Shown piece after piece: positions 1-64,000 of a stretch of 64,000 nt of DNA. A program made the translations under genes and the position numbers. Each line of letters starts with the position of its first letter. The first letter of the stretch is position 1. The notes under the pieces are model-generated. The model was not told the origin of the DNA and did no database searches. It saw only the letters and a list, made by a program, of their open reading frames with translations. Source of the stretch: Streptomonospora alba (lineage in GTDB: Bacteria; Actinomycetota; Actinomycetes; Streptosporangiales; Streptosporangiaceae); assembly GCF_000826685.1 (NCBI RefSeq), contig NZ_JROO01000021.1:1-64000 (forward strand), read 5' to 3'.

Positions 1-33
1 GGCCCGGTCGGGATCGCTCGGCCCGGACGCCGG

Positions 34-633
34 TCAGATGCCGCCGGTGACCAGAGCGCGGAAGGTGAGCGGACCCACCCAGCCGTCGACGGCCAGGCAC
101 TGGCCCGCGTCGTTGCAGGTGTCGGCTTGGAAGTCGCGTACCGCCGCTTCGGTGTTGGGACCGTAGATCCCGTCGATCTGGGACTCCTCCAGATGACCGC
201 GCTCCACGAGCCAGCTCTGGGCGGCCGCGACCTTGGGGCCGTTGTGGCCCGGTCCGGCCTCGCCGTACCAGCGGCGCAGGTCGGACCAGGTCTCGGTGTC
301 GACGTCCCCGCTGTCGGGAATGTCCTGGGCGTTCTGATACGCGACCGCGGATTCGGTCACGGCGGCGTCGTAGACGCCGTCGAAGCCGTCGTCTCCGGGA
401 TCGTAGTCGGCGGCGCCCGCCAGCAGGTGCTGGATTCCCCGCACGACGTGTCCGCTGTCGCCTTCGGTGTAGGTGTCCCAGGGCAGCGCATCGACCTCCG
501 CCTGGAGTTGGGGCTGGTCCTCGTTCAGTCGATCGGCCGACGCCGACGGTGCCGCCGCGAAGCCGGCCGCCAGCGCGACCGCCGTCGATGCGACGGCCGC
601 CGCCGCCCTGCGCGCCCCCGTTACCCGTGCCAT
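34..633 (-). CDS. Secreted peptidoglycan-binding protein, two PGBD-like repeats
   Basis: The 199-aa product starts with an Arg-containing n-region and an Ala/Val-rich hydrophobic stretch ending ASA|D near residue 33, a typical Sec signal peptide. The mature part holds two copies of the PG_binding_1 fold, at about residues 55-120 (motif VRGIQHLL, FDGVYDAAVTESAVAYQ) and 130-195 (VAAAQSWL, IDGIYGPNTEAAVRDFQ). No catalytic domain is present, so a cell-wall-anchoring or accessory role outside the membrane is inferred. The ATG is preceded by GGGAGGAGCG. It lies downstream of hisF on the same strand, with a 187-bp gap. Confidence 0.85.
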   Translation of the reverse strand: MARVTGARRAAAAVASTAVALAAGFAAAPSASADRLNEDQPQLQAEVDALPWDTYTEGDSGHVVRGIQHLLAGAADYDPGDDGFDGVYDAAVTESAVAYQNAQDIPDSGDVDTETWSDLRRWYGEAGPGHNGPKVAAAQSWLVERGHLEESQIDGIYGPNTEAAVRDFQADTCNDAGQCLAVDGWVGPLTFRALVTGGI

Positions 634-820
634 GAGTACGCTCCTCCCTCATCGTCCTTCGGTGCCTACACACAGGAGGATGCCTGAGCGGACCTGCAGG
701 TTTTCCGAACCGACACTCCGCGGCCACTCCCGGTCACCTACCCCCGGCGTGACAACCCGTGAGTGCAGAGTCGCGTCTTGCAACCGATCGCGGCACGGAA
801 AGCCCCGTGCCGCCGCCGAT

Positions 821-1591
821 TCAGCGCACCGGGTTGCCGTGCGCGCGCAATTCGGACTTGACGTCGGCGACGGTGAACTCGCCGAAATGGAAGACGCTGG
901 CGGCCAGGACGGCATCCGCGCCGGCGTCGATCGCCGGCGGGAAGTGCTCGACCCTTCCGGCGCCGCCGCTGGCGACCAGGGGGATCTCCACTGCGGCGCG
1001 CACCGCCCGGATCAGCTCCAGGTCGAAACCGGCGCGGGTGCCGTCGGCGTCCATCGAGTTCAGAAGCAACTCGCCGGCGCCCAGCTCGGCGCCGCGGGCG
1101 GCCCATTCGACCGCGTCGACGCCGGTGCCGCGCCGGCCGCCGTGGGTGGTGACTTCGAACCCGCTGGAGGTGGAGCGCTCGCCTGCGGTGCGGCGGACGT
1201 CGGCGGAGAGCACCAGCACCTGATTGCCGAAGCGCTCGGCGATCTCGCGGATGAGCTCTGGGCGGGCGACGGCGGCGGTGTTGACGCCCACCTTGTCGGC
1301 TCCGGCGCGCAGCAGCCGGTCGACGTCTTCGGAGGTGCGCACGCCTCCGCCCACGGTCAGCGGGATGAACACCTGCTCGGCGGTGCGGCGCACGACGTCG
1401 TAGGTGGTCTCGCGGTCGCCGCTGGAGGCGGTGACGTCCAGGAAGGTCAGCTCGTCGGCGCCTTCGGCGTCGTACCGGTCGGCGAGCTCGACCGGGTCCC
1501 CGGCGTCGCGCAGGTTCTGGAAGTTGACGCCCTTGACGACCCGCCCGGCGTCGACGTCGAGGCAGGGGATGACACGCACGGCCAGAGTCAT
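821..1591 (-). CDS. hisF: Imidazole glycerol phosphate synthase cyclase subunit HisF
   Basis: A 256-aa (beta/alpha)8 barrel that closes the imidazole ring, using ammonia supplied by HisH, to give IGP and AICAR. The two catalytic aspartates of the family are visible: D12 in IPCLDVD and D131 in LSADVRR. The phosphate-binding loops VGGGVR and ASGGAG are also present. The ATG overlaps the hisA stop codon by 4 bp (ATGA), which fixes the start and implies translational coupling. A longer in-frame reading upstream would run through hisA and is not credible. This is the last gene of the his operon in this window. Confidence 0.97.
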
Positions 1592-2319
1592 GCCTCGCGC
1601 ACCGCCTTCAGGGCCTCCTGCAGAGTGAAGGCGCCTTCGTAGAGGGCCGTGCCCATGATCGCGCCCTCGACGCCCTCGGGAGTGAGCGCGGCGATGGCGG
1701 TGAGGTCGTCGATGGTGGCGATGCCGCCGCTGGCGACCACGGGCTTGTCGGTGCGGCGGGCGACGGTACGCAGCAGCTCCAGGTTGGGGCCCGTGAGGGT
1801 GCCGTCCTTGGTGACGTCGGTGACGACGTAGCGGGCGCAGCCCTCGGCCTCCAGGCGGTCGAGGGTGGCGGCGAGGTCGCCTCCGTCGCGGGTCCAGCCG
1901 CGAGCGGCCAGCGTGCTGCCGCGGACGTCCAGGCCGATGGCGATGCGCTCGCCGTGCTCGGCGATGATGCGCGCGCACCAGTCGGGGTTCTCCAGGGCGG
2001 CGGTGCCGATGTTGACCCGCGTGCAGCCGGTGGCCAGGGCCGCCCGCAGCGACTCGTCGTCGCGGATGCCGCCGGAGAGCTCGACGCGGACGTCGAGGCG
2101 GCCGACGATCCCGGCGAGCAGCTCGCGGTTGTGGCCGCGGCCGAAGGCGGCGTCCAGGTCGACGAGGTGGATCCACTCGGCTCCGGCCTCCTGCCAGCCC
2201 AGCGCCGCCTGGAGCGGGTCGCCGTAGCGGCCGCCGGATCCGTCCTTGCCCTGGACGAGCTGGACGGCCTGCCCGCCGGAGACGTCGACGGCGGGCAGCA
2301 GTTCAAGGGTGGAGGACAT
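1588..2319 (-). CDS. hisA: Bifunctional ProFAR/PRA isomerase PriA (HisA)
   Basis: The 243-aa (beta/alpha)8 isomerase acts at the ProFAR step of histidine synthesis. In actinobacteria the same enzyme (PriA) usually also does the TrpF step of tryptophan synthesis. D12 (PAVDV) and D131/D172 (GLDVRG, TKDG) match catalytic positions, and W142 in the GWTRDGG loop is the tryptophan typical of PriA. No trpF is seen nearby. Bifunctionality is therefore family knowledge plus inference, not shown directly. It is coupled to hisF by a 4-bp overlap and lies 58 bp downstream of hisH. Confidence 0.95.
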
Positions 2320-2377
2320 GGGTGCCTTACTGGGTCGCGGTCGGGAGTCGGAAAACAGGCGGGGGTCCGGGGCCGCC

Positions 2378-3013
2378 TTACAGCGTGCCGACCCAGTTGG
2401 CCAGCACTCGGGCTCCGGCGTCGCCGGACTTCTCGGGGTGGAACTGCGTCGCCGACAGCGGGCCGTTCTCCACCGCCGCCACGAACGGGGCTCCGTGGGT
2501 GCTCCAGGTCACCAGCGGCGGAGCGATGTGCGGCGAGGCGGGTACCAGCGTCCACTCCAGCACCCCGTAGGAGTGCACGAAGTAGAAGCGCTCGTCGGCG
2601 GGGAGCCCGGCGAACAGCCGGCTGCCCTCGGGCACCTGCAGGGTGTTCCATCCCATGTGCGGCACGATGGGCGCCTGCAGGCGCTCCACGGTGCCGGGCC
2701 ACTCGGCGCAGCCCTCGCTGGCGACGTCGTGCTCGACGCCGCGTTCGAAGAGCACCTGCATACCCACGCAGATGCCCAGCACGGGTCGCCCGCCGGCCAG
2801 CCGCTTGCCGATGACGCGGTCGCCGCCGGCGGCGCGCAGGCCCTCGATGCAGGACGCGAAGGCGCCGACCCCGGGCACGACAAGGCCGTCGGCCTCTACG
2901 GCGGCGTGCGGGTCGTCGGTGACGGCGACTTCGGCGCCGGTGCGTTCCAGGGCGCGCTGGGCCGAGCGCAGGTTGCCCGACCCGTAGTCGAGGATGACGA
3001 CGTGTTTGCTCAC
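2378..3013 (-). CDS. hisH: Imidazole glycerol phosphate synthase glutaminase subunit HisH
   Basis: The 211-aa class I glutamine amidotransferase feeds ammonia to HisF. Visible signatures are the N-terminal [13 protein letters not shown], the nucleophile C82 in GICVGMQ and the H192/E194 pair in QFHPEKS. I chose the GTG at 3013 because it gives the family length and has AAAGGCGG just upstream. An in-frame ATG 25 codons earlier would add residues with no family counterpart. The oxyanion-strand residue after C82 is V instead of the common L, which is conservative. Confidence 0.95.
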
Positions 3014-3068
3014 GGTGATTCCGCCTTTTCGGCTCGTGGGTCGTCGCTGAGGTGCGGAAGCGCCGGGC

Positions 3069-3233
3069 TCACCCGCCGAAGTAGCCAAGGCGCAGGGCTC
3101 CTGCGGCCACGGCCAGCAGCGCGCACACCGCCAGTGCCGCCGCCAGCGCCCGGCTCGACTTCCACGCCGAGACCGTTCCGCCGACCAGCAGTCCGCCCAG
3201 GGCGACCAGCGCGACGCCCCACATCTCGCTCAC
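3069..3233 (-). CDS. Small two-helix membrane protein inside the his operon
   Basis: A 54-aa protein starting at a GTG that shares one base with the hisB stop codon (TAGTG), so it is probably translated by coupling to hisB. It has two hydrophobic segments, roughly residues 5-22 and 28-47, separated by a short WKSSR turn, and ends GYFGG. I do not recognise a named family. Tight packing between hisB and hisH with matching codon use argues it is real. Location in the cytoplasmic membrane is inferred from hydrophobicity; function is unknown. Confidence 0.6.
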
Positions 3234-3826
3234 TACAGCGCGCCCTTGGTCGAGGGGACGCCGCTGACACGGGGGTCGGGCTCGCAGGCCTGGCGCAGCG
3301 CCCGGGCGAGCGCCTTGAACTGGCACTCGACGATGTGGTGGGCGTTTCGGCCGTAGGGCACGTGGATGTGCAGGGCAACGCGTGCCTGGGCGACGAACGA
3401 CTCGAAGATGTGCCGGGTCATCGTGGTGTCGTAGTCGCGTCCGATCACCTGCGCCATGCCCTCGGGCTCGCTGTGCACCAGGTAGGGGCGCCCGGAGACG
3501 TCCACGGTGACCTCGGCCAGGGCCTCGTCGAGCGGGACCTTGGCGTCGGCGAAGCGGCGGATGCCGGCCTTGTCGCCGAGAGCCTCGGCGAAGGCGGCGC
3601 CCAGCGCCAGCGCGGTGTCCTCCATGGTGTGGTGGGAGTCGATGTGCAGATCGCCCTCGGTGCGCACGGTCAGGTCGAACAGGCCGTGCTTGGCGAGCTG
3701 GTCGAGCATGTGGTCGAAGAAGCCGACGCCGGTGGAGATGTCGGCGACTCCGCTGCCGTCCAGGTCGATCTCGACGGCGACCTTGGTTTCCTTGGTGGCG
3801 CGTTCGACGCGGCCGGTGCGGCTCAT
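3233..3826 (-). CDS. hisB: Imidazoleglycerol-phosphate dehydratase HisB
   Basis: The 197-aa Mn-dependent dehydratase converts IGP to imidazole acetol phosphate. The metal-binding motifs are clear: GFFDHMLDQ, DSHHTMEDTALALG and, near the C-terminus, RNAHHIVECQFKALARALRQA. It is the monofunctional type, with no HAD phosphatase domain. I prefer the ATG at 3826 (GGAGAG about 10 nt upstream, normal family length) over the ATG at 3844, which has no Shine-Dalgarno sequence and adds six residues. Confidence 0.95.
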   Translation of the reverse strand: MSRTGRVERATKETKVAVEIDLDGSGVADISTGVGFFDHMLDQLAKHGLFDLTVRTEGDLHIDSHHTMEDTALALGAAFAEALGDKAGIRRFADAKVPLDEALAEVTVDVSGRPYLVHSEPEGMAQVIGRDYDTTMTRHIFESFVAQARVALHIHVPYGRNAHHIVECQFKALARALRQACEPDPRVSGVPSTKGAL

Positions 3827-3890
3827 GGCTGGCGGTCTCTCCATCAGGGGCGGCGGTGGGGCGGACGGTGCTCGCGCGGGTGCGCCGGTG

Positions 3891-5027
3891 TCACCGGTGG
3901 TCGGCGCTCACCTGCATCAACGCATCGCGGAACGCCGACATTTCCTCGGGGGTGCCGACCGTGACGCGCAGCATGTGCGGCGGCCCGACCTCGCGCACGA
4001 GCACACCGTGCTCCAGCATGGCCGCGAACACCGCGGAGCGGTCGGCGAAGTCGCCGAAGAGCACGAAGTTGGCGTCGGACTCGGCCACCGTGAAGCCGTG
4101 CGAGCGCAGCCACTCGACCAGCGCGTCGCGCTCCTGGCGCAGCTGCTTGACCTGGCTCTGCAGCTCGTCGGCGAACTCCAGGGCGGTGGCGGCGACCACC
4201 TGGGTGACGGCCGAGAGGTGGTAGGGCAGCCGCACCAGCTGCAGCGCGTCGACGACGGCAGGGGCGGCGGCGAGGTAGCCCACCCGGGCCCCGGCCAGCG
4301 CGAAGGCCTTGGACATGGTGCGCGAAACGATCAGCCGCGGATACTCCTCCAGCAGGGTCAGCGCACTGGGCGTGCCCTCGCGGCGGAACTCGGCGTAGGC
4401 CTCGTCGACGACGACCATGCCGGGGGCGGCCTCGGCGACCGCGGCGATGGTCTCCACGGGCAGGGCGGTTCCGGTGGGGTTGTTCGGCGAGGTCAGGAAG
4501 ACCACGTCGGGCCGGTGGCGGCGCACGGCCTCGACGGCGGCTTGGGGGTCGATGCCGAAGTCGCGGCCGGAGCGCTCGGCGGGCAGCCAGTCGGTGCAGG
4601 TGACACGGGAGATGACCGGGTGCATCGAATAGGAGGGCTCGAAGCCCATGGCGGTGCGTCCGGGGCCGCCGAAGGCCTGCAGGATCTGCTGCAGGATCTC
4701 GTTGGACCCGTTGGCGGCCCACACGCGGGTGCCGTCGAGCCCGTGCCCGAGGTAGTCGGCCAGGGCGGCGCGCAGCCGCGTGGCGTCGCGGTCGGGGTAG
4801 CGGTTGAGGCCGGCCGCGGCCTCCTCCACGTTGCGGGCCAGCGCCGACGCCAGCGCGGGAGAAGGCGGGTAGGGGTTCTCGTTGGTGTTCAACGCCACGG
4901 GGACGTCCAGCTGCGGCGCGCCGTAGGGGCTGCGCCCGCGCAGGTCGTCGCGCAGCGGCAGGTCCTCCAGCGTCGTCTGCGCCGGTGCCGGAGCGTCCGC
5001 ACCTGCGCCGCGGTTCTGCGGGCTCAC
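3891..5027 (-). CDS. hisC: Histidinol-phosphate aminotransferase HisC
   Basis: A 378-aa fold-type I PLP aminotransferase making histidinol phosphate from imidazole acetol phosphate and glutamate. Seen motifs are [32 protein letters not shown] and the PLP-lysine segment [17 protein letters not shown]. The GTG start overlaps the hisD stop by 4 bp (GTGA) and is preceded by AGGAGGGAG. The reading frame stays open far upstream into hisD, but that portion is out of frame with hisD and has no homology signature. Confidence 0.96.
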
Positions 5028-6334
5028 TGGGCTCCCTCCTGGCCGCCCCCGAAGCGGGCGGCGACGGCCTCGCCGTGGGCGGGCAGGTCCTCGGCCTCGG
5101 CCAGCGCCGCCACGTGGGGGGCGACCGCGGCCAAGGCGTCGCGGTCGTACTCCACGACGTGCACGCCGCGCAGGAACGTCTGCACACTCAGACCGGCCGT
5201 GTGCACGGCGCTGCCGCCGGTGGGCAGCACGTGGTTGGAGCCGGCGCAGTAGTCGCCAAGGGAGACCGGCGAATAGGGGCCGACGAACACGGCGCCGGCG
5301 TTGCGCACGGCGGCGGCGCGGGCGGAGGCGTCGGCGGTGAGGATCTCCAGGTGCTCGGCGGCGTAGGCGTCGACGACGGCCAGGCCGTGGTCGAGGTCGT
5401 CGACCAGCACGATGCCGGACTGGCGCCCGCCCAGCGCGTCGGCGACGCGGTCGCGGTGGCGGGTGGCGGCCACGCGCGCCGAGAGCTCGGCCTCGACTTT
5501 GCCGGCGAGCTCGGTGGAGGGCGTGACCAGCACGGAGGCGGCCAGAACGTCGTGTTCGGCCTGGCTGACGAGGTCGGCTGCGACGTAGGCGGGGTCGGCG
5601 GTTTCGTCGGCCAGGACCGCGATCTCGGTGGGCCCGGCCTCGGCGTCGATGCCGATCACGCCCTTGAGCAGCCGCTTGGCGGAGGCCACCCAGATGTTGC
5701 CCGGGCCGGTGACCATGTCGGCGCGCTCGCACCGGCCGGCACCGTAGGCGAACATGGCCACGGCCTGTGCTCCGCCGACGGCGTAGACCTCGTCGACGCC
5801 CAGCAGGGCGCAGGCGGCCAGGATGGTCGGGTGCGGCAGGCCGCCGAACTCGGCCTGGGGCGGCGAGGTGACGGCCAGCGAGGCGACGCCGGCCTCCTGG
5901 GCGGGCACGACGTTCATCACGACGCTGGAGGGGTAGGCGGCGCGGCCGCCCGGGACGTACAGGCCCACGCGGTCGACCGGGACCCAGCGCTCGGTGACGG
6001 TGCCGCCGGGAACCACGCGGGTGGTGGTGTCGGCGCGCCGCTGGTCGGCGTGCACGCGCCGGGCGCGCTCGATCGACTCCTCCAGAGCGGCTCTGACGGC
6101 GGGGTCCAGGGCGGCGAGCGCGGAGTCGAGTTCGGCGCGGGGGACGCGGATGCCGGAGAGCCGGACGCCGTCGAAGCGCTCGGTGAGCTCGAGGAGCGCC
6201 TCGGTGCCGCGCTCGCGGACGTCCTCGCAGATGGGGCGCACCTGGTCGAGGGCGGCGGAGACATCGGTCTCGGCGCGCGGGAGCAGCTCGCGCGGGTCGC
6301 CGGCGCTTCCTCGGAGGTCGATTCGGGAGATCAC
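5024..6334 (-). CDS. hisD: Histidinol dehydrogenase HisD
   Basis: A 436-aa Zn-dependent enzyme performing the last two NAD-linked oxidations from histidinol to histidine. Signatures include [47 protein letters not shown] and [15 protein letters not shown]. It is the first gene of the operon. The GTG start lacks a good Shine-Dalgarno sequence but has a TAGAAT hexamer 6 nt upstream, consistent with a leaderless message. A three-codon ATG frame (MKP stop) overlaps the start and is probably fortuitous. Confidence 0.96.
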
Positions 6335-6346
6335 GGCTTCATTCTA
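6334..6346 (-). promoter_or_regulatory. Candidate leaderless promoter (-10) of the his operon
   Basis: On the minus strand TAGAAT (6346-6341) fits the TANNNT -10 consensus and ends 6 nt before the GTG of hisD. Transcription would then begin at or next to the start codon. No convincing -35 hexamer is seen. Confidence 0.45.
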
Positions 6347-6459
6347 GGGGGCGGGCGGCCGGGAGGCGGACGCCGCGACGGGGGTGGGGACGGCGCGCGC
6401 CAAGGGCGCGCTCGCGGTGGGAATCGTATTGAGGGCAGCCTTGCCGAATACCCCGGAAT

Positions 6460-6493
6460 TTAGCTTCGCCTAACTTCGGGACACCTAACCTAA
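6460..6493 (+). promoter_or_regulatory. Two overlapping iron-box-like sites (IdeR/DmdR type)
   Basis: Positions 6460-6478 and 6475-6493 each match 13 of 19 bases of the actinobacterial iron-box consensus (TTAGGTTAGGCTAACCTAA). The second keeps a perfect CTAACCTAA half. A weaker site with CCTAA lies near 6505-6520. They lie about 50-85 bp upstream of the ferritin -35 element. In mycobacteria, tandem iron boxes placed upstream of bfrB let iron-loaded IdeR activate the gene. Activation here is inferred from that arrangement. Confidence 0.6.
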
Positions 6494-6543
6494 ATCGGGC
6501 CGAGCAAGGTTTTCCTAAGTGTCGGAGGTAACCGCTCGGGAAA

Positions 6544-6579
6544 TCGACAATGCATTTGTTCGGCGCTATTGTTAAAGCA
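6544..6579 (+). promoter_or_regulatory. Ferritin promoter, probably leaderless
   Basis: TCGACA (6544-6549, 5/6 to TTGACA), a 17-bp spacer and TATTGT (6567-6572) form a good sigma-70-type promoter. The -10 ends 6 nt before the ATG at 6579, and there is no Shine-Dalgarno sequence. Transcription is expected to start at the A of the start codon. Confidence 0.65.
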
Positions 6580-7139
6580 TGAACGCGACGACACGGACCT
6601 CTGATCACGGCCTTTCCAAGTTCCACCGCCTGCTGCTTGAGCAGGTGGGACACGAATTCACAGCGTCGCACCAGTACTTCGCGCTCGCGGCGTGGTTCGA
6701 CGACCGGGACCTGCCGGGGCTCGCGCGGGTGTTCTACCGGCAGTCGCTGGAAGAGCGCGACCACGCCACGATGATGGTGCGCTACCTCCTCGACAACGGC
6801 GTCTCCCCCGACATTCCCGGGGTGGGCCGAATCCAGACCGACTTCACCGAGCCGCGCGAACTCGTGGCGCTTGCCCTGAGCCAGGAGCAGCAGGTGACCG
6901 AGCAGATCCGCGGGCTCGCCGGGGCGGCCCGCGAGGAGCAGGACTACACCGGCGAGCAGTTCGTCAACTGGTTCCTGCAGGAGCAGGTCGAGGAGGTCTC
7001 GACCATGTCCACGCTGCTCAACATCGTCGACCGCGGCAACGGCAACATGTTCGACGTGGAGACCTGGGTCAACCGGGAGCTGTCGGACCACTCCGACGCC
7101 GCAGGCGCACCCGAGACCGCGGGCCCCGCGGTCAGCTGA
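6579..7139 (+). CDS. Ferritin (non-haem iron storage protein)
   Basis: A 186-aa four-helix ferritin-like protein that oxidises Fe(II) and stores it in a cage in the cytoplasm. The ferroxidase-centre residues are in place: E21 in LLLEQVGHEF, E54/H57 in EERDHA, E98 region EQQVTEQI, and Q/E in FLQEQVEEV. The haem-ligand methionine of bacterioferritin is not evident, so ferritin of the mycobacterial BfrB type is preferred. The C-terminal 20 residues are an Ala/Pro-rich tail. Its promoter is divergent from hisD, with iron-box-like sites upstream, so iron-dependent activation is likely. Confidence 0.92.
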   Translation: MNATTRTSDHGLSKFHRLLLEQVGHEFTASHQYFALAAWFDDRDLPGLARVFYRQSLEERDHATMMVRYLLDNGVSPDIPGVGRIQTDFTEPRELVALALSQEQQVTEQIRGLAGAAREEQDYTGEQFVNWFLQEQVEEVSTMSTLLNIVDRGNGNMFDVETWVNRELSDHSDAAGAPETAGPAVS

Positions 7140-7230
7140 GGCCCGGCCGACCCGACGGCGGGCCCGCGCGTCCGGGCCCGGCTTCGCGGCTCCCGCCCTC
7201 GTCGCAGGTGGCGGGCCCCGCGAAGTCGGG

Positions 7231-7243
7231 CATACTTGTACAA
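7231..7243 (+). promoter_or_regulatory. Candidate leaderless -10 of the Lon-domain gene
   Basis: CATACT (7231-7236; 5/6 to TATACT) ends exactly 6 nt before the ATG at 7243. No Shine-Dalgarno sequence precedes that ATG. A -35 is not recognisable. Confidence 0.45.
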
Positions 7244-7923
7244 TGCCACACCGGTTACCGCTCTTTCCGCTGAACACCGTGCTCTTCCCCGGCGCGCCCC
7301 TGCCGCTGCGCGTGTTCGAAGAGCGCTACCGCCGGCTGATAGGCGACGTGCTCGACGAGCCCGACGACGCCGGGGCGGGCAGATTCGGCGTCGTGGGCAT
7401 CGAACTGGGCCACGAGGTGGGCGAGGCCTCGGCTCACCAGCTGGCGCAGGTGGGCTGTACCGCCGAGCTGCGCACCGCCCGCCGGCACGCCGACGGCAGC
7501 TTCGACGTGGTGATCGAGGGCGGCTCGCGCTTCCGCCTCGACGCGGTGGCCGAACCCGGCGACGAGCACGGCTACATGCGCGCCGAGACCACCTTCCTGC
7601 CCGACGAGGTCGGCGAGGGCGCCGACGACTACGCTGAGCGGGTCGGGCGCCTGTTCGGCGTCTACTGCGAGCGTCTGCGGGGCCTCGGCCTCACCGCCGA
7701 ACCGCAGCGGGAGTTCCCCTCGGCACCCTTGCCGCTCTCCCACGCCGTCGCCGCGGCCATGCTCGTCGACCAGGCCGACAAGCAGCGCCTGCTGGAGGCC
7801 GACCACGCCGCCCAGCGCCTGCAGCTGGTCGCCGACCTGCTGCGCCGGGAGAACCGTGTGCTCGCTTCGCTCCCCGTCCTCCCGGCCGGGCGCCTGCTGC
7901 AGACGGACGTCTGCCTGAACTGA
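7243..7923 (+). CDS. Lon substrate-binding (LAN) domain protein
   Basis: A 226-aa stand-alone LON N-terminal domain: it opens with LPLFPLNTVLFPGAPLPLRVFEERYR, the hallmark of this fold, and continues with GVVGIELG and GGSRFRLD strands, then a helical C-terminal part (about residues 150-215). It lacks the AAA and protease domains of Lon, so it is not a protease. Such proteins are widespread in actinobacteria with unproven function. Substrate or peptide binding is inferred from the fold. The next gene begins about 60 bp downstream and may be co-transcribed. Confidence 0.85.
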   Translation: MPHRLPLFPLNTVLFPGAPLPLRVFEERYRRLIGDVLDEPDDAGAGRFGVVGIELGHEVGEASAHQLAQVGCTAELRTARRHADGSFDVVIEGGSRFRLDAVAEPGDEHGYMRAETTFLPDEVGEGADDYAERVGRLFGVYCERLRGLGLTAEPQREFPSAPLPLSHAVAAAMLVDQADKQRLLEADHAAQRLQLVADLLRRENRVLASLPVLPAGRLLQTDVCLN

Positions 7924-7983
7924 CCGGACACCGACGGGGTGGCGGCCCGGCCCCGCCGCCCACCGCACGACGAGGAGGCGGCG

Positions 7984-8475
7984 TTGGGCGCCAAGCAGAC
8001 TCCGGCCACGGCCGCGGCACGGCGCGACGGGATCGGCTACCGGCTGCACCCCTACGACGCCGGCGGCGCGGCCGACCGGGACGGCTCCTCCTACGGCGAG
8101 GACGCCGCCGCGGCCCTGGGGATCAGTCCCGAGCGGGTGTTCAAGACGCTGGTCGCCGAGGTCGACGGGCACCTGGTCGTGGGCGTGGTTCCGGTGGCGG
8201 GCGGGCTGGACCTCAAGGCGCTGGCCGCGGCCGTCGGCGGCAAGCGCGCGGCCATGGCCGAACCCGCCGACGCCGAACGCGCCACCGGCTACGTGCTCGG
8301 CGGCATCAGCCCGTTGGGCCGGCGCAAGCGGCTGCCCACCGTCGTCGACTCCTCCGTCGCCGAGCACGGCACCGTGTTCGTCTCGGCGGGGCGCCGGGGC
8401 CTGCAGATGGAACTGGCGCCCGCCGACCTGCTGCGCTCCGCCGGCGCCGAGACGGCCCCCATCGCCGCGGCCTGA
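7984..8475 (+). CDS. ybaK: YbaK/EbsC-type aminoacyl-tRNA deacylase
   Basis: A 163-aa protein of the YbaK/ProX family, which hydrolyses mischarged Cys-tRNA(Pro) in trans. Family hallmarks are ALGISPERVFKTLVAEVDG, DLKALAAAVGGKRAAMAEP, TGYVLGGISPLGRRKRLPTVVD and the C-terminal GRRGLQMELAPADLL. The conserved lysine of the active site is in VFKTL. I chose the TTG at 7984 because GAGGAGGCG lies immediately upstream. A GTG 15 codons earlier (7939) has no ribosome-binding site and adds a Pro/Arg-rich stretch. Confidence 0.9.
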   Translation: MGAKQTPATAAARRDGIGYRLHPYDAGGAADRDGSSYGEDAAAALGISPERVFKTLVAEVDGHLVVGVVPVAGGLDLKALAAAVGGKRAAMAEPADAERATGYVLGGISPLGRRKRLPTVVDSSVAEHGTVFVSAGRRGLQMELAPADLLRSAGAETAPIAAA

Positions 8476-8634
8476 CCCCGCGCGCCCCGGTACGCCCCGC
8501 CGACTGATCCGCATCCCCGGCGTGCAAGGCGATCAGCGCGCGAGTGGGGACCCACGGCCCCTTTCCTCGGTGCCCCTTCGGTCTTACCGTTGTCTCACCG
8601 AGGTGAATACAGCGGGGCGCGTGGAGGAGGCGCG

Positions 8635-9774
8635 ATGGTCGCCGGAATCGTGTTGGCCACAACGCTGGGCTACCTGTCCGTCGCCTCCTGCTACATCGCC
8701 ACGCGGTTGGCCTATGCGCGCATCCGCCGGGAGGGCCCGCAGCGCCCGCCCGTGGGCCCGGCCGACCTCGACCCCTTCGAGCTGGCCATGCTCGCCGGCG
8801 GCCGCCAGCGCACGGGCGAGGTCGCACTCGCCGAGCTGTACCTCAGCGGCCGCGCGGTCGCGCGCGGCCACGGCCTGGTCTCCCGCCCCCAGCAGGCCGA
8901 ACAGCACCCCGCCCGGTTCTCCCCCGCTCCCTTCGCCCGGTTGCTGGACGTGCGGCTGGACCCTTCCCGCCCCGTGGCCGCCGACCAGCTGGTGCGCCTG
9001 GCCGCCAAGGCCGACCCGGCCACGGGCGTGCTGTGGCGGCTGCGCCGGCTGGGCCTGTTCCTCTCCCCCGAGCGGCTGGCACGGGTGGCGCTGCCGCGCA
9101 GCGCCGCCTGGGGGGTGCACATGCTCATCGGCGGTCTAGGGGTGATCGCCGGCGGGGGCGCGGTGCTGTGGGCGATGATCCCCGAGGGCGAGCGGGTGCA
9201 CGCGGTGCCGCTGGTGTTCGCGGGCGTGATGATCGTCTACCCCTCGCTCGTCTACATCTGCGCCCGGGTGGTCGGCGGGATGCAGGGCCCGGTCGCCGTC
9301 GCGGCCGCGGCGACCGGCGCCGCGGTCCCCGTGGTGCCGGCGCCCCGTGAGCTGGCGGCCCTGCTCGCTCTGCTGGCGGGCTGGTCGCTGCTGCACGGCC
9401 TCTACCGGCTCACCGGCGGCAAGCTGGGCCCGCGCACGGCGGCGGGCGACGCGCTGCTGGAGGAGGCCGGCGCCCTCGACGAGGATGCCGATCCCACCGA
9501 CGCGGCGCTGCGGTCGACGGCCCTTCTGGGGTTTCGCGCGCTGCGGCGCGGGCGGCGCCCCCGGCGCCGAGGCGGTCCGCAGCCGCCGGAGTGCGCCGAG
9601 TTCGCCGCGGTGTGCTCCTTCGCCGCCGCGTGCGGCGACGGGGTGGGCCACCCCAACAGCGGGCTGGGCGGCAACTTCGGCGGCGACGGCGGCACAGGCG
9701 ACTGGGGCGGCGAGGGAGCCGCGTCCCCGACCGTGCGGCGGCGCTCGGGCCGCGGCCCGGAGGCCGCTGCGTGA
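8635..9774 (+). CDS. TIGR04222-like membrane protein with Gly/Cys-rich tail
   Basis: A 379-aa protein preceded by GGAGGAGG at the chosen ATG. It begins with one membrane helix (residues 2-22). A soluble segment of about 140 residues follows, with DPFELAMLAGGRQRTGEVALAEL resembling the domain known as TIGR04222. Two or three more helices lie at about residues 163-250, and an Arg-rich then Gly-rich tail contains three cysteines (C in PECAEF, AVCSF, AACGD). The usual members of this family also end in a Gly/Cys-rich tail. Function is unknown. Family assignment is from recall of the motif and is moderate. Confidence 0.65.
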   Translation: MVAGIVLATTLGYLSVASCYIATRLAYARIRREGPQRPPVGPADLDPFELAMLAGGRQRTGEVALAELYLSGRAVARGHGLVSRPQQAEQHPARFSPAPFARLLDVRLDPSRPVAADQLVRLAAKADPATGVLWRLRRLGLFLSPERLARVALPRSAAWGVHMLIGGLGVIAGGGAVLWAMIPEGERVHAVPLVFAGVMIVYPSLVYICARVVGGMQGPVAVAAAATGAAVPVVPAPRELAALLALLAGWSLLHGLYRLTGGKLGPRTAAGDALLEEAGALDEDADPTDAALRSTALLGFRALRRGRRPRRRGGPQPPECAEFAAVCSFAAACGDGVGHPNSGLGGNFGGDGGTGDWGGEGAASPTVRRRSGRGPEAAA

Positions 9775-9823
9775 TGCCTCGGCAGCGGACGGGCGCTCCC
9801 CGGTTCGGAACGGTCGCGGATTC

Positions 9824-9847
9824 CCGGTCGCCGTGCACGGCGACGGG
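9824..9847. terminator. Hairpin between convergent genes
   Basis: Arms 9824-9833 and 9838-9847 pair over 10 bp with one mismatch around a TGCA loop. It sits between two convergent genes (ends 9774 and 9926). There is no U-tract, so a GC-rich actinobacterial bidirectional terminator is inferred. Confidence 0.45.
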
Positions 9848-9925
9848 CGCGGCCGCCGCTCGGCGCCGGATCCCCGACCACGGCCGAAGGGGCCGCCCTC
9901 GCCGGACGGCATCGGGACTGGGCGC

Positions 9926-10561
9926 TCAGCCGGAGCCCCGTGCCTCTTCGCCGTGCGGCGCCTCGGTGTCCTCCGGGTCCGTGCGACCGTCCCCGCCGTC
10001 GTCAGCGCCGGCATCGGCGTGAGCGGCCTCCGCGGCCCGGCGCTCCGCGGGAAGGTCGCCGCGCCACAGGCTGACGGCGTCGAAGAGCCCGTACTGCAGC
10101 ACAGCGACGAACGGCCAGGCCATCAGGGCGCTGAGAGCCTGCAGTCGCAGTCCCGACCGGATCACCGTGCCGGGATCCGCGGCCTCGACGGCCCGGCCGA
10201 ACTCCCCCGCGTCGATGAGGGTGCCCACCTGCCAGGCGGCGAGCGCGCCGAGGGCCGAGCCGGCCGCCATGGCCAGCAGGCTGACCATGCGCAGATCGGA
10301 GGCATCGCGCGCGGCCAGCCGGTACTGGACCATGTAGACGGTGTAGCCGCAGACCAGCCCGGCCCCCATCATGATCAGCGCGAAGTAGCCGTCGACCGCG
10401 AAGTCGGCGTCGGAGACGGGCACGGGCACGATCCCGCCGTCTGGGCCGACGGTCACCCGCGGCCGCGGGGCCAGCAGCCACCACAGCAGCCCCAGCGGAA
10501 CGCCCAGCGCCGCCGTGCAGCCCAGGACGGCCCCGCCCACGGCGAGCTTCCGGCGCGTCAT
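9926..10561 (-). CDS. DUF2567-like four-helix membrane protein
   Basis: The 211-aa product starts MTRRK followed by a membrane helix (residues 6-30), then LAPRPRVTVGPDGGIVPVP, then a helix from YFALIMMGAGLVCGY, a third around residues 95-115 and a fourth near 145-165. The tail is Ala/Asp/Glu-rich. The layout of one helix, a short APRP-x-V-x-PDG extracytoplasmic segment and three further helices is what I recall of DUF2567 proteins of actinobacteria. Function is unknown. The start is the ATG at 10561; earlier in-frame codons reach into a region without coding character. Confidence 0.6.
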   Translation of the reverse strand: MTRRKLAVGGAVLGCTAALGVPLGLLWWLLAPRPRVTVGPDGGIVPVPVSDADFAVDGYFALIMMGAGLVCGYTVYMVQYRLAARDASDLRMVSLLAMAAGSALGALAAWQVGTLIDAGEFGRAVEAADPGTVIRSGLRLQALSALMAWPFVAVLQYGLFDAVSLWRGDLPAERRAAEAAHADAGADDGGDGRTDPEDTEAPHGEEARGSG

Positions 10562-11128
10562 CAGCCGCCGCACCCCCTTGTCCGGTCGAATCTCTTGGCT
10601 CCTTTCCGGCCCGCGCGGCGGGAAAACCGGTGCTGCTCGGCCGCCGGGTCGGCCTGTCGTCCTTCCTCGGACGGGCCGCGCCACCGCTCTCCCCCTGGAG
10701 TCGGTCGGCGGGACCGCCGCGCAACTGCGCTGGACAGCGTACGCCCGGTCCTTCCTCCCCCGGCCGGGAGGGCCGGAGTTCCAGCGCATCGTGCGCCACC
10801 GCCGCACCCTGATGAGCCCGCCCCGGTCGGCGGTCACCGCCTCGGACCGACGGCCGCCGCTGAGTGCGGCAATGGGGCGCAGCCCGCCCGGCGAGCGGGC
10901 CGGCGTGCCGCCGAGCCGACCGGCAGCGTGCGCGGAGTACACGGTCCCCCTCGGCGGCACGGGAGGAGCCCGCGACGGGCAGCGTCCCCCGCTCGGTGGT
11001 GGGCGGCGGGCGGGCACACGCTCTTCGCGCGGACCGGCGCGGGCCCCGTCGCCCAGCCCGCTCGGCACACGGCCCCTGCGACCGTCCCGGCCGGGCCGTG
11101 TCGGATTCCGCCGGCGCGGCCCCTGAGC
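10562..11128. other. Intergenic stretch without a supported gene
   Basis: About 570 bp between the start of the DUF2567-like gene and the stop of padR, both on the minus strand. Several frames are open because the DNA is extremely GC-rich, but none has a Shine-Dalgarno sequence plus recognisable protein pattern. I see no clear promoter hexamers, repeats or RNA signature. Confidence 0.5.
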
Positions 11129-12019
11129 TCATCCTTCGGAGCGCTCGGGGCCCTCGTCGAACGGCTCCTCGCCGTCCTCCTCGGAGGCGTCCTCAGCGGA
11201 TTCGTCGTCCTCGGCCAGGATGCGGTAGAGGCCGCGCTTGGTCTCGGAGAGCAGCCGCTTGGCGCGCGAGGCCTGCTCGTCGGTACCGGCCTGGGCGACC
11301 TGCGCGGCCGCGGCCGCCAGTTGGTAGGACAGTGAGCCGATCTCTGCGTAGCGGGCGAGAGCGTCCTCGTGCTCCTCCGAGACCGCTGCCCAGGGCGGAG
11401 TGAGGTCGGCGGCGTTGCGCTCGACGTACTCGTGGCCCTCGTCGGTCAGCTCGAAGGGGCGGCGCCGGCCCGAGCCCGTTTTCTCGGCGGGGTGCACCAG
11501 CCCTTCGTCCTCCAACTGCTGGAGCATCGGATAGACCGAGCCCGGGCTCGGACGCCAGGCGTTGCCGCTGCGGTCGCGCCCCTCGCGGATGATCTCGTAG
11601 CCGCTGCGCGGCTCCTCGGCCAGCAGCAGCAGGATTCCGGTGCGGACGTCGCCGCGCCGGGCCCGCGTCCCACCGCGGCGCCGGTGCCCTCCACCCCCGC
11701 CGAACGGACCGCCCCCGAAGGGTCCGTGCGGGAACGGGGCACCGCCCCACGGCGCGCCGGGAGGCCCAGGAGGCATCGGCGGCGGACCTCCGGGGCCGCC
11801 GCCGCGCGGACCCTGAGCCCAGTCCGCCATCCGCTCGAACGGCCCGCCGTGCCCGCGGTGGAAGCCGCGATGGCCCCGCCGGTGGTCTCGCAGCCGCTCG
11901 CGCGCCTCGCCGGTCCAGGCACCGGCTTCGCCGGCGCTCGCGTCTTCGGGCCATGGGGCGCCGCGTCCGGGCATGCCGGCGCGTCCGCCCCACGACCACG
12001 GCATAGGTATCGCAGTCAT
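11129..12019 (-). CDS. PadR-family transcriptional regulator with Gly/Pro-rich N-terminal extension
   Basis: A 296-aa regulator. Residues about 122-200 are a PadR winged helix: GDVRTGILLLLAEEPRSGYEIIREGRDRSGNAWRPSPGSVYPMLQQLEDEGLV followed by a beta wing (SGRRRPFELTDEGHEYV). The C-terminal helices (205-270) probably dimerise, and the protein ends in an acidic tail. The first ~120 residues are an unusual low-complexity Gly/Pro/His/Arg-rich segment, whereas PadR proteins normally begin at the winged helix. Its own promoter carries a perfect inverted repeat at the transcription start, so autoregulation is likely. No target gene besides padR is evident; the 3' neighbour is a membrane protein 567 bp away. 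Confidence 0.9.
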   Translation of the reverse strand: MTAIPMPWSWGGRAGMPGRGAPWPEDASAGEAGAWTGEARERLRDHRRGHRGFHRGHGGPFERMADWAQGPRGGGPGGPPPMPPGPPGAPWGGAPFPHGPFGGGPFGGGGGHRRRGGTRARRGDVRTGILLLLAEEPRSGYEIIREGRDRSGNAWRPSPGSVYPMLQQLEDEGLVHPAEKTGSGRRRPFELTDEGHEYVERNAADLTPPWAAVSEEHEDALARYAEIGSLSYQLAAAAAQVAQAGTDEQASRAKRLLSETKRGLYRILAEDDESAEDASEEDGEEPFDEGPERSEG

Positions 12020-12054
12020 GTTCGTACTCCCGTACTCATCGATACTTCTTTACC

Positions 12055-12084
12055 TATCTCGATACGTTCGATCTTATCGAGATA
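12055..12084. promoter_or_regulatory. PadR operator (perfect 10-bp inverted repeat)
   Basis: TATCTCGATA (12055-12064) and TATCGAGATA (12075-12084) are exact inverted repeats with a 10-bp spacer, so the centres are 20 bp apart on one DNA face. Further CGATA-like copies lie just downstream (12038-12044). PadR regulators commonly bind such AT-rich dyads. The site covers about +1 to +30 of the padR promoter. Confidence 0.75.
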
Positions 12085-12089
12085 CGTTA

Positions 12090-12118
12090 AAGATATATCT
12101 ATAACTTTTCACCGTCAA
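12090..12118 (-). promoter_or_regulatory. padR promoter
   Basis: On the minus strand TTGACG (12118-12113), a 17-bp spacer and TATCTT (12095-12090). The predicted start falls at about 12084, at the edge of the inverted-repeat operator. Confidence 0.65.
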
Positions 12119-12272
12119 CGGTCGGCCGGAGGAAGCTCTCAGCGCTGGGCACGGGTGCGGAACGTTCACCCGGGGATCGACGCGCTGACGCTCGGCGGTG
12201 GCACTGTGGGACACCGCCGAGCACTCGGGGCTCGGCGCCAACCGGAAACCCCGGCTCGGAAAGGACCCCCGT

Positions 12273-13535
12273 ATGCCCCGCACCCGTCCCCGCACGCGCC
12301 TCGCCCTCTCGGCGGCCCTGGTGGCCGCGACCCTGGCCGCCGCCCCTGCGGCCCAAGCCGACTCCGGCGGCCGACACGGCGGTCCCGGCCACAGCGGAAA
12401 GGACGCGGTGCGCTTCGCGACGTTCAACGCCTCGCTCAACAGAGCCGAGCAGGGCGCGCTCGCCGAGGACCTCTCCGACCCCGGCGACGGGCAGGCCGCG
12501 GCGGCCGCCGAGGTGATCCAGCGGACCCGCCCCGATGTGCTGCTGGTCAACGAGTTCGACTACGACGACCAGGGCCGCGCCGCCGAGCTGTTCCAGCGCA
12601 ACTACCTGTCGCGCCCACAGGACGGCGCCGATCCCATCCGCTACCGGTACCGCTACAGTGCTCCGAGCAACACCGGCGTCGCCTCAGGCTTCGACCTGAA
12701 CAACGACGGGCGCACCGTCACCGAAGCGGGCGAACCCGGCTACGGCGACGACGCCTTCGGGTTCGGCGCGTTCCCCGGCCAGTACGGGATGGCGGTCTAC
12801 TCGCGCTACCCCATCGACCGCGACGCCGTGCGCACCTTCCAGACGTTCCGCTGGGCCGACATGCCCGGAGCGCTGCTGCCCACCGACCCCGAAACCGGTG
12901 AGGACTTCTACTCCGAGGCGGAGCAGAAGGCGCTGCGGCTGTCCTCCAAGAGCCACTGGGACGTGCCGATCCGCCTCGGCGCGGGCAGGCCCGTGCACCT
13001 GCTGGCCGCCCATCCCACTCCGCCCGGCTTCGACGGCCCCGAGCAGCGCAACGTCGCCCGCAACCACGACGAGAACCGGTTCTTCGCCGACTACGTCTCC
13101 CCCGGTGACAGCGGCTACATCTACGACGACAAGGGGCGGCGCGGCGGGCTGCGCCCCGGATCCCGGTTCGTGATCGCCGGCGACCTCAACGCCGACCCCG
13201 ACGACGGAGACGGGCACCCGCGCGCCACCCTCCAGCTGATGGAGGCCCACCGCGTCAACGGCGGCGTGCGGCCCACCAGCGAGGGAGCACCGCAGGCCGC
13301 CGCGGAGCAGGGCGGCGCCAACGACGAGCACACGGGCGACCCCGCCCTGGACACCGCCGACTTCGGCGAGCCCGCGCCGGGCAACCTGCGCGTGGACTAC
13401 GTACTGCCCTCCCGCGGGCTGCCGGTAGCCGATACCCGCGTGTTCTGGCCCGCCCAGGGCCGCCCCGGCGCCGAGGCCGCAGCCCGGGCCTCCGACCACC
13501 GCCTGGTCTGGCTCGACGTGCGCAGCCCCCGCTGA
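12273..13535 (+). CDS. Secreted endonuclease/exonuclease/phosphatase-family protein
   Basis: A 420-aa product with a twin-Arg-like n-region, a hydrophobic helix and an AQA|D cleavage site near residue 29, so exported. The EEP fold motifs are in order: RFATFNASLN (metal-binding Asn), PDVLLVNEFDYDD (catalytic Glu), LLAAHPTPPG (His), FVIAGDLNADPDDGD (Asp/Asn), LRVDYVLPS and the terminal SDHRLVWLDV (Asp-His). All catalytic positions appear intact. Substrate (nucleic acid, phospholipid or other phosphodiester) cannot be told. The ATG has GGAAAGGA upstream. A hairpin terminator follows. Confidence 0.88.
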   Translation: MPRTRPRTRLALSAALVAATLAAAPAAQADSGGRHGGPGHSGKDAVRFATFNASLNRAEQGALAEDLSDPGDGQAAAAAEVIQRTRPDVLLVNEFDYDDQGRAAELFQRNYLSRPQDGADPIRYRYRYSAPSNTGVASGFDLNNDGRTVTEAGEPGYGDDAFGFGAFPGQYGMAVYSRYPIDRDAVRTFQTFRWADMPGALLPTDPETGEDFYSEAEQKALRLSSKSHWDVPIRLGAGRPVHLLAAHPTPPGFDGPEQRNVARNHDENRFFADYVSPGDSGYIYDDKGRRGGLRPGSRFVIAGDLNADPDDGDGHPRATLQLMEAHRVNGGVRPTSEGAPQAAAEQGGANDEHTGDPALDTADFGEPAPGNLRVDYVLPSRGLPVADTRVFWPAQGRPGAEAAARASDHRLVWLDVRSPR

Positions 13536-13541
13536 GCACCC

Positions 13542-13582
13542 GGGCCGCCGGGGCAGGAGGCCGCTACCCGCCCCGGCGGCCC
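13542..13582 (+). terminator. GC-rich hairpin after the endonuclease gene
   Basis: Perfect 13-bp arms 13542-13554 and 13570-13582 with a 15-nt loop, beginning 7 nt after the stop codon. No U-tract is present. Confidence 0.6.
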
Positions 13583-13665
13583 TGGGCAGCGTGTAACGCC
13601 GCCTGCCACGGGGTAGCCGCGCAGTGGAGGACGCGCGGCCGCCGGCCGCCGGCACGGGGGTGAGC

Positions 13666-14340
13666 ATGAACCGGTCCGCCGATTCCGGGTCCACGCAGGA
13701 CGGCGAGCGGGACTCCGCACTCTCGGAGTACCGGCGCCGGCGCGACTTCGCCCGCACCGCCGAACCCGAAGGCGCCGCCGACCAGGGCTCCGGCGAGGGC
13801 CCGCTGTTCGTCGTCCAGCGCCACATCGCCCGGCGCGAGCACTACGACCTGCGCCTGGAGGTCGACGGCGTGCTCAAGTCCTGGGCCGTGCCCAAGGGCC
13901 CCTCCACCGACCCCGGTGACAAGCGCCTTGCGGTGCCCACCGAGGACCACCCGCTCGACTACGCCGAGTTCGAGGGCACCATCCCCGCCGGAGACTACGG
14001 CGGAGGCACGGTGCTGGTCTGGGACACCGGCACCTACGCCAACACCACCGCCAAGAAGGGGCGGCGGATGGGCATGGCCGAAGGGCTGGAGCACGGCCAC
14101 GTCTCCTTCGAACTGCACGGCGAGAAGCTGACCGGCCGCTTCGCGCTCAACCGGTTCCGCTCCGGGGAGAAGGGCGAGGAGGAGGCGTGGCTGCTGGTCA
14201 AGGAGCGCGATTCCGCCGCCGGCGCCGACGACCCCGTCTCCACCCGGCCGGAATCGGTGCGCACCGGCCGCGGGATCCGCGAGGTCGCCGAGGAGGAGGG
14301 CCGCACGCTCAAGGGCCGTCCGCGCGATGAGGAGGAGTGA
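13666..14340 (+). CDS. LigD-like 3'-phosphoesterase (PE) domain protein
   Basis: A 224-aa stand-alone version of the phosphoesterase domain of DNA ligase D. Diagnostic motifs are FVVQRHIARREHYDLRLEVDGVLKSWAVPKGPS, then HPLDYAEFEGTIPAGDYGGGTVLVWDTG, and FELHGEKLTGRFALNRF. The His/Asp/Arg residues of the metal-binding active site (H and H-x-D in RHIARREHYDLR) are retained. It trims 3' ends during double-strand-break end joining. The next gene, the polymerase domain, overlaps its stop codon. No ligase domain or Ku gene is in this window. The start could also be the GTG 6 nt upstream. Confidence 0.9.
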   Translation: MNRSADSGSTQDGERDSALSEYRRRRDFARTAEPEGAADQGSGEGPLFVVQRHIARREHYDLRLEVDGVLKSWAVPKGPSTDPGDKRLAVPTEDHPLDYAEFEGTIPAGDYGGGTVLVWDTGTYANTTAKKGRRMGMAEGLEHGHVSFELHGEKLTGRFALNRFRSGEKGEEEAWLLVKERDSAAGADDPVSTRPESVRTGRGIREVAEEEGRTLKGRPRDEEE

Positions 14341-15299
14341 TGAGCGCGTCGTCGGAGCGGATGCGTGCGGGCAGGCGCACCGTCGCGCTCGGCAATCCCG
14401 ACAAGGAGCTGTTCGGCGAGGGCGGCGCCACCAAGCGGGAGCTGGCCGAGCACTACCGCGCCGTGGCGCCGATGATGCTGCCGCATGTTCGCGAGAGGCC
14501 GCTGGCCCTGCACCGCTTTCCCGACGGCATCTTCGCCGACGGCGATCCCTCTTCGAGCGGGGGCTTCTTCCAGAAGCAGCTGCCCGCCCACGCGCCCGAC
14601 TGGGTCGGCGGGGTCGAGGTGCGTCGCGAGCAGGGCGGCTCCATCACCATGGCCGTCTGCGACGACACCGCGAGCCTGATCTGGCTGGCCGACCAGGCGG
14701 TGGTCACCCCGCACCCGTGGTTGAGCCGCACCGGCGACCTGGAGCGTCCTGACCGCATCATCGTCGACCTCGACCCGGCTGACGACGACTTCGGGCGGGT
14801 GCGCGAGGCCGCCCGCGACGTCCGCGCCGGGCTGGAGGAGGTCGGGCTGGTCGCCTTCGTGATGAGCACCGGCTCGCGCGGGCTGCACGTGGTCGCACCG
14901 ATCCGGCCGGAGCGGCACTTCGACACGGTGCGCGAGTTCGCCCGCCGCCTGGCCGACCTCGTCGCCGGGCGCCGCCCCGACGCCTACACGACCGAGTTCC
15001 GCAAGGACAAGCGCCGCGGCCGCCTGTTCCTTGACGTGCTGCGCAACTCCTATGCTCAGCACGCCGTGGCGCCCTACTCCGTACGCGCGCTGCCGGAGGC
15101 CCCGGTGGCCGTGCCGCTGGCCTGGGAGGAGCTGGAGGGGCTCGACTCGGCCCGCCGGTGGACGCTGCGCACGCTGGGCGAACGGCTGGAACGCAACGAG
15201 AAGGCCGGCGGCGACCCGTGGCAGGGCATGGCCCGGCGCGCCCGCTCGCCGCGCAAGGCGGCCGAGCGCCTGGAGAAGGCGGAGCGGCGCGCGCGGTGA
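14340..15299 (+). CDS. LigD-like polymerase/primase domain protein
   Basis: A 319-aa AEP-type polymerase homologous to the LigD POL domain. It has FQKQLPAHAPDW, SLIWLADQAVVTPHPWLS, the catalytic pair IIVDLDPADDDF (D-x-D), STGSRGLHVVAPI (SxH motif) and RGRLFLDVLRNSYAQHAVAPYSVRA. All catalytic residues are present. It would extend or fill DNA or ribonucleotide ends at breaks. ATG at 14340 overlaps the TGA of the PE gene and has GGAGGAG upstream, so the two are translationally coupled and likely act together. Confidence 0.92.
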   Translation: MSASSERMRAGRRTVALGNPDKELFGEGGATKRELAEHYRAVAPMMLPHVRERPLALHRFPDGIFADGDPSSSGGFFQKQLPAHAPDWVGGVEVRREQGGSITMAVCDDTASLIWLADQAVVTPHPWLSRTGDLERPDRIIVDLDPADDDFGRVREAARDVRAGLEEVGLVAFVMSTGSRGLHVVAPIRPERHFDTVREFARRLADLVAGRRPDAYTTEFRKDKRRGRLFLDVLRNSYAQHAVAPYSVRALPEAPVAVPLAWEELEGLDSARRWTLRTLGERLERNEKAGGDPWQGMARRARSPRKAAERLEKAERRAR

Positions 15300-15395
15300 T
15301 GTGCGCACGGCGCCGTCCGCGGCCGGGATCCCGCGCCTGCGCGGTGCGCCGGCCCGCTGAGGCGGCGAGGCGCTCCCCGCCTCCTGGTGCGCGGC

Positions 15396-15430
15396 GGGCC
15401 CCGGCGGCGGACGCACCGCCGCCGGGGCCC
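15396..15430. terminator. Strong hairpin between convergent genes
   Basis: Perfect 15-bp arms (15396-15410 and 15416-15430) with a 5-nt loop. It lies between the ends of the LigD-like polymerase gene (plus) and the peroxidase gene (minus), so it probably terminates both. Confidence 0.65.
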
Positions 15431-15452
15431 TGCTCGCGCGCCTGGGCCGACC

Positions 15453-16958
15453 TCACACCTCGCCGAGGCCGAAGCCGGTGAAGCGGATCAGGTCGGGCAT
15501 GGTGAAGTCGCCCTCCCGGTCCCCCTCCAGCGTCGGCTTCCAGCCGGGGTCGTTGCTCAGGTAGGACGACGAGTCGGCGGCCAGCAGCCCGAGGAAGACT
15601 TCGGCCACGATCCGGCCGCCCACCGGGCCCAGGCGGCGCCCGCCCTCGAGCACCTCGGACTCGCGCAGGATGTAGTACCACAGCGGCGCGGCACCGCGCC
15701 GGGGCGCCTCCAGCTGGGAGTCGGCCAGCGGTTGCACGCCCATCGCGCGGGCCACCGCCTGTCCCGAGGGCAGCCCCAGGCTCACACCGCGGGTGAGGTT
15801 GCGCCGGGCCAGGGACGCGATGCCCTCGGCCGCCTCCTCGGGCAGCTCGGTCAGCGGGGGCGCGAGGTAGGGATCGATCGCCCGCGAGGGCGCGGGACCG
15901 ACGCCGTCCGTCCCGAGCGGGAACGACCGCCGCCACTCGATCTGCCAGCCGGGCGGCAGCGCGCGGGCGCCGCCCAGGTGGGTGAGCGGGTCGCTCTCGG
16001 CGATGGGCTCGGCGGTGAAGATGGGCAGTTCGGGCACACTCGTGTTGAACTTGTAGCGCGCCCGGACCATGGAGTGGGCGAAGCGGTAGGCCGCCACGGA
16101 GAACTCGACGGGCATGAACGGGTTGTTGCGCCACCGGTAATGGCGGAGGTCGGGCCGCTCGACGGCCCGGCCCCGACCGGTCGAGGGCACGCTGTGAAGC
16201 ACGTCGGCGAACGTCTCCTCGCCGACGACCCGCCGCAGGAAGTCGTGGATCACCACCCACTGGTAGTGCCAGCGCACGATGCGCTGGGCGGCCGCGAAGT
16301 CGTCCTCCTCGGGCACCTCTCCCGACTCCCGCAGCTGGGGCAGCCGATCCAGGACCTTGTTGTGGAACAGCTGCAGAGTCAACTGCAGGTGGGTGACGAA
16401 GAGGTTCTCGTCGTTGCGCGGATCGGGGATGATCGCCGACTCTTGTGCGTTGCGTTGGAGGTCGAGCTGGCCGTCGCGGCTCGTCACCAGGAATCGGCCC
16501 GGGTTGTGGTCGTCGTACAGGTAGGGCTGGTCGGCGGGCCCGCGCCCGTAGACCGAGTCCAGGTCGAAGAACGGCGAGCGGAAGTTGGTCAGCGCGTCGG
16601 GATCGTTGCGCTGCACCTGCAGCGGTGACGGGTCGTGGGTGATGTCGTGGTCGATGAACTGGCCGAGGAACGTATAGCCCGAAGGGACGTCCGGGTTGTC
16701 CATCCCCGGGTCCCCCGGGCTGCGCTCCACCATGCGCCCGGCGAGGTCGATGATCTCCGCTTCGCTGAGAACGAGCGGAGGCAGGCGGCGGAACATCCGC
16801 CCGAACCGGCCTTCGAACATCGGCGACTCGGGCACGTGGCCGGTCCCGCGCGGGGCGAGGCCGTGGCCACGACGGGACGCGGACGCGGGCCGTCCGGGCG
16901 TTGCGCCGGAGTCGGCGCGCTGTTCGGTCAGCACTGGCGTTTCGGCGGTCGGCTTCAT
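15453..16958 (-). CDS. Animal-type haem peroxidase family protein
   Basis: A 501-aa member of the animal haem peroxidase (An_peroxidase) superfamily. The distal site is clear in FLGQFIDHDITHD (distal His followed by Ca-binding Asp) and the proximal haem ligand in AAYRFAHSMVRARY. Other family features are LDSVYGRG, RNDENLFVTHLQLTLQLFHN and DPGWKPTL near the C-terminus. There is no signal peptide or membrane helix, so a cytoplasmic or leaderlessly released enzyme is likely. Substrate is unknown. The ATG at 16958 has GAGGA 8 nt upstream. The first ~45 residues look disordered. Confidence 0.9.
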   Translation of the reverse strand: MKPTAETPVLTEQRADSGATPGRPASASRRGHGLAPRGTGHVPESPMFEGRFGRMFRRLPPLVLSEAEIIDLAGRMVERSPGDPGMDNPDVPSGYTFLGQFIDHDITHDPSPLQVQRNDPDALTNFRSPFFDLDSVYGRGPADQPYLYDDHNPGRFLVTSRDGQLDLQRNAQESAIIPDPRNDENLFVTHLQLTLQLFHNKVLDRLPQLRESGEVPEEDDFAAAQRIVRWHYQWVVIHDFLRRVVGEETFADVLHSVPSTGRGRAVERPDLRHYRWRNNPFMPVEFSVAAYRFAHSMVRARYKFNTSVPELPIFTAEPIAESDPLTHLGGARALPPGWQIEWRRSFPLGTDGVGPAPSRAIDPYLAPPLTELPEEAAEGIASLARRNLTRGVSLGLPSGQAVARAMGVQPLADSQLEAPRRGAAPLWYYILRESEVLEGGRRLGPVGGRIVAEVFLGLLAADSSSYLSNDPGWKPTLEGDREGDFTMPDLIRFTGFGLGEV

Positions 16959-17722
16959 GACGGCGTCCTCATTTCCTGGTGCTTCGATCGTGCGGATGCT
17001 GCGGTGCGAGGACGGGCGGCCGCCGGCCGGCGCGGGCATCCCGGTGGGAGGCTCCGGCGACGGTGCGCCGAGAGCGACCGGGGGTAGCGGGCGGCCGTCG
17101 CGCAGCGTTCTCCCTGGCACGATCGGCCCGCAAGCGGGCGGCCACAATGCGGATGGCCGCCTGCGGACAGTCGGGCCGCGCGGCGGAACCTACGGCCCGT
17201 TTGCGGGTCGATGACGCGGACATGCATCGGATGACGGGATTTTTCGGCTCGCGAGCACGAGCGGTTGGCGCGTCGTGCGATGCCAGCGACGGTGCGTGCC
17301 GCATGGGCTGCATGATCATTCGGAAGCTTCCGCCGTGCGCCGTCAATTCGGGGGAAGATCACGGCAATGACATACGCTTCGATTAAACTTCCGGTAATCC
17401 GGCACGCACAGAAATGCACTGGTTTCGGATCTTCGGAAAACCGAGTTTTCGGGTGTCCTGATCAGCGTCGCCCGCGCACCCGAACGGGCTCGCGCCCGGC
17501 CGCCGACGACGACCCGGTCCGCCCGCGGCACCAGCCGACCGCGACATCCCGGATCAGCCGTCTCCGCGCAGCGGAGCGAGCCGTGGGATGCCGGGCGGCC
17601 GTGCGGCGCCGACCGCCGCGGGGGCTATGCGGCGCCGCTCCCCGGCGGGGTCTGCCGCCGACTCCCGCCCGGCTCCCGCCGCGGTCCCCTCGGCGTGCGG
17701 CGGCGAGTGGACCCGCCGGCAC
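16959..17722. other. 764-bp intergenic region
   Basis: Between the divergent-side start of the peroxidase gene and the stop of the acyl-CoA synthetase gene. It is less GC-rich around 17220-17460 than its surroundings and should hold the peroxidase promoter, but I find no hexamer pair I would defend. A weak hairpin (GAAAAC/GTTTTC) sits near 17438-17452. No gene is supported. Confidence 0.5.
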
Positions 17723-19534
17723 TCAGCGCTTGGTGTACATCTCCTCGATGGCGTCGTCGTAGCGCTCGGCGATGCGTGAGCGGCGCAGCTTCAGCGTGGG
17801 GGTGAGAGTCTCGTTCTCGACGCTGAACTGCTCGGGCAGGATGCGGAACGCGCGGATCGACTCCGCGCGCGAGACCGCGGCGTTGGCGGTGTCGACCGCA
17901 TTCTGCACCTCGGCACGCAGAGCGGGGTCGGCGTCGAGGCCCTCGCGCGGCTCGTCGGAGGCGTATCCGTGGTCCCGCTTCCACCGGGCGAGTTCGTCGG
18001 GGTCCAGGGTGATCAGGGCGCTCACGAAGGAGCGGCCGTCTCCCAGGAGCATGCACTGCTCGATGAGCGGGTGGGCGCAGACGCGCTCCTCGGTCGGCAC
18101 CGGCGCCACGTTCTTGCCGCCGGCCGTCACCAGGATCTCCTTCTTGCGGCCCGTGACGCTGACATAGCCGTCGTCGTCGATCTCGCCGAGGTCGCCCGTG
18201 GCGAACCAGCCGTCGACGAAGGCGTCGTCGGTGGCTTCGGGCCGGTTCCAGTAGCGGCCGAAGACCGGGGCGCCGCGGACGAGGATCTCGCCGTCCTCGC
18301 CGAGGCTCACCTCGACGCCGGGCAGCGGGCCGCCGACGGTGCCGGGCCGGACCCGGCCGGGGGTGTTGGCCATCACCGCGGCCGTGGTCTCGGTCAGGCC
18401 GTAGCCCTCGTAGACCTCCAGGCCGATGCCGCGGTAGAAGTGCAGCAGACGCGTATCCAGGGCACCGCCGCCGGAGATGACGCGCCTGCACCGCCCGCCC
18501 AGTGCCGCGGTCAGCTTGCGGTAGACCAGCAGGTCCATGACGCGGCGGCGCAGGCGCAGCATCGGCCCGGGCCCGCCGGAGTCGACCGCCTTGCTGTAGG
18601 CCACCGCGGTTTCGGTGGCGGCGTCGAAGATGCGCCGGCTCAGCCCGCTGGTGCGCCCGCGCGCGGAGGCGTGGATCTTCTCGAAGACATAGGGCACCGC
18701 GAGCAGGAAGGTGGGCCGGAACGTGCCCAGGTCGGCGATGAGCGAGGCGACGTCGGCGGTGTGTCCCAGGCGCGCGCCGGAGTGGATGACTCCGACCTGC
18801 ACCATGCGCCCGAACACATGGGCCAGCGGCAGGAAGAGCAGGGTCGAAGCCGGCGTTCCGTCGGCCTCGGGCTCGAACATCGCGGGCAGCGACACCTCGA
18901 CCGCCTGGATCTCGGCCAGGAAGTTGCGGTGGGTGAGGACGCACCCCTTGGGGGTTCCGGTCGTACCGGAGGTATAGACGATGGTGGCCGGATCGTCGTG
19001 GTCGACACCGGCGCGCCGCTCCTCGACCGTGCTGTCGGGAACCTCGGCGCCGGCGGTACGCAACTGCTCCAGGGCACCGGTGTCGAAGCACCAGACCGTC
19101 TCCAGCGCCTGCGGGCCCGCCGGGGACGTGCGCAGCTCCTCGACCATGGCGGCGTGGTCGGTGTCGTCGACGACGCAGGCCACGCAGCCGGCGTCGCCGA
19201 GGATCAGCGAGGCCTGCTCGGCCGAGGAGGAGGGGTAGATCGGCACCGAGACGGCGCCGGCGGTCCAGATCGCATAGTCCAGCAGCGTCCACTCGTAGCG
19301 GTTGCCCGACAGCAGCCCCACCCTGTCGCCTGCTTGCACGCCCCGGGCGACGAGGCCCTTGGCCAGGGCCACGACCTCGTCGCGGACCTCGGCGGCGGCC
19401 ATGTCGTGCCAGCGCCCGCCCTCCTGGCGGCTGAGCATGGCACGGCCGGGGAACCGGGAGGCGCGCTCGAAGAGGGTGTCGGCCAATCCTCCCTGCACGG
19501 GGAGTTCGATCTGCGTGGGATTGGCAATGCTCAT
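17723..19534 (-). CDS. Long-chain fatty-acid--CoA ligase (FadD15/FAA1 type)
   Basis: A 603-aa ANL-superfamily enzyme that activates fatty acids to acyl-CoA via acyl-AMP. Core motifs are IVYTSGTTGTPKGCVLTH (P-loop, residues about 175-190), EGYGLTETTA, GWFATGDLGEIDDDGYVSVTGRKKEIL and the catalytic lysine region GGKNVAPVPTEE. It belongs to the long eukaryote-like FAA1 group (LFLPLAHVFGRM). The ATG at 19534 has GGAG upstream; the GTG three codons earlier lies too close to that site. It is monocistronic. Confidence 0.93.
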   Translation of the reverse strand: MSIANPTQIELPVQGGLADTLFERASRFPGRAMLSRQEGGRWHDMAAAEVRDEVVALAKGLVARGVQAGDRVGLLSGNRYEWTLLDYAIWTAGAVSVPIYPSSSAEQASLILGDAGCVACVVDDTDHAAMVEELRTSPAGPQALETVWCFDTGALEQLRTAGAEVPDSTVEERRAGVDHDDPATIVYTSGTTGTPKGCVLTHRNFLAEIQAVEVSLPAMFEPEADGTPASTLLFLPLAHVFGRMVQVGVIHSGARLGHTADVASLIADLGTFRPTFLLAVPYVFEKIHASARGRTSGLSRRIFDAATETAVAYSKAVDSGGPGPMLRLRRRVMDLLVYRKLTAALGGRCRRVISGGGALDTRLLHFYRGIGLEVYEGYGLTETTAAVMANTPGRVRPGTVGGPLPGVEVSLGEDGEILVRGAPVFGRYWNRPEATDDAFVDGWFATGDLGEIDDDGYVSVTGRKKEILVTAGGKNVAPVPTEERVCAHPLIEQCMLLGDGRSFVSALITLDPDELARWKRDHGYASDEPREGLDADPALRAEVQNAVDTANAAVSRAESIRAFRILPEQFSVENETLTPTLKLRRSRIAERYDDAIEEMYTKR

Positions 19535-19890
19535 CGTCACCACTCCGGTTTATCGGACAGACGACACGAAACCGCCCACACGAAGGCGGCACAGCGGCAT
19601 GATCTAGCTCATAATCCGCGCGGATCCGCGGAGGCTTCCGAACGGCCCACCGGCGGGCGGCGCCGCGCCTCTAGGGCGGTGAACTGCGAATTCTCCATAC
19701 TGTCGACTGCTCGGCGGGTATGTCGCCTCCGTACCGGAGTCCGGGGCCGAGCCGGAGCGCGCCGATCGCCCCCATAATCGGGCGTGTCGCGGGTAGTCGG
19801 TCCATAGGCAGGGAGTCGGCGAGAGTTTCCCGCCTCCCTGCAGACAGCGATCGACGGATCGAGAAGAGCCATCCCCCGAGGAGGAATCCC
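19535..19890. other. Divergent intergenic region
   Basis: 356 bp between fadD (minus) and the small basic protein gene (plus). CATAAT at 19773-19778 is a possible -10 for the plus-strand gene, without a matching -35. Nothing else is recognisable. Confidence 0.4.
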
Positions 19891-20163
19891 ATGGGGACCC
19901 GTAGGAACTGGATCGAACGCAAGGCGCGCCAGGTCATGGGTGGCAGGCTCGACGGAATGGGAGGCGGGTCTCCCGTCTCCCGGACGCACCGCCCCCATCT
20001 CAAGGGTGGCGCTGTGCAGGCCCGCGGCCTGGGCGGCACTTTCCGGCGCACGCTGAACCGCGGCATGAGCACGGGCTCCGGTGCCGGCAAGCGGCACGGC
20101 GGCGGAATGCAGCGCGGCATCCGGAAGGCCGAGACGCGGCTGCGCCGCGCGATCCGCCGCTGA
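19891..20163 (+). CDS. Small highly basic Gly/Arg-rich protein
   Basis: A 90-aa protein preceded by GAGGAGGAATCCC, an excellent ribosome-binding site. Basic residues dominate and acidic residues are very few. It begins MGTRRNWIERKARQVMGGR, has a Gly/Ser/His middle (GGGSPVSRTHRPHLKGG) and ends with an Arg-rich helix-like segment (IRKAETRLRRAIRR). I recognise no family. Net charge suggests nucleic-acid or membrane-surface binding, which is inference. It is followed by a perfect 16-bp terminator hairpin, supporting it as an independent transcription unit. Confidence 0.6.
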   Translation: MGTRRNWIERKARQVMGGRLDGMGGGSPVSRTHRPHLKGGAVQARGLGGTFRRTLNRGMSTGSGAGKRHGGGMQRGIRKAETRLRRAIRR

Positions 20164-20185
20164 CCGCGCTAGTACACCGAACGCG

Positions 20186-20224
20186 AAGCGCCGCACGAGG
20201 GGACCGTACCCTCGTGCGGCGCTT
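20186..20224. terminator. Bidirectional terminator hairpin
   Basis: Perfect 16-bp arms 20186-20201 and 20209-20224 with a 7-nt loop. The plus-strand stem ends in TT. It lies between convergent genes ending at 20163 (plus) and 20285 (minus). Confidence 0.8.
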
Positions 20225-20284
20225 TCGTGTGCGGCGCAGGCGCTTGTGCACCCGCCGGGGCGCACGGTCCGGCGCTGCGGGAGG

Positions 20285-20959
20285 CTACGCGCCCCCGTCG
20301 CCGGGCAGGTTCATGCGGACCATGAGCGCGGTGCCCTCGGCGGTCACCTGGCCGTTGTGGCGCACCTCGCCGGAGACGAAGACCTTGCGGCGCTCGGTTC
20401 CGCTCACGCGGGCGGTGATCTCCAGCGGGGCGTTGAGCGGCGTGGGGTTGCGGTAGTTCACGTCCAGGTTGGCCGTGAGACCGGGCATCCCCTCGGCGCC
20501 CGCCGCCGAGCCCAGGGCCTGGTCGAGGAGGGCGGCGAGCCAGCCGCCGTGCACCAGTCCGGGCGGCCCCTGGTACGTGCCGTTCAGCACCACCTCGCCG
20601 CGCAGGCCGCCCTCGGGAGCCGTCTCCATGCGCAGCGGGGGCGCGGCGGCGTTGGTCGGGCCGGAGACGACGTTGGTGAGGGTGCCGTACTCGACCCTGC
20701 CGTCGGGCCAGACCTGCTGGACCATGGTGCCGATGTCGTGCCGGTCGCCCTTGAGGCGGTCGTTGGCCGCCGCCACGGCCTCGCGGGCCGCGGCCAGCTC
20801 CCGCGATCCGGCCTTGGTGTGGGCGACGGTGTCGACCAGGGAGCGCACCTCGTCGACCAGGGAGGCCAGCTCCGCGGGGATCTCCCCCTCGGGGACCACC
20901 GAGAGCCCGAAGTCGCGAGGGTCGGGGAGTTCGGCAACCGGCTTCGCGTCGACCGTCAT
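20285..20959 (-). CDS. PaaI-type hotdog thioesterase
   Basis: The 224-aa protein has a C-terminal hotdog fold (about residues 115-220) with the signature GTYQGPPGLVHGGWLAALLDQALG and LNVNYRNPTPLNAPLEITARV-like strands, placing it among acyl-CoA thioesterases of the PaaI/4HBT group. The N-terminal ~95 residues are an amphipathic helical extension (LVDEVRSLVDTVAHTKAGS). The substrate is not predictable. The ATG at 20959 has AAAGGAAG upstream. An imperfect palindrome at 21119-21132, 160 bp upstream, could be an operator. Confidence 0.85.
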   Translation of the reverse strand: MTVDAKPVAELPDPRDFGLSVVPEGEIPAELASLVDEVRSLVDTVAHTKAGSRELAAAREAVAAANDRLKGDRHDIGTMVQQVWPDGRVEYGTLTNVVSGPTNAAAPPLRMETAPEGGLRGEVVLNGTYQGPPGLVHGGWLAALLDQALGSAAGAEGMPGLTANLDVNYRNPTPLNAPLEITARVSGTERRKVFVSGEVRHNGQVTAEGTALMVRMNLPGDGGA

Positions 20960-21441
20960 GGCTTCCTTTGCTGTGCTGAGTGTCCTCTGCTCGGCGGGGT
21001 GTCCGCGCGCCGCCGGAGCGGCGACGGGCGGCCCGGTCCCCGTCCGCATCGCCCTGACCGCGCTGCTCGTCTGCGGCGGCCGATGCGGAGTCGGCGCGCC
21101 GCCGACCGACCATAGATGTTACTCGCTAGTAGCTTCATGGTCGCCGACTCCGGCTCCCGAAAGCAACGCGACAACCGTCACAGCCGGATCCGCGGTCACC
21201 GCTACCGGATTCAACAGGCCGGGACTGAAGGCCCTATTTCGTGAATCCGGCCACCGCACCGCCGACCGGGCAGCGCCTTGCGACGCCCGCGTCGCGACGA
21301 GGTACGCCCCGGAACCCGAGAGCCCCCTCGGAACCGCCGAGGCCGTGGTGGCGGCTGCGGGTGCTTCTACGGGTGCTTTCCAGGTCCTGGACGCGGGCGG
21401 CGGCTCCGGCGGCTTCCGCTGCGGGCGGGGCCGGGAGCCGA
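20960..21441. other. 482-bp intergenic region upstream of the thioesterase
   Basis: It lies between the thioesterase start and the end of the acetyltransferase gene, both minus strand. The only structured site I see is TTACTCGCTAGTAG (21119-21132), an imperfect dyad (TACT-N4-AGTA) of the kind bound by TetR-type repressors. No gene is supported. Confidence 0.4.
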
Positions 21442-21870
21442 TCAGTCCAGCCGCTTGCGCATGTCCAGATGCCGGATCCCCGCGTCCAGGAACTCCTCGC
21501 CCCGGGCGGCATAGCCCAAGCGCTCGTAGAAGCGCAGGGCGTGGGTCTGGGCGTGCAGCTCGATCTCGCCCAGTCCCAGCTTGCGGGCCCGCTCCTCGAT
21601 GGCACGGACGAGAGCGGCCCCCGTCCCCGTCCCGCGGGCCTCGGGCAGCACGGCCAGGCGCCCCAGGACGCCCCGCTCCCCCGCGGCGACGAGCCGGCCG
21701 GTCCCCGCGGGCACGCCGTCGATACGGGCCAGCAGATGGTCGGCGCCGGGATCGTGGGAATCGGGCTCCTCGGCGATGGGAACCTGCTGCTCGGCGACGA
21801 AGACGGCGCCGCGGATGGCGAACACGGCGGCGCGGTCCTGGAAGGTCTCCGCGAGATCGATCGTGCGCAC
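21442..21870 (-). CDS. GNAT-family N-acetyltransferase (ElaA-like)
   Basis: A 142-aa single-domain GNAT. FAIRGAVFVAEQQVP matches the N-terminal pattern of ElaA-like members. The acetyl-CoA-binding loop is visible as LAVLPEARGTGTGAALVRAIEERA (R/Q-x-x-G-x-G/A), and HAQTHALRFYERLGYAARGEEF gives the C-terminal strand. The substrate is unknown. The GTG start has TAGACT 6 nt upstream and no Shine-Dalgarno sequence, suggesting a leaderless transcript. It is divergent from the AraC-family gene with a 105-bp gap. Confidence 0.88.
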   Translation of the reverse strand: MRTIDLAETFQDRAAVFAIRGAVFVAEQQVPIAEEPDSHDPGADHLLARIDGVPAGTGRLVAAGERGVLGRLAVLPEARGTGTGAALVRAIEERARKLGLGEIELHAQTHALRFYERLGYAARGEEFLDAGIRHLDMRKRLD

Positions 21871-21882
21871 GCGGGAAGTCTA
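21870..21882 (-). promoter_or_regulatory. Candidate leaderless -10 of the GNAT gene
   Basis: TAGACT (21882-21877, minus strand) ends 6 nt before the GTG start at 21870. No -35 is evident. Confidence 0.45.
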
Positions 21883-21963
21883 GGCGCCCGGCCGCCGCCC
21901 GCCGCCCATGCGGGCCCGCGTACTCCGTCCGGCTCCGGCCGTCGCCCTCACAGCAAGTCCGCC

Positions 21964-21976
21964 TACGCTGGCGGTA
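21964..21976 (+). promoter_or_regulatory. Candidate leaderless -10 of the AraC-family gene
   Basis: TACGCT (21964-21969) fits TANNNT and ends 6 nt before the ATG at 21976, which has no Shine-Dalgarno sequence. Confidence 0.45.
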
Positions 21977-22815
21977 TGAGCGAGGACTCCGGCGAGCGCG
22001 CGCAGTTCTGGCGGCATCCCGGCCTGCCCGGCGTGGAGCTGCTCAAGGCCCACTACGTCCGGCACACCTTCCCGCGGCACACCCACGACACCTACACCTT
22101 CGCCCTCATCGAGGCGGGGGTGGAGGTCACCTACTACCGGGGCGTCGATGTCAGTATCAGCGCGGGCGGAGTGCTGGTCGTCGAGCCGCACGAGGTGCAC
22201 ACCGGCCACGCGGGCGTGGCCGGGGGCTGGCGCTACCGGGTGCTCTACCCCGAGGTCGGCGTGGTCGCCGCCGCGGCGCGCGACCTCGGCATGGACGCCG
22301 TCCCGTCCTTCACGCCCGAGGAGATCCGCGACCCGTCCTCAGCACGCCTCCTGCGCGCCGCTCACCTGGCCACCGAGCAGGGCGACCGGCTCAGCGCCTC
22401 CACCTTGACCCGCCGAGCCCTGCACCGGCTGCTCGCCCGGCACACCCGCGCCCGCTCCGCCCGTCCGCAACCGCCCGGCTCCGCCCAGGCTGTCGAGCGG
22501 GCCCGCGAGCTGCTGCACACCAGGCTGGCCGATCCGCCCGGGCTGGAGGAGCTGGCGGCGGCCGTGGACACGCCTCCCTACGCGCTGCTGCGCGCGTTCC
22601 GCTCGATCCACGGGCTGCCGCCGCACACCTACGTGAACGACGTCCGCGTGCACCGCGCCCGCAGACTGCTGGGCGAGGGGACGGCGCCGGCCGACGTCGC
22701 CGCCTCCCTGGGCTTCGCCGACCAGCCGCACTTCACCCGGCACTTCAAGCGCAGCACGGGAGTGCCGCCCGGCGCCTTCCAACGCGGCGTGCTGGGCCGA
22801 TCCCCATCGCAGTGA
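21976..22815 (+). CDS. AraC-family transcriptional regulator
   Basis: A 279-aa regulator with an N-terminal cupin-type AraC_binding domain (HTFPRHTHDTYTFALIEAGVEVTYYRG ... EPHEVHTGHAG, residues 28-85) and a C-terminal double helix-turn-helix (about 180-275) ending with the second-HTH signature DVAASLGFADQPHFTRHFKRSTGVPPGAFQ. This arrangement is common in regulators placed beside LysE- or AzlC-type amino-acid exporters. The azlC-like gene follows 97 bp downstream on the same strand, so it is the likely target. The effector is unknown. Confidence 0.92.
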   Translation: MSEDSGERAQFWRHPGLPGVELLKAHYVRHTFPRHTHDTYTFALIEAGVEVTYYRGVDVSISAGGVLVVEPHEVHTGHAGVAGGWRYRVLYPEVGVVAAAARDLGMDAVPSFTPEEIRDPSSARLLRAAHLATEQGDRLSASTLTRRALHRLLARHTRARSARPQPPGSAQAVERARELLHTRLADPPGLEELAAAVDTPPYALLRAFRSIHGLPPHTYVNDVRVHRARRLLGEGTAPADVAASLGFADQPHFTRHFKRSTGVPPGAFQRGVLGRSPSQ

Positions 22816-22912
22816 CTCCCCCGAGCAGGCCGCCCGGCACGGGAGCCGACGAGGCGTGCCGCGCAATTTCGTTCAAGACCGCGCCGGGACGACGCCGCTA
22901 GCGTCGGTGGAC

Positions 22913-23677
22913 GTGACCACCTCCACTGCATCGCTGCCGCCCCCGGTCCGCGACGGGCTGGGGATGGGCACCGCCGTCGGCCTGTCCGGAACCGCTTTCG
23001 GGGCCGCCGCCGTCACCGCAGGGCTCTCGGTGCCCCAGGCGTGCGTGCTCAGCCTGCTCGCTTTCACCGGCGCGTCGCAGTTCGCCCTGGTGGGCGTGGT
23101 CGCCGGCGGAGGCGGCTTGGCGGCGGGCGCCGCCGGCGCACTGCTGCTGGGCGCGCGCAATACCCTCTACGGCCTGCGGATGGCCGACCTGCTGCACTGG
23201 CGCGGACCGAGGCGCCTGCTGGTCGCCCACGGCATCATCGACGAGACCGCCGCCGGGGCACTGGCCCAACCCACCGCGGCGTGGGCGCGCACGTCCTTCG
23301 TCACGGTCTTCACCTCGCTCTACCTGACCTGGAACCTGACCACGCTCGTCGGCGCGCTGGCCACCGAGCGGATCGGCGACACCGACGCCTTCGGGCTGGA
23401 CGCCATGAGCGCCGCCGTGTTCCTGGCACTGGTCGCCGCACGGCTGCGCGACAACCGGCGGGAGCGCCTGGTCGCGGTGCTGGCGGCGGCGATCGCTCTC
23501 GCGGCGGTGCCGTTCGCACCGCCCGGCGTGCCGGTGCTGCTGGCCGCGGCGGCCGCGCTGATCGTGCCGAGCGGCGGCCCGGCAGGTTCCCCCGGCGACG
23601 ACGAGGGCGGTGACGGCGGTGCGCCCGGTTCGGACGGTGGCGATGCGGACCCCGGACGCGGGGAGGTGCGGGCATGA
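22913..23677 (+). CDS. azlC: AzlC-family branched-chain amino acid exporter, large subunit
   Basis: A 254-aa polytopic membrane protein. The AzlC signature is present: GLGMGTAVGLSGTAFGAAAV, then LLAFTGASQFALVGVVAGGG and LGARNTLYGLRMA, with about seven hydrophobic helices and DETAAGA in the middle. With AzlD it exports branched-chain amino acids or analogues. The C-terminus is a Gly/Asp-rich cytoplasmic tail of about 35 residues, longer than usual. The start is uncertain: GTG at 22913 or 22907. It overlaps azlD by 4 bp (ATGA). Confidence 0.88.
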   Translation: MTTSTASLPPPVRDGLGMGTAVGLSGTAFGAAAVTAGLSVPQACVLSLLAFTGASQFALVGVVAGGGGLAAGAAGALLLGARNTLYGLRMADLLHWRGPRRLLVAHGIIDETAAGALAQPTAAWARTSFVTVFTSLYLTWNLTTLVGALATERIGDTDAFGLDAMSAAVFLALVAARLRDNRRERLVAVLAAAIALAAVPFAPPGVPVLLAAAAALIVPSGGPAGSPGDDEGGDGGAPGSDGGDADPGRGEVRA

Positions 23678-23988
23678 CCCTCTGGCTGGTCATCATCGGC
23701 ACCTGCGCGGGGTGCTACCTGCTGAAGCTGGCCGGGCTCTCGGCGCCGCGGCGGCTGCTGGACCATCCGCTCGTACGGCGCTTCGCGATGACGGTGCCCG
23801 TGGCGCTGCTGGCCGCGCTGATCGCCGTGCAGACGGCGAGCGACGGCGGCCAGGAACTGGTCTTCGACCCGGCGCGCGTCGGCGGCGTGGCCGCAGCGGC
23901 CATAGCCCTGCTGCTGCGCGCACCCTTCCTGGTGGTACTGGCCGCGGCTGCCGCGACGGCCGCTGGACTGCGGCTGCTGGGCCTGTGA
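23674..23988 (+). CDS. azlD: AzlD-family exporter, small subunit
   Basis: A 104-aa protein with about four membrane helices, starting TLWLVIIGTCAGCYLLKLAG and containing FDPARVGGVAAAAIALLLRAPFLVVL, matching the AzlD family (the partner of AzlC). Its ATG overlaps the azlC stop, so both subunits are made together. Confidence 0.88.
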   Translation: MTLWLVIIGTCAGCYLLKLAGLSAPRRLLDHPLVRRFAMTVPVALLAALIAVQTASDGGQELVFDPARVGGVAAAAIALLLRAPFLVVLAAAAATAAGLRLLGL

Positions 23989-24180
23989 TGGCCGACCGCC
24001 GCGCGGCCGCTCTCCCGCGCGGCGGTGCCGCTCGCCCGCGGCGTCCGCGCGGGCGCACCGCGCGCGGGTCCGCCGGCGGGTGCGGGGACGCTCCTCCCGC
24101 CACTTCCCCGCTCCCGAGGTGACGGACCCGCCTCCAGCGGGCAGAAGCACCTGGGACCATCCCGCGAGCCGGAGGACGCG

Positions 24181-25935
24181 ATGACCGACCAGACCGGGAC
24201 CGCAGCCGCTGCCCCCAAGGGCGCCGACGAGATCACGCGCCCGGGCGGTCCGGAGCCGTCCGGGCGGTGGCGCACAGCGGCCGAGGAGGTCGCCGACGTG
24301 CTGGCCGCCGCCGGGATCCGCCACTGCTACACGGTGCCCGGCGAGAGCTTCCTGGAGCTGTCCGACGCCGTCGAGCAGCACGAGGACATCCGGCTCGTCT
24401 CCACACGCCATGAGAACGGCGCCGCGTTCATGGCCGAGGCCGAGGCCAAGCTCACCGGAGTCCCCGCCGTCGCGGCGGCCACGCGCGGGCCGGGCGCCGC
24501 CAACCTTGCCGTGGGCGTGCACACCGCCCGCCAGGACTCCACGCCCATGGTCGTGTTCCTCGGTCAGGTCACCAGCGACTGCCTGGGCCGCGAGGCCTTC
24601 CAGGAGGTCGACCTCACCGCCTTCTACGCGCCCATCACCAAATGGGCCACCACCGTCACCCGCGCAGACCGGCTCGCCGAGATCACCGCCCAGGCCCTGC
24701 GCGTGGCCACCACCGGGCGCCCCGGGCCGGTGGCCGTGGCGGTGCCGGGCGACCTGTTCGGGCAGCGCGTCCCGCCGGAGCCCAAGCTGCCGGGGACCGA
24801 ACCGCCGCGGCCGCCGCTGGGCGAGGACGAGCGCGACAGGCTCGCGGAGTGGCTGGTCACCGCGCAGCGCCCGGTGATCGTCGCGGGCGGGGGGACCCGC
24901 AACGCACGCGAAGAGCTGGTCGCCTGCGCCGAGCGCTACAACGTCGGCGTCTACACCTCATGGCGGCGCCAGGACGTGTTCCCCAACGACCATCCGCTCT
25001 ACCTCGGGCACCTGGGGCTGGGCTGCCCCGAATCGGTGCTGCGCACCTTGGAGGAGGCCGACGCGGTCCTGGTCGTCGGCTCGCGGCTGAGCGAGATCAC
25101 CAGCCAGACCTACAGACTGCCCACCGCCGCCGGGCCGGGGCCGGACTCGCCGGTCGCCCAGATCGACATCGACCCCGCGCAGATCGGCGCGGTCACCGGA
25201 GTGTGGCTGGGGGCGGCGGCCGACGCGCGCCGGGCTCTGGACTCTCTGGCCGCTCTGCCGGTGGCCACGCCCGACCGCGACTACGGCGAGGCGCACCACG
25301 CATGGGAGCGCACCGCCACCGCGCCCGCAGACGCCGCCACGCACCCCGGCGGCCTGATGCATCCGTGGGCGGTGGTGGAGGCGATGCGCAAGGCGCTGCC
25401 CGACGACACCGTCATCACCAACGACGCCGGGAACTTCGCCGCGTTCCTGCACCGCGGCTGGACCTACCGGCACCCTCGCACCCAGCTCGCGCCCACCAGC
25501 GGGGCCATGGGCTATGCGGTCCCGGCTGCGGTTGCGGCCAAGCTCGCCGCGCCCAACCGCACGGTCGTGGCCGCGGTGGGCGACGGCGGGGTGCTGATGA
25601 CCGGCCAGGAGCTGGAGACCGCGGTCCGGCTGGAGCTTCCGCTGACCGTGATCGTCTTCCAGAACGGCCTCTACGGCACCATCGCGATGCACCAGGCGCG
25701 GGAACTGGGCCGCAGGGCGGGCACCGATATCAGCGGCCCGCTGGACCTGGCCTCCTACGCACGCGGCCTGGGTGCCCTCGGCGCCACGGCGACGAACCCG
25801 GTCGAGCTGGCGGACGCGCTGGACGCCGCGCTCTCGGCCGAGTTGCCGATGCTCATCGACGTTCGCACCGACCCCGAGATCATCAGCCCGGAGGCCACCA
25901 TGACGAGCCTGCTTCACGCCTCCGACCACCGTTGA
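24181..25935 (+). CDS. Acetolactate-synthase-like TPP-dependent enzyme
   Basis: The 584-aa protein has the three-domain layout of TPP decarboxylases/ligases: the Pyr domain with the catalytic glutamate in TRHENGAAFMAEAEAKLTG, a central domain (RPVIVAGGGTRNA) and the PP domain with TPP/Mg motif GDGGVLMTGQELETAVRLELPLTVIVFQNG (GDG...N). It is closest in pattern to IlvB-like large subunits. No regulatory subunit (ilvN) is adjacent, and the true product could be acetolactate or another ThDP reaction. It starts with GGAGGA before the ATG. Position after araC-azlCD suggests a link to branched-chain amino acids. Confidence 0.85.
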   Translation: MTDQTGTAAAAPKGADEITRPGGPEPSGRWRTAAEEVADVLAAAGIRHCYTVPGESFLELSDAVEQHEDIRLVSTRHENGAAFMAEAEAKLTGVPAVAAATRGPGAANLAVGVHTARQDSTPMVVFLGQVTSDCLGREAFQEVDLTAFYAPITKWATTVTRADRLAEITAQALRVATTGRPGPVAVAVPGDLFGQRVPPEPKLPGTEPPRPPLGEDERDRLAEWLVTAQRPVIVAGGGTRNAREELVACAERYNVGVYTSWRRQDVFPNDHPLYLGHLGLGCPESVLRTLEEADAVLVVGSRLSEITSQTYRLPTAAGPGPDSPVAQIDIDPAQIGAVTGVWLGAAADARRALDSLAALPVATPDRDYGEAHHAWERTATAPADAATHPGGLMHPWAVVEAMRKALPDDTVITNDAGNFAAFLHRGWTYRHPRTQLAPTSGAMGYAVPAAVAAKLAAPNRTVVAAVGDGGVLMTGQELETAVRLELPLTVIVFQNGLYGTIAMHQARELGRRAGTDISGPLDLASYARGLGALGATATNPVELADALDAALSAELPMLIDVRTDPEIISPEATMTSLLHASDHR

Positions 25936-25992
25936 TCTTGTACCTACCGTAGCGGGATAACGTTTTCCGTGCCTGCAGGTACAAGATCAACG
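25930..25992. repeat. 63-bp nested palindrome between convergent genes
   Basis: Exact 16-bp inverted arms (25930-25945 and 25977-25992) flank a 31-bp spacer. Centred on the same point, the spacer contains a second dyad, GGATAACGTTTTCC (25955-25968, one T-T mismatch). The left arm includes the stop codon of the TPP-enzyme gene. The element separates convergent genes, so it may act as a bidirectional terminator. Its two-level symmetry and AT-richer core are also typical of dispersed REP-type elements. Only one copy is seen in this window. Confidence 0.75.
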
Positions 25993-26007
25993 CAGGGTTC
26001 GGGGGGA

Positions 26008-26952
26008 TCAGTCTTCGCGCAGGAGGTGCAGTGCCGCGGCGAGGTCGTCGGGGTAGGTGCTCTCGAACTCCACCCGGTGGCCGCGGGTGGGGTGCTCGAA
26101 GCCCAGGCGCATGGCGTGCAGCCACTGGCGCCGCACCCCCAGGCGCTCGGCCAGCGCGGGGTCGGCGCCGTAGAGGTGGTCGCCCACGCAGGGGTGGCGC
26201 AGCGCCGCCATGTGCACCCGGATCTGGTGGGTGCGGCCGGTCTCCAGCTTGATCTCCAGCAGGCTCGCGGCGCGGAACGCTTCGAGGGTCTCGTAGTGGG
26301 TCACCGAGGGCCGCCCACCCGCCACGACCGCCCACCGGCCGTCTCCGGCGGGATGGCGGTCGATGGGAGCGTCGACGGTGCCGCGCAGCGGATCGGGGTG
26401 GCCCTGCACGAGCGAGTGGTAGACCTTGTCGACCACACGCTCCTTGAAGGCGCGTTTGAGGACGCTGTAGGCGGCCTCGCTCTTGGCCAGCACCATCAGC
26501 CCTGAGGTGTTGGCGTCGAGCCGGTGCACGATGCCCTGCCGCTCGGCGGCGCCGCTGGTGGCCAGTTCGATACCGGAGGCCAGCAGTCCCTGCAGCACCG
26601 TGGGGCCGGTCCAGCCCACCGTGGGGTGGGCCACGACACCGACGGGCTTGTCCACGACCACGATGTCGGCATCCTCGTGGACGATGCCCATCCCCGGTAC
26701 CGGCTCGGCGCGCGCCGAGGGCGGCTCCGGCGGCGGCGGGAGGGTGACCTCAAGCCAGGTGCCCGCCTCCAGCCGGTCGGACTTTCCCACGGAACCGCCG
26801 TCGACGGCGACGTTGCCCTCGGAGATGATCTCGGCGGCGCGGGTGCGCGACAACCCGAACATGCGGGCGATGGCGGCGTCGATGCGCTCGCCCTCGACGC
26901 CGTCGGGCACGGGCATGCCGCGGTGGTCGCCGGCGCCGGCCTGCGTGCTCAT
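26008..26952 (-). CDS. RluA-family 23S rRNA pseudouridine synthase (RluD-like)
   Basis: A 314-aa enzyme. Residues about 15-75 are an S4 RNA-binding domain ([31 protein letters not shown]). The catalytic domain carries [16 protein letters not shown] with the catalytic Asp in RLD, and [24 protein letters not shown]. Target uridines cannot be assigned. It is co-transcribed with lspA, with a 4-bp overlap, an arrangement common across bacteria. Confidence 0.93.
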
Positions 26953-27698
26953 GGCTTCTGCCCTCCGTCGTCGCGCCGTGCGCTGGATGGCTCCGACGCC
27001 TCGGGCGCCGAGTCCGGCGGGAGGGGCCCGTCCTCGGCCGCGCTGTCGGCACCGGGACCGCCGGCACCGGGGCGGCCGTCGGCGGCGGGCTCTTCCGTTT
27101 CCGCCTCGCCGTCCTGCGCCGCCTGCGGTCCGCCGGAGTCCGCGTCGCTCGGCTCGTCCGACTCGCGGCTGCCGTCGATGTTGACTCCGCGGAAGGCCAG
27201 GAGCACCGCGAGGACACCGCCCACGACGATGCAGGAGTCGGCGATGTTGAACACCGGCCAGTTGGGCACCCGGATCCAGTCGACGACCGCGCCGTGCAGC
27301 GGCGCCGGCGGGCGGAACGCCCGGTCGACCAGGTTCCCCAGCGCGCCGCCCATGATGAGCCCGAGCACGACGGCCCAGGACCTGCTGGCCAGCTTGCGTG
27401 CCATGAACACGATGTAGCCGACCACGCCCACGGCGATGAGGAAGAAAAGCCAGGGCATGCCCTGGCCCATGGAGAAGGCCGCCCCCGTGTTGAACACGAG
27501 GGTGAACTGCAGCAGGTCGCCGACCACCGGCATCGACTCGCCGGGAGCGAAGGCGGACAACGCCGCCTCCTTGGTCGCGTAGTCGGCCGCCAGGGCCGCT
27601 GCCGCGACGGCCGACAACAGAACGAACCGCCGCGGCCGACGCGCGGCGGGTCCGTTCACCGTCCGATCTTGGGCCCCGGAGGGCTCGACGTCACTCAG
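26949..27698 (-). CDS. lspA: Lipoprotein signal peptidase LspA with acidic C-terminal tail
   Basis: Signal peptidase II, an integral membrane aspartyl protease that cleaves prolipoproteins. Four helices and the catalytic aspartates are visible in [12 protein letters not shown] and [11 protein letters not shown], and FNTGAAFSM is the conserved substrate loop. After helix 4 there is an unusually long acidic, Pro/Gly-rich tail (about 65 residues). The start is ambiguous. I give a CTG at 27698, which overlaps the traR stop as CTGA and has GAGGAG 5 nt upstream (249 aa). GTG codons at 27731 and 27722 (no Shine-Dalgarno) or 27659 are alternatives. Confidence 0.85.
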
Positions 27699-28171
27699 CG
27701 ACGCTCCTCGCGCTGTTTGCACTGCACACACAATGTGGCGCGGGGGAACGCCTGCAGCCGCGCCTTTCCGATGGCCTTGCCGCAGGACTCGCAGACCCCG
27801 TAGGTCCCCGCGTCCATTCGCTGGATCGCCCGCTCGCTCTGCGCGAGCAGCTCACGGCTATTGTAGTTCAGCGCCAGGTCGTGCTCGCGCTGGTAGGCCT
27901 TGGCGCCGGTGTCGGTGGGATCGTCGCCGGCGCCCTCGACCGAATCGGACAGCCGCTCGGCCAGCTCCGACTCGGCGGCCGCGATGCCCTCGCGCAGCTC
28001 GGCGATCTCGGAGTCCAGGCCGCTGCGGACCTCGGCCAACTCGGACTCGGTCCACGGGTCCTCCCCGGGCCGTACGGGGAGATCGGCCGCGTTCACCGTG
28101 CTCGCCATAACCCCGTCCCCTCTTCCGCGGGCCTCTTCGCCGGACGTTCCGGTCGTGGTCGTTGACGCCAT
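27695..28171 (-). CDS. TraR/DksA-family zinc-finger protein
   Basis: The 158-aa protein has a coiled-coil N-terminal half (LAEVRSGLDSEIAELREGIAAAESELAERLSDSVEG) and a C4 zinc finger GTYGVCESCGKAIGKARLQAFPRATLCVQCKQ. It resembles DksA/TraR RNA-polymerase secondary-channel proteins and the actinobacterial CarD-unrelated RbpA-like helpers; the DksA tip acidic pair is in DDPTD. The start at 28171 has GAGGTG. An ATG at 28108 with GAGGGGA is almost as good and gives 137 aa. It heads the traR-lspA-rluA operon. Confidence 0.88.
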   Translation of the reverse strand: MASTTTTGTSGEEARGRGDGVMASTVNAADLPVRPGEDPWTESELAEVRSGLDSEIAELREGIAAAESELAERLSDSVEGAGDDPTDTGAKAYQREHDLALNYNSRELLAQSERAIQRMDAGTYGVCESCGKAIGKARLQAFPRATLCVQCKQREERR

Positions 28172-28275
28172 CAGGCACCTCACCCCCTGGGCCGCACGCG
28201 TCAGCGGCGGCCACCAACCCCGTTCTGACGTGCGGTTTCGCCAACGTCGGCGACTCTCCGCACAAGATGCCGGGT

Positions 28276-28304
28276 AGCTTAAACGCCCGTCGAGAGCGAA
28301 TCAA
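28276..28304 (-). promoter_or_regulatory. Promoter of the traR-lspA-rluA operon
   Basis: Minus strand TTGATT (28304-28299), 17-bp spacer, TAAGCT (28281-28276). The predicted start is near 28269, giving a leader of about 100 nt to the traR ATG. Confidence 0.6.
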
Positions 28305-28436
28305 CCATCGACAACCCAGCGGGGAACACTCCGGGCCTTCTGCCCATCCGTCCCCCTTGTGTTCCCGATCCGCGGTCCCCGTACGCCTTTCCGGGGGCGG
28401 CGCGCCGGCCGGCCCGGGCGCGCCCCCGGGCCGGCG

Positions 28437-28700
28437 CTACTGCGGCCTGGCGAACCCGCCGTAGTCCTGGGCGAGCACCTGCAGATGCGGCTCGTCGAAG
28501 GTGGCCGGGCCGCCGTGCGGGCCGGTGCTCACCTCGATCACCCAATCGACGTCCTCGGCGTCGTCCTCACCGGCCAGCATGACGCGATGCACGGCGCAGG
28601 GCTCGTACCCCTGGTCCTGCAGCTGCTCGGCCAGTTCCTCGGCGTCCTCCCGCTCGGAGAGCGTCACGAGCACGGTGCCCTCTTGTCCGGTCGCGGCCAC
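28437..28700 (-). CDS. Small acidic protein of unknown function
   Basis: An 87-aa soluble acidic protein: VLVTLSEREDAEELAEQLQDQGYEPCAVHRVMLAGEDDAEDVDWVIEV reads as an alternating beta-alpha-beta pattern, like a ferredoxin-fold or small Rossmann-type signalling domain. I do not recognise a family. GTG at 28700 is chosen because AAGGAGG lies 6 nt upstream. An ATG at 28727 has no ribosome-binding site and places that AAGGAGG inside the gene. It is divergent from ileS. Confidence 0.65.
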   Translation of the reverse strand: MAATGQEGTVLVTLSEREDAEELAEQLQDQGYEPCAVHRVMLAGEDDAEDVDWVIEVSTGPHGGPATFDEPHLQVLAQDYGGFARPQ

Positions 28701-28906
28701 GGACCGCCTCCTTTCGTCGATCGCCATGTGCTGCCTTACCCTCGGCCGCGTCCTGCGCAGCGGCGGGCCGCCGCGGAGACACGGCTCGGCACGCAAGTAT
28801 GCACCGAGCGATCGGCGGCGGCTCCCGCGAGGTCGGTGCGGCGGAGCCGCGCGGACCGCCCGGAGCCGCGGCGCGCACATCGCCCGAGCATGTCCCCGAG
28901 GTGGGC

Positions 28907-28912
28907 TATCCT
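28907..28912 (+). promoter_or_regulatory. Candidate -10 element for the ileS leader
   Basis: TATCCT at 28907-28912 precedes the T-box leader; the predicted start is about 28919. No good -35 is visible. Confidence 0.4.
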
Positions 28913-28918
28913 CGGGGC

Positions 28919-29166
28919 ACGGCACGGTGTGGATGGGGACGAGTACCTTCGGACACGGCCCAGAGCGACCCGGGGACGGTGGGAGCCCGGGGGTACGACC
29001 GTCGGGAAGATCACCCCGGAGCCGCCGGAAGAACGGCCCGGTGCGCGCTGCGCGCCGGCCCAGTAGACCCGGCAGCCGCGCAAAGCGAGAGGGGACGAGG
29101 CGGCAGGCCCGCCTCGCCCAAGGAGGGTGGTACCGCGGGGCCCGCAGCCTCGTCCCTCCATCAGGT
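28919..29166 (+). promoter_or_regulatory. T-box riboswitch (isoleucine) in the ileS leader
   Basis: The conserved T-box sequence AGGGTGGTACCGCGG is at 29124-29138; its TGGT matches the ACCA end of uncharged tRNA(Ile). The specifier codon is ATC (29010-29012) in the GGGAAGATCACCCC context typical of actinobacterial ileS leaders. GGGACGAGGC (about 29092-29101) can pair with GCCTCGTCCC (29147-29156) to form the antisequestrator/antiterminator base. Uncharged tRNA(Ile) should raise ileS expression. In actinobacteria this is usually at translation initiation, which is inferred here because no U-run terminator is seen. Confidence 0.9.
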
Positions 29167-29196
29167 CAAGCCGATGCCCTGGTGAGAGGTAGCCCG

Positions 29197-32100
29197 ATGC
29201 CCGACCACAGCGCCGCCCGTTCCTTCCCCGTGCTTCCGTCCCAGATCGACCTGCCCGCCACCGAGCACGAGGTGCTCAAGCGCTGGTCGGAGCGGAAGAT
29301 CTTCGAACGCTCCCTGGAGCAGTCGCAGGGCAACCCCAACTGGGTGTTCTACGAGGGCCCGCCCACCGCCAACGGCCAGCCCGGCGTGCACCACGTCGAA
29401 GCGCGGGTCTTCAAGGACGTCTTCCCCCGCTTCAAGACCATGCGCGGCTACCACGTGGACCGCAAGGCCGGCTGGGACTGCCACGGCCTGCCCGTGGAGG
29501 TCGCGGTGGAGAAGGAGCTGGGCCTCAGCGGCAAGAAGGACATCGAGGAGTTCGGCGTCGCCGAGTTCAACGCCCACTGCCGCGAGTCCGTGCTGCGCAA
29601 CGTGGGCGCGTTCACCGCCATGACCGAGCGCATGGGCTACTGGGTGAACATGGACGAGGCCTACCGCACCATGGACCCCGAGTACGTGGAGTCGGTGTGG
29701 TGGGCGCTCAAGACCATCTGGGACAAGGGCCTGCTGGTGCGCGACTACCGCATCAGCCCCTACTGCCCGCGCTGCGGCACCACGCTCTCCGACCACGAGC
29801 TCGCGCAGGGCTATGAGACCGTGACCGACCCCTCGGTCTACGTGCGCTTCCCCGTCACCTCCGGCCCGCTGGCCGGCCCCGAGCGGCCCACCTCCCTGCT
29901 GGTATGGACCACGACCCCCTGGACGCTGGTCTCCAACACCGCGGTGGCGGTGCACCCCGACGTCGCCTACGTCGTGGCGACCGACGGCGCCGAGCGGCTG
30001 CTGGTCGCCGAACCGCTGGTCTCCGCGGCCCTGGGCGAGGGCTGGACGCTGACGGGCGAGCGCTTCGAGGGGTCGGAGATGGAGCGCTGGACCTACCAGC
30101 GCCCCTTCGAGCTCGTCGCCTTCGACGAGCCCGCGCACTTCATCGTGCTGGCCGACTACGTGACCGTCGAGGACGGCACCGGACTGGTCCACCAGTCGCC
30201 CGCCTTCGGCGCCGACGACATGACCGTGTGCCGCGCCTACGGGCTGCCCGTGGTCAACCCGGTGCGCGCCGACGGCACCTTCGAGGGCGGCCTGGACCTG
30301 GTCGGCGGCACCTTCTTCAAAACCGCCGACTCCGCCCTGGTCGAGGACCTGCGGGCACGGGGGCTGCTGCTGCGCAACCAGCCCTACGAGCACAGCTACC
30401 CGCACTGCTGGCGCTGCCACACGCCGCTGCTCTACTACGCGCTGCCGTCCTGGTACATCAAGACCACAGCGATCAAGGACGAGCTGCTGGAGCAGAACGC
30501 GCGCACCAACTGGTTCCCCGAGAACGTCAAGGAGGGGCGCTACGGCGAGTGGCTGCGCAACAACATCGACTGGGCGCTCTCCCGCAGCCGCTACTGGGGC
30601 ACGCCGCTTCCCGTGTGGGTCTGCCCCGAGGAGCACTACACCGTCGTGGGCTCGCTGCAGGAGCTCGGCGGGCTGGCCGGGCGGGACCTCAGCACGCTCG
30701 ACCCGCACCGGCCCCACGTCGACGACGTGGCCTTCGACTGCCCGCACTGCGGCGGCCGCGCCGAGCGCGTGCCCGAGGTCATCGACGTGTGGTTCGACTC
30801 CGGCGCGATGCCGTTCGCCCAGTGGGGCGCGCCGCACCGCAACAACGAGGCCTTCGAGGCCACCTTCCCCGGCCAGTACATCTGCGAGGCCATCGACCAG
30901 ACCCGCGGCTGGTTCTACTCGATGATGGCGGTCAGCACCCTGGTCTTCGGCCACTCCTCCTACGAGAACGTGGTCTGCCTGGGCCACATCCTCGCCGAGG
31001 ACGGCCGGAAGATGAGCAAGCACCTCGGCAACGTGCTTGAGCCCATGGACGTCATGGAGCGCCACGGCGCCGACGCGCTGCGGTGGTTCATGGTCGCCAG
31101 CGGGTCGCCGTGGATGCCGCGCCGCGTGGGCCACGAGGCGCTGGAGGAGATCGTCCGCAAGGTCCTGCTGACCTACTACAACACGGCCTCCTTCTTCACC
31201 CTCTACGCCGGCGCGGGCGGCGCCTGGAGCCACGGCAGGCTCGCCGAGGCACCCGCGCCCCAGGACCGGCCGCTGCTGGACCGGTGGCTGCTCTCCGAGC
31301 TGAACCGTGTCGTCAAGGGCGTCGGCGAGGCCCTCGACCGGTTCGACACCGCCGGTGCGGGACGGCTGCTGACGACCTTCGTCGACGACCTGTCCAACTG
31401 GTACGTGCGCCGTTCGCGCCGCCGGTTCTGGGCGGGGGCGGACACCCCCGAGGGCAACTCGGCGTTCGCGACGCTGTTCGAGGCTCTGGAGTCGCTGACC
31501 CTGGTCATGGCGCCGCTGGTGCCCTTCATCACCGACCACGTCTGGGCGGCGCTGCGCCGGCCCGAGGCACCGGAGTCGGTGCACCTGGCGCACTGGCCCC
31601 AGGCGCGCGAGGACCTCGTCGACACCGAGCTGTCGGAGCAGATGGCGCTGACCCGGCGGCTGGTGGAGCTGGGCCGCGCGGCCCGGGTGGACTCGGGAGT
31701 GCGTACCCGCCAGCCGCTGTCGCGGGTGCTGGTGGGCGCCGCCGGTTTCGCCCGGCTCCCCGAACAGCTGCGCGACCAGATCGCCGAGGAGCTCAACGTG
31801 CAGGAGCTCGACCCGCTCTCCGCGGTGGACGGCGACCTCGTGGAGCACACGGTCAAGCCCAACTTCCGCGCTTTGGGCAAGCGGTTCGCCAAGCGCACCC
31901 CGCTGGTGGCCGAGGCGATCGGCGCCGCCGACGCCCGCGCGCTGGTGGAGCAGGTGCGCTCGACAGGCTGGGCCCACATCGAGGTCGAGGGCGAGCCTGT
32001 GGAGATCAGTTCCGACGAGGTCCTGATCAGCGAGCAGCCGCGGGAAGGCTGGGCGGTGGCGGCCGAGAGCGGCGAGACCGTCGCGCTGGACCTGGAGATC

Positions 32101-32373
32101 ACGCCGGAGCTGCAGCGCGCCGGTCTGGCCCGCGAGTTGGTCCGCCTCATCCAGGACGCCCGCAAGTCCGGCGGCCTGGAGATCTCCGACCGGATCGACC
32201 TGTGGTGGTCGGCCGAGGATCCGGTCACGGCCCGGGCGCTCCACGAGCACGAGCGCACGATCGCGGGAGAGGTGCTGGCGGTCAGCGTCACGGAGGGCGC
32301 CCCGCAGGGCGACGCCCACAGCACCACCTCGGAGGACTTCGGCGTAACGGTCCACCTGCGCAAGGCGGCCTGA
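29197..32373 (+). CDS. ileS: Isoleucyl-tRNA synthetase, type 2, with GXHH signature motif
   Basis: A 1058-aa class I synthetase charging tRNA(Ile). EGPPTANGQPGVHHVEA (HIGH region), GWDCHGLPVEVAVEKELG, the CP1 editing domain (TTTPWTLVSNTAVAVHPD), WFDSGAMPF and KMSKH (residues 605-609) are in order, with anticodon-binding and C-terminal domains after residue 700. The eukaryote-like pattern places it in the IleRS2 group. Residues 63-66 read GVHH, where canonical enzymes have HxGH. Cysteine pairs (CPRCG, CWRCH, CPHCG) suggest bound zinc. The ATG at 29197 follows GAGAGGTAGCCCG and lies behind a T-box. Confidence 0.97.
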   Translation: MPDHSAARSFPVLPSQIDLPATEHEVLKRWSERKIFERSLEQSQGNPNWVFYEGPPTANGQPGVHHVEARVFKDVFPRFKTMRGYHVDRKAGWDCHGLPVEVAVEKELGLSGKKDIEEFGVAEFNAHCRESVLRNVGAFTAMTERMGYWVNMDEAYRTMDPEYVESVWWALKTIWDKGLLVRDYRISPYCPRCGTTLSDHELAQGYETVTDPSVYVRFPVTSGPLAGPERPTSLLVWTTTPWTLVSNTAVAVHPDVAYVVATDGAERLLVAEPLVSAALGEGWTLTGERFEGSEMERWTYQRPFELVAFDEPAHFIVLADYVTVEDGTGLVHQSPAFGADDMTVCRAYGLPVVNPVRADGTFEGGLDLVGGTFFKTADSALVEDLRARGLLLRNQPYEHSYPHCWRCHTPLLYYALPSWYIKTTAIKDELLEQNARTNWFPENVKEGRYGEWLRNNIDWALSRSRYWGTPLPVWVCPEEHYTVVGSLQELGGLAGRDLSTLDPHRPHVDDVAFDCPHCGGRAERVPEVIDVWFDSGAMPFAQWGAPHRNNEAFEATFPGQYICEAIDQTRGWFYSMMAVSTLVFGHSSYENVVCLGHILAEDGRKMSKHLGNVLEPMDVMERHGADALRWFMVASGSPWMPRRVGHEALEEIVRKVLLTYYNTASFFTLYAGAGGAWSHGRLAEAPAPQDRPLLDRWLLSELNRVVKGVGEALDRFDTAGAGRLLTTFVDDLSNWYVRRSRRRFWAGADTPEGNSAFATLFEALESLTLVMAPLVPFITDHVWAALRRPEAPESVHLAHWPQAREDLVDTELSEQMALTRRLVELGRAARVDSGVRTRQPLSRVLVGAAGFARLPEQLRDQIAEELNVQELDPLSAVDGDLVEHTVKPNFRALGKRFAKRTPLVAEAIGAADARALVEQVRSTGWAHIEVEGEPVEISSDEVLISEQPREGWAVAAESGETVALDLEITPELQRAGLARELVRLIQDARKSGGLEISDRIDLWWSAEDPVTARALHEHERTIAGEVLAVSVTEGAPQGDAHSTTSEDFGVTVHLRKAA

Positions 32374-32393
32374 CGACGGCGGTCGGCGTCCGT

Positions 32394-32424
32394 TGCCGGC
32401 GGGACGGCGCCCGTCCCGCCGGCA
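32394..32424. terminator. ileS terminator hairpin
   Basis: Perfect 14-bp arms 32394-32407 and 32411-32424 with a 3-nt loop, 20 nt after the ileS stop. The next gene is convergent. Confidence 0.75.
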
Positions 32425-32604
32425 CCCGGCTCCACTCGGCCGGGGCGGGCGAGGGTGTTCCCGTCGCCGGGGACGCGCGGTGACGGGCACAGGGCCGCGC
32501 ACCGGGAAGCCCTCCGGGAAGGCGGCGGGCGGGGCACCGAAGAGGGTGCGGCCTGCTGTGGCGGATTCCCGCACCGGAGTCCGGCCCAGCGGCGGAATGG
32601 CGCG

Positions 32605-33849
32605 CTAGCGGTCCTTCTCGGACTCGGCGTCGTCCGCCGTGGTCTGCGCCTCGGTGTGCGTCGCGGCCGAAGCCGCGTCGCCGGGCCGGTCGGCCGGCTC
32701 AGCCGAGGACTGCTCCGGCTCCTCGGCCGCCGGATCCCTGCCCGGGGCTTCCTCCGGCTCGGTATCCGGGGAGTCCTCCGGTTCCGGGGCCGGAGCTTCC
32801 TCCGGCTCGGTGGCCGTGGCCGCGCGCAGGTCGATGGGTTCTGTCTGGGGGTCGGCGTCCGCCGCGGGGGCTGCCGGGGCTGCGTTCCACTCCTCGGCGG
32901 GCTCGGATTCGGCCGCCTGCACGGAATCGCCGTCCTCGGACTCCGTCGGCACCTCGTCCGCAACCGCCTCGTCCGGGACCCCCACTCCCCCGGAGGCGTA
33001 GTCCGCGCTCGCGTCGGAGCCGGCTCCCGCCTCCTCGCTGCCGGGGCCGGCCGTCGCCCCGCTGTCGCCACTCCCGCTCAGGCCGCCCACGAAGGCGCTG
33101 AAGGAGAGGTCCCTGTCGGACTCGTCGACGGGAAGGTCCTGCGCAGACACGTCCGCCGACTGCGCCGACGGCACACCGGCGGGGGGCTCGGTCTCGGGCT
33201 CCTGGGCGGGTTGCGCCGACTCCGCGGTCTCCCCGGCTACGGATCCGCCCGCGGGTTCCGCCGCGGACGCGGTCGGCGCCTCTTCGGACGGACCGGCACC
33301 GCCGGGGTCCGGGGCGGGCGCCGGTTCGGCTCCGTCGAAGTCCCTCGCGGCCCATTCCTCGGGGACGCCGTCGTCGGCAGGCGTCTCCTGTACGCCGGAG
33401 GCGCCTGCGTGCTCGAAGGTGCCCGGGGCGACGGCGCCCTCATCGGGCTGACTGGGCAGAGGGTGGGAGGGCGGCCCTGCGGGCCGCACTGTTCGGGGAG
33501 CCGCCGCGCTCTGCGCGGATACGCTCCCGGTCGCCTCTGCCGCCCCCTCGGTGGTGCGACCCTCCTGTGCTGCGGGTTCCGCCGGCGTGCCCGGAGGCTG
33601 GGCGGGGACGGACGCCTTCCCCAAACCGTCCGTCCGTGCCCGCAACCGTCCGGCGCCGCTGAACGCCGCTTCACTCGCAGAGCTCTGCCTCAGGTACTCG
33701 CGCGATCGCACCGCCTCGGCGACGAGCAGCACCGCACCGATGCCGCCCAGTACGAGCGCGATGTAGACCAGCGCCGTCTCTGCGAACACCACACCGAAGG
33801 CGATGACCGCCAGAGCCGCCACCAGGACAGCGAGACTGAGGATGAACAC
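32605..33849 (-). CDS. Membrane-anchored protein with long acidic disordered tail
   Basis: The 414-aa product has two N-terminal membrane helices (residues 1-23 and 26-46) followed by about 365 residues rich in Glu, Asp, Pro, Ala and Ser with no predicted fold, containing repeated EPEEAP/PEPEDSP-type stretches. The helical hairpin would leave both ends on the same side of the membrane. I recognise no family beyond a resemblance to uncharacterised proteins found next to wag31. It is the last gene of the division cluster, 100 bp after wag31. GTG start without a clear ribosome-binding site. Confidence 0.7.
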   Translation of the reverse strand: MFILSLAVLVAALAVIAFGVVFAETALVYIALVLGGIGAVLLVAEAVRSREYLRQSSASEAAFSGAGRLRARTDGLGKASVPAQPPGTPAEPAAQEGRTTEGAAEATGSVSAQSAAAPRTVRPAGPPSHPLPSQPDEGAVAPGTFEHAGASGVQETPADDGVPEEWAARDFDGAEPAPAPDPGGAGPSEEAPTASAAEPAGGSVAGETAESAQPAQEPETEPPAGVPSAQSADVSAQDLPVDESDRDLSFSAFVGGLSGSGDSGATAGPGSEEAGAGSDASADYASGGVGVPDEAVADEVPTESEDGDSVQAAESEPAEEWNAAPAAPAADADPQTEPIDLRAATATEPEEAPAPEPEDSPDTEPEEAPGRDPAAEEPEQSSAEPADRPGDAASAATHTEAQTTADDAESEKDR

Positions 33850-33949
33850 GGAATAGGAGAGCTTTCACTCAAGGGTTCTGTTGTGCGCTGACACGCCACG
33901 GCGGCACAGTCCGTCACCGCAGTCGCTCGCGCGCCTGGATCGCAGCGGG

Positions 33950-34915
33950 TCAGCGACGCTCGTGCGGAGCCTCGCCGGGGTGGTAGCCGCCGTGCTGCGC
34001 GGGCTCGGGCTGAGCGAACGGGTTGCCGCCCGAGGGTGCGCCGTTGGCCGGGCCGCCGGGAGGCATGCCCGGATTGCCGCCGGTGGGCGTCATCGTCTGG
34101 AAGCCGCCGGTCGTGTTCGGGTTCTGCTGCTGGCCGGAGTTGTGCTCGTTGGCGCCCTCGGCGAGCTCGCGCAGCTGGCGCTCGAAGTAGTCCTTCAGGC
34201 GGCTGCGGTACTCGCGCTCGAAGTCCTTGAGCTCGGCGACCTTGTGCTCCAGCTCCTCGCGCTGCTGCACGAGGGAGCCCATCACCTGGCGGTGGCGCTC
34301 CTGGGCGTCGCGGTCGAGGTTCTCGGACCGGGCACGGGCCTCGTTGACGATCTGCTCGGCCTGGCGGCGGGCCTTGCCGAGGATGTCGTCGGCCTCGTGG
34401 CGGGCGCGGCCGAGGGTCTCGTCGGCCTCGCGGCGCGCGTCGGAGATCGCCTGGTCGGCGGTCTGCTGAGCCAGCGCCAGCACGCGGGCCGCGGTGTCCA
34501 TGTTCTCCTCGGACCCGGGCAGGCCCATGTTGGCCGCCATCGCCGGGATCTGCTGCTCCAGCGACTGCGCCTGCTGCTGAGGTTGAGGCTGCTGGGGCTG
34601 CTGCTGTTGCTGCGCCTGAGGCTGGGGCTGGGGCTGCTCCTGGCGGGCCGGCTCGGGCTGCTGCTGAGGCGGCTCCGGCGGAAGCTGCTGCTCCTGGGGC
34701 TGCTGCTGCTGGAAGTCCTGCATCCCGGCGTTGGGCACCTTGCCGCGCAGGCACTCCGCGAGCTTGCCCCGCAGCTCCTCGTTCTCCTGGATCAGGCGGT
34801 CGAGCTCGGTCTCGACCTCATCGAGGAACGCGTCGACCTCTTCCTCGTCGTAACCCGGCCGGAGCCGGGTGGTACTGAACTGCTTGTTCCGCACATCCGC
34901 GGGTGTCAGCGGCAT
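33950..34915 (-). CDS. wag31: DivIVA/Wag31 polar growth protein
   Basis: A 321-aa coiled-coil scaffold that marks cell poles and directs apical peptidoglycan synthesis in actinobacteria. The N-terminal lipid-binding DivIVA domain is intact ([41 protein letters not shown] is split across residues 1-41). Residues ~68-118 form a very Gln/Pro-rich linker, and a second long coiled coil runs from about 130 to 255, followed by an Asn/Gly/Pro tail. The Gln-rich linker is longer than in mycobacteria. It is preceded by its own promoter and by yggT. Confidence 0.95.
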
Positions 34916-34953
34916 GTTCGTCTCCTTGGCGCGCTTGGACTGTGTCCGTAGGG

Positions 34954-34981
34954 ACGCTACCTGATCGTGACCTTACGGCAA
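34954..34981 (-). promoter_or_regulatory. wag31 promoter
   Basis: Minus strand TTGCCG (34981-34976), 16-bp spacer, TAGCGT (34959-34954). The predicted start is about 32 nt upstream of the ATG, which has AAGGAGA before it. Confidence 0.55.
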
Positions 34982-35044
34982 TCCAGATCATGACCAAGGC
35001 CACATATCGAAACCAGGGCTTACTTTTCCGACATCTGTGACCTT

Positions 35045-35338
35045 TTAGGTGAACGAGACCGAACTTACGATCTGGAGAAGGATCACCACGATGAGGAAGA
35101 GGACGGTGAAGCTCAGATCGAGCGCCAGTCCCCCCAGGCGAATCGGCGGGATGAACCGGCGCAGGAACCTCAAGGGCGGGTCGGTGATCGTGTAGACGGT
35201 CTCCGCGAGCACCAGTACGAACCCGGTCGGTCGCCACGACCGCGCGAACGCCTGTACGAGTTCGAAGACGAGCCGCCCGATCAACACCAGCATGAACAGG
35301 TTCAGCAGGATGATGACGACGGACTGGACGATACTCAC
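35045..35338 (-). CDS. YggT-family membrane protein
   Basis: A 97-aa protein with two hydrophobic regions (residues 4-24 and 70-93) flanking the YggT signature TITDPPLRFLRRFIPPIRLGG. This family sits between sepF and divIVA in most Gram-positive and actinobacterial genomes. Its function, perhaps in membrane or division-site organisation, is not established. Confidence 0.9.
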   Translation of the reverse strand: MSIVQSVVIILLNLFMLVLIGRLVFELVQAFARSWRPTGFVLVLAETVYTITDPPLRFLRRFIPPIRLGGLALDLSFTVLFLIVVILLQIVSSVSFT

Positions 35339-35377
35339 GGCCGTTCCCGGACCCCATCTCTGGACGTCTGTGATGAT

Positions 35378-35905
35378 CTAACTCTGGTTGAAGAACCCTC
35401 GCTCAGCGATCCGTGCTTTGTCTTCAGCAGTCACCTCAACATTAGCCGGGGACAACAAGAACACCTTGGTGGTCACGCGATCGATACTGCCATGAAGCCC
35501 GAAGATCAGCCCCGCCGCGAAGTCGACCAGACGCTTGGCGTCGCTGTCGACCATCTCGGTGAGGTTCATGATCACCGGCACACCTTCTCGGAAGTACTCT
35601 CCGATGGTACGCGCCTCGTTGTACGTCCGGGGATGCAGCGTGGTGATACGTGCGAGATCGGCGGTCGCGGGCGCGGTGTGGGTCGGAGTGCGCCTGTCCG
35701 CAGGAGACATGGTGTAGTCATCCGCATCCGTCAACGAGTCGATGCGCGGGTCGCCACTGTGGTGATCGAGATCCCGGTCCCGCCGGCCCTCGATGCCTTC
35801 GTCGAAGTCGTCGAAGTCATCGTATTCGTCCGCATAGCGGTGATCGTAGCGGTCGTCCTCCACGAGGCCGAGGTAGACCGCCATCTTGCGCATCGCGCCG
35901 GCCAT
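35378..35905 (-). CDS. sepF: Cell division protein SepF
   Basis: The 175-aa FtsZ membrane anchor. It begins [17 protein letters not shown], an amphipathic membrane-binding helix. An Asp/Arg-rich linker follows to about residue 85. The SepF core comes next: [53 protein letters not shown], and [11 protein letters not shown]. In actinobacteria without FtsA, SepF is the main tether. Start at 35905 has GGAGGGCAAG; an in-frame extension upstream lacks the family pattern. Confidence 0.95.
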
Positions 35906-36028
35906 CTCTTGCCCTCCGTCGTCCCTGTGGTGCGGCACCGCAGATGACTCAGTCCATGTCGGGCCCCTCCCGAGCCCCCGTCTCGCGGGCGAACTCGACA
36001 GATGGGCGCCAATGTCCATGTGGGGACA

Positions 36029-36781
36029 TTACCCCACGTTCGGGCCGCGATCGTCGAGCAACGCCGTTCCCACCCGCAGGTGTGTCGCCCCCTGGTGGAC
36101 CGCCGCCTCCAGGTCCCCGCTCATCCCTGCCGAGACCGTCCTCGCCCGAGGGTAACGATCCCGGACCTCGGCGGCGACCGCACCGAGCCGGGCGAACGCC
36201 TCAGCGGGATCGCCCTCGCGGGGCGCCACCGCCATGACTCCGCCCAGGACGAGCCCGTCCTCGGCCGCCACGGCGTCGGCCACGGCCAGGGCGTCGCGGG
36301 GGTCGGCGCCCCCGCGCGGCCCCAGCACGCCGGCCCGGGAACCGGGATCGAGGTCGACCTGGACCAGGCACGCCACCTCGCGGCCCTCGGCGCGGGCGTG
36401 TCTGCCCAGGGCGGACGCCAGCCGCGCACGGTCGAGGGAGTGGACCACGTCGGCGTAGCGGGCAACCGAGCGGGCCTTGTTGGTCTGCAGCTGGCCCACG
36501 AAGTGCCACCTCAGATCCAGGTCGGCGCATTCGGCCGCCTTAGGCGCGGCTTCCTGGTCGCGGTTCTCACCCACGTCGGTGATTCCCGACTCGGCGAGGA
36601 TGCGGACGTCGGAGGCGGGGAAGGTCTTGGTGACCGCGACGACCGTCACTTCCTCGGGGCCGCGCCCGGCCGCGGCGCAGGCGGCCCCGATACGCTCGCG
36701 CAGGGCAGCGAGGTTGGCGCCGATCCGCTCGCGGCGCGCCGACGCGCCGGCTCCACCGGCCTCCGGTCCCGCGGCCGTCAC
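36029..36781 (-). CDS. YggS-family PLP homeostasis protein
   Basis: A 250-aa alanine-racemase-fold PLP carrier. The PLP lysine is in VTVVAVTKTFP; GENRDQEAAPKA, RWHFVGQLQTNKAR and the phosphate-binding end SAGMSGDLEAAVHQGATHLRVGTALL are family signatures. GTG at 36781 overlaps the pgeF stop (GTGA) and has GGAG 6 nt upstream. A GTG four codons earlier is less well placed. It lies in the usual ftsZ-pgeF-yggS-sepF order. Confidence 0.93.
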   Translation of the reverse strand: MTAAGPEAGGAGASARRERIGANLAALRERIGAACAAAGRGPEEVTVVAVTKTFPASDVRILAESGITDVGENRDQEAAPKAAECADLDLRWHFVGQLQTNKARSVARYADVVHSLDRARLASALGRHARAEGREVACLVQVDLDPGSRAGVLGPRGGADPRDALAVADAVAAEDGLVLGGVMAVAPREGDPAEAFARLGAVAAEVRDRYPRARTVSAGMSGDLEAAVHQGATHLRVGTALLDDRGPNVG

Positions 36782-37503
36782 TGCGTGCTCCACACGAATC
36801 CCGCGAAGCGGCCGGTGGGGGCACCGCCGCGGTGCGAGAACAGCTCGGGGCTCTCCAGCGTGCAGCGGTCGTCGGAGGAGACATGGCCGACATCGGCCGC
36901 GCGTAGTTGGGCGGTCACAGCGGCGCGCAGGTCGACACCGGCGGTGCCCGCCCTGGTGCGGACCGCCGCCTCGGGGACGCTGCGCGCGACTTCGGCCTGC
37001 ACGTCGGGGCCGACCTCATAGCAGAAGCCGCAGACGGCCGGGCCCAGTACCGCGCTGATGCGAGCGGGCTCGGCACCCAGCCGGGCCATCCCGGCGACCA
37101 TCGCCGGAACGACACCCTGCTGGGTGCCCAGGCGGCCGGAGTGGGCCGCGCCGACGATCCCCGCATCGGCGTCGGCGGCCAGCACCACCAGGCAGTCGGC
37201 GGCCAGTGCCGCCAGCACCAGGTCGGCGCGGTCGGTCACCACGGCGTCGACGCTACCGGCGCTACCGGGCTCGGTGGCTCTCGCCACCCGCGCACTGTGC
37301 ACCTGGTCCATCCACACCACGCGCTCGGCGGAGAAACCGAGGCGCTTGGCGGCCACGCGCCGGTTCTCCGCGACGGCGTCGGGGGCGTCGTCCACTCCGT
37401 GGCCGAGGTTGAGGGTGTCGAACGGCGGGGTGCTGATCCCGCCGTCGTAGCGCTGGGTGAAGCCGGCCTGCACTCCGGGCCCCAGCTCGATCACGGCACT
37501 CAT
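36778..37503 (-). CDS. pgeF: Multicopper-oxidase-like YlmD/PgeF family protein (peptidoglycan editing)
   Basis: A 241-aa member of the YfiH/PgeF family, which includes an editing factor that removes wrongly inserted L-Ser from UDP-MurNAc peptides. VVWMDQVHSARV (metal-ligand His), DAVVTDRADLVLAALAADCLVVLAAD (Cys) and GIVGAAHSGRLGTQQGV (His) carry the expected ligands. The last motif is usually HAGWRG and here reads HSGRLG, a deviation at a conserved position. It is the first gene after the ftsZ terminator. Confidence 0.9.
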   Translation of the reverse strand: MSAVIELGPGVQAGFTQRYDGGISTPPFDTLNLGHGVDDAPDAVAENRRVAAKRLGFSAERVVWMDQVHSARVARATEPGSAGSVDAVVTDRADLVLAALAADCLVVLAADADAGIVGAAHSGRLGTQQGVVPAMVAGMARLGAEPARISAVLGPAVCGFCYEVGPDVQAEVARSVPEAAVRTRAGTAGVDLRAAVTAQLRAADVGHVSSDDRCTLESPELFSHRGGAPTGRFAGFVWSTQ

Positions 37504-37551
37504 GGTGTGCGCAGTTCCTCCGCATCCTCTGCACTGGTCGGGACGCGCAAA

Positions 37552-37589
37552 AGCGTACCGGTGGCGGGAGGTCCCGCCACCGGTACGCT
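37552..37589 (-). terminator. ftsZ terminator, perfect 18-bp hairpin
   Basis: Arms 37552-37569 and 37572-37589 are exact complements with a 2-nt loop. On the minus strand the stem is followed by TTTT. It begins 22 nt after the ftsZ stop and separates the cell-wall half of the cluster from pgeF-yggS-sepF-yggT-wag31. Confidence 0.9.
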
Positions 37590-37610
37590 CAAGCGCCGCG
37601 ATGGGCCGTG

Positions 37611-39089
37611 CTATTTCAGGAAGTCGGGCACGTCGAGGTCGTCGGGGTCGTCGAAGACCACGCGGCGCCGCGGCGTGGGCACCTCGCCCGAAGGCGAGTA
37701 CTGGCCGTCGGTCCCGGTGCCGCGCACCTGACCGTAGTCGTCGTCGACGGCGCCGATGCCCCGGTCCCGGGCGTCGTCCTCGGCCTCGGCCTCGACGGGT
37801 TCGGGGTCGGGCTCGCGGCGCCGGGCCTCCTCCCGCGGCGGCTCCGTGCGCACCGGTTCGGGCTCGGGAGTGCGCTCGGGCTCGGGCTCGACGGCGGCCT
37901 GGGTCCGCTGCGGCGGGTCCTCGCGGACCGGCTCGCGCACGGGCTCGGGCGCCGGTTCGCGGACCGGCTCGGGGTCCCGAGCGGGAGCCGCGGGCTCGGC
38001 CGCGGCCTGCGGACGCGGCTCCTCGGCGGCCGAGCGCGCCGGCTGCCGCTGCTCGACGGCCGGGGCGGCGGGCTGCTCGCGGACCTGCTGCGGCTCCGGT
38101 GCCGGGACCGCGGCTCTCTGCGGCGGAGCGGCGGCCTCGTTGCGCGCTTCGTCGAAGCCGGCCGCTATGACCGTCACGCGCACCTCGTCGCCGAGTGCAT
38201 CGTCGATGACCGCGCCGAAGATGATGTTGGCCTCGGGTGCGGCGGAGTTCGCCACGAGTTGCGCGGCCTCGTTGATCTCGAACAGCCCGAGGTCGGATCC
38301 GCCCTGGATGGACAGCAGCACCCCGTGGGCGCCGTCGATGCTGGCCTCCAGCAGCGGCGAGGATATGGCCATCTCCGCCGCCGCCACGGCGCGGTCGTCA
38401 CCCCTGGCCGAGCCGATCCCCATCAGCGCCGATCCCGCACCCTGCATTACCGACTTGACATCGGCGAAGTCGAGGTTGATCAGTCCTGGCGTGGTTATCA
38501 AATCGGTGATGCCCTGGACACCGGAGAGCAGCACCTGGTCGGCCGCCTTGAACGCGTCCAGCACGCTGACCTGGCGGTCGGAGATGGACAGCAGCCGGTC
38601 GTTGGGGATCACGATGAGGGTGTCGACCTCGTCGCGCAGCATCGCGATCCCGGATTCGGCCTGGGTGGCGCGGCGCTTGCCCTCGAAGCCGAACGGCCGG
38701 GTGACGACGCCGATGGTCAGCGCGCCCAGCGAGCGCGCGATGTCGGCGACCACCGGAGCCCCGCCGGTGCCGGTGCCACCGCCCTCTCCGGCGGTGACGA
38801 AGACCATGTCGGCCCCCTTGAGGACCTCCTCGATCTCCTCGCGGTGGTCCTCGGCGGCCTTGCGCCCGACGTCGGGGTTGGCGCCCGCGCCGAGCCCGCG
38901 GGTGAGTTCGCGTCCGACGTCGAGCTTGACGTCGGCATCGCTCATAAGCAGCGCCTGAGCGTCGGTGTTGATGGCGATGAACTCGACGCCCTTGAGTCCC
39001 TCTTCGATCATCCGGTTGACGGCGTTGACGCCGCCGCCGCCGATTCCGACGACCTTGATGACCGCGAGGTAATTCTGCGGTGCTGCCAC
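37611..39089 (-). CDS. ftsZ: Cell division protein FtsZ
   Basis: A 492-aa tubulin-like GTPase forming the Z ring. GTP-binding signature [32 protein letters not shown] and synergy loop [11 protein letters not shown] (NxDxxD) are intact. The GTPase core ends near residue 310. A Pro/Glu/Arg-rich linker of about 170 residues follows, and the protein ends with [10 protein letters not shown], the SepF/FtsW-binding peptide. GTG at 39089 has AAAGG upstream and gives the usual [15 protein letters not shown] start. No ftsA is present. Confidence 0.97.
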
Positions 39090-39528
39090 GACGAGGGGCC
39101 TTTCCGCTCGCATCGGCCGATCGCGCCGTTCCGCCTCAGCGGAATCTGCCGCACTGCGGCGGCGAACGAACCGATCGGCTGTCCGGTTCTACAGTCTTTC
39201 CACTGGGCCCCCTCAGACCGGCGCGGGGCCGATCGGGTTCCCATGCAGGGCTTCGGGCTCGCAGCCGGGCGGTTCCCCCTCCTGGGTGCTTCCCGCCGTA
39301 ACCGCCCTAAAGTGTCAGGTCCATACTTATGTCAACCAACGGTATTGCTTCCCGACAGTAAGCCGCTGCCTGGCTACAGGCAACTAACCACGGGTTCAGC
39401 CTAACGGCGTGTCGCGCAGCGAGGCGATGTCCCACCCGGCGCGTCGCGTCCGGACACCGCGCTGTTCGGGCCGCGCGCCGTCCGCTGTCCTGCACGCCGC
39501 CGCCCGACGCGGCGCTCCGCCCGGCGCC
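39090..39528. other. ftsZ upstream region
   Basis: 439 bp between ftsQ and ftsZ, unusually long inside this tightly packed cluster, so ftsZ likely has its own promoters. On the minus strand TTGACA (39335-39330) is a perfect -35; the corresponding -10 (CTTTAG or TTTAGG near 39312-39306) is poor. No gene is supported. Confidence 0.5.
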
Positions 39529-40275
39529 TCACTCGACAACGGCCATCTCCGGCGCGCTGACGTCGTAGTGCCGGTCGGGACCGGGCGGGTGTTCGTTGAG
39601 CAGAACGGTCAGGATCGTGCTCTTGCGCTCGGAGCGCTGAGGCGTGCCCCAGGAGACGGTGGCGCCGCTGTCCAGAGTCAGCTCGACGGCGTCGCCGTCG
39701 CCGGCCTCGACGGTGTCGATGCGCCCGCCGACGGCGGCGGGCACGCGTTCGAGAACCGTCGCGGCGGTGGCGACGGCGGGGCTGCCCTCGGGTTCACCGG
39801 AGACGCTGATCAGCGGGTAGTTGTCGGGGCGCTTGTCGGTATCGGCGATGCGCACGCCGTCGCCGTCGATCAGCCGGAAGCCGTCGCCGGCGCGCATGGC
39901 CATCATCGGGGTGCGCTCGACGACCTCCACCCGCAGGGCGGCCGGCCAGCTGCGGACGACCTCGGCCGACTCCACCAGCCGCAGCTCCTCGGCGCGGCTT
40001 CGGGCCGCGTCGGTGTCGACACGGGCCAACGGGGTGCCGGTGGGGACGTCGACGGAGGCCACCACCCCGTCGGCCTCCAGCCGGGAGGTGCCGGTGACCT
40101 CGACCTGGCGCACCACCAGCAGCCGCGAGCCCAGCAGCACCCAGACGACCACCGTCAGCACCGCCACGATCAGCAGCACCACGAAGGCGACCTTCCAGGG
40201 ATCGGAGCGGCGGGCCGCAGTGCGCTGCTCGGACTCGCCGGCGCGGGCGGCGGTCTGCCCGGTGGTCGCGCTCAC
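39529..40275 (-). CDS. ftsQ: Divisome protein FtsQ
   Basis: A 248-aa bitopic protein: a cytoplasmic tail of ~28 residues, one membrane helix (VAFVVLLIVAVLTVVVWVLL), a POTRA domain (VVRQVEVTGTSRLEADGVVASVDVPTGTPLARVD) and the FtsQ beta domain. It links FtsL and FtsI to the early divisome. It is 37 bp downstream of murC. Confidence 0.95.
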   Translation of the reverse strand: MSATTGQTAARAGESEQRTAARRSDPWKVAFVVLLIVAVLTVVVWVLLGSRLLVVRQVEVTGTSRLEADGVVASVDVPTGTPLARVDTDAARSRAEELRLVESAEVVRSWPAALRVEVVERTPMMAMRAGDGFRLIDGDGVRIADTDKRPDNYPLISVSGEPEGSPAVATAATVLERVPAAVGGRIDTVEAGDGDAVELTLDSGATVSWGTPQRSERKSTILTVLLNEHPPGPDRHYDVSAPEMAVVE

Positions 40276-40312
40276 GCTGCTCTCGCCGCCTTTCCGCCCG
40301 GTGGGCAGGCGC

Positions 40313-41752
40313 CTAGTCGGCGGCCTGCTCCAGCGCCGACAGTGCCTCGACGATCCGCGGCCCCAGTTCGGTGACGTCGCCCGCGCCCATGGTCAGCACG
40401 ATGTCGCCCGGCTCGGCGGCGGCCGCGGCGCGCGCGACCGCCTCGGCGCGGTCGGGCTCGTAGCCGACCGTGGCGTGGGTGATCCCGCGGGTGATCAGCT
40501 CGGAGCTGACACCGGGTTCGGGATCCTCCCGGGCGGCGTAGACCGACAGCACCACGACCTCGTCTGCCAAGGACAGCGCCTTGGCGAACGCGTCGGCGAA
40601 GATCCGGGTGCGACTGTACAGGTGGGGTTGGAACACCGCCACGACCCGCCCCGGCGATGCGTCCGCGGCGCCGCGGGTGTCCAGAGCGGCGCGGGCCGCT
40701 TGCAGGTCGGCGGCGATCTCGGTGGGGTGGTGGGCGTAGCTGTCGTAGACCGCGACGCCGCCGGCCTCGCCCTTGAGCTCGAAGCGGCGGGCGGCGCCGG
40801 TGAAGCCGGCCAGACCGGCCACGGCCACCTCGGGGTCGTAGCCCAGCACGTCGGCGACGGCGACGGCGGCGGCGGCGTTGAGCACGTTGTGCCGACCGGG
40901 CACGGCCAGCTCGGCGTGCAGCGGCTGCGCGTCGGGCGCCGTGAGGGTGAAGGAGGTGCGGAAGCCTTCGGCGGAGACGTCGGCGACACGGTAGTCGGAG
41001 TCGGCTGCCTCGCCGTAGGTGAGCACGCGCTTGCCCAGGCCGCGGGCGATCTCGGAGACCCGCCGGGCGCCCTCGTCGTCGGCCCCGACGACGAGTGTGT
41101 CGCCGACCCGCTCGGCGAAGGCCGCGAACTCGGCGTGGATCTCGTCCAGGCCGCCGTAGTTGTCGAGGTGGTCGGCCTCGACGTTGGTGACCACGGCGAT
41201 CTCGGGCGAGAGCATCAGGAACGAGCCGTCGCTCTCGTCCGCCTCGGCGACGATCACCTCGCCGGCGCCGGCGTCGGCACCGCGGCCGGTGGTGACCAGC
41301 GCGCCGCCGATGACATAGCCGGGCTCGGCGCCGGCGTGCTGCAGCACCACCGTGAGCATGGAGGTGGTGGTGGTCTTGCCGTGGGTGCCGGCGACGGCGG
41401 TCCCGCGGCGGCCCAGCAGCAGCGCGCCCAGCGCGGCGGCGCGCGGGATCACCCGCAGGCCGCGCTCGCGCGCCTCGGCGAGCTCGGGGTTGTCCTCGCG
41501 CACGGCCGAGGAGACCACGACGGTGTCGGCGGTGCCGACGTGGGCGGCGTCGTGCCCGACGTGGGTGGTGGCGCCCAGGGCCGCGAGCTCGTGCAGCAGC
41601 GGGCCGTCCTTGGCGTCGCTGCCGGTGACTTCGGCGCCCAGCTGCAGCAGGACGCGGGCGATGCCGGACATGCCGACGCCGCCGATGCCGATGAAGTGGA
41701 GCCGGCCCAGTTTGTCCACGGGCACGGGGTCGGTGGGCGGGATCAGGCTCAC
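40313..41752 (-). CDS. murC: UDP-N-acetylmuramate--L-alanine ligase MurC
   Basis: A 479-aa Mur ligase adding the first residue of the stem peptide. HFIGIGGVGMSGIARVLLQLG (UDP-binding), GTHGKTTTTS (ATP P-loop), EADESDGSF and YDSYAHHPTEI are in order. GTG start overlaps the murG stop by 4 bp (GTGA). Confidence 0.97.
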   Translation of the reverse strand: MSLIPPTDPVPVDKLGRLHFIGIGGVGMSGIARVLLQLGAEVTGSDAKDGPLLHELAALGATTHVGHDAAHVGTADTVVVSSAVREDNPELAEARERGLRVIPRAAALGALLLGRRGTAVAGTHGKTTTTSMLTVVLQHAGAEPGYVIGGALVTTGRGADAGAGEVIVAEADESDGSFLMLSPEIAVVTNVEADHLDNYGGLDEIHAEFAAFAERVGDTLVVGADDEGARRVSEIARGLGKRVLTYGEAADSDYRVADVSAEGFRTSFTLTAPDAQPLHAELAVPGRHNVLNAAAAVAVADVLGYDPEVAVAGLAGFTGAARRFELKGEAGGVAVYDSYAHHPTEIAADLQAARAALDTRGAADASPGRVVAVFQPHLYSRTRIFADAFAKALSLADEVVVLSVYAAREDPEPGVSSELITRGITHATVGYEPDRAEAVARAAAAAEPGDIVLTMGAGDVTELGPRIVEALSALEQAAD

Positions 41753-42918
41753 CGGGTGTCCTTCCCGTCGTCGACGAAGGACTCGTCGACCTCGATCTCG
41801 GATTCGTCGACCTCCGCCGGGACGGGATCGCCGCGCTCGCCGCGGGCGATGGCCAGGACCTCGCGGGCGAGTTCAGTGTCGGCGTCGCGCCGGCCCATCC
41901 GCGATGCGGCCTCTGACATCGCCACCACGCGGTCGGTGTCGGTCAGCAGCGGGATGAGGGTGTCGGCGATCCAGCCGGGGGTCAGGTCGGTGTTCTCCAC
42001 GAGCAGCCCGCCGCCCGCGTCCACGATGGGTTCGGCGTTGAGGCGCTGCTCGCCGTTGCCGATGGGCAGCGGCACGAAGGCGCCGGGCAGGCCCACGGCG
42101 GTCAGCTCCGCGCACGTCAGCGCACCCGACCGGCACATGGCGACGTCGGCGGCGGCGTAGGCGAGGTCCATGCGGTCGACGTAGGGCACCACCACGTACG
42201 GCACACCGTCGCGGGTGCGGTCCTCGGGGCCCTCGGCGTTGTTGGGGCCCACGACGTGCAACACCTGCACGCCGGCGGCGGTGAACCGCTCGGCGGCGGC
42301 GAAGGCCGCCTCGTTGACGGCCCGGGCGCCCTGGGAGCCGCCGAAGATCAGCAGAGTGGGCAGCTCGGGGCGCAGCCCGAAGTGCGCGCGGGCCTTGTCG
42401 CCCAAGGCCAGCCGGTCCAGTTTGGAGATCTGCTCGCGCAGCGGAATGCCGATGTAGCGGCCGTGGCGGATGTCGCTGTGGGGGTGGCCGGTGTAGACGT
42501 GGCCGGTCAAGCGCGCACCGAGCCGGTTGGCCAGGCCGGGCAGGGGGTTGGCCTCGTGGACGACCACCGGGATGCGGCGCCGGCGCGCGGCCAGGTAGCC
42601 GGGGGTGGCGACGTATCCGCCGAAGCCGACGATGACGTCGGCCTCGAGTGCGGCGAGGTGGTTGCCCGCGGCGCTGATGGCGCTGGCCAGCTTGCCGGGG
42701 ACCGACAGCAGCCGGGGGGTGAGCCGGCGCGGGAGGGGCACGGCCGGGATGGTTCCCAGCTCGTAGCCCCGCATCGGGACGAGGCGGTTCTCGAGTCCTC
42801 GTTCGGTGCCCAGACACATGATCTGAGTCTGCGGGTCGATACGCATCAGCGCATCGGCCAGGGAGAGCGCGGGCTCGATATGCCCGGCCGTGCCGCCTCC
42901 GGCGAGGGCTACCCTCAT
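41749..42918 (-). CDS. murG: Lipid II synthase MurG (GlcNAc transferase)
   Basis: A 389-aa GT-B glycosyltransferase converting lipid I to lipid II on the inner membrane face. Motifs: ALAGGGTAGHIEPALSLAD, VGFGGYVATPGYLAA, PVVVHEANPLPGLANR, GGSQGARAVNEA, and MCRSGALTCAELTAVGLPG. ATG at 42918 overlaps the ftsW stop (ATGA). The C-terminus has an extra acidic stretch (VDESEIEVDESFVDDG). Confidence 0.97.
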   Translation of the reverse strand: MRVALAGGGTAGHIEPALSLADALMRIDPQTQIMCLGTERGLENRLVPMRGYELGTIPAVPLPRRLTPRLLSVPGKLASAISAAGNHLAALEADVIVGFGGYVATPGYLAARRRRIPVVVHEANPLPGLANRLGARLTGHVYTGHPHSDIRHGRYIGIPLREQISKLDRLALGDKARAHFGLRPELPTLLIFGGSQGARAVNEAAFAAAERFTAAGVQVLHVVGPNNAEGPEDRTRDGVPYVVVPYVDRMDLAYAAADVAMCRSGALTCAELTAVGLPGAFVPLPIGNGEQRLNAEPIVDAGGGLLVENTDLTPGWIADTLIPLLTDTDRVVAMSEAASRMGRRDADTELAREVLAIARGERGDPVPAEVDESEIEVDESFVDDGKDTR

Positions 42919-44288
42919 CGTCGCCGATTCCTCCTCGCTTGCACCTGAGTGGGGCGCGATCGGTTCGTGGCCTGGGCCGCGGCAGCGGGGCGCTTGGCCC
43001 CCGCGCCCATCGCCGCGAAGTCCAGGCCCAGCCAGCTTAGGGCCCTTTGCACCCGGCTGGGACCGCGCGCCGCCAGGGCGGCCCGGGCGGCGGGCTCGGA
43101 CTTGGCCAGGGCCAGCAGGATGCCCAGCGCGATCATCATGGGGATGAGCGCGGACCCCCCGGCCGAGACCAGGGGCAGCGGGATTCCCGTGACGGGCATG
43201 ACACCGATGACCGTGCCGATGTTGACCATCGCCTGGATGATGACCCAGGCGGTGATCGCGGCCGCGGCCAGCCGTGCGAAGGGGTCGTTGACGCGTGCTG
43301 CCACGCGCAGCCCAGCGTAGCCCAGAACGCCGAACAGGCCGATGACGAGGAGGCTGCCGATCAGGCCCAGCTCCTCGCCGATGATCGCGAAGATGAAGTC
43401 GCTTTCCGGGTGGGGAAGGTATCCCCATTTCTCGTGGCTGCCGCCGATGCCCACGCCGACCACGCCGCCGGTGCCCAGGGCGTAGAGGCCGTGCAGCAGT
43501 TGGAACCCGGAGTCGCTGGGGTCGGTCTGGGGGTTGAGGAAGGAGGTGACCCGGGCCAGGCGGAAGGGTTCGACCGCGATCATGATGGAGGCCAGCGTGG
43601 CCACCATGGCGATCATCGCCACCAGCAGCCGGCCGGGGGCGCCCACCACCCACAGCAGGGCCAAGAAGATGGCCAGCAGCACGAACGACGTACCCAGGTC
43701 GGTGCCGATGAGTACGAGGACGACGAGGGCGCCGCACCCGGGCAGCAGCGGGATCAGCAGCTGGCGCCAGTCCCCCAGCTGCTTGAGCTCCTCCTTGCGC
43801 GCGAGCACGGTGGCGCCCCACAGGGCGAAGGCGAGCTTGGCGGGTTCGGAGGCCTGGATGGTCATGCCGGCGATCTCCAGCCAGCGCACCGCGCCGCTGC
43901 CGTAGGCGTCGCCGTGGAAGGCGGTGAGCAGCAGCAGCCCCACCGACACCAGCATCGCCGGGTAGCCGATGAGCCGGAAGACGCTCACCGGCAGGTGCGA
44001 GGCGAGCACCAGCAGCGGCAGGCCGAAGGCGGCCGCCAGGACCTGCTTCTGGAACAGGGAGAAGGCCGATCCGGTCTCGGTGTAGGAGTCGACCATGGAG
44101 GAGGACAGCACCATGGTCAGGCCCAGCGTGGTCAGCAGCGCGGTACTGCCGGCCAGCAGGTAGTAGGAGGTCAGCGGCCGGTTGAGGATGGTGGGCAGCT
44201 CGCGTACCCACGAGCGCTCACCGCCGCCGCCCGCTTCCCGGCCGCGCCCGGACCGATCGGCTGAGCGCACCGATGTCGACACCGCCAT
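42915..44288 (-). CDS. ftsW: Peptidoglycan polymerase FtsW (SEDS family)
   Basis: A 457-aa SEDS glycosyltransferase with about ten membrane helices, polymerising lipid II at the septum with FtsI. Family features: FQKQVLAAAFG, WLEIAGMTIQASEPAKLAF, GTDLGTSFVLL, GYLPHPESDFIFAIIGEELGLIG and TGIPLPLVSAGGSALI. ATG at 44288 has GGAGGG upstream; an in-frame ATG at 44363 lacks one. A Lys/Arg/Gln tail follows the last helix. There is a 204-bp gap from murD. Confidence 0.95.
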   Translation of the reverse strand: MAVSTSVRSADRSGRGREAGGGGERSWVRELPTILNRPLTSYYLLAGSTALLTTLGLTMVLSSSMVDSYTETGSAFSLFQKQVLAAAFGLPLLVLASHLPVSVFRLIGYPAMLVSVGLLLLTAFHGDAYGSGAVRWLEIAGMTIQASEPAKLAFALWGATVLARKEELKQLGDWRQLLIPLLPGCGALVVLVLIGTDLGTSFVLLAIFLALLWVVGAPGRLLVAMIAMVATLASIMIAVEPFRLARVTSFLNPQTDPSDSGFQLLHGLYALGTGGVVGVGIGGSHEKWGYLPHPESDFIFAIIGEELGLIGSLLVIGLFGVLGYAGLRVAARVNDPFARLAAAAITAWVIIQAMVNIGTVIGVMPVTGIPLPLVSAGGSALIPMMIALGILLALAKSEPAARAALAARGPSRVQRALSWLGLDFAAMGAGAKRPAAAAQATNRSRPTQVQARRNRRR

Positions 44289-44492
44289 TGACGCCCTCCG
44301 CCCGACGCAGTTCTTCCAGCGTCGACCAAGTGTGGTGGCTCGGCGGGGCGAATGGTCGGACATAACGCGCGTGTTGGGCTCTTCGCGACGCAGGTGGTGG
44401 CCGAGATCGGCCGGAACCGCTTTCGGGAGCCGTGCGCCGTCCCCGGCGGGCGTGCCCCGCCCACCCCGCTGAGGCCGGACGGGGCACCGGCC

Positions 44493-45971
44493 TCAGCCGC
44501 GCGCGGCCACGGCCGCGGCGAAGCGGCGGCCGCGGTCCTTGTAGTCGGTGAACATGTCCATCGAGGCCGCCGCGGGCGCCAGCAGCACGGTGTCGCCGGG
44601 ACGGGCCAGGCCGGCCGCCGCCGCCACGACCTCGGGCATGGCGTCGTCGCCGAGCGCGCCGATCTCCACCACCTCGGCGCCGGGGGCGTAGCGGGCCAGG
44701 GCCTCGCGCAGCGGCTCGCGGTCGCGGCCCATCAGCACCGCCGCGCGCAGCCGCGGCGCGGCCTCGCGCACCAGGTCCTCGACCTCGGCGCCCTTGAGCA
44801 GTCCGCCGGCCACCCACACCACCGACGCGAACGCCGAGAGCGCGGCTGCGGCCGCGTGCGGGTTGGTGGCCTTGGAATCGTCGACGTAGTCCACGCCGGC
44901 CACCGAGCCCAACCGGGCCATGCGGTGGGGTTCGGGCGCGAACGCGGCCAGCCCCGCACGCACCGCCGCGGGCGCCGCCCCCACCGAGCGGGCCAGCGCG
45001 GCCGCGGCCAGCGCGTTGGCCACGTTGTGCGGTGCCGCAGGCACCACGTCGGCCAGCCCGGCCAGCTCCTCGGCACCGCTGTGGGGGTCGGCCACGAACG
45101 CGCGGTCGACCAGCAGGTCCTCGACCACGCCGAGCTGTCCGGCGCGCGGGGTGGCCAGGGTGAACCCGTGCAGCGGGGTGCCGGGGTCGCCGGCGGTCTC
45201 GGCCAGGTGGCTGGACCACGGGTCGTCGGCGTTGGCCACGCGCAGCGTGCCGGGCGCGTAGATGCGGCCCTTGGCTAGAGCATAGGGCTCCAGGCCGCCG
45301 TGCCAGTCGAGGTGGTCGGGGGCCACGTTGAGCACGGCCGCGGCGTGGGGGGCGATGGTGGAGGACCAGTGCAGCTGGAAGCTGGACAGCTCCACGGCCA
45401 GCAGCGCGGGGGCGGGATCGGACTCGCCGGGCAGCGCGGCCTCGACGACGGGTGTCCCGACGTTGCCCACGGCCACGGCGTCGCGGCCGTCGGCGCGCAG
45501 CATGGCCTCCAGCATGCGCACCGTGGTGGTCTTGCCGTTGGTGCCGGTGACGGCCAGCCACCGCTGGCCGGCCGGGCGAAGCCGCCAGGCCAGCTCCACG
45601 TCGCCGATGACCTCGATCCCGGCCTCGCCCGCCTGGACCAGCAGGGGCGCGTCGGGGCGCCAGCCGGGCGAGGTGACGACCAGGTCGGTGCCCTCGGGCA
45701 GGGTGTGTTCGCCCAGCAGGACGCGGGCGCCCTCGGCACGCAGGCGGCGGGCGGTTTCGAGGGTCGCGTCGTCCTCGCGGGCGTCGACGACGCTCACCCG
45801 AGCGCCGTGGGCCAGCAGGACGCGGGCCACCGGAGGCCCGGAGACCCCGAGCCCGGCCACGCATACGGGGCGGTCCTTCAGGGCAGCGCCGAAAGCGGGG
45901 TCGGCGGGGGCGCCGCTGGGAGCGGGCGTCGGCGCGGGGCTGCCGTCGGCCGGGGTCAACGGGGCATCCAT
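44493..45971 (-). CDS. murD: UDP-MurNAc-L-Ala--D-Glu ligase MurD
   Basis: A 492-aa Mur ligase. Motifs: VCVAGLGVSGPPVARVLLAHGARV, VTGTNGKTTTVRMLEAMLRADG (P-loop), ELSSFQLHW, LNVAPDHLDWHGG, YVDDSKATNPHAAAAAL and LLAPAAASMDMF. The ATG overlaps the end of mraY by 16 bp. The first ~30 residues are an Ala/Pro-rich extension. Confidence 0.96.
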   Translation of the reverse strand: MDAPLTPADGSPAPTPAPSGAPADPAFGAALKDRPVCVAGLGVSGPPVARVLLAHGARVSVVDAREDDATLETARRLRAEGARVLLGEHTLPEGTDLVVTSPGWRPDAPLLVQAGEAGIEVIGDVELAWRLRPAGQRWLAVTGTNGKTTTVRMLEAMLRADGRDAVAVGNVGTPVVEAALPGESDPAPALLAVELSSFQLHWSSTIAPHAAAVLNVAPDHLDWHGGLEPYALAKGRIYAPGTLRVANADDPWSSHLAETAGDPGTPLHGFTLATPRAGQLGVVEDLLVDRAFVADPHSGAEELAGLADVVPAAPHNVANALAAAALARSVGAAPAAVRAGLAAFAPEPHRMARLGSVAGVDYVDDSKATNPHAAAAALSAFASVVWVAGGLLKGAEVEDLVREAAPRLRAAVLMGRDREPLREALARYAPGAEVVEIGALGDDAMPEVVAAAAGLARPGDTVLLAPAAASMDMFTDYKDRGRRFAAAVAARG

Positions 45972-47011
45972 TCCAGATAGAAGAGGCCGATGCCCACGCC
46001 CACCATCAGCCCCTGGATGATCCAGAAGCGGATGACGATCGTGGTCTCGGCCCAGCCTTTGAGTTCGAAGTGGTGCTGAATCGGCGCCATGCGGAAGATG
46101 CGTTTGCCGGTCAGTCTGAAGGAGCTGATCTGCACCATCACCGACATGGTGATGAGCACGAACAGGCCGCCGATGACCAACAGCAGAAGCTGGGTGCGGG
46201 TGGTGATGGCCAACCCCACGATGAGCCCGCCCAAGGCCAGCGACCCGGTGTCGCCCATGAAGATCTTGGCGGGCGGGGCGTTGTACCACAGGAAGCCGAT
46301 GCACCCGCCCAGACAGGCGGCGGCGACCACCGCCAGGTCCAGCGGGTCGCGCACGGGGTAGCAGCTGGGGGCCAGGTAGGCCACGCAGCTCTGGCGCAGC
46401 TGCCAGTTGCCGATGATGACGTAGGCGACCAGCGAGAGGATCATCGCGCCGGTGGCCAGACCGTCCAGGCCGTCGGTGAGGTTGACGGCGTTGGAGAAGC
46501 CCACGATGAGGAACAGCGCCCAGGCCACGAAGACGATCAGCAGCAGCGGCGGCCCGAAGTCGCGCAGGAACGACAGCTGCGGCGAGGCGGGGGTGTAGCC
46601 GTAACCGTTGGGGAACTGGGTCACGCCCACGGCGAACCCGGCTCCGATGACGGTCTGCCCCAGCATCTTGGCACCGCTGCGCAGGCCCAGGCTGCGCCGC
46701 TTGTAGATCTTGATGAAGTCGTCGAGGAAGCCGACGGTGCCCATGCCCACGAACAGGAACATCACCAGCAGGCCCGAGACCGTGGGCCGCGTCATCAGCA
46801 CCAGGTGCGAGGCGAAGTAGCCGATGATCGCGCCCACGATGATGACGATGCCGCCCATCGTGGGCGTGCCCTGCTTGGTCTTGTGGCCCTCGGGGCCGTC
46901 GTCGCGGACCTCCTGGCCGAACTTCAACCGGAACAGCAGCCGGATCACCAGCGGCATGATCAGCAGCGAGACGAGCAGTGACAGGCCCGCCGCGACAAGA
47001 ATGCCGGTCAC
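45956..47011 (-). CDS. mraY: Phospho-MurNAc-pentapeptide transferase MraY
   Basis: A 351-aa ten-helix membrane enzyme that transfers phospho-MurNAc-pentapeptide to undecaprenyl phosphate, giving lipid I. Signatures: GHKTKQGTPTMGGI, FLDDFIKI, FSNAVNLTDGLDGLATG and FMGDTGSLALGG, with the catalytic aspartates, and RMAPIQHHFELKGW. GTG start overlaps the murF stop (GTGA). Confidence 0.97.
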   Translation of the reverse strand: MTGILVAAGLSLLVSLLIMPLVIRLLFRLKFGQEVRDDGPEGHKTKQGTPTMGGIVIIVGAIIGYFASHLVLMTRPTVSGLLVMFLFVGMGTVGFLDDFIKIYKRRSLGLRSGAKMLGQTVIGAGFAVGVTQFPNGYGYTPASPQLSFLRDFGPPLLLIVFVAWALFLIVGFSNAVNLTDGLDGLATGAMILSLVAYVIIGNWQLRQSCVAYLAPSCYPVRDPLDLAVVAAACLGGCIGFLWYNAPPAKIFMGDTGSLALGGLIVGLAITTRTQLLLLVIGGLFVLITMSVMVQISSFRLTGKRIFRMAPIQHHFELKGWAETTIVIRFWIIQGLMVGVGIGLFYLEWMPR

Positions 47012-48462
47012 TTGGCGTCCTCCCCGGACATCTCCCCGGCCGGCTGAGCGGGCGGCGCGCCCTCCGTCAGCTCCTCGGCGACCTTCTCCAGCCCTGCCAC
47101 GCGCGATCCCTTCACCATGACGACGTCTGCCCCGCGCAATCGCGCGCGCAGGGCCGCGGTCGCCTCGTCGGCGTCGCGGACCCGCACCACCTCCCCGTCC
47201 CATCCGGGTTCGGCACCGGCGCCCTCGGCCATGGGCCCGGCCTCCTCCCCGACGACCACCAGCGTGCGCACGCCGCTGCGGGCCGCCATCGCTCCGGCGC
47301 GTCGGTGCTCCTCGACCGAGGTCTCCCCCAGCTCGGCCATGACGCCCAGCACCGCGTGGGTGCCGCGCCCGTCCCGGCCGCCGAACGCCTCCAGAGTGCT
47401 CAGCGCCGCGGCGACGGACTCGGGGTTGGCGTTGTAGGCGTCGTTGACGACGGTGACGCCGTCGGGGGCCTCGGTGACCTCCATCCGCCACCGGCTGCGC
47501 GGGCCGGCCTCGGCCAGCGCGGCGGCGATCTCCGCGGGGTCCATTCCCGTCTCGGCGGCGACGGCGGCCACCGCCAGGGCGTTGTGCACCTGGTGGGCGC
47601 CGACCAGCGCGAGTCGTACCGGGGCGGAGCGCTCGCCGATGCGCAGGGTGAAGCCGGCCCGCCCGGAGGCGTCGAGCTCGACGTCCTCGGCTCGCACGTG
47701 TGCGTCGGGAGCCAGGCCGTAGGAGACCACGCGGGCGGCGGTGCGCTCGGCCATGGCGATGACGGCGTCGTCGTCGGCGTTGAGCACCGCGACGCCGCCC
47801 TGGGCCGCCGAGGGCAGCGCCTCGACCAGTTCGCCCTTGGCGCGGGCGATGGCCTCGCGGCTGCCGAACTCGCCGACGTGGGCGCTGCCGACGTTGAGCA
47901 CCACGCCGATGCGCGGCGGGGCGATGTCGCACAGGTGGGCGATGTGGCCGATCCCGCGGGCAGCCACCTCCAGCACGATGAACCGGGTCTGGGAGTCGGC
48001 GCGCAGCACGGTCAGCGGATGGCCGATCTCGTTGTTGTACGAGCCCGACGGCGCGACGGTGGGGCCGAGGCGGTCCAGGACCTGGGCCATCATGTCCTTG
48101 GTCGTGGTCTTGCCGGAGGAGCCGGTGATCCCGACGACGTCCGCGCCGGTCAGCTCGCCGGTCACGGCCCGGGCCAGGCGCCCGAGGGCTGCGATCACCC
48201 CCTCGTCGCCTCCGTCGGTGAGCAACTGCGGCGCCGCGACCGGCCGGGATCCCAGGACCGCCGCGGCGCCCGCGGCGACAGCGGACCGGGCGAAGTCGTG
48301 CCCGTCGACGCGTTCGCCGCCGAGGGCGACGAACAACGAGCCGGGTTCGCAACGCCGGGAGTCGATGACGACGGGTCCGAACACGACGTCGCTTGGACGC
48401 GCCGGTCCGCTTATTCGGGATTGGGTGATCTCAGCGATCCGATCGAGCGTCAGCGCGATCAA
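47008..48462 (-). CDS. murF: UDP-MurNAc-tripeptide--D-Ala-D-Ala ligase MurF
   Basis: A 484-aa Mur ligase completing the pentapeptide. Motifs: VVIDSRRCEPGSLFVAL, VVGITGSSGKTTTKDMMAQVL, SYNNEIGHPLTVL and VVNDAYNANPESV. I place the start at TTG 48462, which has GAGGAG at the right distance and gives IALTLDRIAEIT, the usual N-terminus. GTG at 48468 lies directly on the ribosome-binding site. Confidence 0.95.
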   Translation of the reverse strand: MIALTLDRIAEITQSRISGPARPSDVVFGPVVIDSRRCEPGSLFVALGGERVDGHDFARSAVAAGAAAVLGSRPVAAPQLLTDGGDEGVIAALGRLARAVTGELTGADVVGITGSSGKTTTKDMMAQVLDRLGPTVAPSGSYNNEIGHPLTVLRADSQTRFIVLEVAARGIGHIAHLCDIAPPRIGVVLNVGSAHVGEFGSREAIARAKGELVEALPSAAQGGVAVLNADDDAVIAMAERTAARVVSYGLAPDAHVRAEDVELDASGRAGFTLRIGERSAPVRLALVGAHQVHNALAVAAVAAETGMDPAEIAAALAEAGPRSRWRMEVTEAPDGVTVVNDAYNANPESVAAALSTLEAFGGRDGRGTHAVLGVMAELGETSVEEHRRAGAMAARSGVRTLVVVGEEAGPMAEGAGAEPGWDGEVVRVRDADEATAALRARLRGADVVMVKGSRVAGLEKVAEELTEGAPPAQPAGEMSGEDAK

Positions 48463-48829
48463 ATCCACTCCTCATGTCTGGCCCGGCCCATTGCGCCACG
48501 GGGCGCCTCGACCAGGGCGACGGCGCGGTTGTCAGGGGATGGCGCGCTCCGTCGCCCCCGAGGCGGCGAGGATACGCCGCGGGCCGGGCTGCGATTGCCG
48601 GACCTACCTTAGAACATTTGATTGCCCGCGTTGTGCGCAGACCGGGCTGGTCGGCCGTGCCGCGGGCCCGCTGATGCGCGGGTCCGCGGCGCGGCCCCCG
48701 CGGCGCCCCTGGTTCGGCGTGCCGCGAAGACCGCCGCCCCGCCCTCTGCGGGATGCGGCGACTCAGGCCTGTGACCTGCCTGCGCCCGCGTGTGCATGGC
48801 TCGTCCGTGCGTGGTGGCGCCCTCCTGCC
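48463..48829. other. murE-murF intergenic region with possible internal promoter
   Basis: 367 bp, exceptional in a cluster otherwise joined by overlaps. A short AT-richer patch on the minus strand (48630-48605) contains TAAGGT (48611-48606) as a candidate -10 for murF, without a good -35. No gene is supported. Confidence 0.4.
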
Positions 48830-50425
48830 TCAGTGGGCGGTGCGCCGCCGCAGCGCGGACAGCAGCACGTCGTGGTCGTCGAAGGGCAGAACCTCGCCGG
48901 CGACGTACTGGCCGGTCTCGTGGCCCTTGCCGGCCACCACCACGACGTCCCCGGGGCCGGCGCGGCGCACCGCGAGCTCGATGGCCTCGGCGCGGTCGGG
49001 CTCGACGGTGACGCGGGCGCGCTGGTCCCGCGGCACCTTGGCGACGCCGTCGAGCATGGCGCCGACGATCTCGACCGGATCCTCGGTGCGCGGGTTGTCG
49101 TCGGTGATGACCAGGGTGTCGGCGAGGCGGGCCGCGGCCTCGCCCATCAGCGGGCGCTTGGCCCGGTCGCGGTCGCCGCCGCAGCCCAGGACCATGGTCA
49201 CCCGGCCCTTGGTGATGCCGCGCAGCGCGGTCAGCACCGCCTCGATCGCCCCGGGCTTGTGCGAGTAGTCCACGACCGCGGTGAAGTCCTGGCCGGCGTC
49301 GACGCGCTCCATGCGCCCCGGCACGCCCCCGGAGGCGGCCACGCCCTCGATGGCGGTGTGCAACGGGATACCGGCCTCGACCAGGCCCACGATCGCGGCC
49401 AGGGCGTTGGCGACGTTGAAGGCGCCGGGCAGCGCCACCGAGGCGTCGGCGCGCATGCCGCCCGGCCCGGCGATGCGGAAGGTGCTGCCCTGGGCGCCCA
49501 GCTCGACGTCCTCGGCGCGCCAGTCGGCTTCCGCGTCGCCCTCGGTGGAGAAGGTGGTCACCGGCACGTCGCCGCGCACCCGGATCTGGTCGATGAGCAC
49601 CCGGCCGAAGCGGTCGTCGCTGTTGACCACCGCGATGCGGCAGTACTCGGGCGTGAACAGCCGCGCTTTGGCGTCGAAGTAGTCGCGCAGGTCGCGGTGG
49701 AAGTCCAGGTGGTCCTGGGAGAGGTTGGTGAACACGGCCACGTCGTAGTGCGTTCCGCCGACCCGGCCCAGGGCCAGGGCGTGGCTGGAGACCTCCATGG
49801 CCCCGGCGGCGACGCCCTCGTCGCGCATGCGGCCGAAGAGGCCGTGCAGGTCGGTGGCCTCGGGCGTGGTCAGCGACGAGGCGACGCGCTCGCCGCCCAC
49901 GCGCATCTCGACGGTGCCGATGAGCCCGGTGGTCATCCCGGCGGCGCGCAGTCCCGAATCGACGAGGTAGGTCACGGTGGTCTTGCCGCTGGTGCCGGTG
50001 GTGCCGATCAGCAGCAGGTCGTCGCCGGGGTGCCCGTAGACCCAGGAGGCGACGCGGCCGAGTTCGGCCCGGGGATCGGCGACGGTGACCACGGGCAGCC
50101 GGGTGCCGGCGGCGCGGTCGTAGCCGGTGGGATCGGTCAGCACGGCCGCGGCTCCCGAGGCCGCGGCCTGGGCGGCGAAGTCGGCGCCGTGGGCGCGGCT
50201 GCCGGGCAGCGCGGCGTACAGGTCGCCGGGGCGCACGGCCCGCGAGTCGTGGGTGATCCCGCTGATCGCGGTGGCGCCGGGGCCGGCCGCCGGATCCCCA
50301 CCGTCGTGGGTGCCGCCGTCCTCGGCGGTCTCGACGTAGGTGACGAACGCGTCGGGGCCCAGCAGCCGAGCGAGCTCGGACAGCGGGCGGGGCTGGGTCT
50401 GGTCAGGTCGCATTACCGGTGGCAC
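48830..50425 (-). CDS. murE: UDP-MurNAc-tripeptide synthetase MurE (meso-DAP adding)
   Basis: A 531-aa Mur ligase. ITHDSRAVRPGDLYAALPG, IGTTGTSGKTTVTYLVDSGL and SSHALALGRVGG are family motifs, and DNPRTEDP carries the DNPR box that selects meso-diaminopimelate, so the wall should contain DAP. The first in-frame GTG at 50425 has TAACCT 6 nt upstream and no Shine-Dalgarno sequence; an ATG four codons later (50413) is an alternative. Confidence 0.96.
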   Translation of the reverse strand: MPPVMRPDQTQPRPLSELARLLGPDAFVTYVETAEDGGTHDGGDPAAGPGATAISGITHDSRAVRPGDLYAALPGSRAHGADFAAQAAASGAAAVLTDPTGYDRAAGTRLPVVTVADPRAELGRVASWVYGHPGDDLLLIGTTGTSGKTTVTYLVDSGLRAAGMTTGLIGTVEMRVGGERVASSLTTPEATDLHGLFGRMRDEGVAAGAMEVSSHALALGRVGGTHYDVAVFTNLSQDHLDFHRDLRDYFDAKARLFTPEYCRIAVVNSDDRFGRVLIDQIRVRGDVPVTTFSTEGDAEADWRAEDVELGAQGSTFRIAGPGGMRADASVALPGAFNVANALAAIVGLVEAGIPLHTAIEGVAASGGVPGRMERVDAGQDFTAVVDYSHKPGAIEAVLTALRGITKGRVTMVLGCGGDRDRAKRPLMGEAAARLADTLVITDDNPRTEDPVEIVGAMLDGVAKVPRDQRARVTVEPDRAEAIELAVRRAGPGDVVVVAGKGHETGQYVAGEVLPFDDHDVLLSALRRRTAH

Positions 50426-50437
50426 GTCGCGAGGTTA
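50425..50437 (-). promoter_or_regulatory. Candidate leaderless -10 of murE
   Basis: TAACCT (50437-50432, minus strand) ends 6 nt before the GTG start in the 78-bp ftsI-murE gap. No clear -35. Confidence 0.4.
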
Positions 50438-50503
50438 TCGGCTGTGGGCGCCGACGGGTAAATCCGCGCCGGTCGCGGTGCGGGGCGCCGCGGCCGGCAG
50501 GGC

Positions 50504-52456
50504 TCAGCCGTCACCGAAGAGGCGGATGTTGGGCGGCTCGGTCCCTGTGGGCGGGACCTTCTCCGACTTCAGCGCGAAGGACATGATGTCGGTGAACACG
50601 GGTGCGGCGGCCTCGCTTCCGTAGTACTCGTCCTTGGGGTCGTGCAGCACCACCTGCACCACCAGTTCGGGGTCGTCGGCGGGCGCGAAGCCGACGAACA
50701 TCGAGGTGTGACCGTCGTAGTCGCCGGTCTCGGGGTTGACCCGGTTGGCCGTGCCCGTCTTGCCGGCGACACGGTAGTTGGGGATCTGAGCGGACTCGGC
50801 GGTGCCGTGCTCGCCGGTGACGGCCTCCAGCATCCGGGTGAGCTCCTCGGCGGTTTCGGCGCTGACGACCCGCTCGCGCGGCGGCTCGTCGGATGCCTCG
50901 AACCCGCCGTCCTCGCCGACGGTTCCGGAGACGAGGGTGGGTTCCACCCGGACTCCGCCGTTGGCGATGGTGGCGTAGACGCTGGCCATCTGGGCGGCGT
51001 TGACCGAGAGGCCTTGTCCGAAGGAGATGGAGGGCAGCTGGGTGCCCCACCAGTCGTCGGGGTCGGCGAGGATGCCGGCGTTCTCGCCGGGCAGGTCCAG
51101 CCCGGTGGGCTCGCCGAAGCCGAACTTGCGCAGGTAGTCGTGGAGCCTCTGGGCGCCGAGCTGCTGCCCGACCTTGATGGTGCCGACGTTGCTGGACTGG
51201 GCGAGGATCCCGTTGAGGGTCAGGTTCTGGGTCTTGTGGAAGTGGTCGTCCTTGAACCTGCGGTCGTGGATCTGCACCGAGTAGGGGACCTTGTAGACGC
51301 GCTCGGGGGTCGTCAGGCCCTCTTCCAAGGCCCCGGCCAGGGTGATGACCTTGTTGGTGCTGCCGGGCTCGAAGGCGTCGGCCACGGCGCCGTTGGCGCG
51401 GTCGTCGGCGGAGTAGTCGCTGTAGTCGGACTGGTCGTAGCTGGGGTAGTCGGCCATGGCCAGCACCTCGCCGTTGGGGCGCATGACGATCGCGCTGGCG
51501 CCTGCGGCGTCGAGCTCCTCGGCGCGCTCGGCCAGCGCCTGCGAGGCGTGCCATTGGATGTCGCGCTCCAGGGTCAGGCGGACGTCCTTGCCGGGCACCG
51601 GCTCCTGGGCCAGCCCCTCGGCCATGGGGATCCGGACGCCCCCGGCACCCATCTCGACCTGCTGCTTTCCGGGCTCGCCGGCCAGGGTGCCGTCCATGAT
51701 GCCCTCGAGCCCTTCGAGACCGTGGCCGTCGGCCCCGGTGAAGCCGACGAGGTCGGCGGCGCCGGTCTCGTCGGGGTAGACGCGCTTGTAGTCGGTCAGC
51801 GCGCCCACGCCGCTGAGGCCGAGCTCCTCCATGGCCTTCCAGTCCTCGGGCGCCACCTTCTCGGCGACGACCTCGTAGCGGCGGGGTTCGGCGTCGACCT
51901 TGCGGGCCACCTCGGAGCGGTCCAGGTCGAAGCGCCGGGTCAGCTCGTCGACGAGCCGGTCGCGCTCGTCGTCGCGCACCGCCACCGGATCGACGAAGAC
52001 GGTGCGCGCCTCCACCGAGAGGGCGAGGGCGTCGCCGGAGGAGTCGGTGATATCGCCGCGCGTGGTGGGGATGTCGATGCTCTTCAGGCGCATGTCCTCG
52101 GCGGCGGCGGCGTATTCGGGGGCGTCGATGGCCTGGATCTGGACCAGGCGGCCGGCGAAGACCAGCAGGATGACGCCCATGAGGATCCCGGCGGTGTTGA
52201 GGCGGCGCCGGGGGTTGCCGCGCCTGACGGGGCGGCGCGGCGGCGGGTTCGTCCCCCCGCCGCCTCCGGGGCGCCGAGGCGGCGGTCCCGAGCGGGGGCG
52301 GCGGGGCGGCGGCGTCTCCCGTGCCGGACGGCGGCCCTCGCTGCCGCGCGGCCGAGCCTGGCGGTCGCGCGGTGCGGGGCCGCGGCCGGAGCGGGGCGAG
52401 GAGCCGGGTCGACGCGGGTCGCGGGAGCGGCCGTCGCGGGACGAACTCAACTGCAC
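50504..52456 (-). CDS. ftsI: Septal transpeptidase FtsI (PBP3 class)
   Basis: A 650-aa class B penicillin-binding protein. After a ~85-residue cytoplasmic tail extremely rich in Arg, Pro and Gly, there is one membrane helix (LNTAGILMGVILLVFAG), a PBP dimerisation domain and a transpeptidase domain with EPGSTNK (SxxK nucleophile), SSN and KTGTA. It crosslinks septal peptidoglycan with FtsW. The long basic tail is notable compared with E. coli FtsI. Confidence 0.96.
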   Translation of the reverse strand: MQLSSSRDGRSRDPRRPGSSPRSGRGPAPRDRQARPRGSEGRRPARETPPPRRPRSGPPPRRPGGGGGTNPPPRRPVRRGNPRRRLNTAGILMGVILLVFAGRLVQIQAIDAPEYAAAAEDMRLKSIDIPTTRGDITDSSGDALALSVEARTVFVDPVAVRDDERDRLVDELTRRFDLDRSEVARKVDAEPRRYEVVAEKVAPEDWKAMEELGLSGVGALTDYKRVYPDETGAADLVGFTGADGHGLEGLEGIMDGTLAGEPGKQQVEMGAGGVRIPMAEGLAQEPVPGKDVRLTLERDIQWHASQALAERAEELDAAGASAIVMRPNGEVLAMADYPSYDQSDYSDYSADDRANGAVADAFEPGSTNKVITLAGALEEGLTTPERVYKVPYSVQIHDRRFKDDHFHKTQNLTLNGILAQSSNVGTIKVGQQLGAQRLHDYLRKFGFGEPTGLDLPGENAGILADPDDWWGTQLPSISFGQGLSVNAAQMASVYATIANGGVRVEPTLVSGTVGEDGGFEASDEPPRERVVSAETAEELTRMLEAVTGEHGTAESAQIPNYRVAGKTGTANRVNPETGDYDGHTSMFVGFAPADDPELVVQVVLHDPKDEYYGSEAAAPVFTDIMSFALKSEKVPPTGTEPPNIRLFGDG

Positions 52457-52514
52457 CCCCCGCGGCCGGGACCGGCCGGGCGACGGAGGCGCGCACGGGA
52501 GCGGCGGCGGGGGC

Positions 52515-53000
52515 TCATCGCGAACCCGCTTCGGGCTGGGCGCCGGTGCCGGGCAGGCCGGACGGGGCGCCGCCCTCGTCGCCGGTGACGCGGCGCTCGT
52601 CCAGATCCAGGAACAGCGGCGCCTGGCCGGGCTCCATTCCCATCTCCTCGGCTTCGTCGGCGATGCGCTCGGAGGACTCCAGGTGGACGACCTCCTCGCG
52701 AAGCGCCTCCTCCTCGTGAGCCAGCTTCTCGTTGCTCGTCTGGAGCTCGCTGATGGTGAAGGAGTCGGCCACCAGTACGGTGCGCAGCGCCAGCAGGCTG
52801 ATCAGCGCGCCGCCGAGCAGGCCCAGCACCAGCAGGACGAAGGGCATGCGCGGCGCGCGTACCGCGGGGCGCGGCGCGGCCGCGGTACTGCGCCGGCGCG
52901 CCGGCGCCGGCGCGGTGCGCCGCGGCGCGGGCCTGCGCGCCGGAGGTGCCTTGGTGGCGGCGCGGGTGCGCCGGGCGCTCTCCTCGGTGGCGCTGCTCAT
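52515..53000 (-). CDS. ftsL: FtsL-like divisome protein
   Basis: A 161-aa bitopic protein: an Arg/Ala/Pro-rich cytoplasmic segment (residues 1-50), one helix (MPFVLLVLGLLGGALISLLAL) and an extracytoplasmic leucine-zipper-like coiled coil (ISELQTSNEKLAHEEEALREEVVHLESSERI). Identity rests on topology and position between rsmH and ftsI. The ATG at 53000 has GGGGAGGACC. Confidence 0.85.
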   Translation of the reverse strand: MSSATEESARRTRAATKAPPARRPAPRRTAPAPARRRSTAAAPRPAVRAPRMPFVLLVLGLLGGALISLLALRTVLVADSFTISELQTSNEKLAHEEEALREEVVHLESSERIADEAEEMGMEPGQAPLFLDLDERRVTGDEGGAPSGLPGTGAQPEAGSR

Positions 53001-53067
53001 CGTGGTCCTCCCCGCTGTGTCTCCCACTGGGTACGCGGCCGGACGGCGGCTGCCGTCCGCCGCGCGG

Positions 53068-54042
53068 TCATGGCCGGCGGATGCGCTCGGCTGCCCGCAG
53101 CCGCGCCGAGGCCGCCCGCGGATTGGCTTGGTTCTCGTCCTCTGCGGGGGATTCGGCGCCCCGGGTCAGCAGCCGCAGCTGAGGGCTGTGATCCGGCAGC
53201 GGGACCGGGAGGTCGGTCGGTGTGGTGTCGGTGGCCAGGTCTTGGAGGGTCCGCTTGGTGATGCGGTCCTCCAGTGAGTGGTAGGAGAGCACGGCGATAC
53301 GCCCGCCTACGGCGATGCGCTCCAGCGCGGCCGGCAGCGCGCGGGATAGGATCTCCAGTTCGGCGTTGACCTCGATGCGCAGCGCCTGGAAGGTGCGCTT
53401 GGCGGGGTTGCCGCCGGTGCGCCGGGTGGCGGCGGGGATCGCGTCGCGGACGAGGTCGGCGAGTGCGCGCGTGGAGTCGAGGGGCTCCGCTTCACGGCGG
53501 CGCGCGATGGCCTTGGCGATGCGCCCGGCGAAGCGCTCCTCGCCGTACTCGCGCAGGATGCGGGCCAGCTCGGCGACGGAGTAGGTGTTGACGACGTCGG
53601 CGGCGGTGCTGCCCTGGGTGCGGTCCATGCGCATGTCCAAGGGGGCCTCGTGGGAGTAGGCGAAGCCGCGCTGGGACTCGTCGAGCTGTGGCGAGGAGAC
53701 GCCGAGGTCGAGCAGGACGCCCTGGACCTCGCTCCGGCCGAGGTCGTCCAGGACGCCGGGGACGTCGTCGTATTCGGCGTGGACCAGCTCGACGCGGTCG
53801 CCGAAGGGCGCGAGCCGGCTGCGGCTGCGCTCCAGTGCGGTGGTGTCGCGGTCGACGCCGACGAGGTGCAGGCGGGGGTGGGCCTCCAATAGGGCGGCGG
53901 CGTGCCCGCCCAGGCCCAGGGTGCCGTCGACGAGGACGGCTCCGGGCTCGCTCAGGGCCGGTGAGAGCAGGTCGACGATGCGGCCGAGCATGACCGGCGT
54001 GTGGCCGGTTCCGGGCTCGTCGCCGATGTCCGCCATGAGCAC
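53068..54042 (-). CDS. rsmH: 16S rRNA m4C1402 methyltransferase RsmH (MraW)
   Basis: A 324-aa SAM-dependent methyltransferase. [78 protein letters not shown] and [13 protein letters not shown] are diagnostic. The GTG at 54042 is preceded by AGGAGGGGG at good spacing; the ATG two codons in is an alternative. Confidence 0.97.
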
Positions 54043-54470
54043 AGTGCCCCCTCCTCACTGACCGCCCGGCTGCCGCAGCGTGCGGCCGATCCACCGCGGC
54101 GTCCCCCTGATGCCGCGGCGACCGGGGGCCGTTCCCCTGGCGCCGGTGCCGCCGCGCTCCCCTGCGGCGCACCCGCGTGTGGGCTCGGCCCGCTCACGGT
54201 CGGTGCCGTCGTCTCCTGACTGCCGGCCACATGGCCGGTCTCAGCCGTGCTTCCTGTGCTGTGCATGCGGCCCGTGCCGTGTCCGCCGTCCGGACTGGCC
54301 TCCAGACGCGCCCGCTGACCGCGCTGAGGCGGTCGCCACCTGGCGCCGGGGAAGATGCGCCAGCTGACTGCGGGCCGCGCCTGAAGGCCGACGTCCGGAC
54401 AGGACTTGGTCGGCGTGGCTTGCGGACCGGTGTGCGCGGGTGTCGAAGCCGGCACCGCGGTCGCGCGAAG
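54043..54470. other. mraZ-rsmH intergenic region
   Basis: 428 bp in the middle of an operon with no supported gene. In actinobacteria a conserved structured RNA (the mraW motif) is known upstream of rsmH/mraW, so this leader is the place to look. I can see a repeated 8-mer palindrome GTCCGGAC (near 54394 and 54289) but cannot fold the full motif by eye. Confidence 0.4.
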
Positions 54471-54902
54471 TCACAGCACCCCCGGCAACACCTCCTCCGA
54501 CAGGTCCGCGAATGCCTGCTCCTGTTCGGCTTCGTAGCGAGACCACGCCTCGGAGTCCCAGATCTCCAGGCGTGTGTTGGCCCCGATGACGACGCAGTCG
54601 CGTTCCAGACCGGCGTAGGTGCGCAGACCGGCGGGAATCGTGATGCGCCCCTGCTTGTCGGGAACCTCGTCGGAGGCGCTGGCGAAGAACACCCGGCTGT
54701 AGTCGCGGACCGCCTTGGCGGTGACCGGCGCCGAGCGGAGGGCCTCGGTGATCCGCTGGAACTCATCCACCGGAAAGACGTAGAGGCAGCGCTCCTGTCC
54801 CTTCGTGATCACCAGTCCCCCCGACAGTTCGTCGCGGTACTTCGCCGGAAGGAACAGGCGTCCCTTCTCGTCGAGGCGCGGCTCGTGGGTCCCGAGAAAC
54901 AA
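54471..54902 (-). CDS. mraZ: Transcriptional regulator MraZ
   Basis: A 143-aa protein of two AbrB-like SpoVT/MraZ repeats, each with the D-x-K/R-x-R motif: [17 protein letters not shown] (about residues 10-26) and [19 protein letters not shown] (about 80-98). MraZ forms ring-shaped oligomers and represses its own cluster. TTG at 54902 is chosen: GGAGGTG lies 5 nt upstream and the product begins [14 protein letters not shown], the family N-terminus. Earlier in-frame codons extend through its promoter. Confidence 0.95.
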
Positions 54903-54940
54903 GGCCCACCTCCCAAGCCCCCAAGCAGAGCAGTCTCCTG

Positions 54941-54976
54941 CTCCACGATGCACCACTGTACTCCACTCTTCCCCAC
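54941..54976 (-). promoter_or_regulatory. MraZ operator: four GTGGNG boxes at exact 10-bp period
   Basis: On the minus strand GTGGGG (54976-54971), GTGGAG (54966-54961), GTGGTG (54956-54951) and GTGGAG (54946-54941) repeat every 10 bp. Direct repeats of one per helical turn are the known mode of MraZ recognition. They lie between and over the -35/-10 elements, so binding should block RNA polymerase. Confidence 0.8.
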
Positions 54977-54982
54977 GGTCAA
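54955..54982 (-). promoter_or_regulatory. mraZ (dcw cluster) promoter
   Basis: TTGACC (54982-54977), 16-bp spacer, TACAGT (54960-54955) on the minus strand, interleaved with the MraZ boxes. The predicted leader to the TTG is about 46 nt. Confidence 0.65.
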
Positions 54983-55169
54983 CAGTTTCAATCGCCGTCG
55001 CGAGACATAGCGGCACGAGAAAGCGCAGGTCAGCACCGGTGGAGCGGAGTGGGGTGGCCAGGAGCGGCTGCACCGCCGCCCCACGGCGCACCCGTGCGTC
55101 CCCCTTCGCCGGAGCGAGCGTGTGATACAGCACGCACGGCACGGCGCTCCGCGGTTTTCGGGTTTTGGT

Positions 55170-55197
55170 TTGCTTTCGCCGACTTTGGCTCTAGCCT
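55170..55197 (+). promoter_or_regulatory. moxR operon promoter
   Basis: TTGCTT (55170-55175), 16-bp spacer, TAGCCT (55192-55197), about 36 bp upstream of the moxR GTG. Confidence 0.5.
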
Positions 55198-55233
55198 CGG
55201 TTCCATCGGCTCCGGTCCTCAGAGAGGGGATAC

Positions 55234-56226
55234 GTGTCACTGGGCACGCGTCAGAACACACAGGGGGACGGGCTCCCCGACGGCGACAGCGGCGTCATCG
55301 CCGCGGCGGAGCGGATCCGCGAGGCCGTGGAGTCCGTGATCGAGGGCAAGCCGGACGTCGTGCGCATCGCGCTTACCGTCCTGCTGGCCGAGGGCCACCT
55401 ACTCATCGAGGACATCCCGGGCGTGGGCAAGACGATGCTCGCCAAGTCCCTGGGACGCGCGATCGACTGCTCGGTCCAGCGGGTGCAGTTCACCCCCGAC
55501 CTGCTGCCGGCCGACATCACCGGCGTCAGCGTCTACCACCAGGACCGGCGCGAGTTCGAGTTCAACCCCGGCCCGGTCTTCGCCAACATCGTCCTGGGCG
55601 ACGAGATCAACCGCGCCTCTCCCAAGACCCAGTCGGCGCTGCTGGAATGCATGGAGGAGATGCAGGTCAGCGTGGACGGTGAGACCCGCCCGCTGGAGCG
55701 GCCCTTCATGGTGGTGGCCACGCAGAACCCCGCCGACATGGAGGGCACCTATCCCCTGCCCGAGGCCCAGCGCGACAGGTTCATGGCCCGCATCGCCGTG
55801 GGTTATCCCACCCCCCAGGCCGAACTGGACATGATCGACTCCCACAGCGCGGAGTCGCCGCTGGACGCGCTGCAGCCCGCGGCCTCCGCGGCGGACGTGC
55901 ACGCCATGGTCGACCGCGTCAAGGCCATCCACGTCGCCCCCGGCGTGCGGCGCTACGCCGTCGACCTGGTCACCGCCACGCGCACGTCCCCGGCGCTGCG
56001 GCTGGGCGCCTCGCCGCGCGCGACGATCCACCTGGTGCGGGCGGCGCGCGCTTACGCCGCACTGGAGGGGCGCCACTACGTGGTGCCCGACGACCTGCAG
56101 GCCCTGGCGGTCCCGGTGCTGGCGCACCGGCTGCTGCCCAGCCCCGAAGCCCGGATGGAGCGGCGTGCGCCCGAGCAGGTCGTCTCCGAGATCGTGGCCC
56201 GCCTGCCCATTCCCAATCCGCGCTAA
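55234..56226 (+). CDS. MoxR-family AAA+ ATPase
   Basis: The 330-aa ATPase has Walker A in IEDIPGVGKTMLAKSLGRAI, Walker B in NIVLGDEINRASPKTQSALLECMEEMQVSVDG, sensor 1 VATQNPADMEGTYPLPEAQRDRFMARI and a C-terminal lid domain. MoxR proteins act as chaperone-like remodellers of proteins encoded beside them, often with VWA domains; here the partner genes encode a DUF58 protein and a transglutaminase. GTG start with GAGAGGGG. Confidence 0.93.
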   Translation: MSLGTRQNTQGDGLPDGDSGVIAAAERIREAVESVIEGKPDVVRIALTVLLAEGHLLIEDIPGVGKTMLAKSLGRAIDCSVQRVQFTPDLLPADITGVSVYHQDRREFEFNPGPVFANIVLGDEINRASPKTQSALLECMEEMQVSVDGETRPLERPFMVVATQNPADMEGTYPLPEAQRDRFMARIAVGYPTPQAELDMIDSHSAESPLDALQPAASAADVHAMVDRVKAIHVAPGVRRYAVDLVTATRTSPALRLGASPRATIHLVRAARAYAALEGRHYVVPDDLQALAVPVLAHRLLPSPEARMERRAPEQVVSEIVARLPIPNPR

Positions 56227-56244
56227 GCCCCCGGGGAGCCACGC

Positions 56245-57474
56245 GTGAGTCTGCTGCCGGCCTTCACCGTCCGCGGCTGGGGACTGCTCAGCGGCGGGGC
56301 GGCGCTGATCGTCAGCGGCCTGGTCATCGGCGAGCACGACCTGGTGGGGTTCGGGGTCCTGGTGTTCGCGCTACCGCTGCTGGCCGCCCTGACGCTGTCC
56401 GGTGCGCCTGGGCGCGTCGTGCACAGCCGGGCGCTTCAGCCCTCGCGCGCCACGGCGGGCACCGACACCCGCGTGCTGATCCGGGTCGCCAACGCCTCCA
56501 CGACGCTGCCGGTGAGCGGCCTGCGCGTGCAGGACGGGCTGCCCTTCCAACTGGGCCAGGCGCCCGGGTTCAACGTGGGCTTCCTGGGGCCGCGCGCCGT
56601 GCGCGATCTGACCTACCGGGTGCGGCCCCAGGTGCGCGGCTCCTACCCCGTGGGGCCGCTGGCGGTGTCCTTCGCCGATCCCTTGAACTGCCTGCGGCGC
56701 CGACGCTCGATCGGCGGACCGGCGACGCTGCTGGTCACCCCGCCGGTGGTCCCGCTGGCGCCCGTGCCGGTGCCCGGCGGCACCGCCGAGGACGGCGACA
56801 GCTCGGCGCGGACGCCGGCGGGAGGCACCGAGAACGACCCGGTGCCGCGCGGCTACCGGCACGGCGACGACATGCGGCGGGTGCACTGGCGCAGCACGGC
56901 CCGCCACGGCGAGCTTATGGTGCGCCGTGAGGAGCACCGGCTCAGCGACCGCAGCGCCGTCCTGGCCGACCTGCGCTCGCGCGCCCACGCCGGAGCCGGT
57001 CCGGAGTCCTCGCAGGAGGTCGCGGTCAGCGCCGCTGCCTCGGTGGCCCTGCACCTCATCGGGCGCGGACACGAGCTGCGGGTGCGCACCGACAGCGACG
57101 AGGTGCCCGCCGCCAGCGGGCCCGACGTCCTCGACGCCCTCGCGGTGGCCTCCGCCTCCGACTCCGCGAGCCTGGCCGGTGCCGCCGAGGCGGTCGGCGA
57201 CGCCCACATCAGCGGACAGGGTCTGCTCGTTGCGGTACTGGGCGCGCTCACCGCCGCCGACCTCGACGCGCTCGCCCCCCTGCCCGGCGGCCGCCACACC
57301 TGCGTGGCGCTGCTGTGCAGCCGTGCCGCCTGGCCCGGACACGACGCCGTGCTCCGCTCGTCGGCCGCCCTGCGCGAGGCGGGCTGGCTGGTCGCCGAGA
57401 TCGACTCGGTGGCGGACCTGGCCCACGCCTGGAGCGCTGCGGTGCTCGGACACTCCGGCGCGGCCGTCCGGTGA
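56245..57474 (+). CDS. DUF58 domain protein
   Basis: A 409-aa protein with two N-terminal membrane helices (residues 10-30 and 34-52), a beta-rich extracytoplasmic-type middle and the DUF58 signature RGYRHGDDMRRVHWRSTARHGELMVRREEH near residues 205-235, followed by a VWA-like alpha/beta part. DUF58 proteins almost always occur with MoxR ATPases and TgpA-type transglutaminases; their role is unproven. It lies 18 bp downstream of moxR. Confidence 0.9.
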   Translation: MSLLPAFTVRGWGLLSGGAALIVSGLVIGEHDLVGFGVLVFALPLLAALTLSGAPGRVVHSRALQPSRATAGTDTRVLIRVANASTTLPVSGLRVQDGLPFQLGQAPGFNVGFLGPRAVRDLTYRVRPQVRGSYPVGPLAVSFADPLNCLRRRRSIGGPATLLVTPPVVPLAPVPVPGGTAEDGDSSARTPAGGTENDPVPRGYRHGDDMRRVHWRSTARHGELMVRREEHRLSDRSAVLADLRSRAHAGAGPESSQEVAVSAAASVALHLIGRGHELRVRTDSDEVPAASGPDVLDALAVASASDSASLAGAAEAVGDAHISGQGLLVAVLGALTAADLDALAPLPGGRHTCVALLCSRAAWPGHDAVLRSSAALREAGWLVAEIDSVADLAHAWSAAVLGHSGAAVR

Positions 57475-57648
57475 GAGGAGCCCGCCCGATGCGTCCTACC
57501 GGTCCACGGCCCGCGTCCCCCCGCACCGCGCTCGTCCGGAGCCGCTCCGACCAGCCCCCTTCGTCCCCCGTCCACCGCGTCCTTCGGTAAGGAGGAACGG
57601 CGCACGCCCCCGACTCCCTTCGCCCGGCTCGGGGGCCGCCGGTACACG

Positions 57649-60000
57649 ATGCTCGCAAAGGCCGCCCTCACCCTGGCGACCGCCGCAGCACTGCTGCTCG
57701 CGCTGCCCGCGCTGGCGCCGCTGATCGCCGGCGACTCCTGGTGGGGCCCCGCCGCCGCCGTGGTCGCCGCCTGCGCGGCGGCCGGCCTGGGGCTGCGCGC
57801 GGCACGCGTGCCGGTGGCCGTCGTCCCCCTCCTGCAGGCCGCAGTGGTGCTGTGCGTGCTGATCGGCGCGTTCGTCCCCTACGCCGCACCGCTGGGGTTC
57901 GTGCCCACCTCTGATTCACTGAGCGATCTGGTCGCGGTGTTCACCGAGGGGCGCGCCCAGATCGGAACCGAGACCACGCCCATCCCGGCGACGCCCGCCC
58001 TGGCACTGGTGGTCGCGGCCGCGATGGGCCTGCTGGCGATCGTCTCCGACTTCCTGGGGGTGACCGCCCGGGCGGCCGCGATGACGGCGCTGCCCTTGGC
58101 GGGGCTGCTGCTGGTCCCGCTGCTGGTGGACGACCAGGGCCTGTCCCCCTTCGCCTTCGCCGGGGCCGCGGCGGGCTACGTGGTACTGCTGGCGGTGGAC
58201 GGCTGGGTACGCGACGCCGGCTGGGGTGTGCCCGTGCGGGCCGCCCACGACACGGCGGCGCCGGTGCTGGGCGGCGTGCAGCACATCGCCGCCACGGCGG
58301 GCGTGGCCGCGGTGGCGGTGGCTCTGGCGCTGGTGGTCCCGCTGGCGGTCCCGGGACTGTCCTCCAACTCCCTGTACGCGCTGGCCGACGGCAGCAGGCT
58401 GGGCGGTGAGACCGTCACCACCACCCACCCGCTGGTCAGCCTGCGCAGGGACCTGTCCTCGACGTCCGATCGGCCGGTGCTGACCTACAGCACCGACTCC
58501 GAGAACCCCGACTACCTGCGCATGTACTCGTTGGACGCCTTCGACGGCCAGAACTGGACCATGTCGCGGCTGCGCGCTGAGGGCGACGGCGACCTCGACG
58601 ACGAGGTGCTGCCGTCTCCGCCGGGTCAGACCTACATCGCAAGCGAGCGCACCACCACCGAGATCACGCTGGCCGACCGCTTCGAGACCGACTTCCTGCC
58701 CATGCCCTACCCGCCGCGCGAGCTGTCGGCCTCCGGCGAGTGGTACGCCGATCCCGACACGCTGATGGTCTTCACCACCGGTGCCCCGGCCCGCGGCGAC
58801 GACTACGAGGTCACCAGCCTGGTCAACGAGCCCGACCTCGATGCGCTGGCCGCCGACATGGAGCCCGGCGGCGAGTTGGACGAGCGCTACCTGGAGGTGC
58901 CCGGAAGCGTCGACGAGCGCACCGCGGAGTTGGCCGCGTCGATCACCTCCGAGGCCGATACCGCCCACGACAAGGCGGTGGCGCTGCAGGAGTGGTTCAC
59001 CCGCCGCGGCGGGTTCTCCTACGACCTGACCCCGCCCTCCGTCCCGGCCGGCGAGGATCCGCTGTCCTACTTCCTGTTCGACAACCGGGTGGGCTACTGC
59101 GAGCAGTTCGCCGGCGCGATGGCGCTGCTGGCCCGCCAGGCGGGCATCCCCGCACGAGTGGCCATCGGCTACACCTCGGGCGCCGGCGCCGGCGAGGGGA
59201 CCTGGGAGGTCACCGAGTCCGACGCCCACGCCTGGCCGGAGCTGTACTTCCAGGGCGCCGGGTGGCTGCGGTTCGAGCCGACCCCCGCCTCTCCCGGCGG
59301 CCAGGGCACGGCCACGGTGCCCGACTACGCCGAGGGCATGCCGTCGGCGCCGCAGGGCGGGCAGGCCCAGGGACCGCAGAACCCGCAGGGTGACAGCGGC
59401 ACGGGCCCTTCGGCCGAGCCCGAGGCTCCCCAGGACCAGACGGAGTCCGAGGACCCCGCCGCGACCGAGGAGGAGGGCCGGGACGGTCTGGCCGGCGGGC
59501 CGGACGACGGCCGCGGACTGGGCTGGTGGGCGGCGCTGGTGCTGCCTGCGGTGCTGGTGGCAGCGGTGCTGCCCGCGTTCGCCCGGTTCCTCGTTCGGCG
59601 CGCGCGATGGGTGCGTGCGGGCTCGGCGACCCAGCGCGCCCGCGCCGCCTGGCGGGAGCTGCGCGACGACAGCCGCGATCTGGGCCTGGCTTGGGGCGCG
59701 GCCGAGTCGCCGCGGGCGGTCGCCCAGCGGCTCAGCGACGATCTCGGTCTGGAGGAGCAGGCCCGCGCCGCGGTGTGGCGCCTGGCGATGGGCGAGGAGA
59801 GCGCGCGCTACGCACCCGAGTTCGCCCAGGAGGGGACGCCCTCCGACGACAGCCGGCGGGTGCGCGCGGCGCTGCGGGCGGCCTGCGGGCGCGCGGCCGC
59901 GCTGCGGGCGGTCGTGCTGCCCCGGTCGTTGCTGCCGGCGCCCCCGGCGCCCGTAGCCGCCCCCTCTTCGACGGCCGCCCCCGGAACCGCTGCGGGATAG
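57649..60000 (+). CDS. TgpA-type membrane transglutaminase
   Basis: A 783-aa protein: about six N-terminal membrane helices (residues 1-245), a large extracytoplasmic region with the transglutaminase-like triad (Cys in VGYCEQFAGAMALLARQAGIPARVAIGY, His in TESDAHAWPELYF, Asp/Glu region GWLRFEPTP), a Pro/Gln/Glu linker, one more helix (about 620-640) and a cytoplasmic C-terminal helical domain. The annotated ATG has a weak ribosome-binding site. A strong AAGGAGG at 57589-57595 points to an in-frame ACG at 57604, so translation may begin earlier. Confidence 0.9.
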   Translation: MLAKAALTLATAAALLLALPALAPLIAGDSWWGPAAAVVAACAAAGLGLRAARVPVAVVPLLQAAVVLCVLIGAFVPYAAPLGFVPTSDSLSDLVAVFTEGRAQIGTETTPIPATPALALVVAAAMGLLAIVSDFLGVTARAAAMTALPLAGLLLVPLLVDDQGLSPFAFAGAAAGYVVLLAVDGWVRDAGWGVPVRAAHDTAAPVLGGVQHIAATAGVAAVAVALALVVPLAVPGLSSNSLYALADGSRLGGETVTTTHPLVSLRRDLSSTSDRPVLTYSTDSENPDYLRMYSLDAFDGQNWTMSRLRAEGDGDLDDEVLPSPPGQTYIASERTTTEITLADRFETDFLPMPYPPRELSASGEWYADPDTLMVFTTGAPARGDDYEVTSLVNEPDLDALAADMEPGGELDERYLEVPGSVDERTAELAASITSEADTAHDKAVALQEWFTRRGGFSYDLTPPSVPAGEDPLSYFLFDNRVGYCEQFAGAMALLARQAGIPARVAIGYTSGAGAGEGTWEVTESDAHAWPELYFQGAGWLRFEPTPASPGGQGTATVPDYAEGMPSAPQGGQAQGPQNPQGDSGTGPSAEPEAPQDQTESEDPAATEEEGRDGLAGGPDDGRGLGWWAALVLPAVLVAAVLPAFARFLVRRARWVRAGSATQRARAAWRELRDDSRDLGLAWGAAESPRAVAQRLSDDLGLEEQARAAVWRLAMGEESARYAPEFAQEGTPSDDSRRVRAALRAACGRAAALRAVVLPRSLLPAPPAPVAAPSSTAAPGTAAG

Positions 60001-60036
60001 GCCCGTGGGAGCCCCTCCCCTGGCCCACCGCACCCA

Positions 60037-60067
60037 CGGGGGTGGGACGGAGACCGCCCCACCCCCG
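60037..60067 (+). terminator. Hairpin after tgpA
   Basis: Perfect 10-bp arms 60037-60046 and 60058-60067, 37 nt after the tgpA stop. Confidence 0.5.
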
Positions 60068-60121
60068 ACGTTTCCGGCGGGGTCCTCGCGTTCGGGGCCG
60101 CTCCTCGGGCCGCGCACACGA

Positions 60122-60159
60122 GAACGCGCCCTCCGGAGGGGGCTCCGTCGGGCGCGTTC
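60122..60159. terminator. Second hairpin between convergent tgpA and DUF3040 genes
   Basis: Perfect 10-bp outer arms (60122-60131, 60150-60159) enclose an inner 5-bp stem (CGGAG/CTCCG) after a small internal loop. It probably terminates transcription from both sides. Confidence 0.65.
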
Positions 60160-60208
60160 CAAACGAACTCGGGTGTGGCCGGGCGCCGACCGCGGTGCGG
60201 GGGCGGTC

Positions 60209-60613
60209 TTACCTCTCGTCGCCCTCCTGGCGACGGCGCCACCGCTCCTCGAAGCGGTTCATCATTCCCGGGCGCTGCTGGCGCCGGCGCTGCTTCGGTT
60301 CGGCGTCGTTGGCCTGCGGCTGGGCCGCCGCCTCACCGCCGCCGGCGACGCGCCGCCAGGCGTTGAGTCCCCACAGCAGGCACGCCAGCATGACGATGAA
60401 GCCGATGACACCGACGATGACCTGCTGGAGGATCGCACCGCCCATAAGGAGCGAGATCCCGACGACGAACCCGATCGACGCCTGGACGATCGACCGCTTG
60501 TAGTGCACAGCGGGGTTCGTCTGGCGCACCGTGTTGGCGAACTTCGGATCCTCGTTGTACAGCGCCTGCTCGATCTGGTCGAGCATACGCTGCTCGTGTT
60601 CAGAGAGCGGCAC
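60209..60613 (-). CDS. DUF3040 membrane protein
   Basis: A 134-aa protein opening PLSEHEQRMLDQIEQALYNEDPKFANTVR, the hallmark of DUF3040, then two membrane helices (residues 43-62 and 66-84) and a basic, Gln/Arg-rich cytoplasmic tail (MNRFEERWRRRQEGDER). Function is unknown; the family is confined to actinobacteria. GTG at 60613 has GGGAGG upstream. A 283-bp region with AT-richer patches separates it from dinB and should hold its promoter. Confidence 0.9.
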   Translation of the reverse strand: MPLSEHEQRMLDQIEQALYNEDPKFANTVRQTNPAVHYKRSIVQASIGFVVGISLLMGGAILQQVIVGVIGFIVMLACLLWGLNAWRRVAGGGEAAAQPQANDAEPKQRRRQQRPGMMNRFEERWRRRQEGDER

Positions 60614-60896
60614 GGCGCCTCCCAATGACAGTCCCCGAGTAGGGTGAGGTGTGCTGACCAACAGGTCGTTGTTCAGTGGTATGCCCAGAATAAGGTGCCT
60701 TAGCGCCTACTGAAAAGAAAAGATGAGCGTGTAGCTGACCCACATGGGCCACTTTACCCTCACCGTCGAACCGCAACACCGCTGCGCTCGCCCTCCTACT
60801 GTCCCCTGCATTGCCCTGGCAAGCCGCCGGCCGGCGCCCGCCGGTCGAAGGCCTCCCACTCCCTCTAACGGGTCCGCTCCCCCGAAAGTTGCAGTA

Positions 60897-62171
60897 CTAT
60901 ACGTCATTCTCATCACGCTTGGCCAAGGCCGCCGGCCGGATGGCCCCGGTGCCGAAGCGCCGCGTGACGGCGTCCATCGCCTGCTCGGCTTCGCGCCAGC
61001 CGGTTTCGGGCTCGTCCAGGCTGAGCTGGCGGTGGGACTCGGAGACCGGCGCCAGCCCTTCCACGCGCACCCCCACCAGCCGCAGCCGTACCCGCTCCAG
61101 TCCCGCTGCGTCGTACAGCTCCCGAGCGGCGGCGTTGATCTCGTGGGCGACGTCGGTGGACTCGGGCAGCGTGCGCGAACGGGTGATGGTGGTGAAATCG
61201 GCCCGGCGCAGCTTCACCACGACGGTCCGTCCCACATGGCCGCCGGCGCGCATCTTCCGCGCGACCTTCTCCGACAGCCGCAGCAGCTCCCTGTGGATCA
61301 TCGCGGGGTCGTCGACGTCGCGGGGGAAGGTCTCCTCGGCCCCGATGCTCTTGTCGGGCGAGGAGGGGACGACAGCGCGGTCGTCGCGGCCCTGGGACAA
61401 GGCGGCCAGGCGGTCGCCCAGGGCCGTCCCGAACTCGCCGCGCAGCGTGGCCGCCGAGACGCGCGCCACGTCGCCGACCGTGCGCAGGCCCAGCCGGGTC
61501 AGCGTCTGCTCGGTCTTGTCGCCCACCCCCGACAGCGCGCCCACCGGCAGCGGGTGCAGGAACGCGGTGACCTGCTCGGGGGGTACCACCAGCAGGCCGT
61601 CGGGCTTGCATCGGGTCGAGGCGAGCTTGGCGACCAGCTTGCTGGGCGCCGCACCCACCGAGCAGGTCAGGCTCTGCTCCTCGTGTACCCGGTGCCGGAT
61701 CAGCTCGGCGATGCGCACCGGGTCGCCCAAGCGGCGGCGTGCGCCGGAGACGTCCAGGTAGGCCTCGTCCAGCGAGACGGGCTCGACCTCGGGAGACACC
61801 GAAAGCAGGATGTCCATGACGGCCTCGGAGACCCGCTTGTAGTGGGCGCCGTCGGGCGGGAAGACGACCGCGTCGGGGCACAGCCGCAGCGCGCGCACCA
61901 TCGGCATGGCCGAATGGACGCCGTAGGAGCGGGCGATGTAGTCGGCCGAGGAGACCACGCCCCGCGGTCCGGTCCCACCGACGATGATGGGCATGTCGCG
62001 GGTCTCGGGGTGCTCCAGCCGCTCGACGCCGGCGAAGAAGGCGTCCATGTCGATGTGCAGGACCGTGCATTCGGCGGCGGCCTCGCAGCCGCCCTGCGGC
62101 AGCGGTTCGACGCCGCCGGGCCCGACGATCCCCCGCAGCGCCTGCCCGCGCTCAAGCTGGCGTCGGCTCAT
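60897..62171 (-). CDS. dinB: DNA polymerase IV (DinB, Y family)
   Basis: A 424-aa translesion polymerase. Catalytic motifs: HIDMDAFFAGVERLEHPE (first Asp), VEPVSLDEAYLDVSGARR (Asp-Glu), SVGAAPSKLVAKLAS, and LSGVGDKTEQTLTRLGLRTVGD (HhH). The C-terminal QLSLD is a beta-clamp-binding motif. The first ~35 residues are an extension before the catalytic core. All active-site residues are retained, so it should be functional. Confidence 0.95.
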   Translation of the reverse strand: MSRRQLERGQALRGIVGPGGVEPLPQGGCEAAAECTVLHIDMDAFFAGVERLEHPETRDMPIIVGGTGPRGVVSSADYIARSYGVHSAMPMVRALRLCPDAVVFPPDGAHYKRVSEAVMDILLSVSPEVEPVSLDEAYLDVSGARRRLGDPVRIAELIRHRVHEEQSLTCSVGAAPSKLVAKLASTRCKPDGLLVVPPEQVTAFLHPLPVGALSGVGDKTEQTLTRLGLRTVGDVARVSAATLRGEFGTALGDRLAALSQGRDDRAVVPSSPDKSIGAEETFPRDVDDPAMIHRELLRLSEKVARKMRAGGHVGRTVVVKLRRADFTTITRSRTLPESTDVAHEINAAARELYDAAGLERVRLRLVGVRVEGLAPVSESHRQLSLDEPETGWREAEQAMDAVTRRFGTGAIRPAALAKRDENDV

Positions 62172-62229
62172 GCCACCAGTGTGCCGCCGGCGTCCGCTAC
62201 AGCGCCACCCCGCCCCTGGTCAGCGGGCT

Positions 62230-63033
62230 TCACAGGGGCCTGCGGGCCAGCAGGTGGATCTGGGTGGCGATACCCGACAGCGCGGGGTGCGTCGAAGCGG
62301 CCTTCTCCAGCTCCAGCAGCTGCTCGCCGACGTGGGCCTCGCCGTCGAGCACCCGGCCGGGCAGCAGGTCGGCGAAGACGCGCACCCCGCGGATGTCGTC
62401 GCCGCCCAGCCCGGCCCGCTCGGCCAGATCGACGAGCTGTCCGGCGGTGAAGCGGCGCGGCATGGGATCGCCCGGGCCCCAGCGGCCCTCGGGATCCTCG
62501 ATCAGGCGGCGGGCGTCGGCGAGGTGGCCGGCCAGCGCCCGGTGCATCACCCCCGCCACGGCGTTGGCCGCCAGCACGCTGACCGCGCCGCCGGGCCGGG
62601 TGAGTGCGGCGACGTCGGCCAGGGCCCCGGCCGGGTCCTCGACGTACTCCAGCACGTTGTGCATCAGCACCAGGTGGGCGTGAGCGGCAGGCAGCAGGTG
62701 GGCCAGATCCCCCGTCTCGCCCTGCATCGCGCGCACACGCACCCCGGCCTCGGCGGCCCGGCGCTCCAGCGCGGCCAGCGAGTCGGGGCTGGGGTCGACC
62801 ACGGTGACGCGGTGACCCAGCTGCGCCAGCGGGACGGCCGCGCCGCCGGTGCCGCCGCCGGCGTCCACGATGTCCAGACCGTCGCTCTCGCCGTCGGTCG
62901 GCTCCTGCTCGGCCAGCGCCGCGCGCAGCACCTCCCAGACCACTTCGGTACGGGCGGCGCTGGCCGCCCGATGCGGGCCGGACCCCGCGCCGGGCTCGCC
63001 TGGCACGGCGCCGCCGTGGGGCTTGTCGCTCAC
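62230..63033 (-). CDS. Class I SAM-dependent methyltransferase
   Basis: The 267-aa enzyme has motif I LDIVDAGGGTGGAAVPLAQLGHRVTVVDPSPDSL, acidic loop VVDPS, and motif IV-like LVLMHNVLEYVEDPAGALADVAALTRPGG. The pattern resembles the SmtA/CmoM group that modifies tRNA wobble uridine, but the substrate cannot be fixed. GTG start with GGGGAG. It lies between dinB and nusB on the same strand. Confidence 0.85.
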   Translation of the reverse strand: MSDKPHGGAVPGEPGAGSGPHRAASAARTEVVWEVLRAALAEQEPTDGESDGLDIVDAGGGTGGAAVPLAQLGHRVTVVDPSPDSLAALERRAAEAGVRVRAMQGETGDLAHLLPAAHAHLVLMHNVLEYVEDPAGALADVAALTRPGGAVSVLAANAVAGVMHRALAGHLADARRLIEDPEGRWGPGDPMPRRFTAGQLVDLAERAGLGGDDIRGVRVFADLLPGRVLDGEAHVGEQLLELEKAASTHPALSGIATQIHLLARRPL

Positions 63034-63088
63034 ACCGGCTCCCCTTCTGCTTGCTGGTGTCGAGGCCTGCCGACGGCGCGCCGTCCGG

Positions 63089-63511
63089 TCAGGGCGCGAG
63101 CTGGGCCTTGTTCTCCATCAGCCGCGAAAGCAGACCGTTGATGAAGGAGGGCGACTCGTCGGTGGACAGCTGCCGGGCCACCGCGACCGCCTCGGAGATC
63201 GCCACCCCGTCGGGGATGTCCTCGTCCCACAGCAGCTCGTAGGCGCCCATCCGCAGGATGTTGCGGTCGACCACGGGCATGCGGTCCAGGGACCAGTCGA
63301 TGGCGTAGTCCTCCAGCAGCGTGTCGAGGCGCTCGCGGCGCTCGTCGACGGCCAGGGCCAGCCGCATCGTGAATTCGTTGATGGGCGGCTCGGTCTGGGC
63401 CTGGCGGCGCTCGATGACCGCATCGACCGTCGCACCGCGCACCTCGGCCTCGTACAGAACCTCGACCGCGCGCCGACGCGCCTTGCGCCGCGCTCCTCCG
63501 CCGCCGCTCAT
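63089..63511 (-). CDS. nusB: Transcription antitermination factor NusB
   Basis: A 140-aa all-helical RNA-binding protein acting with NusE at boxA sites of rRNA operons. RRKARRRAVEVLYEAEVRG, DRMPVVDRNILRMGAYELLWDEDIPDGVAISEAVAVARQLSTDESPSFINGLL are signatures. It follows efp by 46 bp, the usual actinobacterial order. Confidence 0.95.
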   Translation of the reverse strand: MSGGGGARRKARRRAVEVLYEAEVRGATVDAVIERRQAQTEPPINEFTMRLALAVDERRERLDTLLEDYAIDWSLDRMPVVDRNILRMGAYELLWDEDIPDGVAISEAVAVARQLSTDESPSFINGLLSRLMENKAQLAP

Positions 63512-63557
63512 CGCTTCTCCGCCCGGGCGCGCCGAGCGCCGCTCACAGTGAGCGCCA

Positions 63558-64000
63558 TCAGTTGACGCGGCCGAGGTAGTCGCCGTTGCGGGTGTCGACC
63601 TTGACGCGCTCGCCGGTGGTGATGAACAGCGGGACCTGGATGACCGCGCCGGTCTCGATGGTGGCGGGCTTGCTGCCGCCGGTGGAGCGGTCGCCCTGCA
63701 CGCCGGGGTCGGTCTGGGTGATCTCGACCTCGACGGCGGCGGGCAGCTCGACGTAGAGCGGCACGCCCTCGTTCATCGCGACGGTGACCATCGCGCTTTC
63801 GAGGAGGTAGTCGGCGTTCTTGCCGACGACCTTGGTGTCGACCGGGATCTGGTCGTAGGTGTCGGTGTCCATGAAGATGTAGGACTCGCCGTCGGTGTAG
63901 AGGTACTGCATCTCCCGACGGTCCACATTGGCGACCTCGACCTTGGCTCCGGCGTTGAAGGTCTTGTCGACGACCTTGCCCGAGGTGACGTTCTTCAGCT
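63558..64000 (-). CDS. efp: Elongation factor P, 3' part (5' end outside the window)
   Basis: The frame is open to the right edge, giving about 147 residues. It begins [22 protein letters not shown] (end of domain I), then [22 protein letters not shown] (domain II) and ends [19 protein letters not shown] (domain III). EF-P relieves ribosome stalling at polyproline. The modified-residue loop and start codon lie beyond the window. An internal ATG at 63926 is not the start. Confidence 0.95.

Follow-up and report, generated by a model that had tools for sequence, protein, structure and literature searches.

A probable housekeeping type 2 isoleucyl-tRNA synthetase of Streptomonospora with the swapped GXHH signature and a predicted T-box leader, and actinobacterial IleRS-like genes altered in both class I signatures

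The ileS gene of the analysed stretch of Streptomonospora alba DNA (64,000 nucleotides, hereafter the window) is very probably the housekeeping type 2 isoleucyl-tRNA synthetase (IleRS2) gene of a Streptomonospora-like actinomycete, which carries the published exchange of the class I signature HxGH for GxHH and is preceded by a predicted T-box leader reading AUC that would raise its expression. The window gene is ordinary for its group, and the connection between GXHH and mupirocin is already published. More surprising than the window motif is a group of IleRS-like genes from other genomes of the phylum, in which both class I signatures are altered.

The gene occupies positions 29197..32373 of the forward strand, from an ATG at 29197 to a stop codon at 32371-32373, and forms a complete frame of 1,058 residues whose product scores 908.5 bits against the NCBIfam isoleucine--tRNA ligase model TIGR00392 (cut-off 621.4). 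Its closest solved relatives are type 2 enzymes, from Thermus thermophilus (915 bits) and Priestia megaterium (883 bits, over residues 23-1027), while solved IleRS1 chains reach at most 371 bits; the overall sequence, C-terminal domain included, is nearer to IleRS2 than to IleRS1. The sequence-only reading had placed Gly63-Val-His-His66 at the HxGH position, and this is borne out both by the letters themselves (GGCGTGCACCAC at 29383..29394 of the forward strand, codons GGC GTG CAC CAC) and by the alignments to solved IleRS2 structures, in which the register holds. The segment PPTANGQP, directly N-terminal to the signature (29359..29382, forward strand), lies opposite PPTANGLP of the T. thermophilus structure 1ile. 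In phmmer alignments GVHH stands column for column opposite the HVGH of 1ile, and it is in register with both the GVHH of the P. megaterium IleRS2 chain 8c8w and the HVGH of chain 8c8v. No canonical HxGH was found elsewhere in the window IleRS by phmmer alignment to the solved chains. With glycine at its first position and histidine at its third and fourth, GVHH belongs by its motif to the G/AXHH class, whose signature opens with Gly or Ala and has His as its third and fourth residues. At residues 605-609 (31009..31023, forward strand) the second class I signature is KMSKH instead of KMSKS, a feature absent from the sequence-only reading.

In GTDB, at least 588 relatives were confirmed, and the best 80 of them all combine GXHH (45 GAHH and 35 GVHH) with KMSKH. 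GVHH is also present in each of five further genomes read from the window's genus (L096, L107, L111, L113 and L120; L and G numbers designate loci and genomes). Among 97 of 100 genome relatives (104 rows; G061, G068 and G099, for which no N-terminal ileS match was listed, were left out), 89 have a GXHH copy, six have HYGH only and two have GVHT (G029 and G059). That GXHH is so usual in relatives argues for an inherited trait of the housekeeping enzyme and not for an acquired resistance gene. GXHH is also the commonest state in the Actinomycetota sample, in which IleRS1 and IleRS2 were assigned by regular expression: among 136 of 139 genomes (G108 gave no match at threshold, G111 and G215 fragments only), IleRS2 has GXHH in 76 and HXGH in 19, IleRS1 has HXGH in 17 and HXGT in 20, and GXHN, HXGN, AXHT and an unreadable motif occur once each. 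One locus, L261 (G232), contains an in-frame stop, its motif being unreadable and its type unreliable. The whole motif survey consists of individually retrieved genes, in 261 rows that include one gene twice (L182 = L323).

The survey also brought up less common combinations. HXGT replaces HXGH in 20 of the 37 type 1 IleRS rows of the phylum sample (e.g., L191, L202 and L211). L120 (G005), of the window's genus, has GVHH with KMSKN instead of KMSKH. Two other IleRS2 combine GVHN with KMSKH (L310, G133) or HFGN with KMSKS (L293, G140). One genome, G031, has two GVHH ileS genes, of which one has KMSKS and the other KMSKH (L169 and L142). Four genomes have, beside a GXHH copy, a second ileS of the HYGH-KMSKS type: L170 (G018), L172 (G024), L177 (G016) and L188 (G057), the last a fragment that lacks the HxGH part. 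Identities among L170, L172 and L188 are 74-76%, and these second copies may reflect transfer or assembly contamination.

According to the accessible text of Brkic et al. (2023, PMC10485003), G/AXHH is present in 86 of 379 IleRSs and is tied to mupirocin hyper-resistance, so that the association which the sequence-only reading had drawn is indeed in print. The same source and Cvetesic (2016, PMC4861432), as far as both are accessible, give a mupirocin Ki of about 10 mM for the IleRS2 of Streptomyces griseus, which has a non-canonical motif. This enzyme shares with the window protein its type, its actinomycete origin and a non-canonical motif, the two being likened by motif; other Streptomyces orthologues among the matches listed show 65-67% identity to the window protein, the X residue being Ala or Val (GAHH or GVHH). 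The IleRS2 of Deinococcus radiodurans, of the same G/AXHH class but with ALHH and from another phylum, has a Ki of 6.6 mM, and its canonical mutant one of 8.1 uM. By comparison, Ki values of 1.08 and 0.20 uM are given for the IleRS2 of P. megaterium and T. thermophilus, which share fold and type with the window protein over a full alignment and have HVGH where the window has GVHH (all in the accessible text of PMC10485003). There, an IleRS1 with the swapped motif is described as devoid of activity. The mutants behind these Ki values and structures are from enzymes described with KMSKS, whereas the window enzyme has KMSKH (PMC10485003, in its accessible part). By analogy with these published orthologues, the window enzyme is most likely catalytically active and mupirocin-resistant. 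Since the published swap is the default in the group, mupirocin tolerance would be expected of actinomycete genomes even where no resistance gene has been acquired. A partial literature search found nothing relevant in print on mupirocin with Nocardiopsis.

Why the swap has been kept is a separate matter. It could have been retained for a reason other than mupirocin, such as neutral drift once helix alpha-1 had shifted permissively, tuning of catalysis or resistance to other natural IleRS inhibitors, mupirocin resistance then being a by-product; we give this explanation slightly less than an even chance. The spread of GXHH across many families of the phylum, in the 76 of 136 genomes given above, is in its favour, as is the small number of changes on the tree (9 HIGH-state changes over 256 rows, five of the 261 rows having been dropped as too short), which is what an old inherited state would give. 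Against it, the accessible text of PMC10485003 describes exchanges of the motif that raise or lower the Ki for mupirocin by two to three orders of magnitude, and canonical-to-swapped mutants that lost up to ten-fold in kcat.

The housekeeping nature of the window gene is also indicated by its copy number and surroundings. In a protein search of the assembly, the only ileS match above the curated cut-off is the window gene itself; weaker ileS-like matches on two other contigs correspond, by their best-scoring models, to ValRS (C46) and LeuRS (two matches on C33). The gene is thus the sole ileS in this assembly, which comprises 5.9 Mb in 110 contigs, is 97.5% complete and could have a second ileS in a gap. 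Neither of the two sequence findings that would have told against the sequence-only reading, a canonical HxGH elsewhere in the protein or a second canonical ileS, was encountered. The genes around ileS encode a pseudouridine synthase, the signal peptidase II LspA, a DksA/TraR zinc-finger protein, DivIVA, SepF and FtsZ, and are chromosomal housekeeping genes; moreover, the orthologue of Streptomonospora sp. PA3, the closest named genome among the matches listed, is 93% identical to the window protein. An acquired mupirocin resistance gene of the plasmid MupA/MupB type would be consistent with the matches of both models to the window protein (774.7 bits for MupA and 752.7 for MupB). These scores are far below the NCBIfam cut-off of 1900 bits, and together with the position of this only ileS beside cell-division and lspA genes and its close Streptomonospora orthologue, they rule out this identity, which we consider extremely improbable. 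A frameshift, sequencing error or misalignment as the origin of GVHH can be dismissed as practically negligible in probability, given the open frame of 1,058 residues, the unambiguous register and the conservation of G-x-H-H in all of the 80 closest loci (best 80 of at least 588).

The sequence-only reading had also put the housekeeping ileS under T-box control, and an isoleucine-type leader is indeed predicted upstream of it. At the Rfam gathering score no T-box was matched in the whole window. A search of 601 bases (28700-29300) with a relaxed threshold returned two pieces of RF00230, which follow the order of the model on a single strand and are both below the gathering score of 93: a stem I part at 28927..29022 (forward strand, 40.1 bits, E 1.9e-7) and a part with the T-box sequence and antisequestrator (AGGGTGGTACCGCGG...) at 29120..29157 (forward strand, 19.8 bits, E 0.033). 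The specifier region, as read off the RF00230 match, is AUC, an isoleucine codon (GGGAAGATCACCCC). The string GGGTGGNACCGCG is present upstream of all 80 closest orthologues (best 80 of at least 588 relatives). One pattern finds AUC followed by A in the expected leader region of 71 of them, and a less strict pattern finds it in the remaining nine. Translational T-boxes of ileS have been known in Actinobacteria since 2005, and sequestration of the Shine-Dalgarno box has been proposed for them (Seliverstov 2005, PMC1262725, accessible part). The leaders described there lie upstream of ileS and, like that of the window, have no terminator-like U run. By analogy with orthologues, accumulation of uncharged tRNA-Ile would lead to more ileS expression, with control most likely exerted at translation initiation.

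The second signature, KMSKH, is chiefly characteristic of the window's own class. Among the 261 aligned rows, KMSKH or RMSKH accompanies GXHH in 108 and GVHN in one; it is absent from all 61 HXGH and HXGT rows, of which one is gapped at this site. GXHH is combined with KMSKS or RMSKS in 66 rows, and outside the window's class it is mostly paired with KMSKS. We considered KMSKH as a possible compensating change for GXHH, which these counts suggest and do not establish: kinship alone can account for the pattern, which on the tree comes down to only 4 to 5 independent pairs, a number with which a sign test cannot reach significance. A partial literature search found no published account of KMSKH in IleRS.

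In seven Actinomycetota genomes, IleRS-like genes encode about 1,030 residues and have GVHT or AVHT at the HxGH position and EMHGS or EMHGN at that of KMSKS (L183 in G029, L182/L323 in G059, L321 in G291, L322 in G310, L324 in G326, L325 in G268 and L318 in G202). They were first seen in two relatives, as ileS genes with neither PPTANG...HH nor KMSKS. A search with one of them recovered six close copies with 74-100% identity among 297 genomes of the family (in G029, G059, G268, G291, G310 and G326), the next matches having at most 43% identity. Five of these genomes have GVHT with EMHGS and G326 has GVHT with EMHGN. The seventh genome, G202, belongs to another family of the phylum, and its gene combines AVHT with EMHGS, at about 69-71% identity. 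FastTree places the GVHT rows in a single group (support 99), with a warning from the program of long branches meeting there. By inspection of open frames, the neighbourhoods of these genes differ from that of the window ileS, and no T-box string was present just upstream of them in the loci checked. No account of EMHGS-type or IleRS3 strings was found in print by a partial literature search.

In five of the seven genomes (G029, G268, G291, G326 and G202) there is one ileS match only at E <= 1e-90, with weaker ileS matches in G029, G268, G326 and G202 and assemblies that are 77-98% complete and possibly error-bearing drafts. G059 and G310 have a second match at this threshold. Second ileS-like open frames beside the EMHGS type (L185 and L189 in G059, L330 in G310, L331 in G291) have worn motifs: GLHQ with VMGRD in G059, GIHH with PMSSG in G310 and PMSKR in G291. 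The second copies of these three genomes show 38-56% identity to ordinary enzymes of the GXHH-KMSKH type, apart from one match among themselves (51%). We offer the reading, which is not proven, that the EMHGS type displaced the old ileS copy, which then decays. The broader proposal that in Actinomycetota the HxGH swap was permissive for a wider erosion of the signatures, that in some lineages the IleRS altered in both makes Ile-tRNA, and that in one genus it displaced the ancestral GXHH-KMSKH gene, of which decaying remains are left, seems to us evenly balanced between right and wrong. If the EMHGS-type protein is catalytic, it would activate with ATP without the lysines of KMSKS. More generally, the natural variants GVHT, AVHT, GVHN, GLHQ, KMSKH and EMHGS could show which changes of the class I signatures are tolerated in an essential enzyme. 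Two further loci have GVHH with an altered KMSKS, reading EMHYS in L317 (G194) and DMHYS in L316 (G214).
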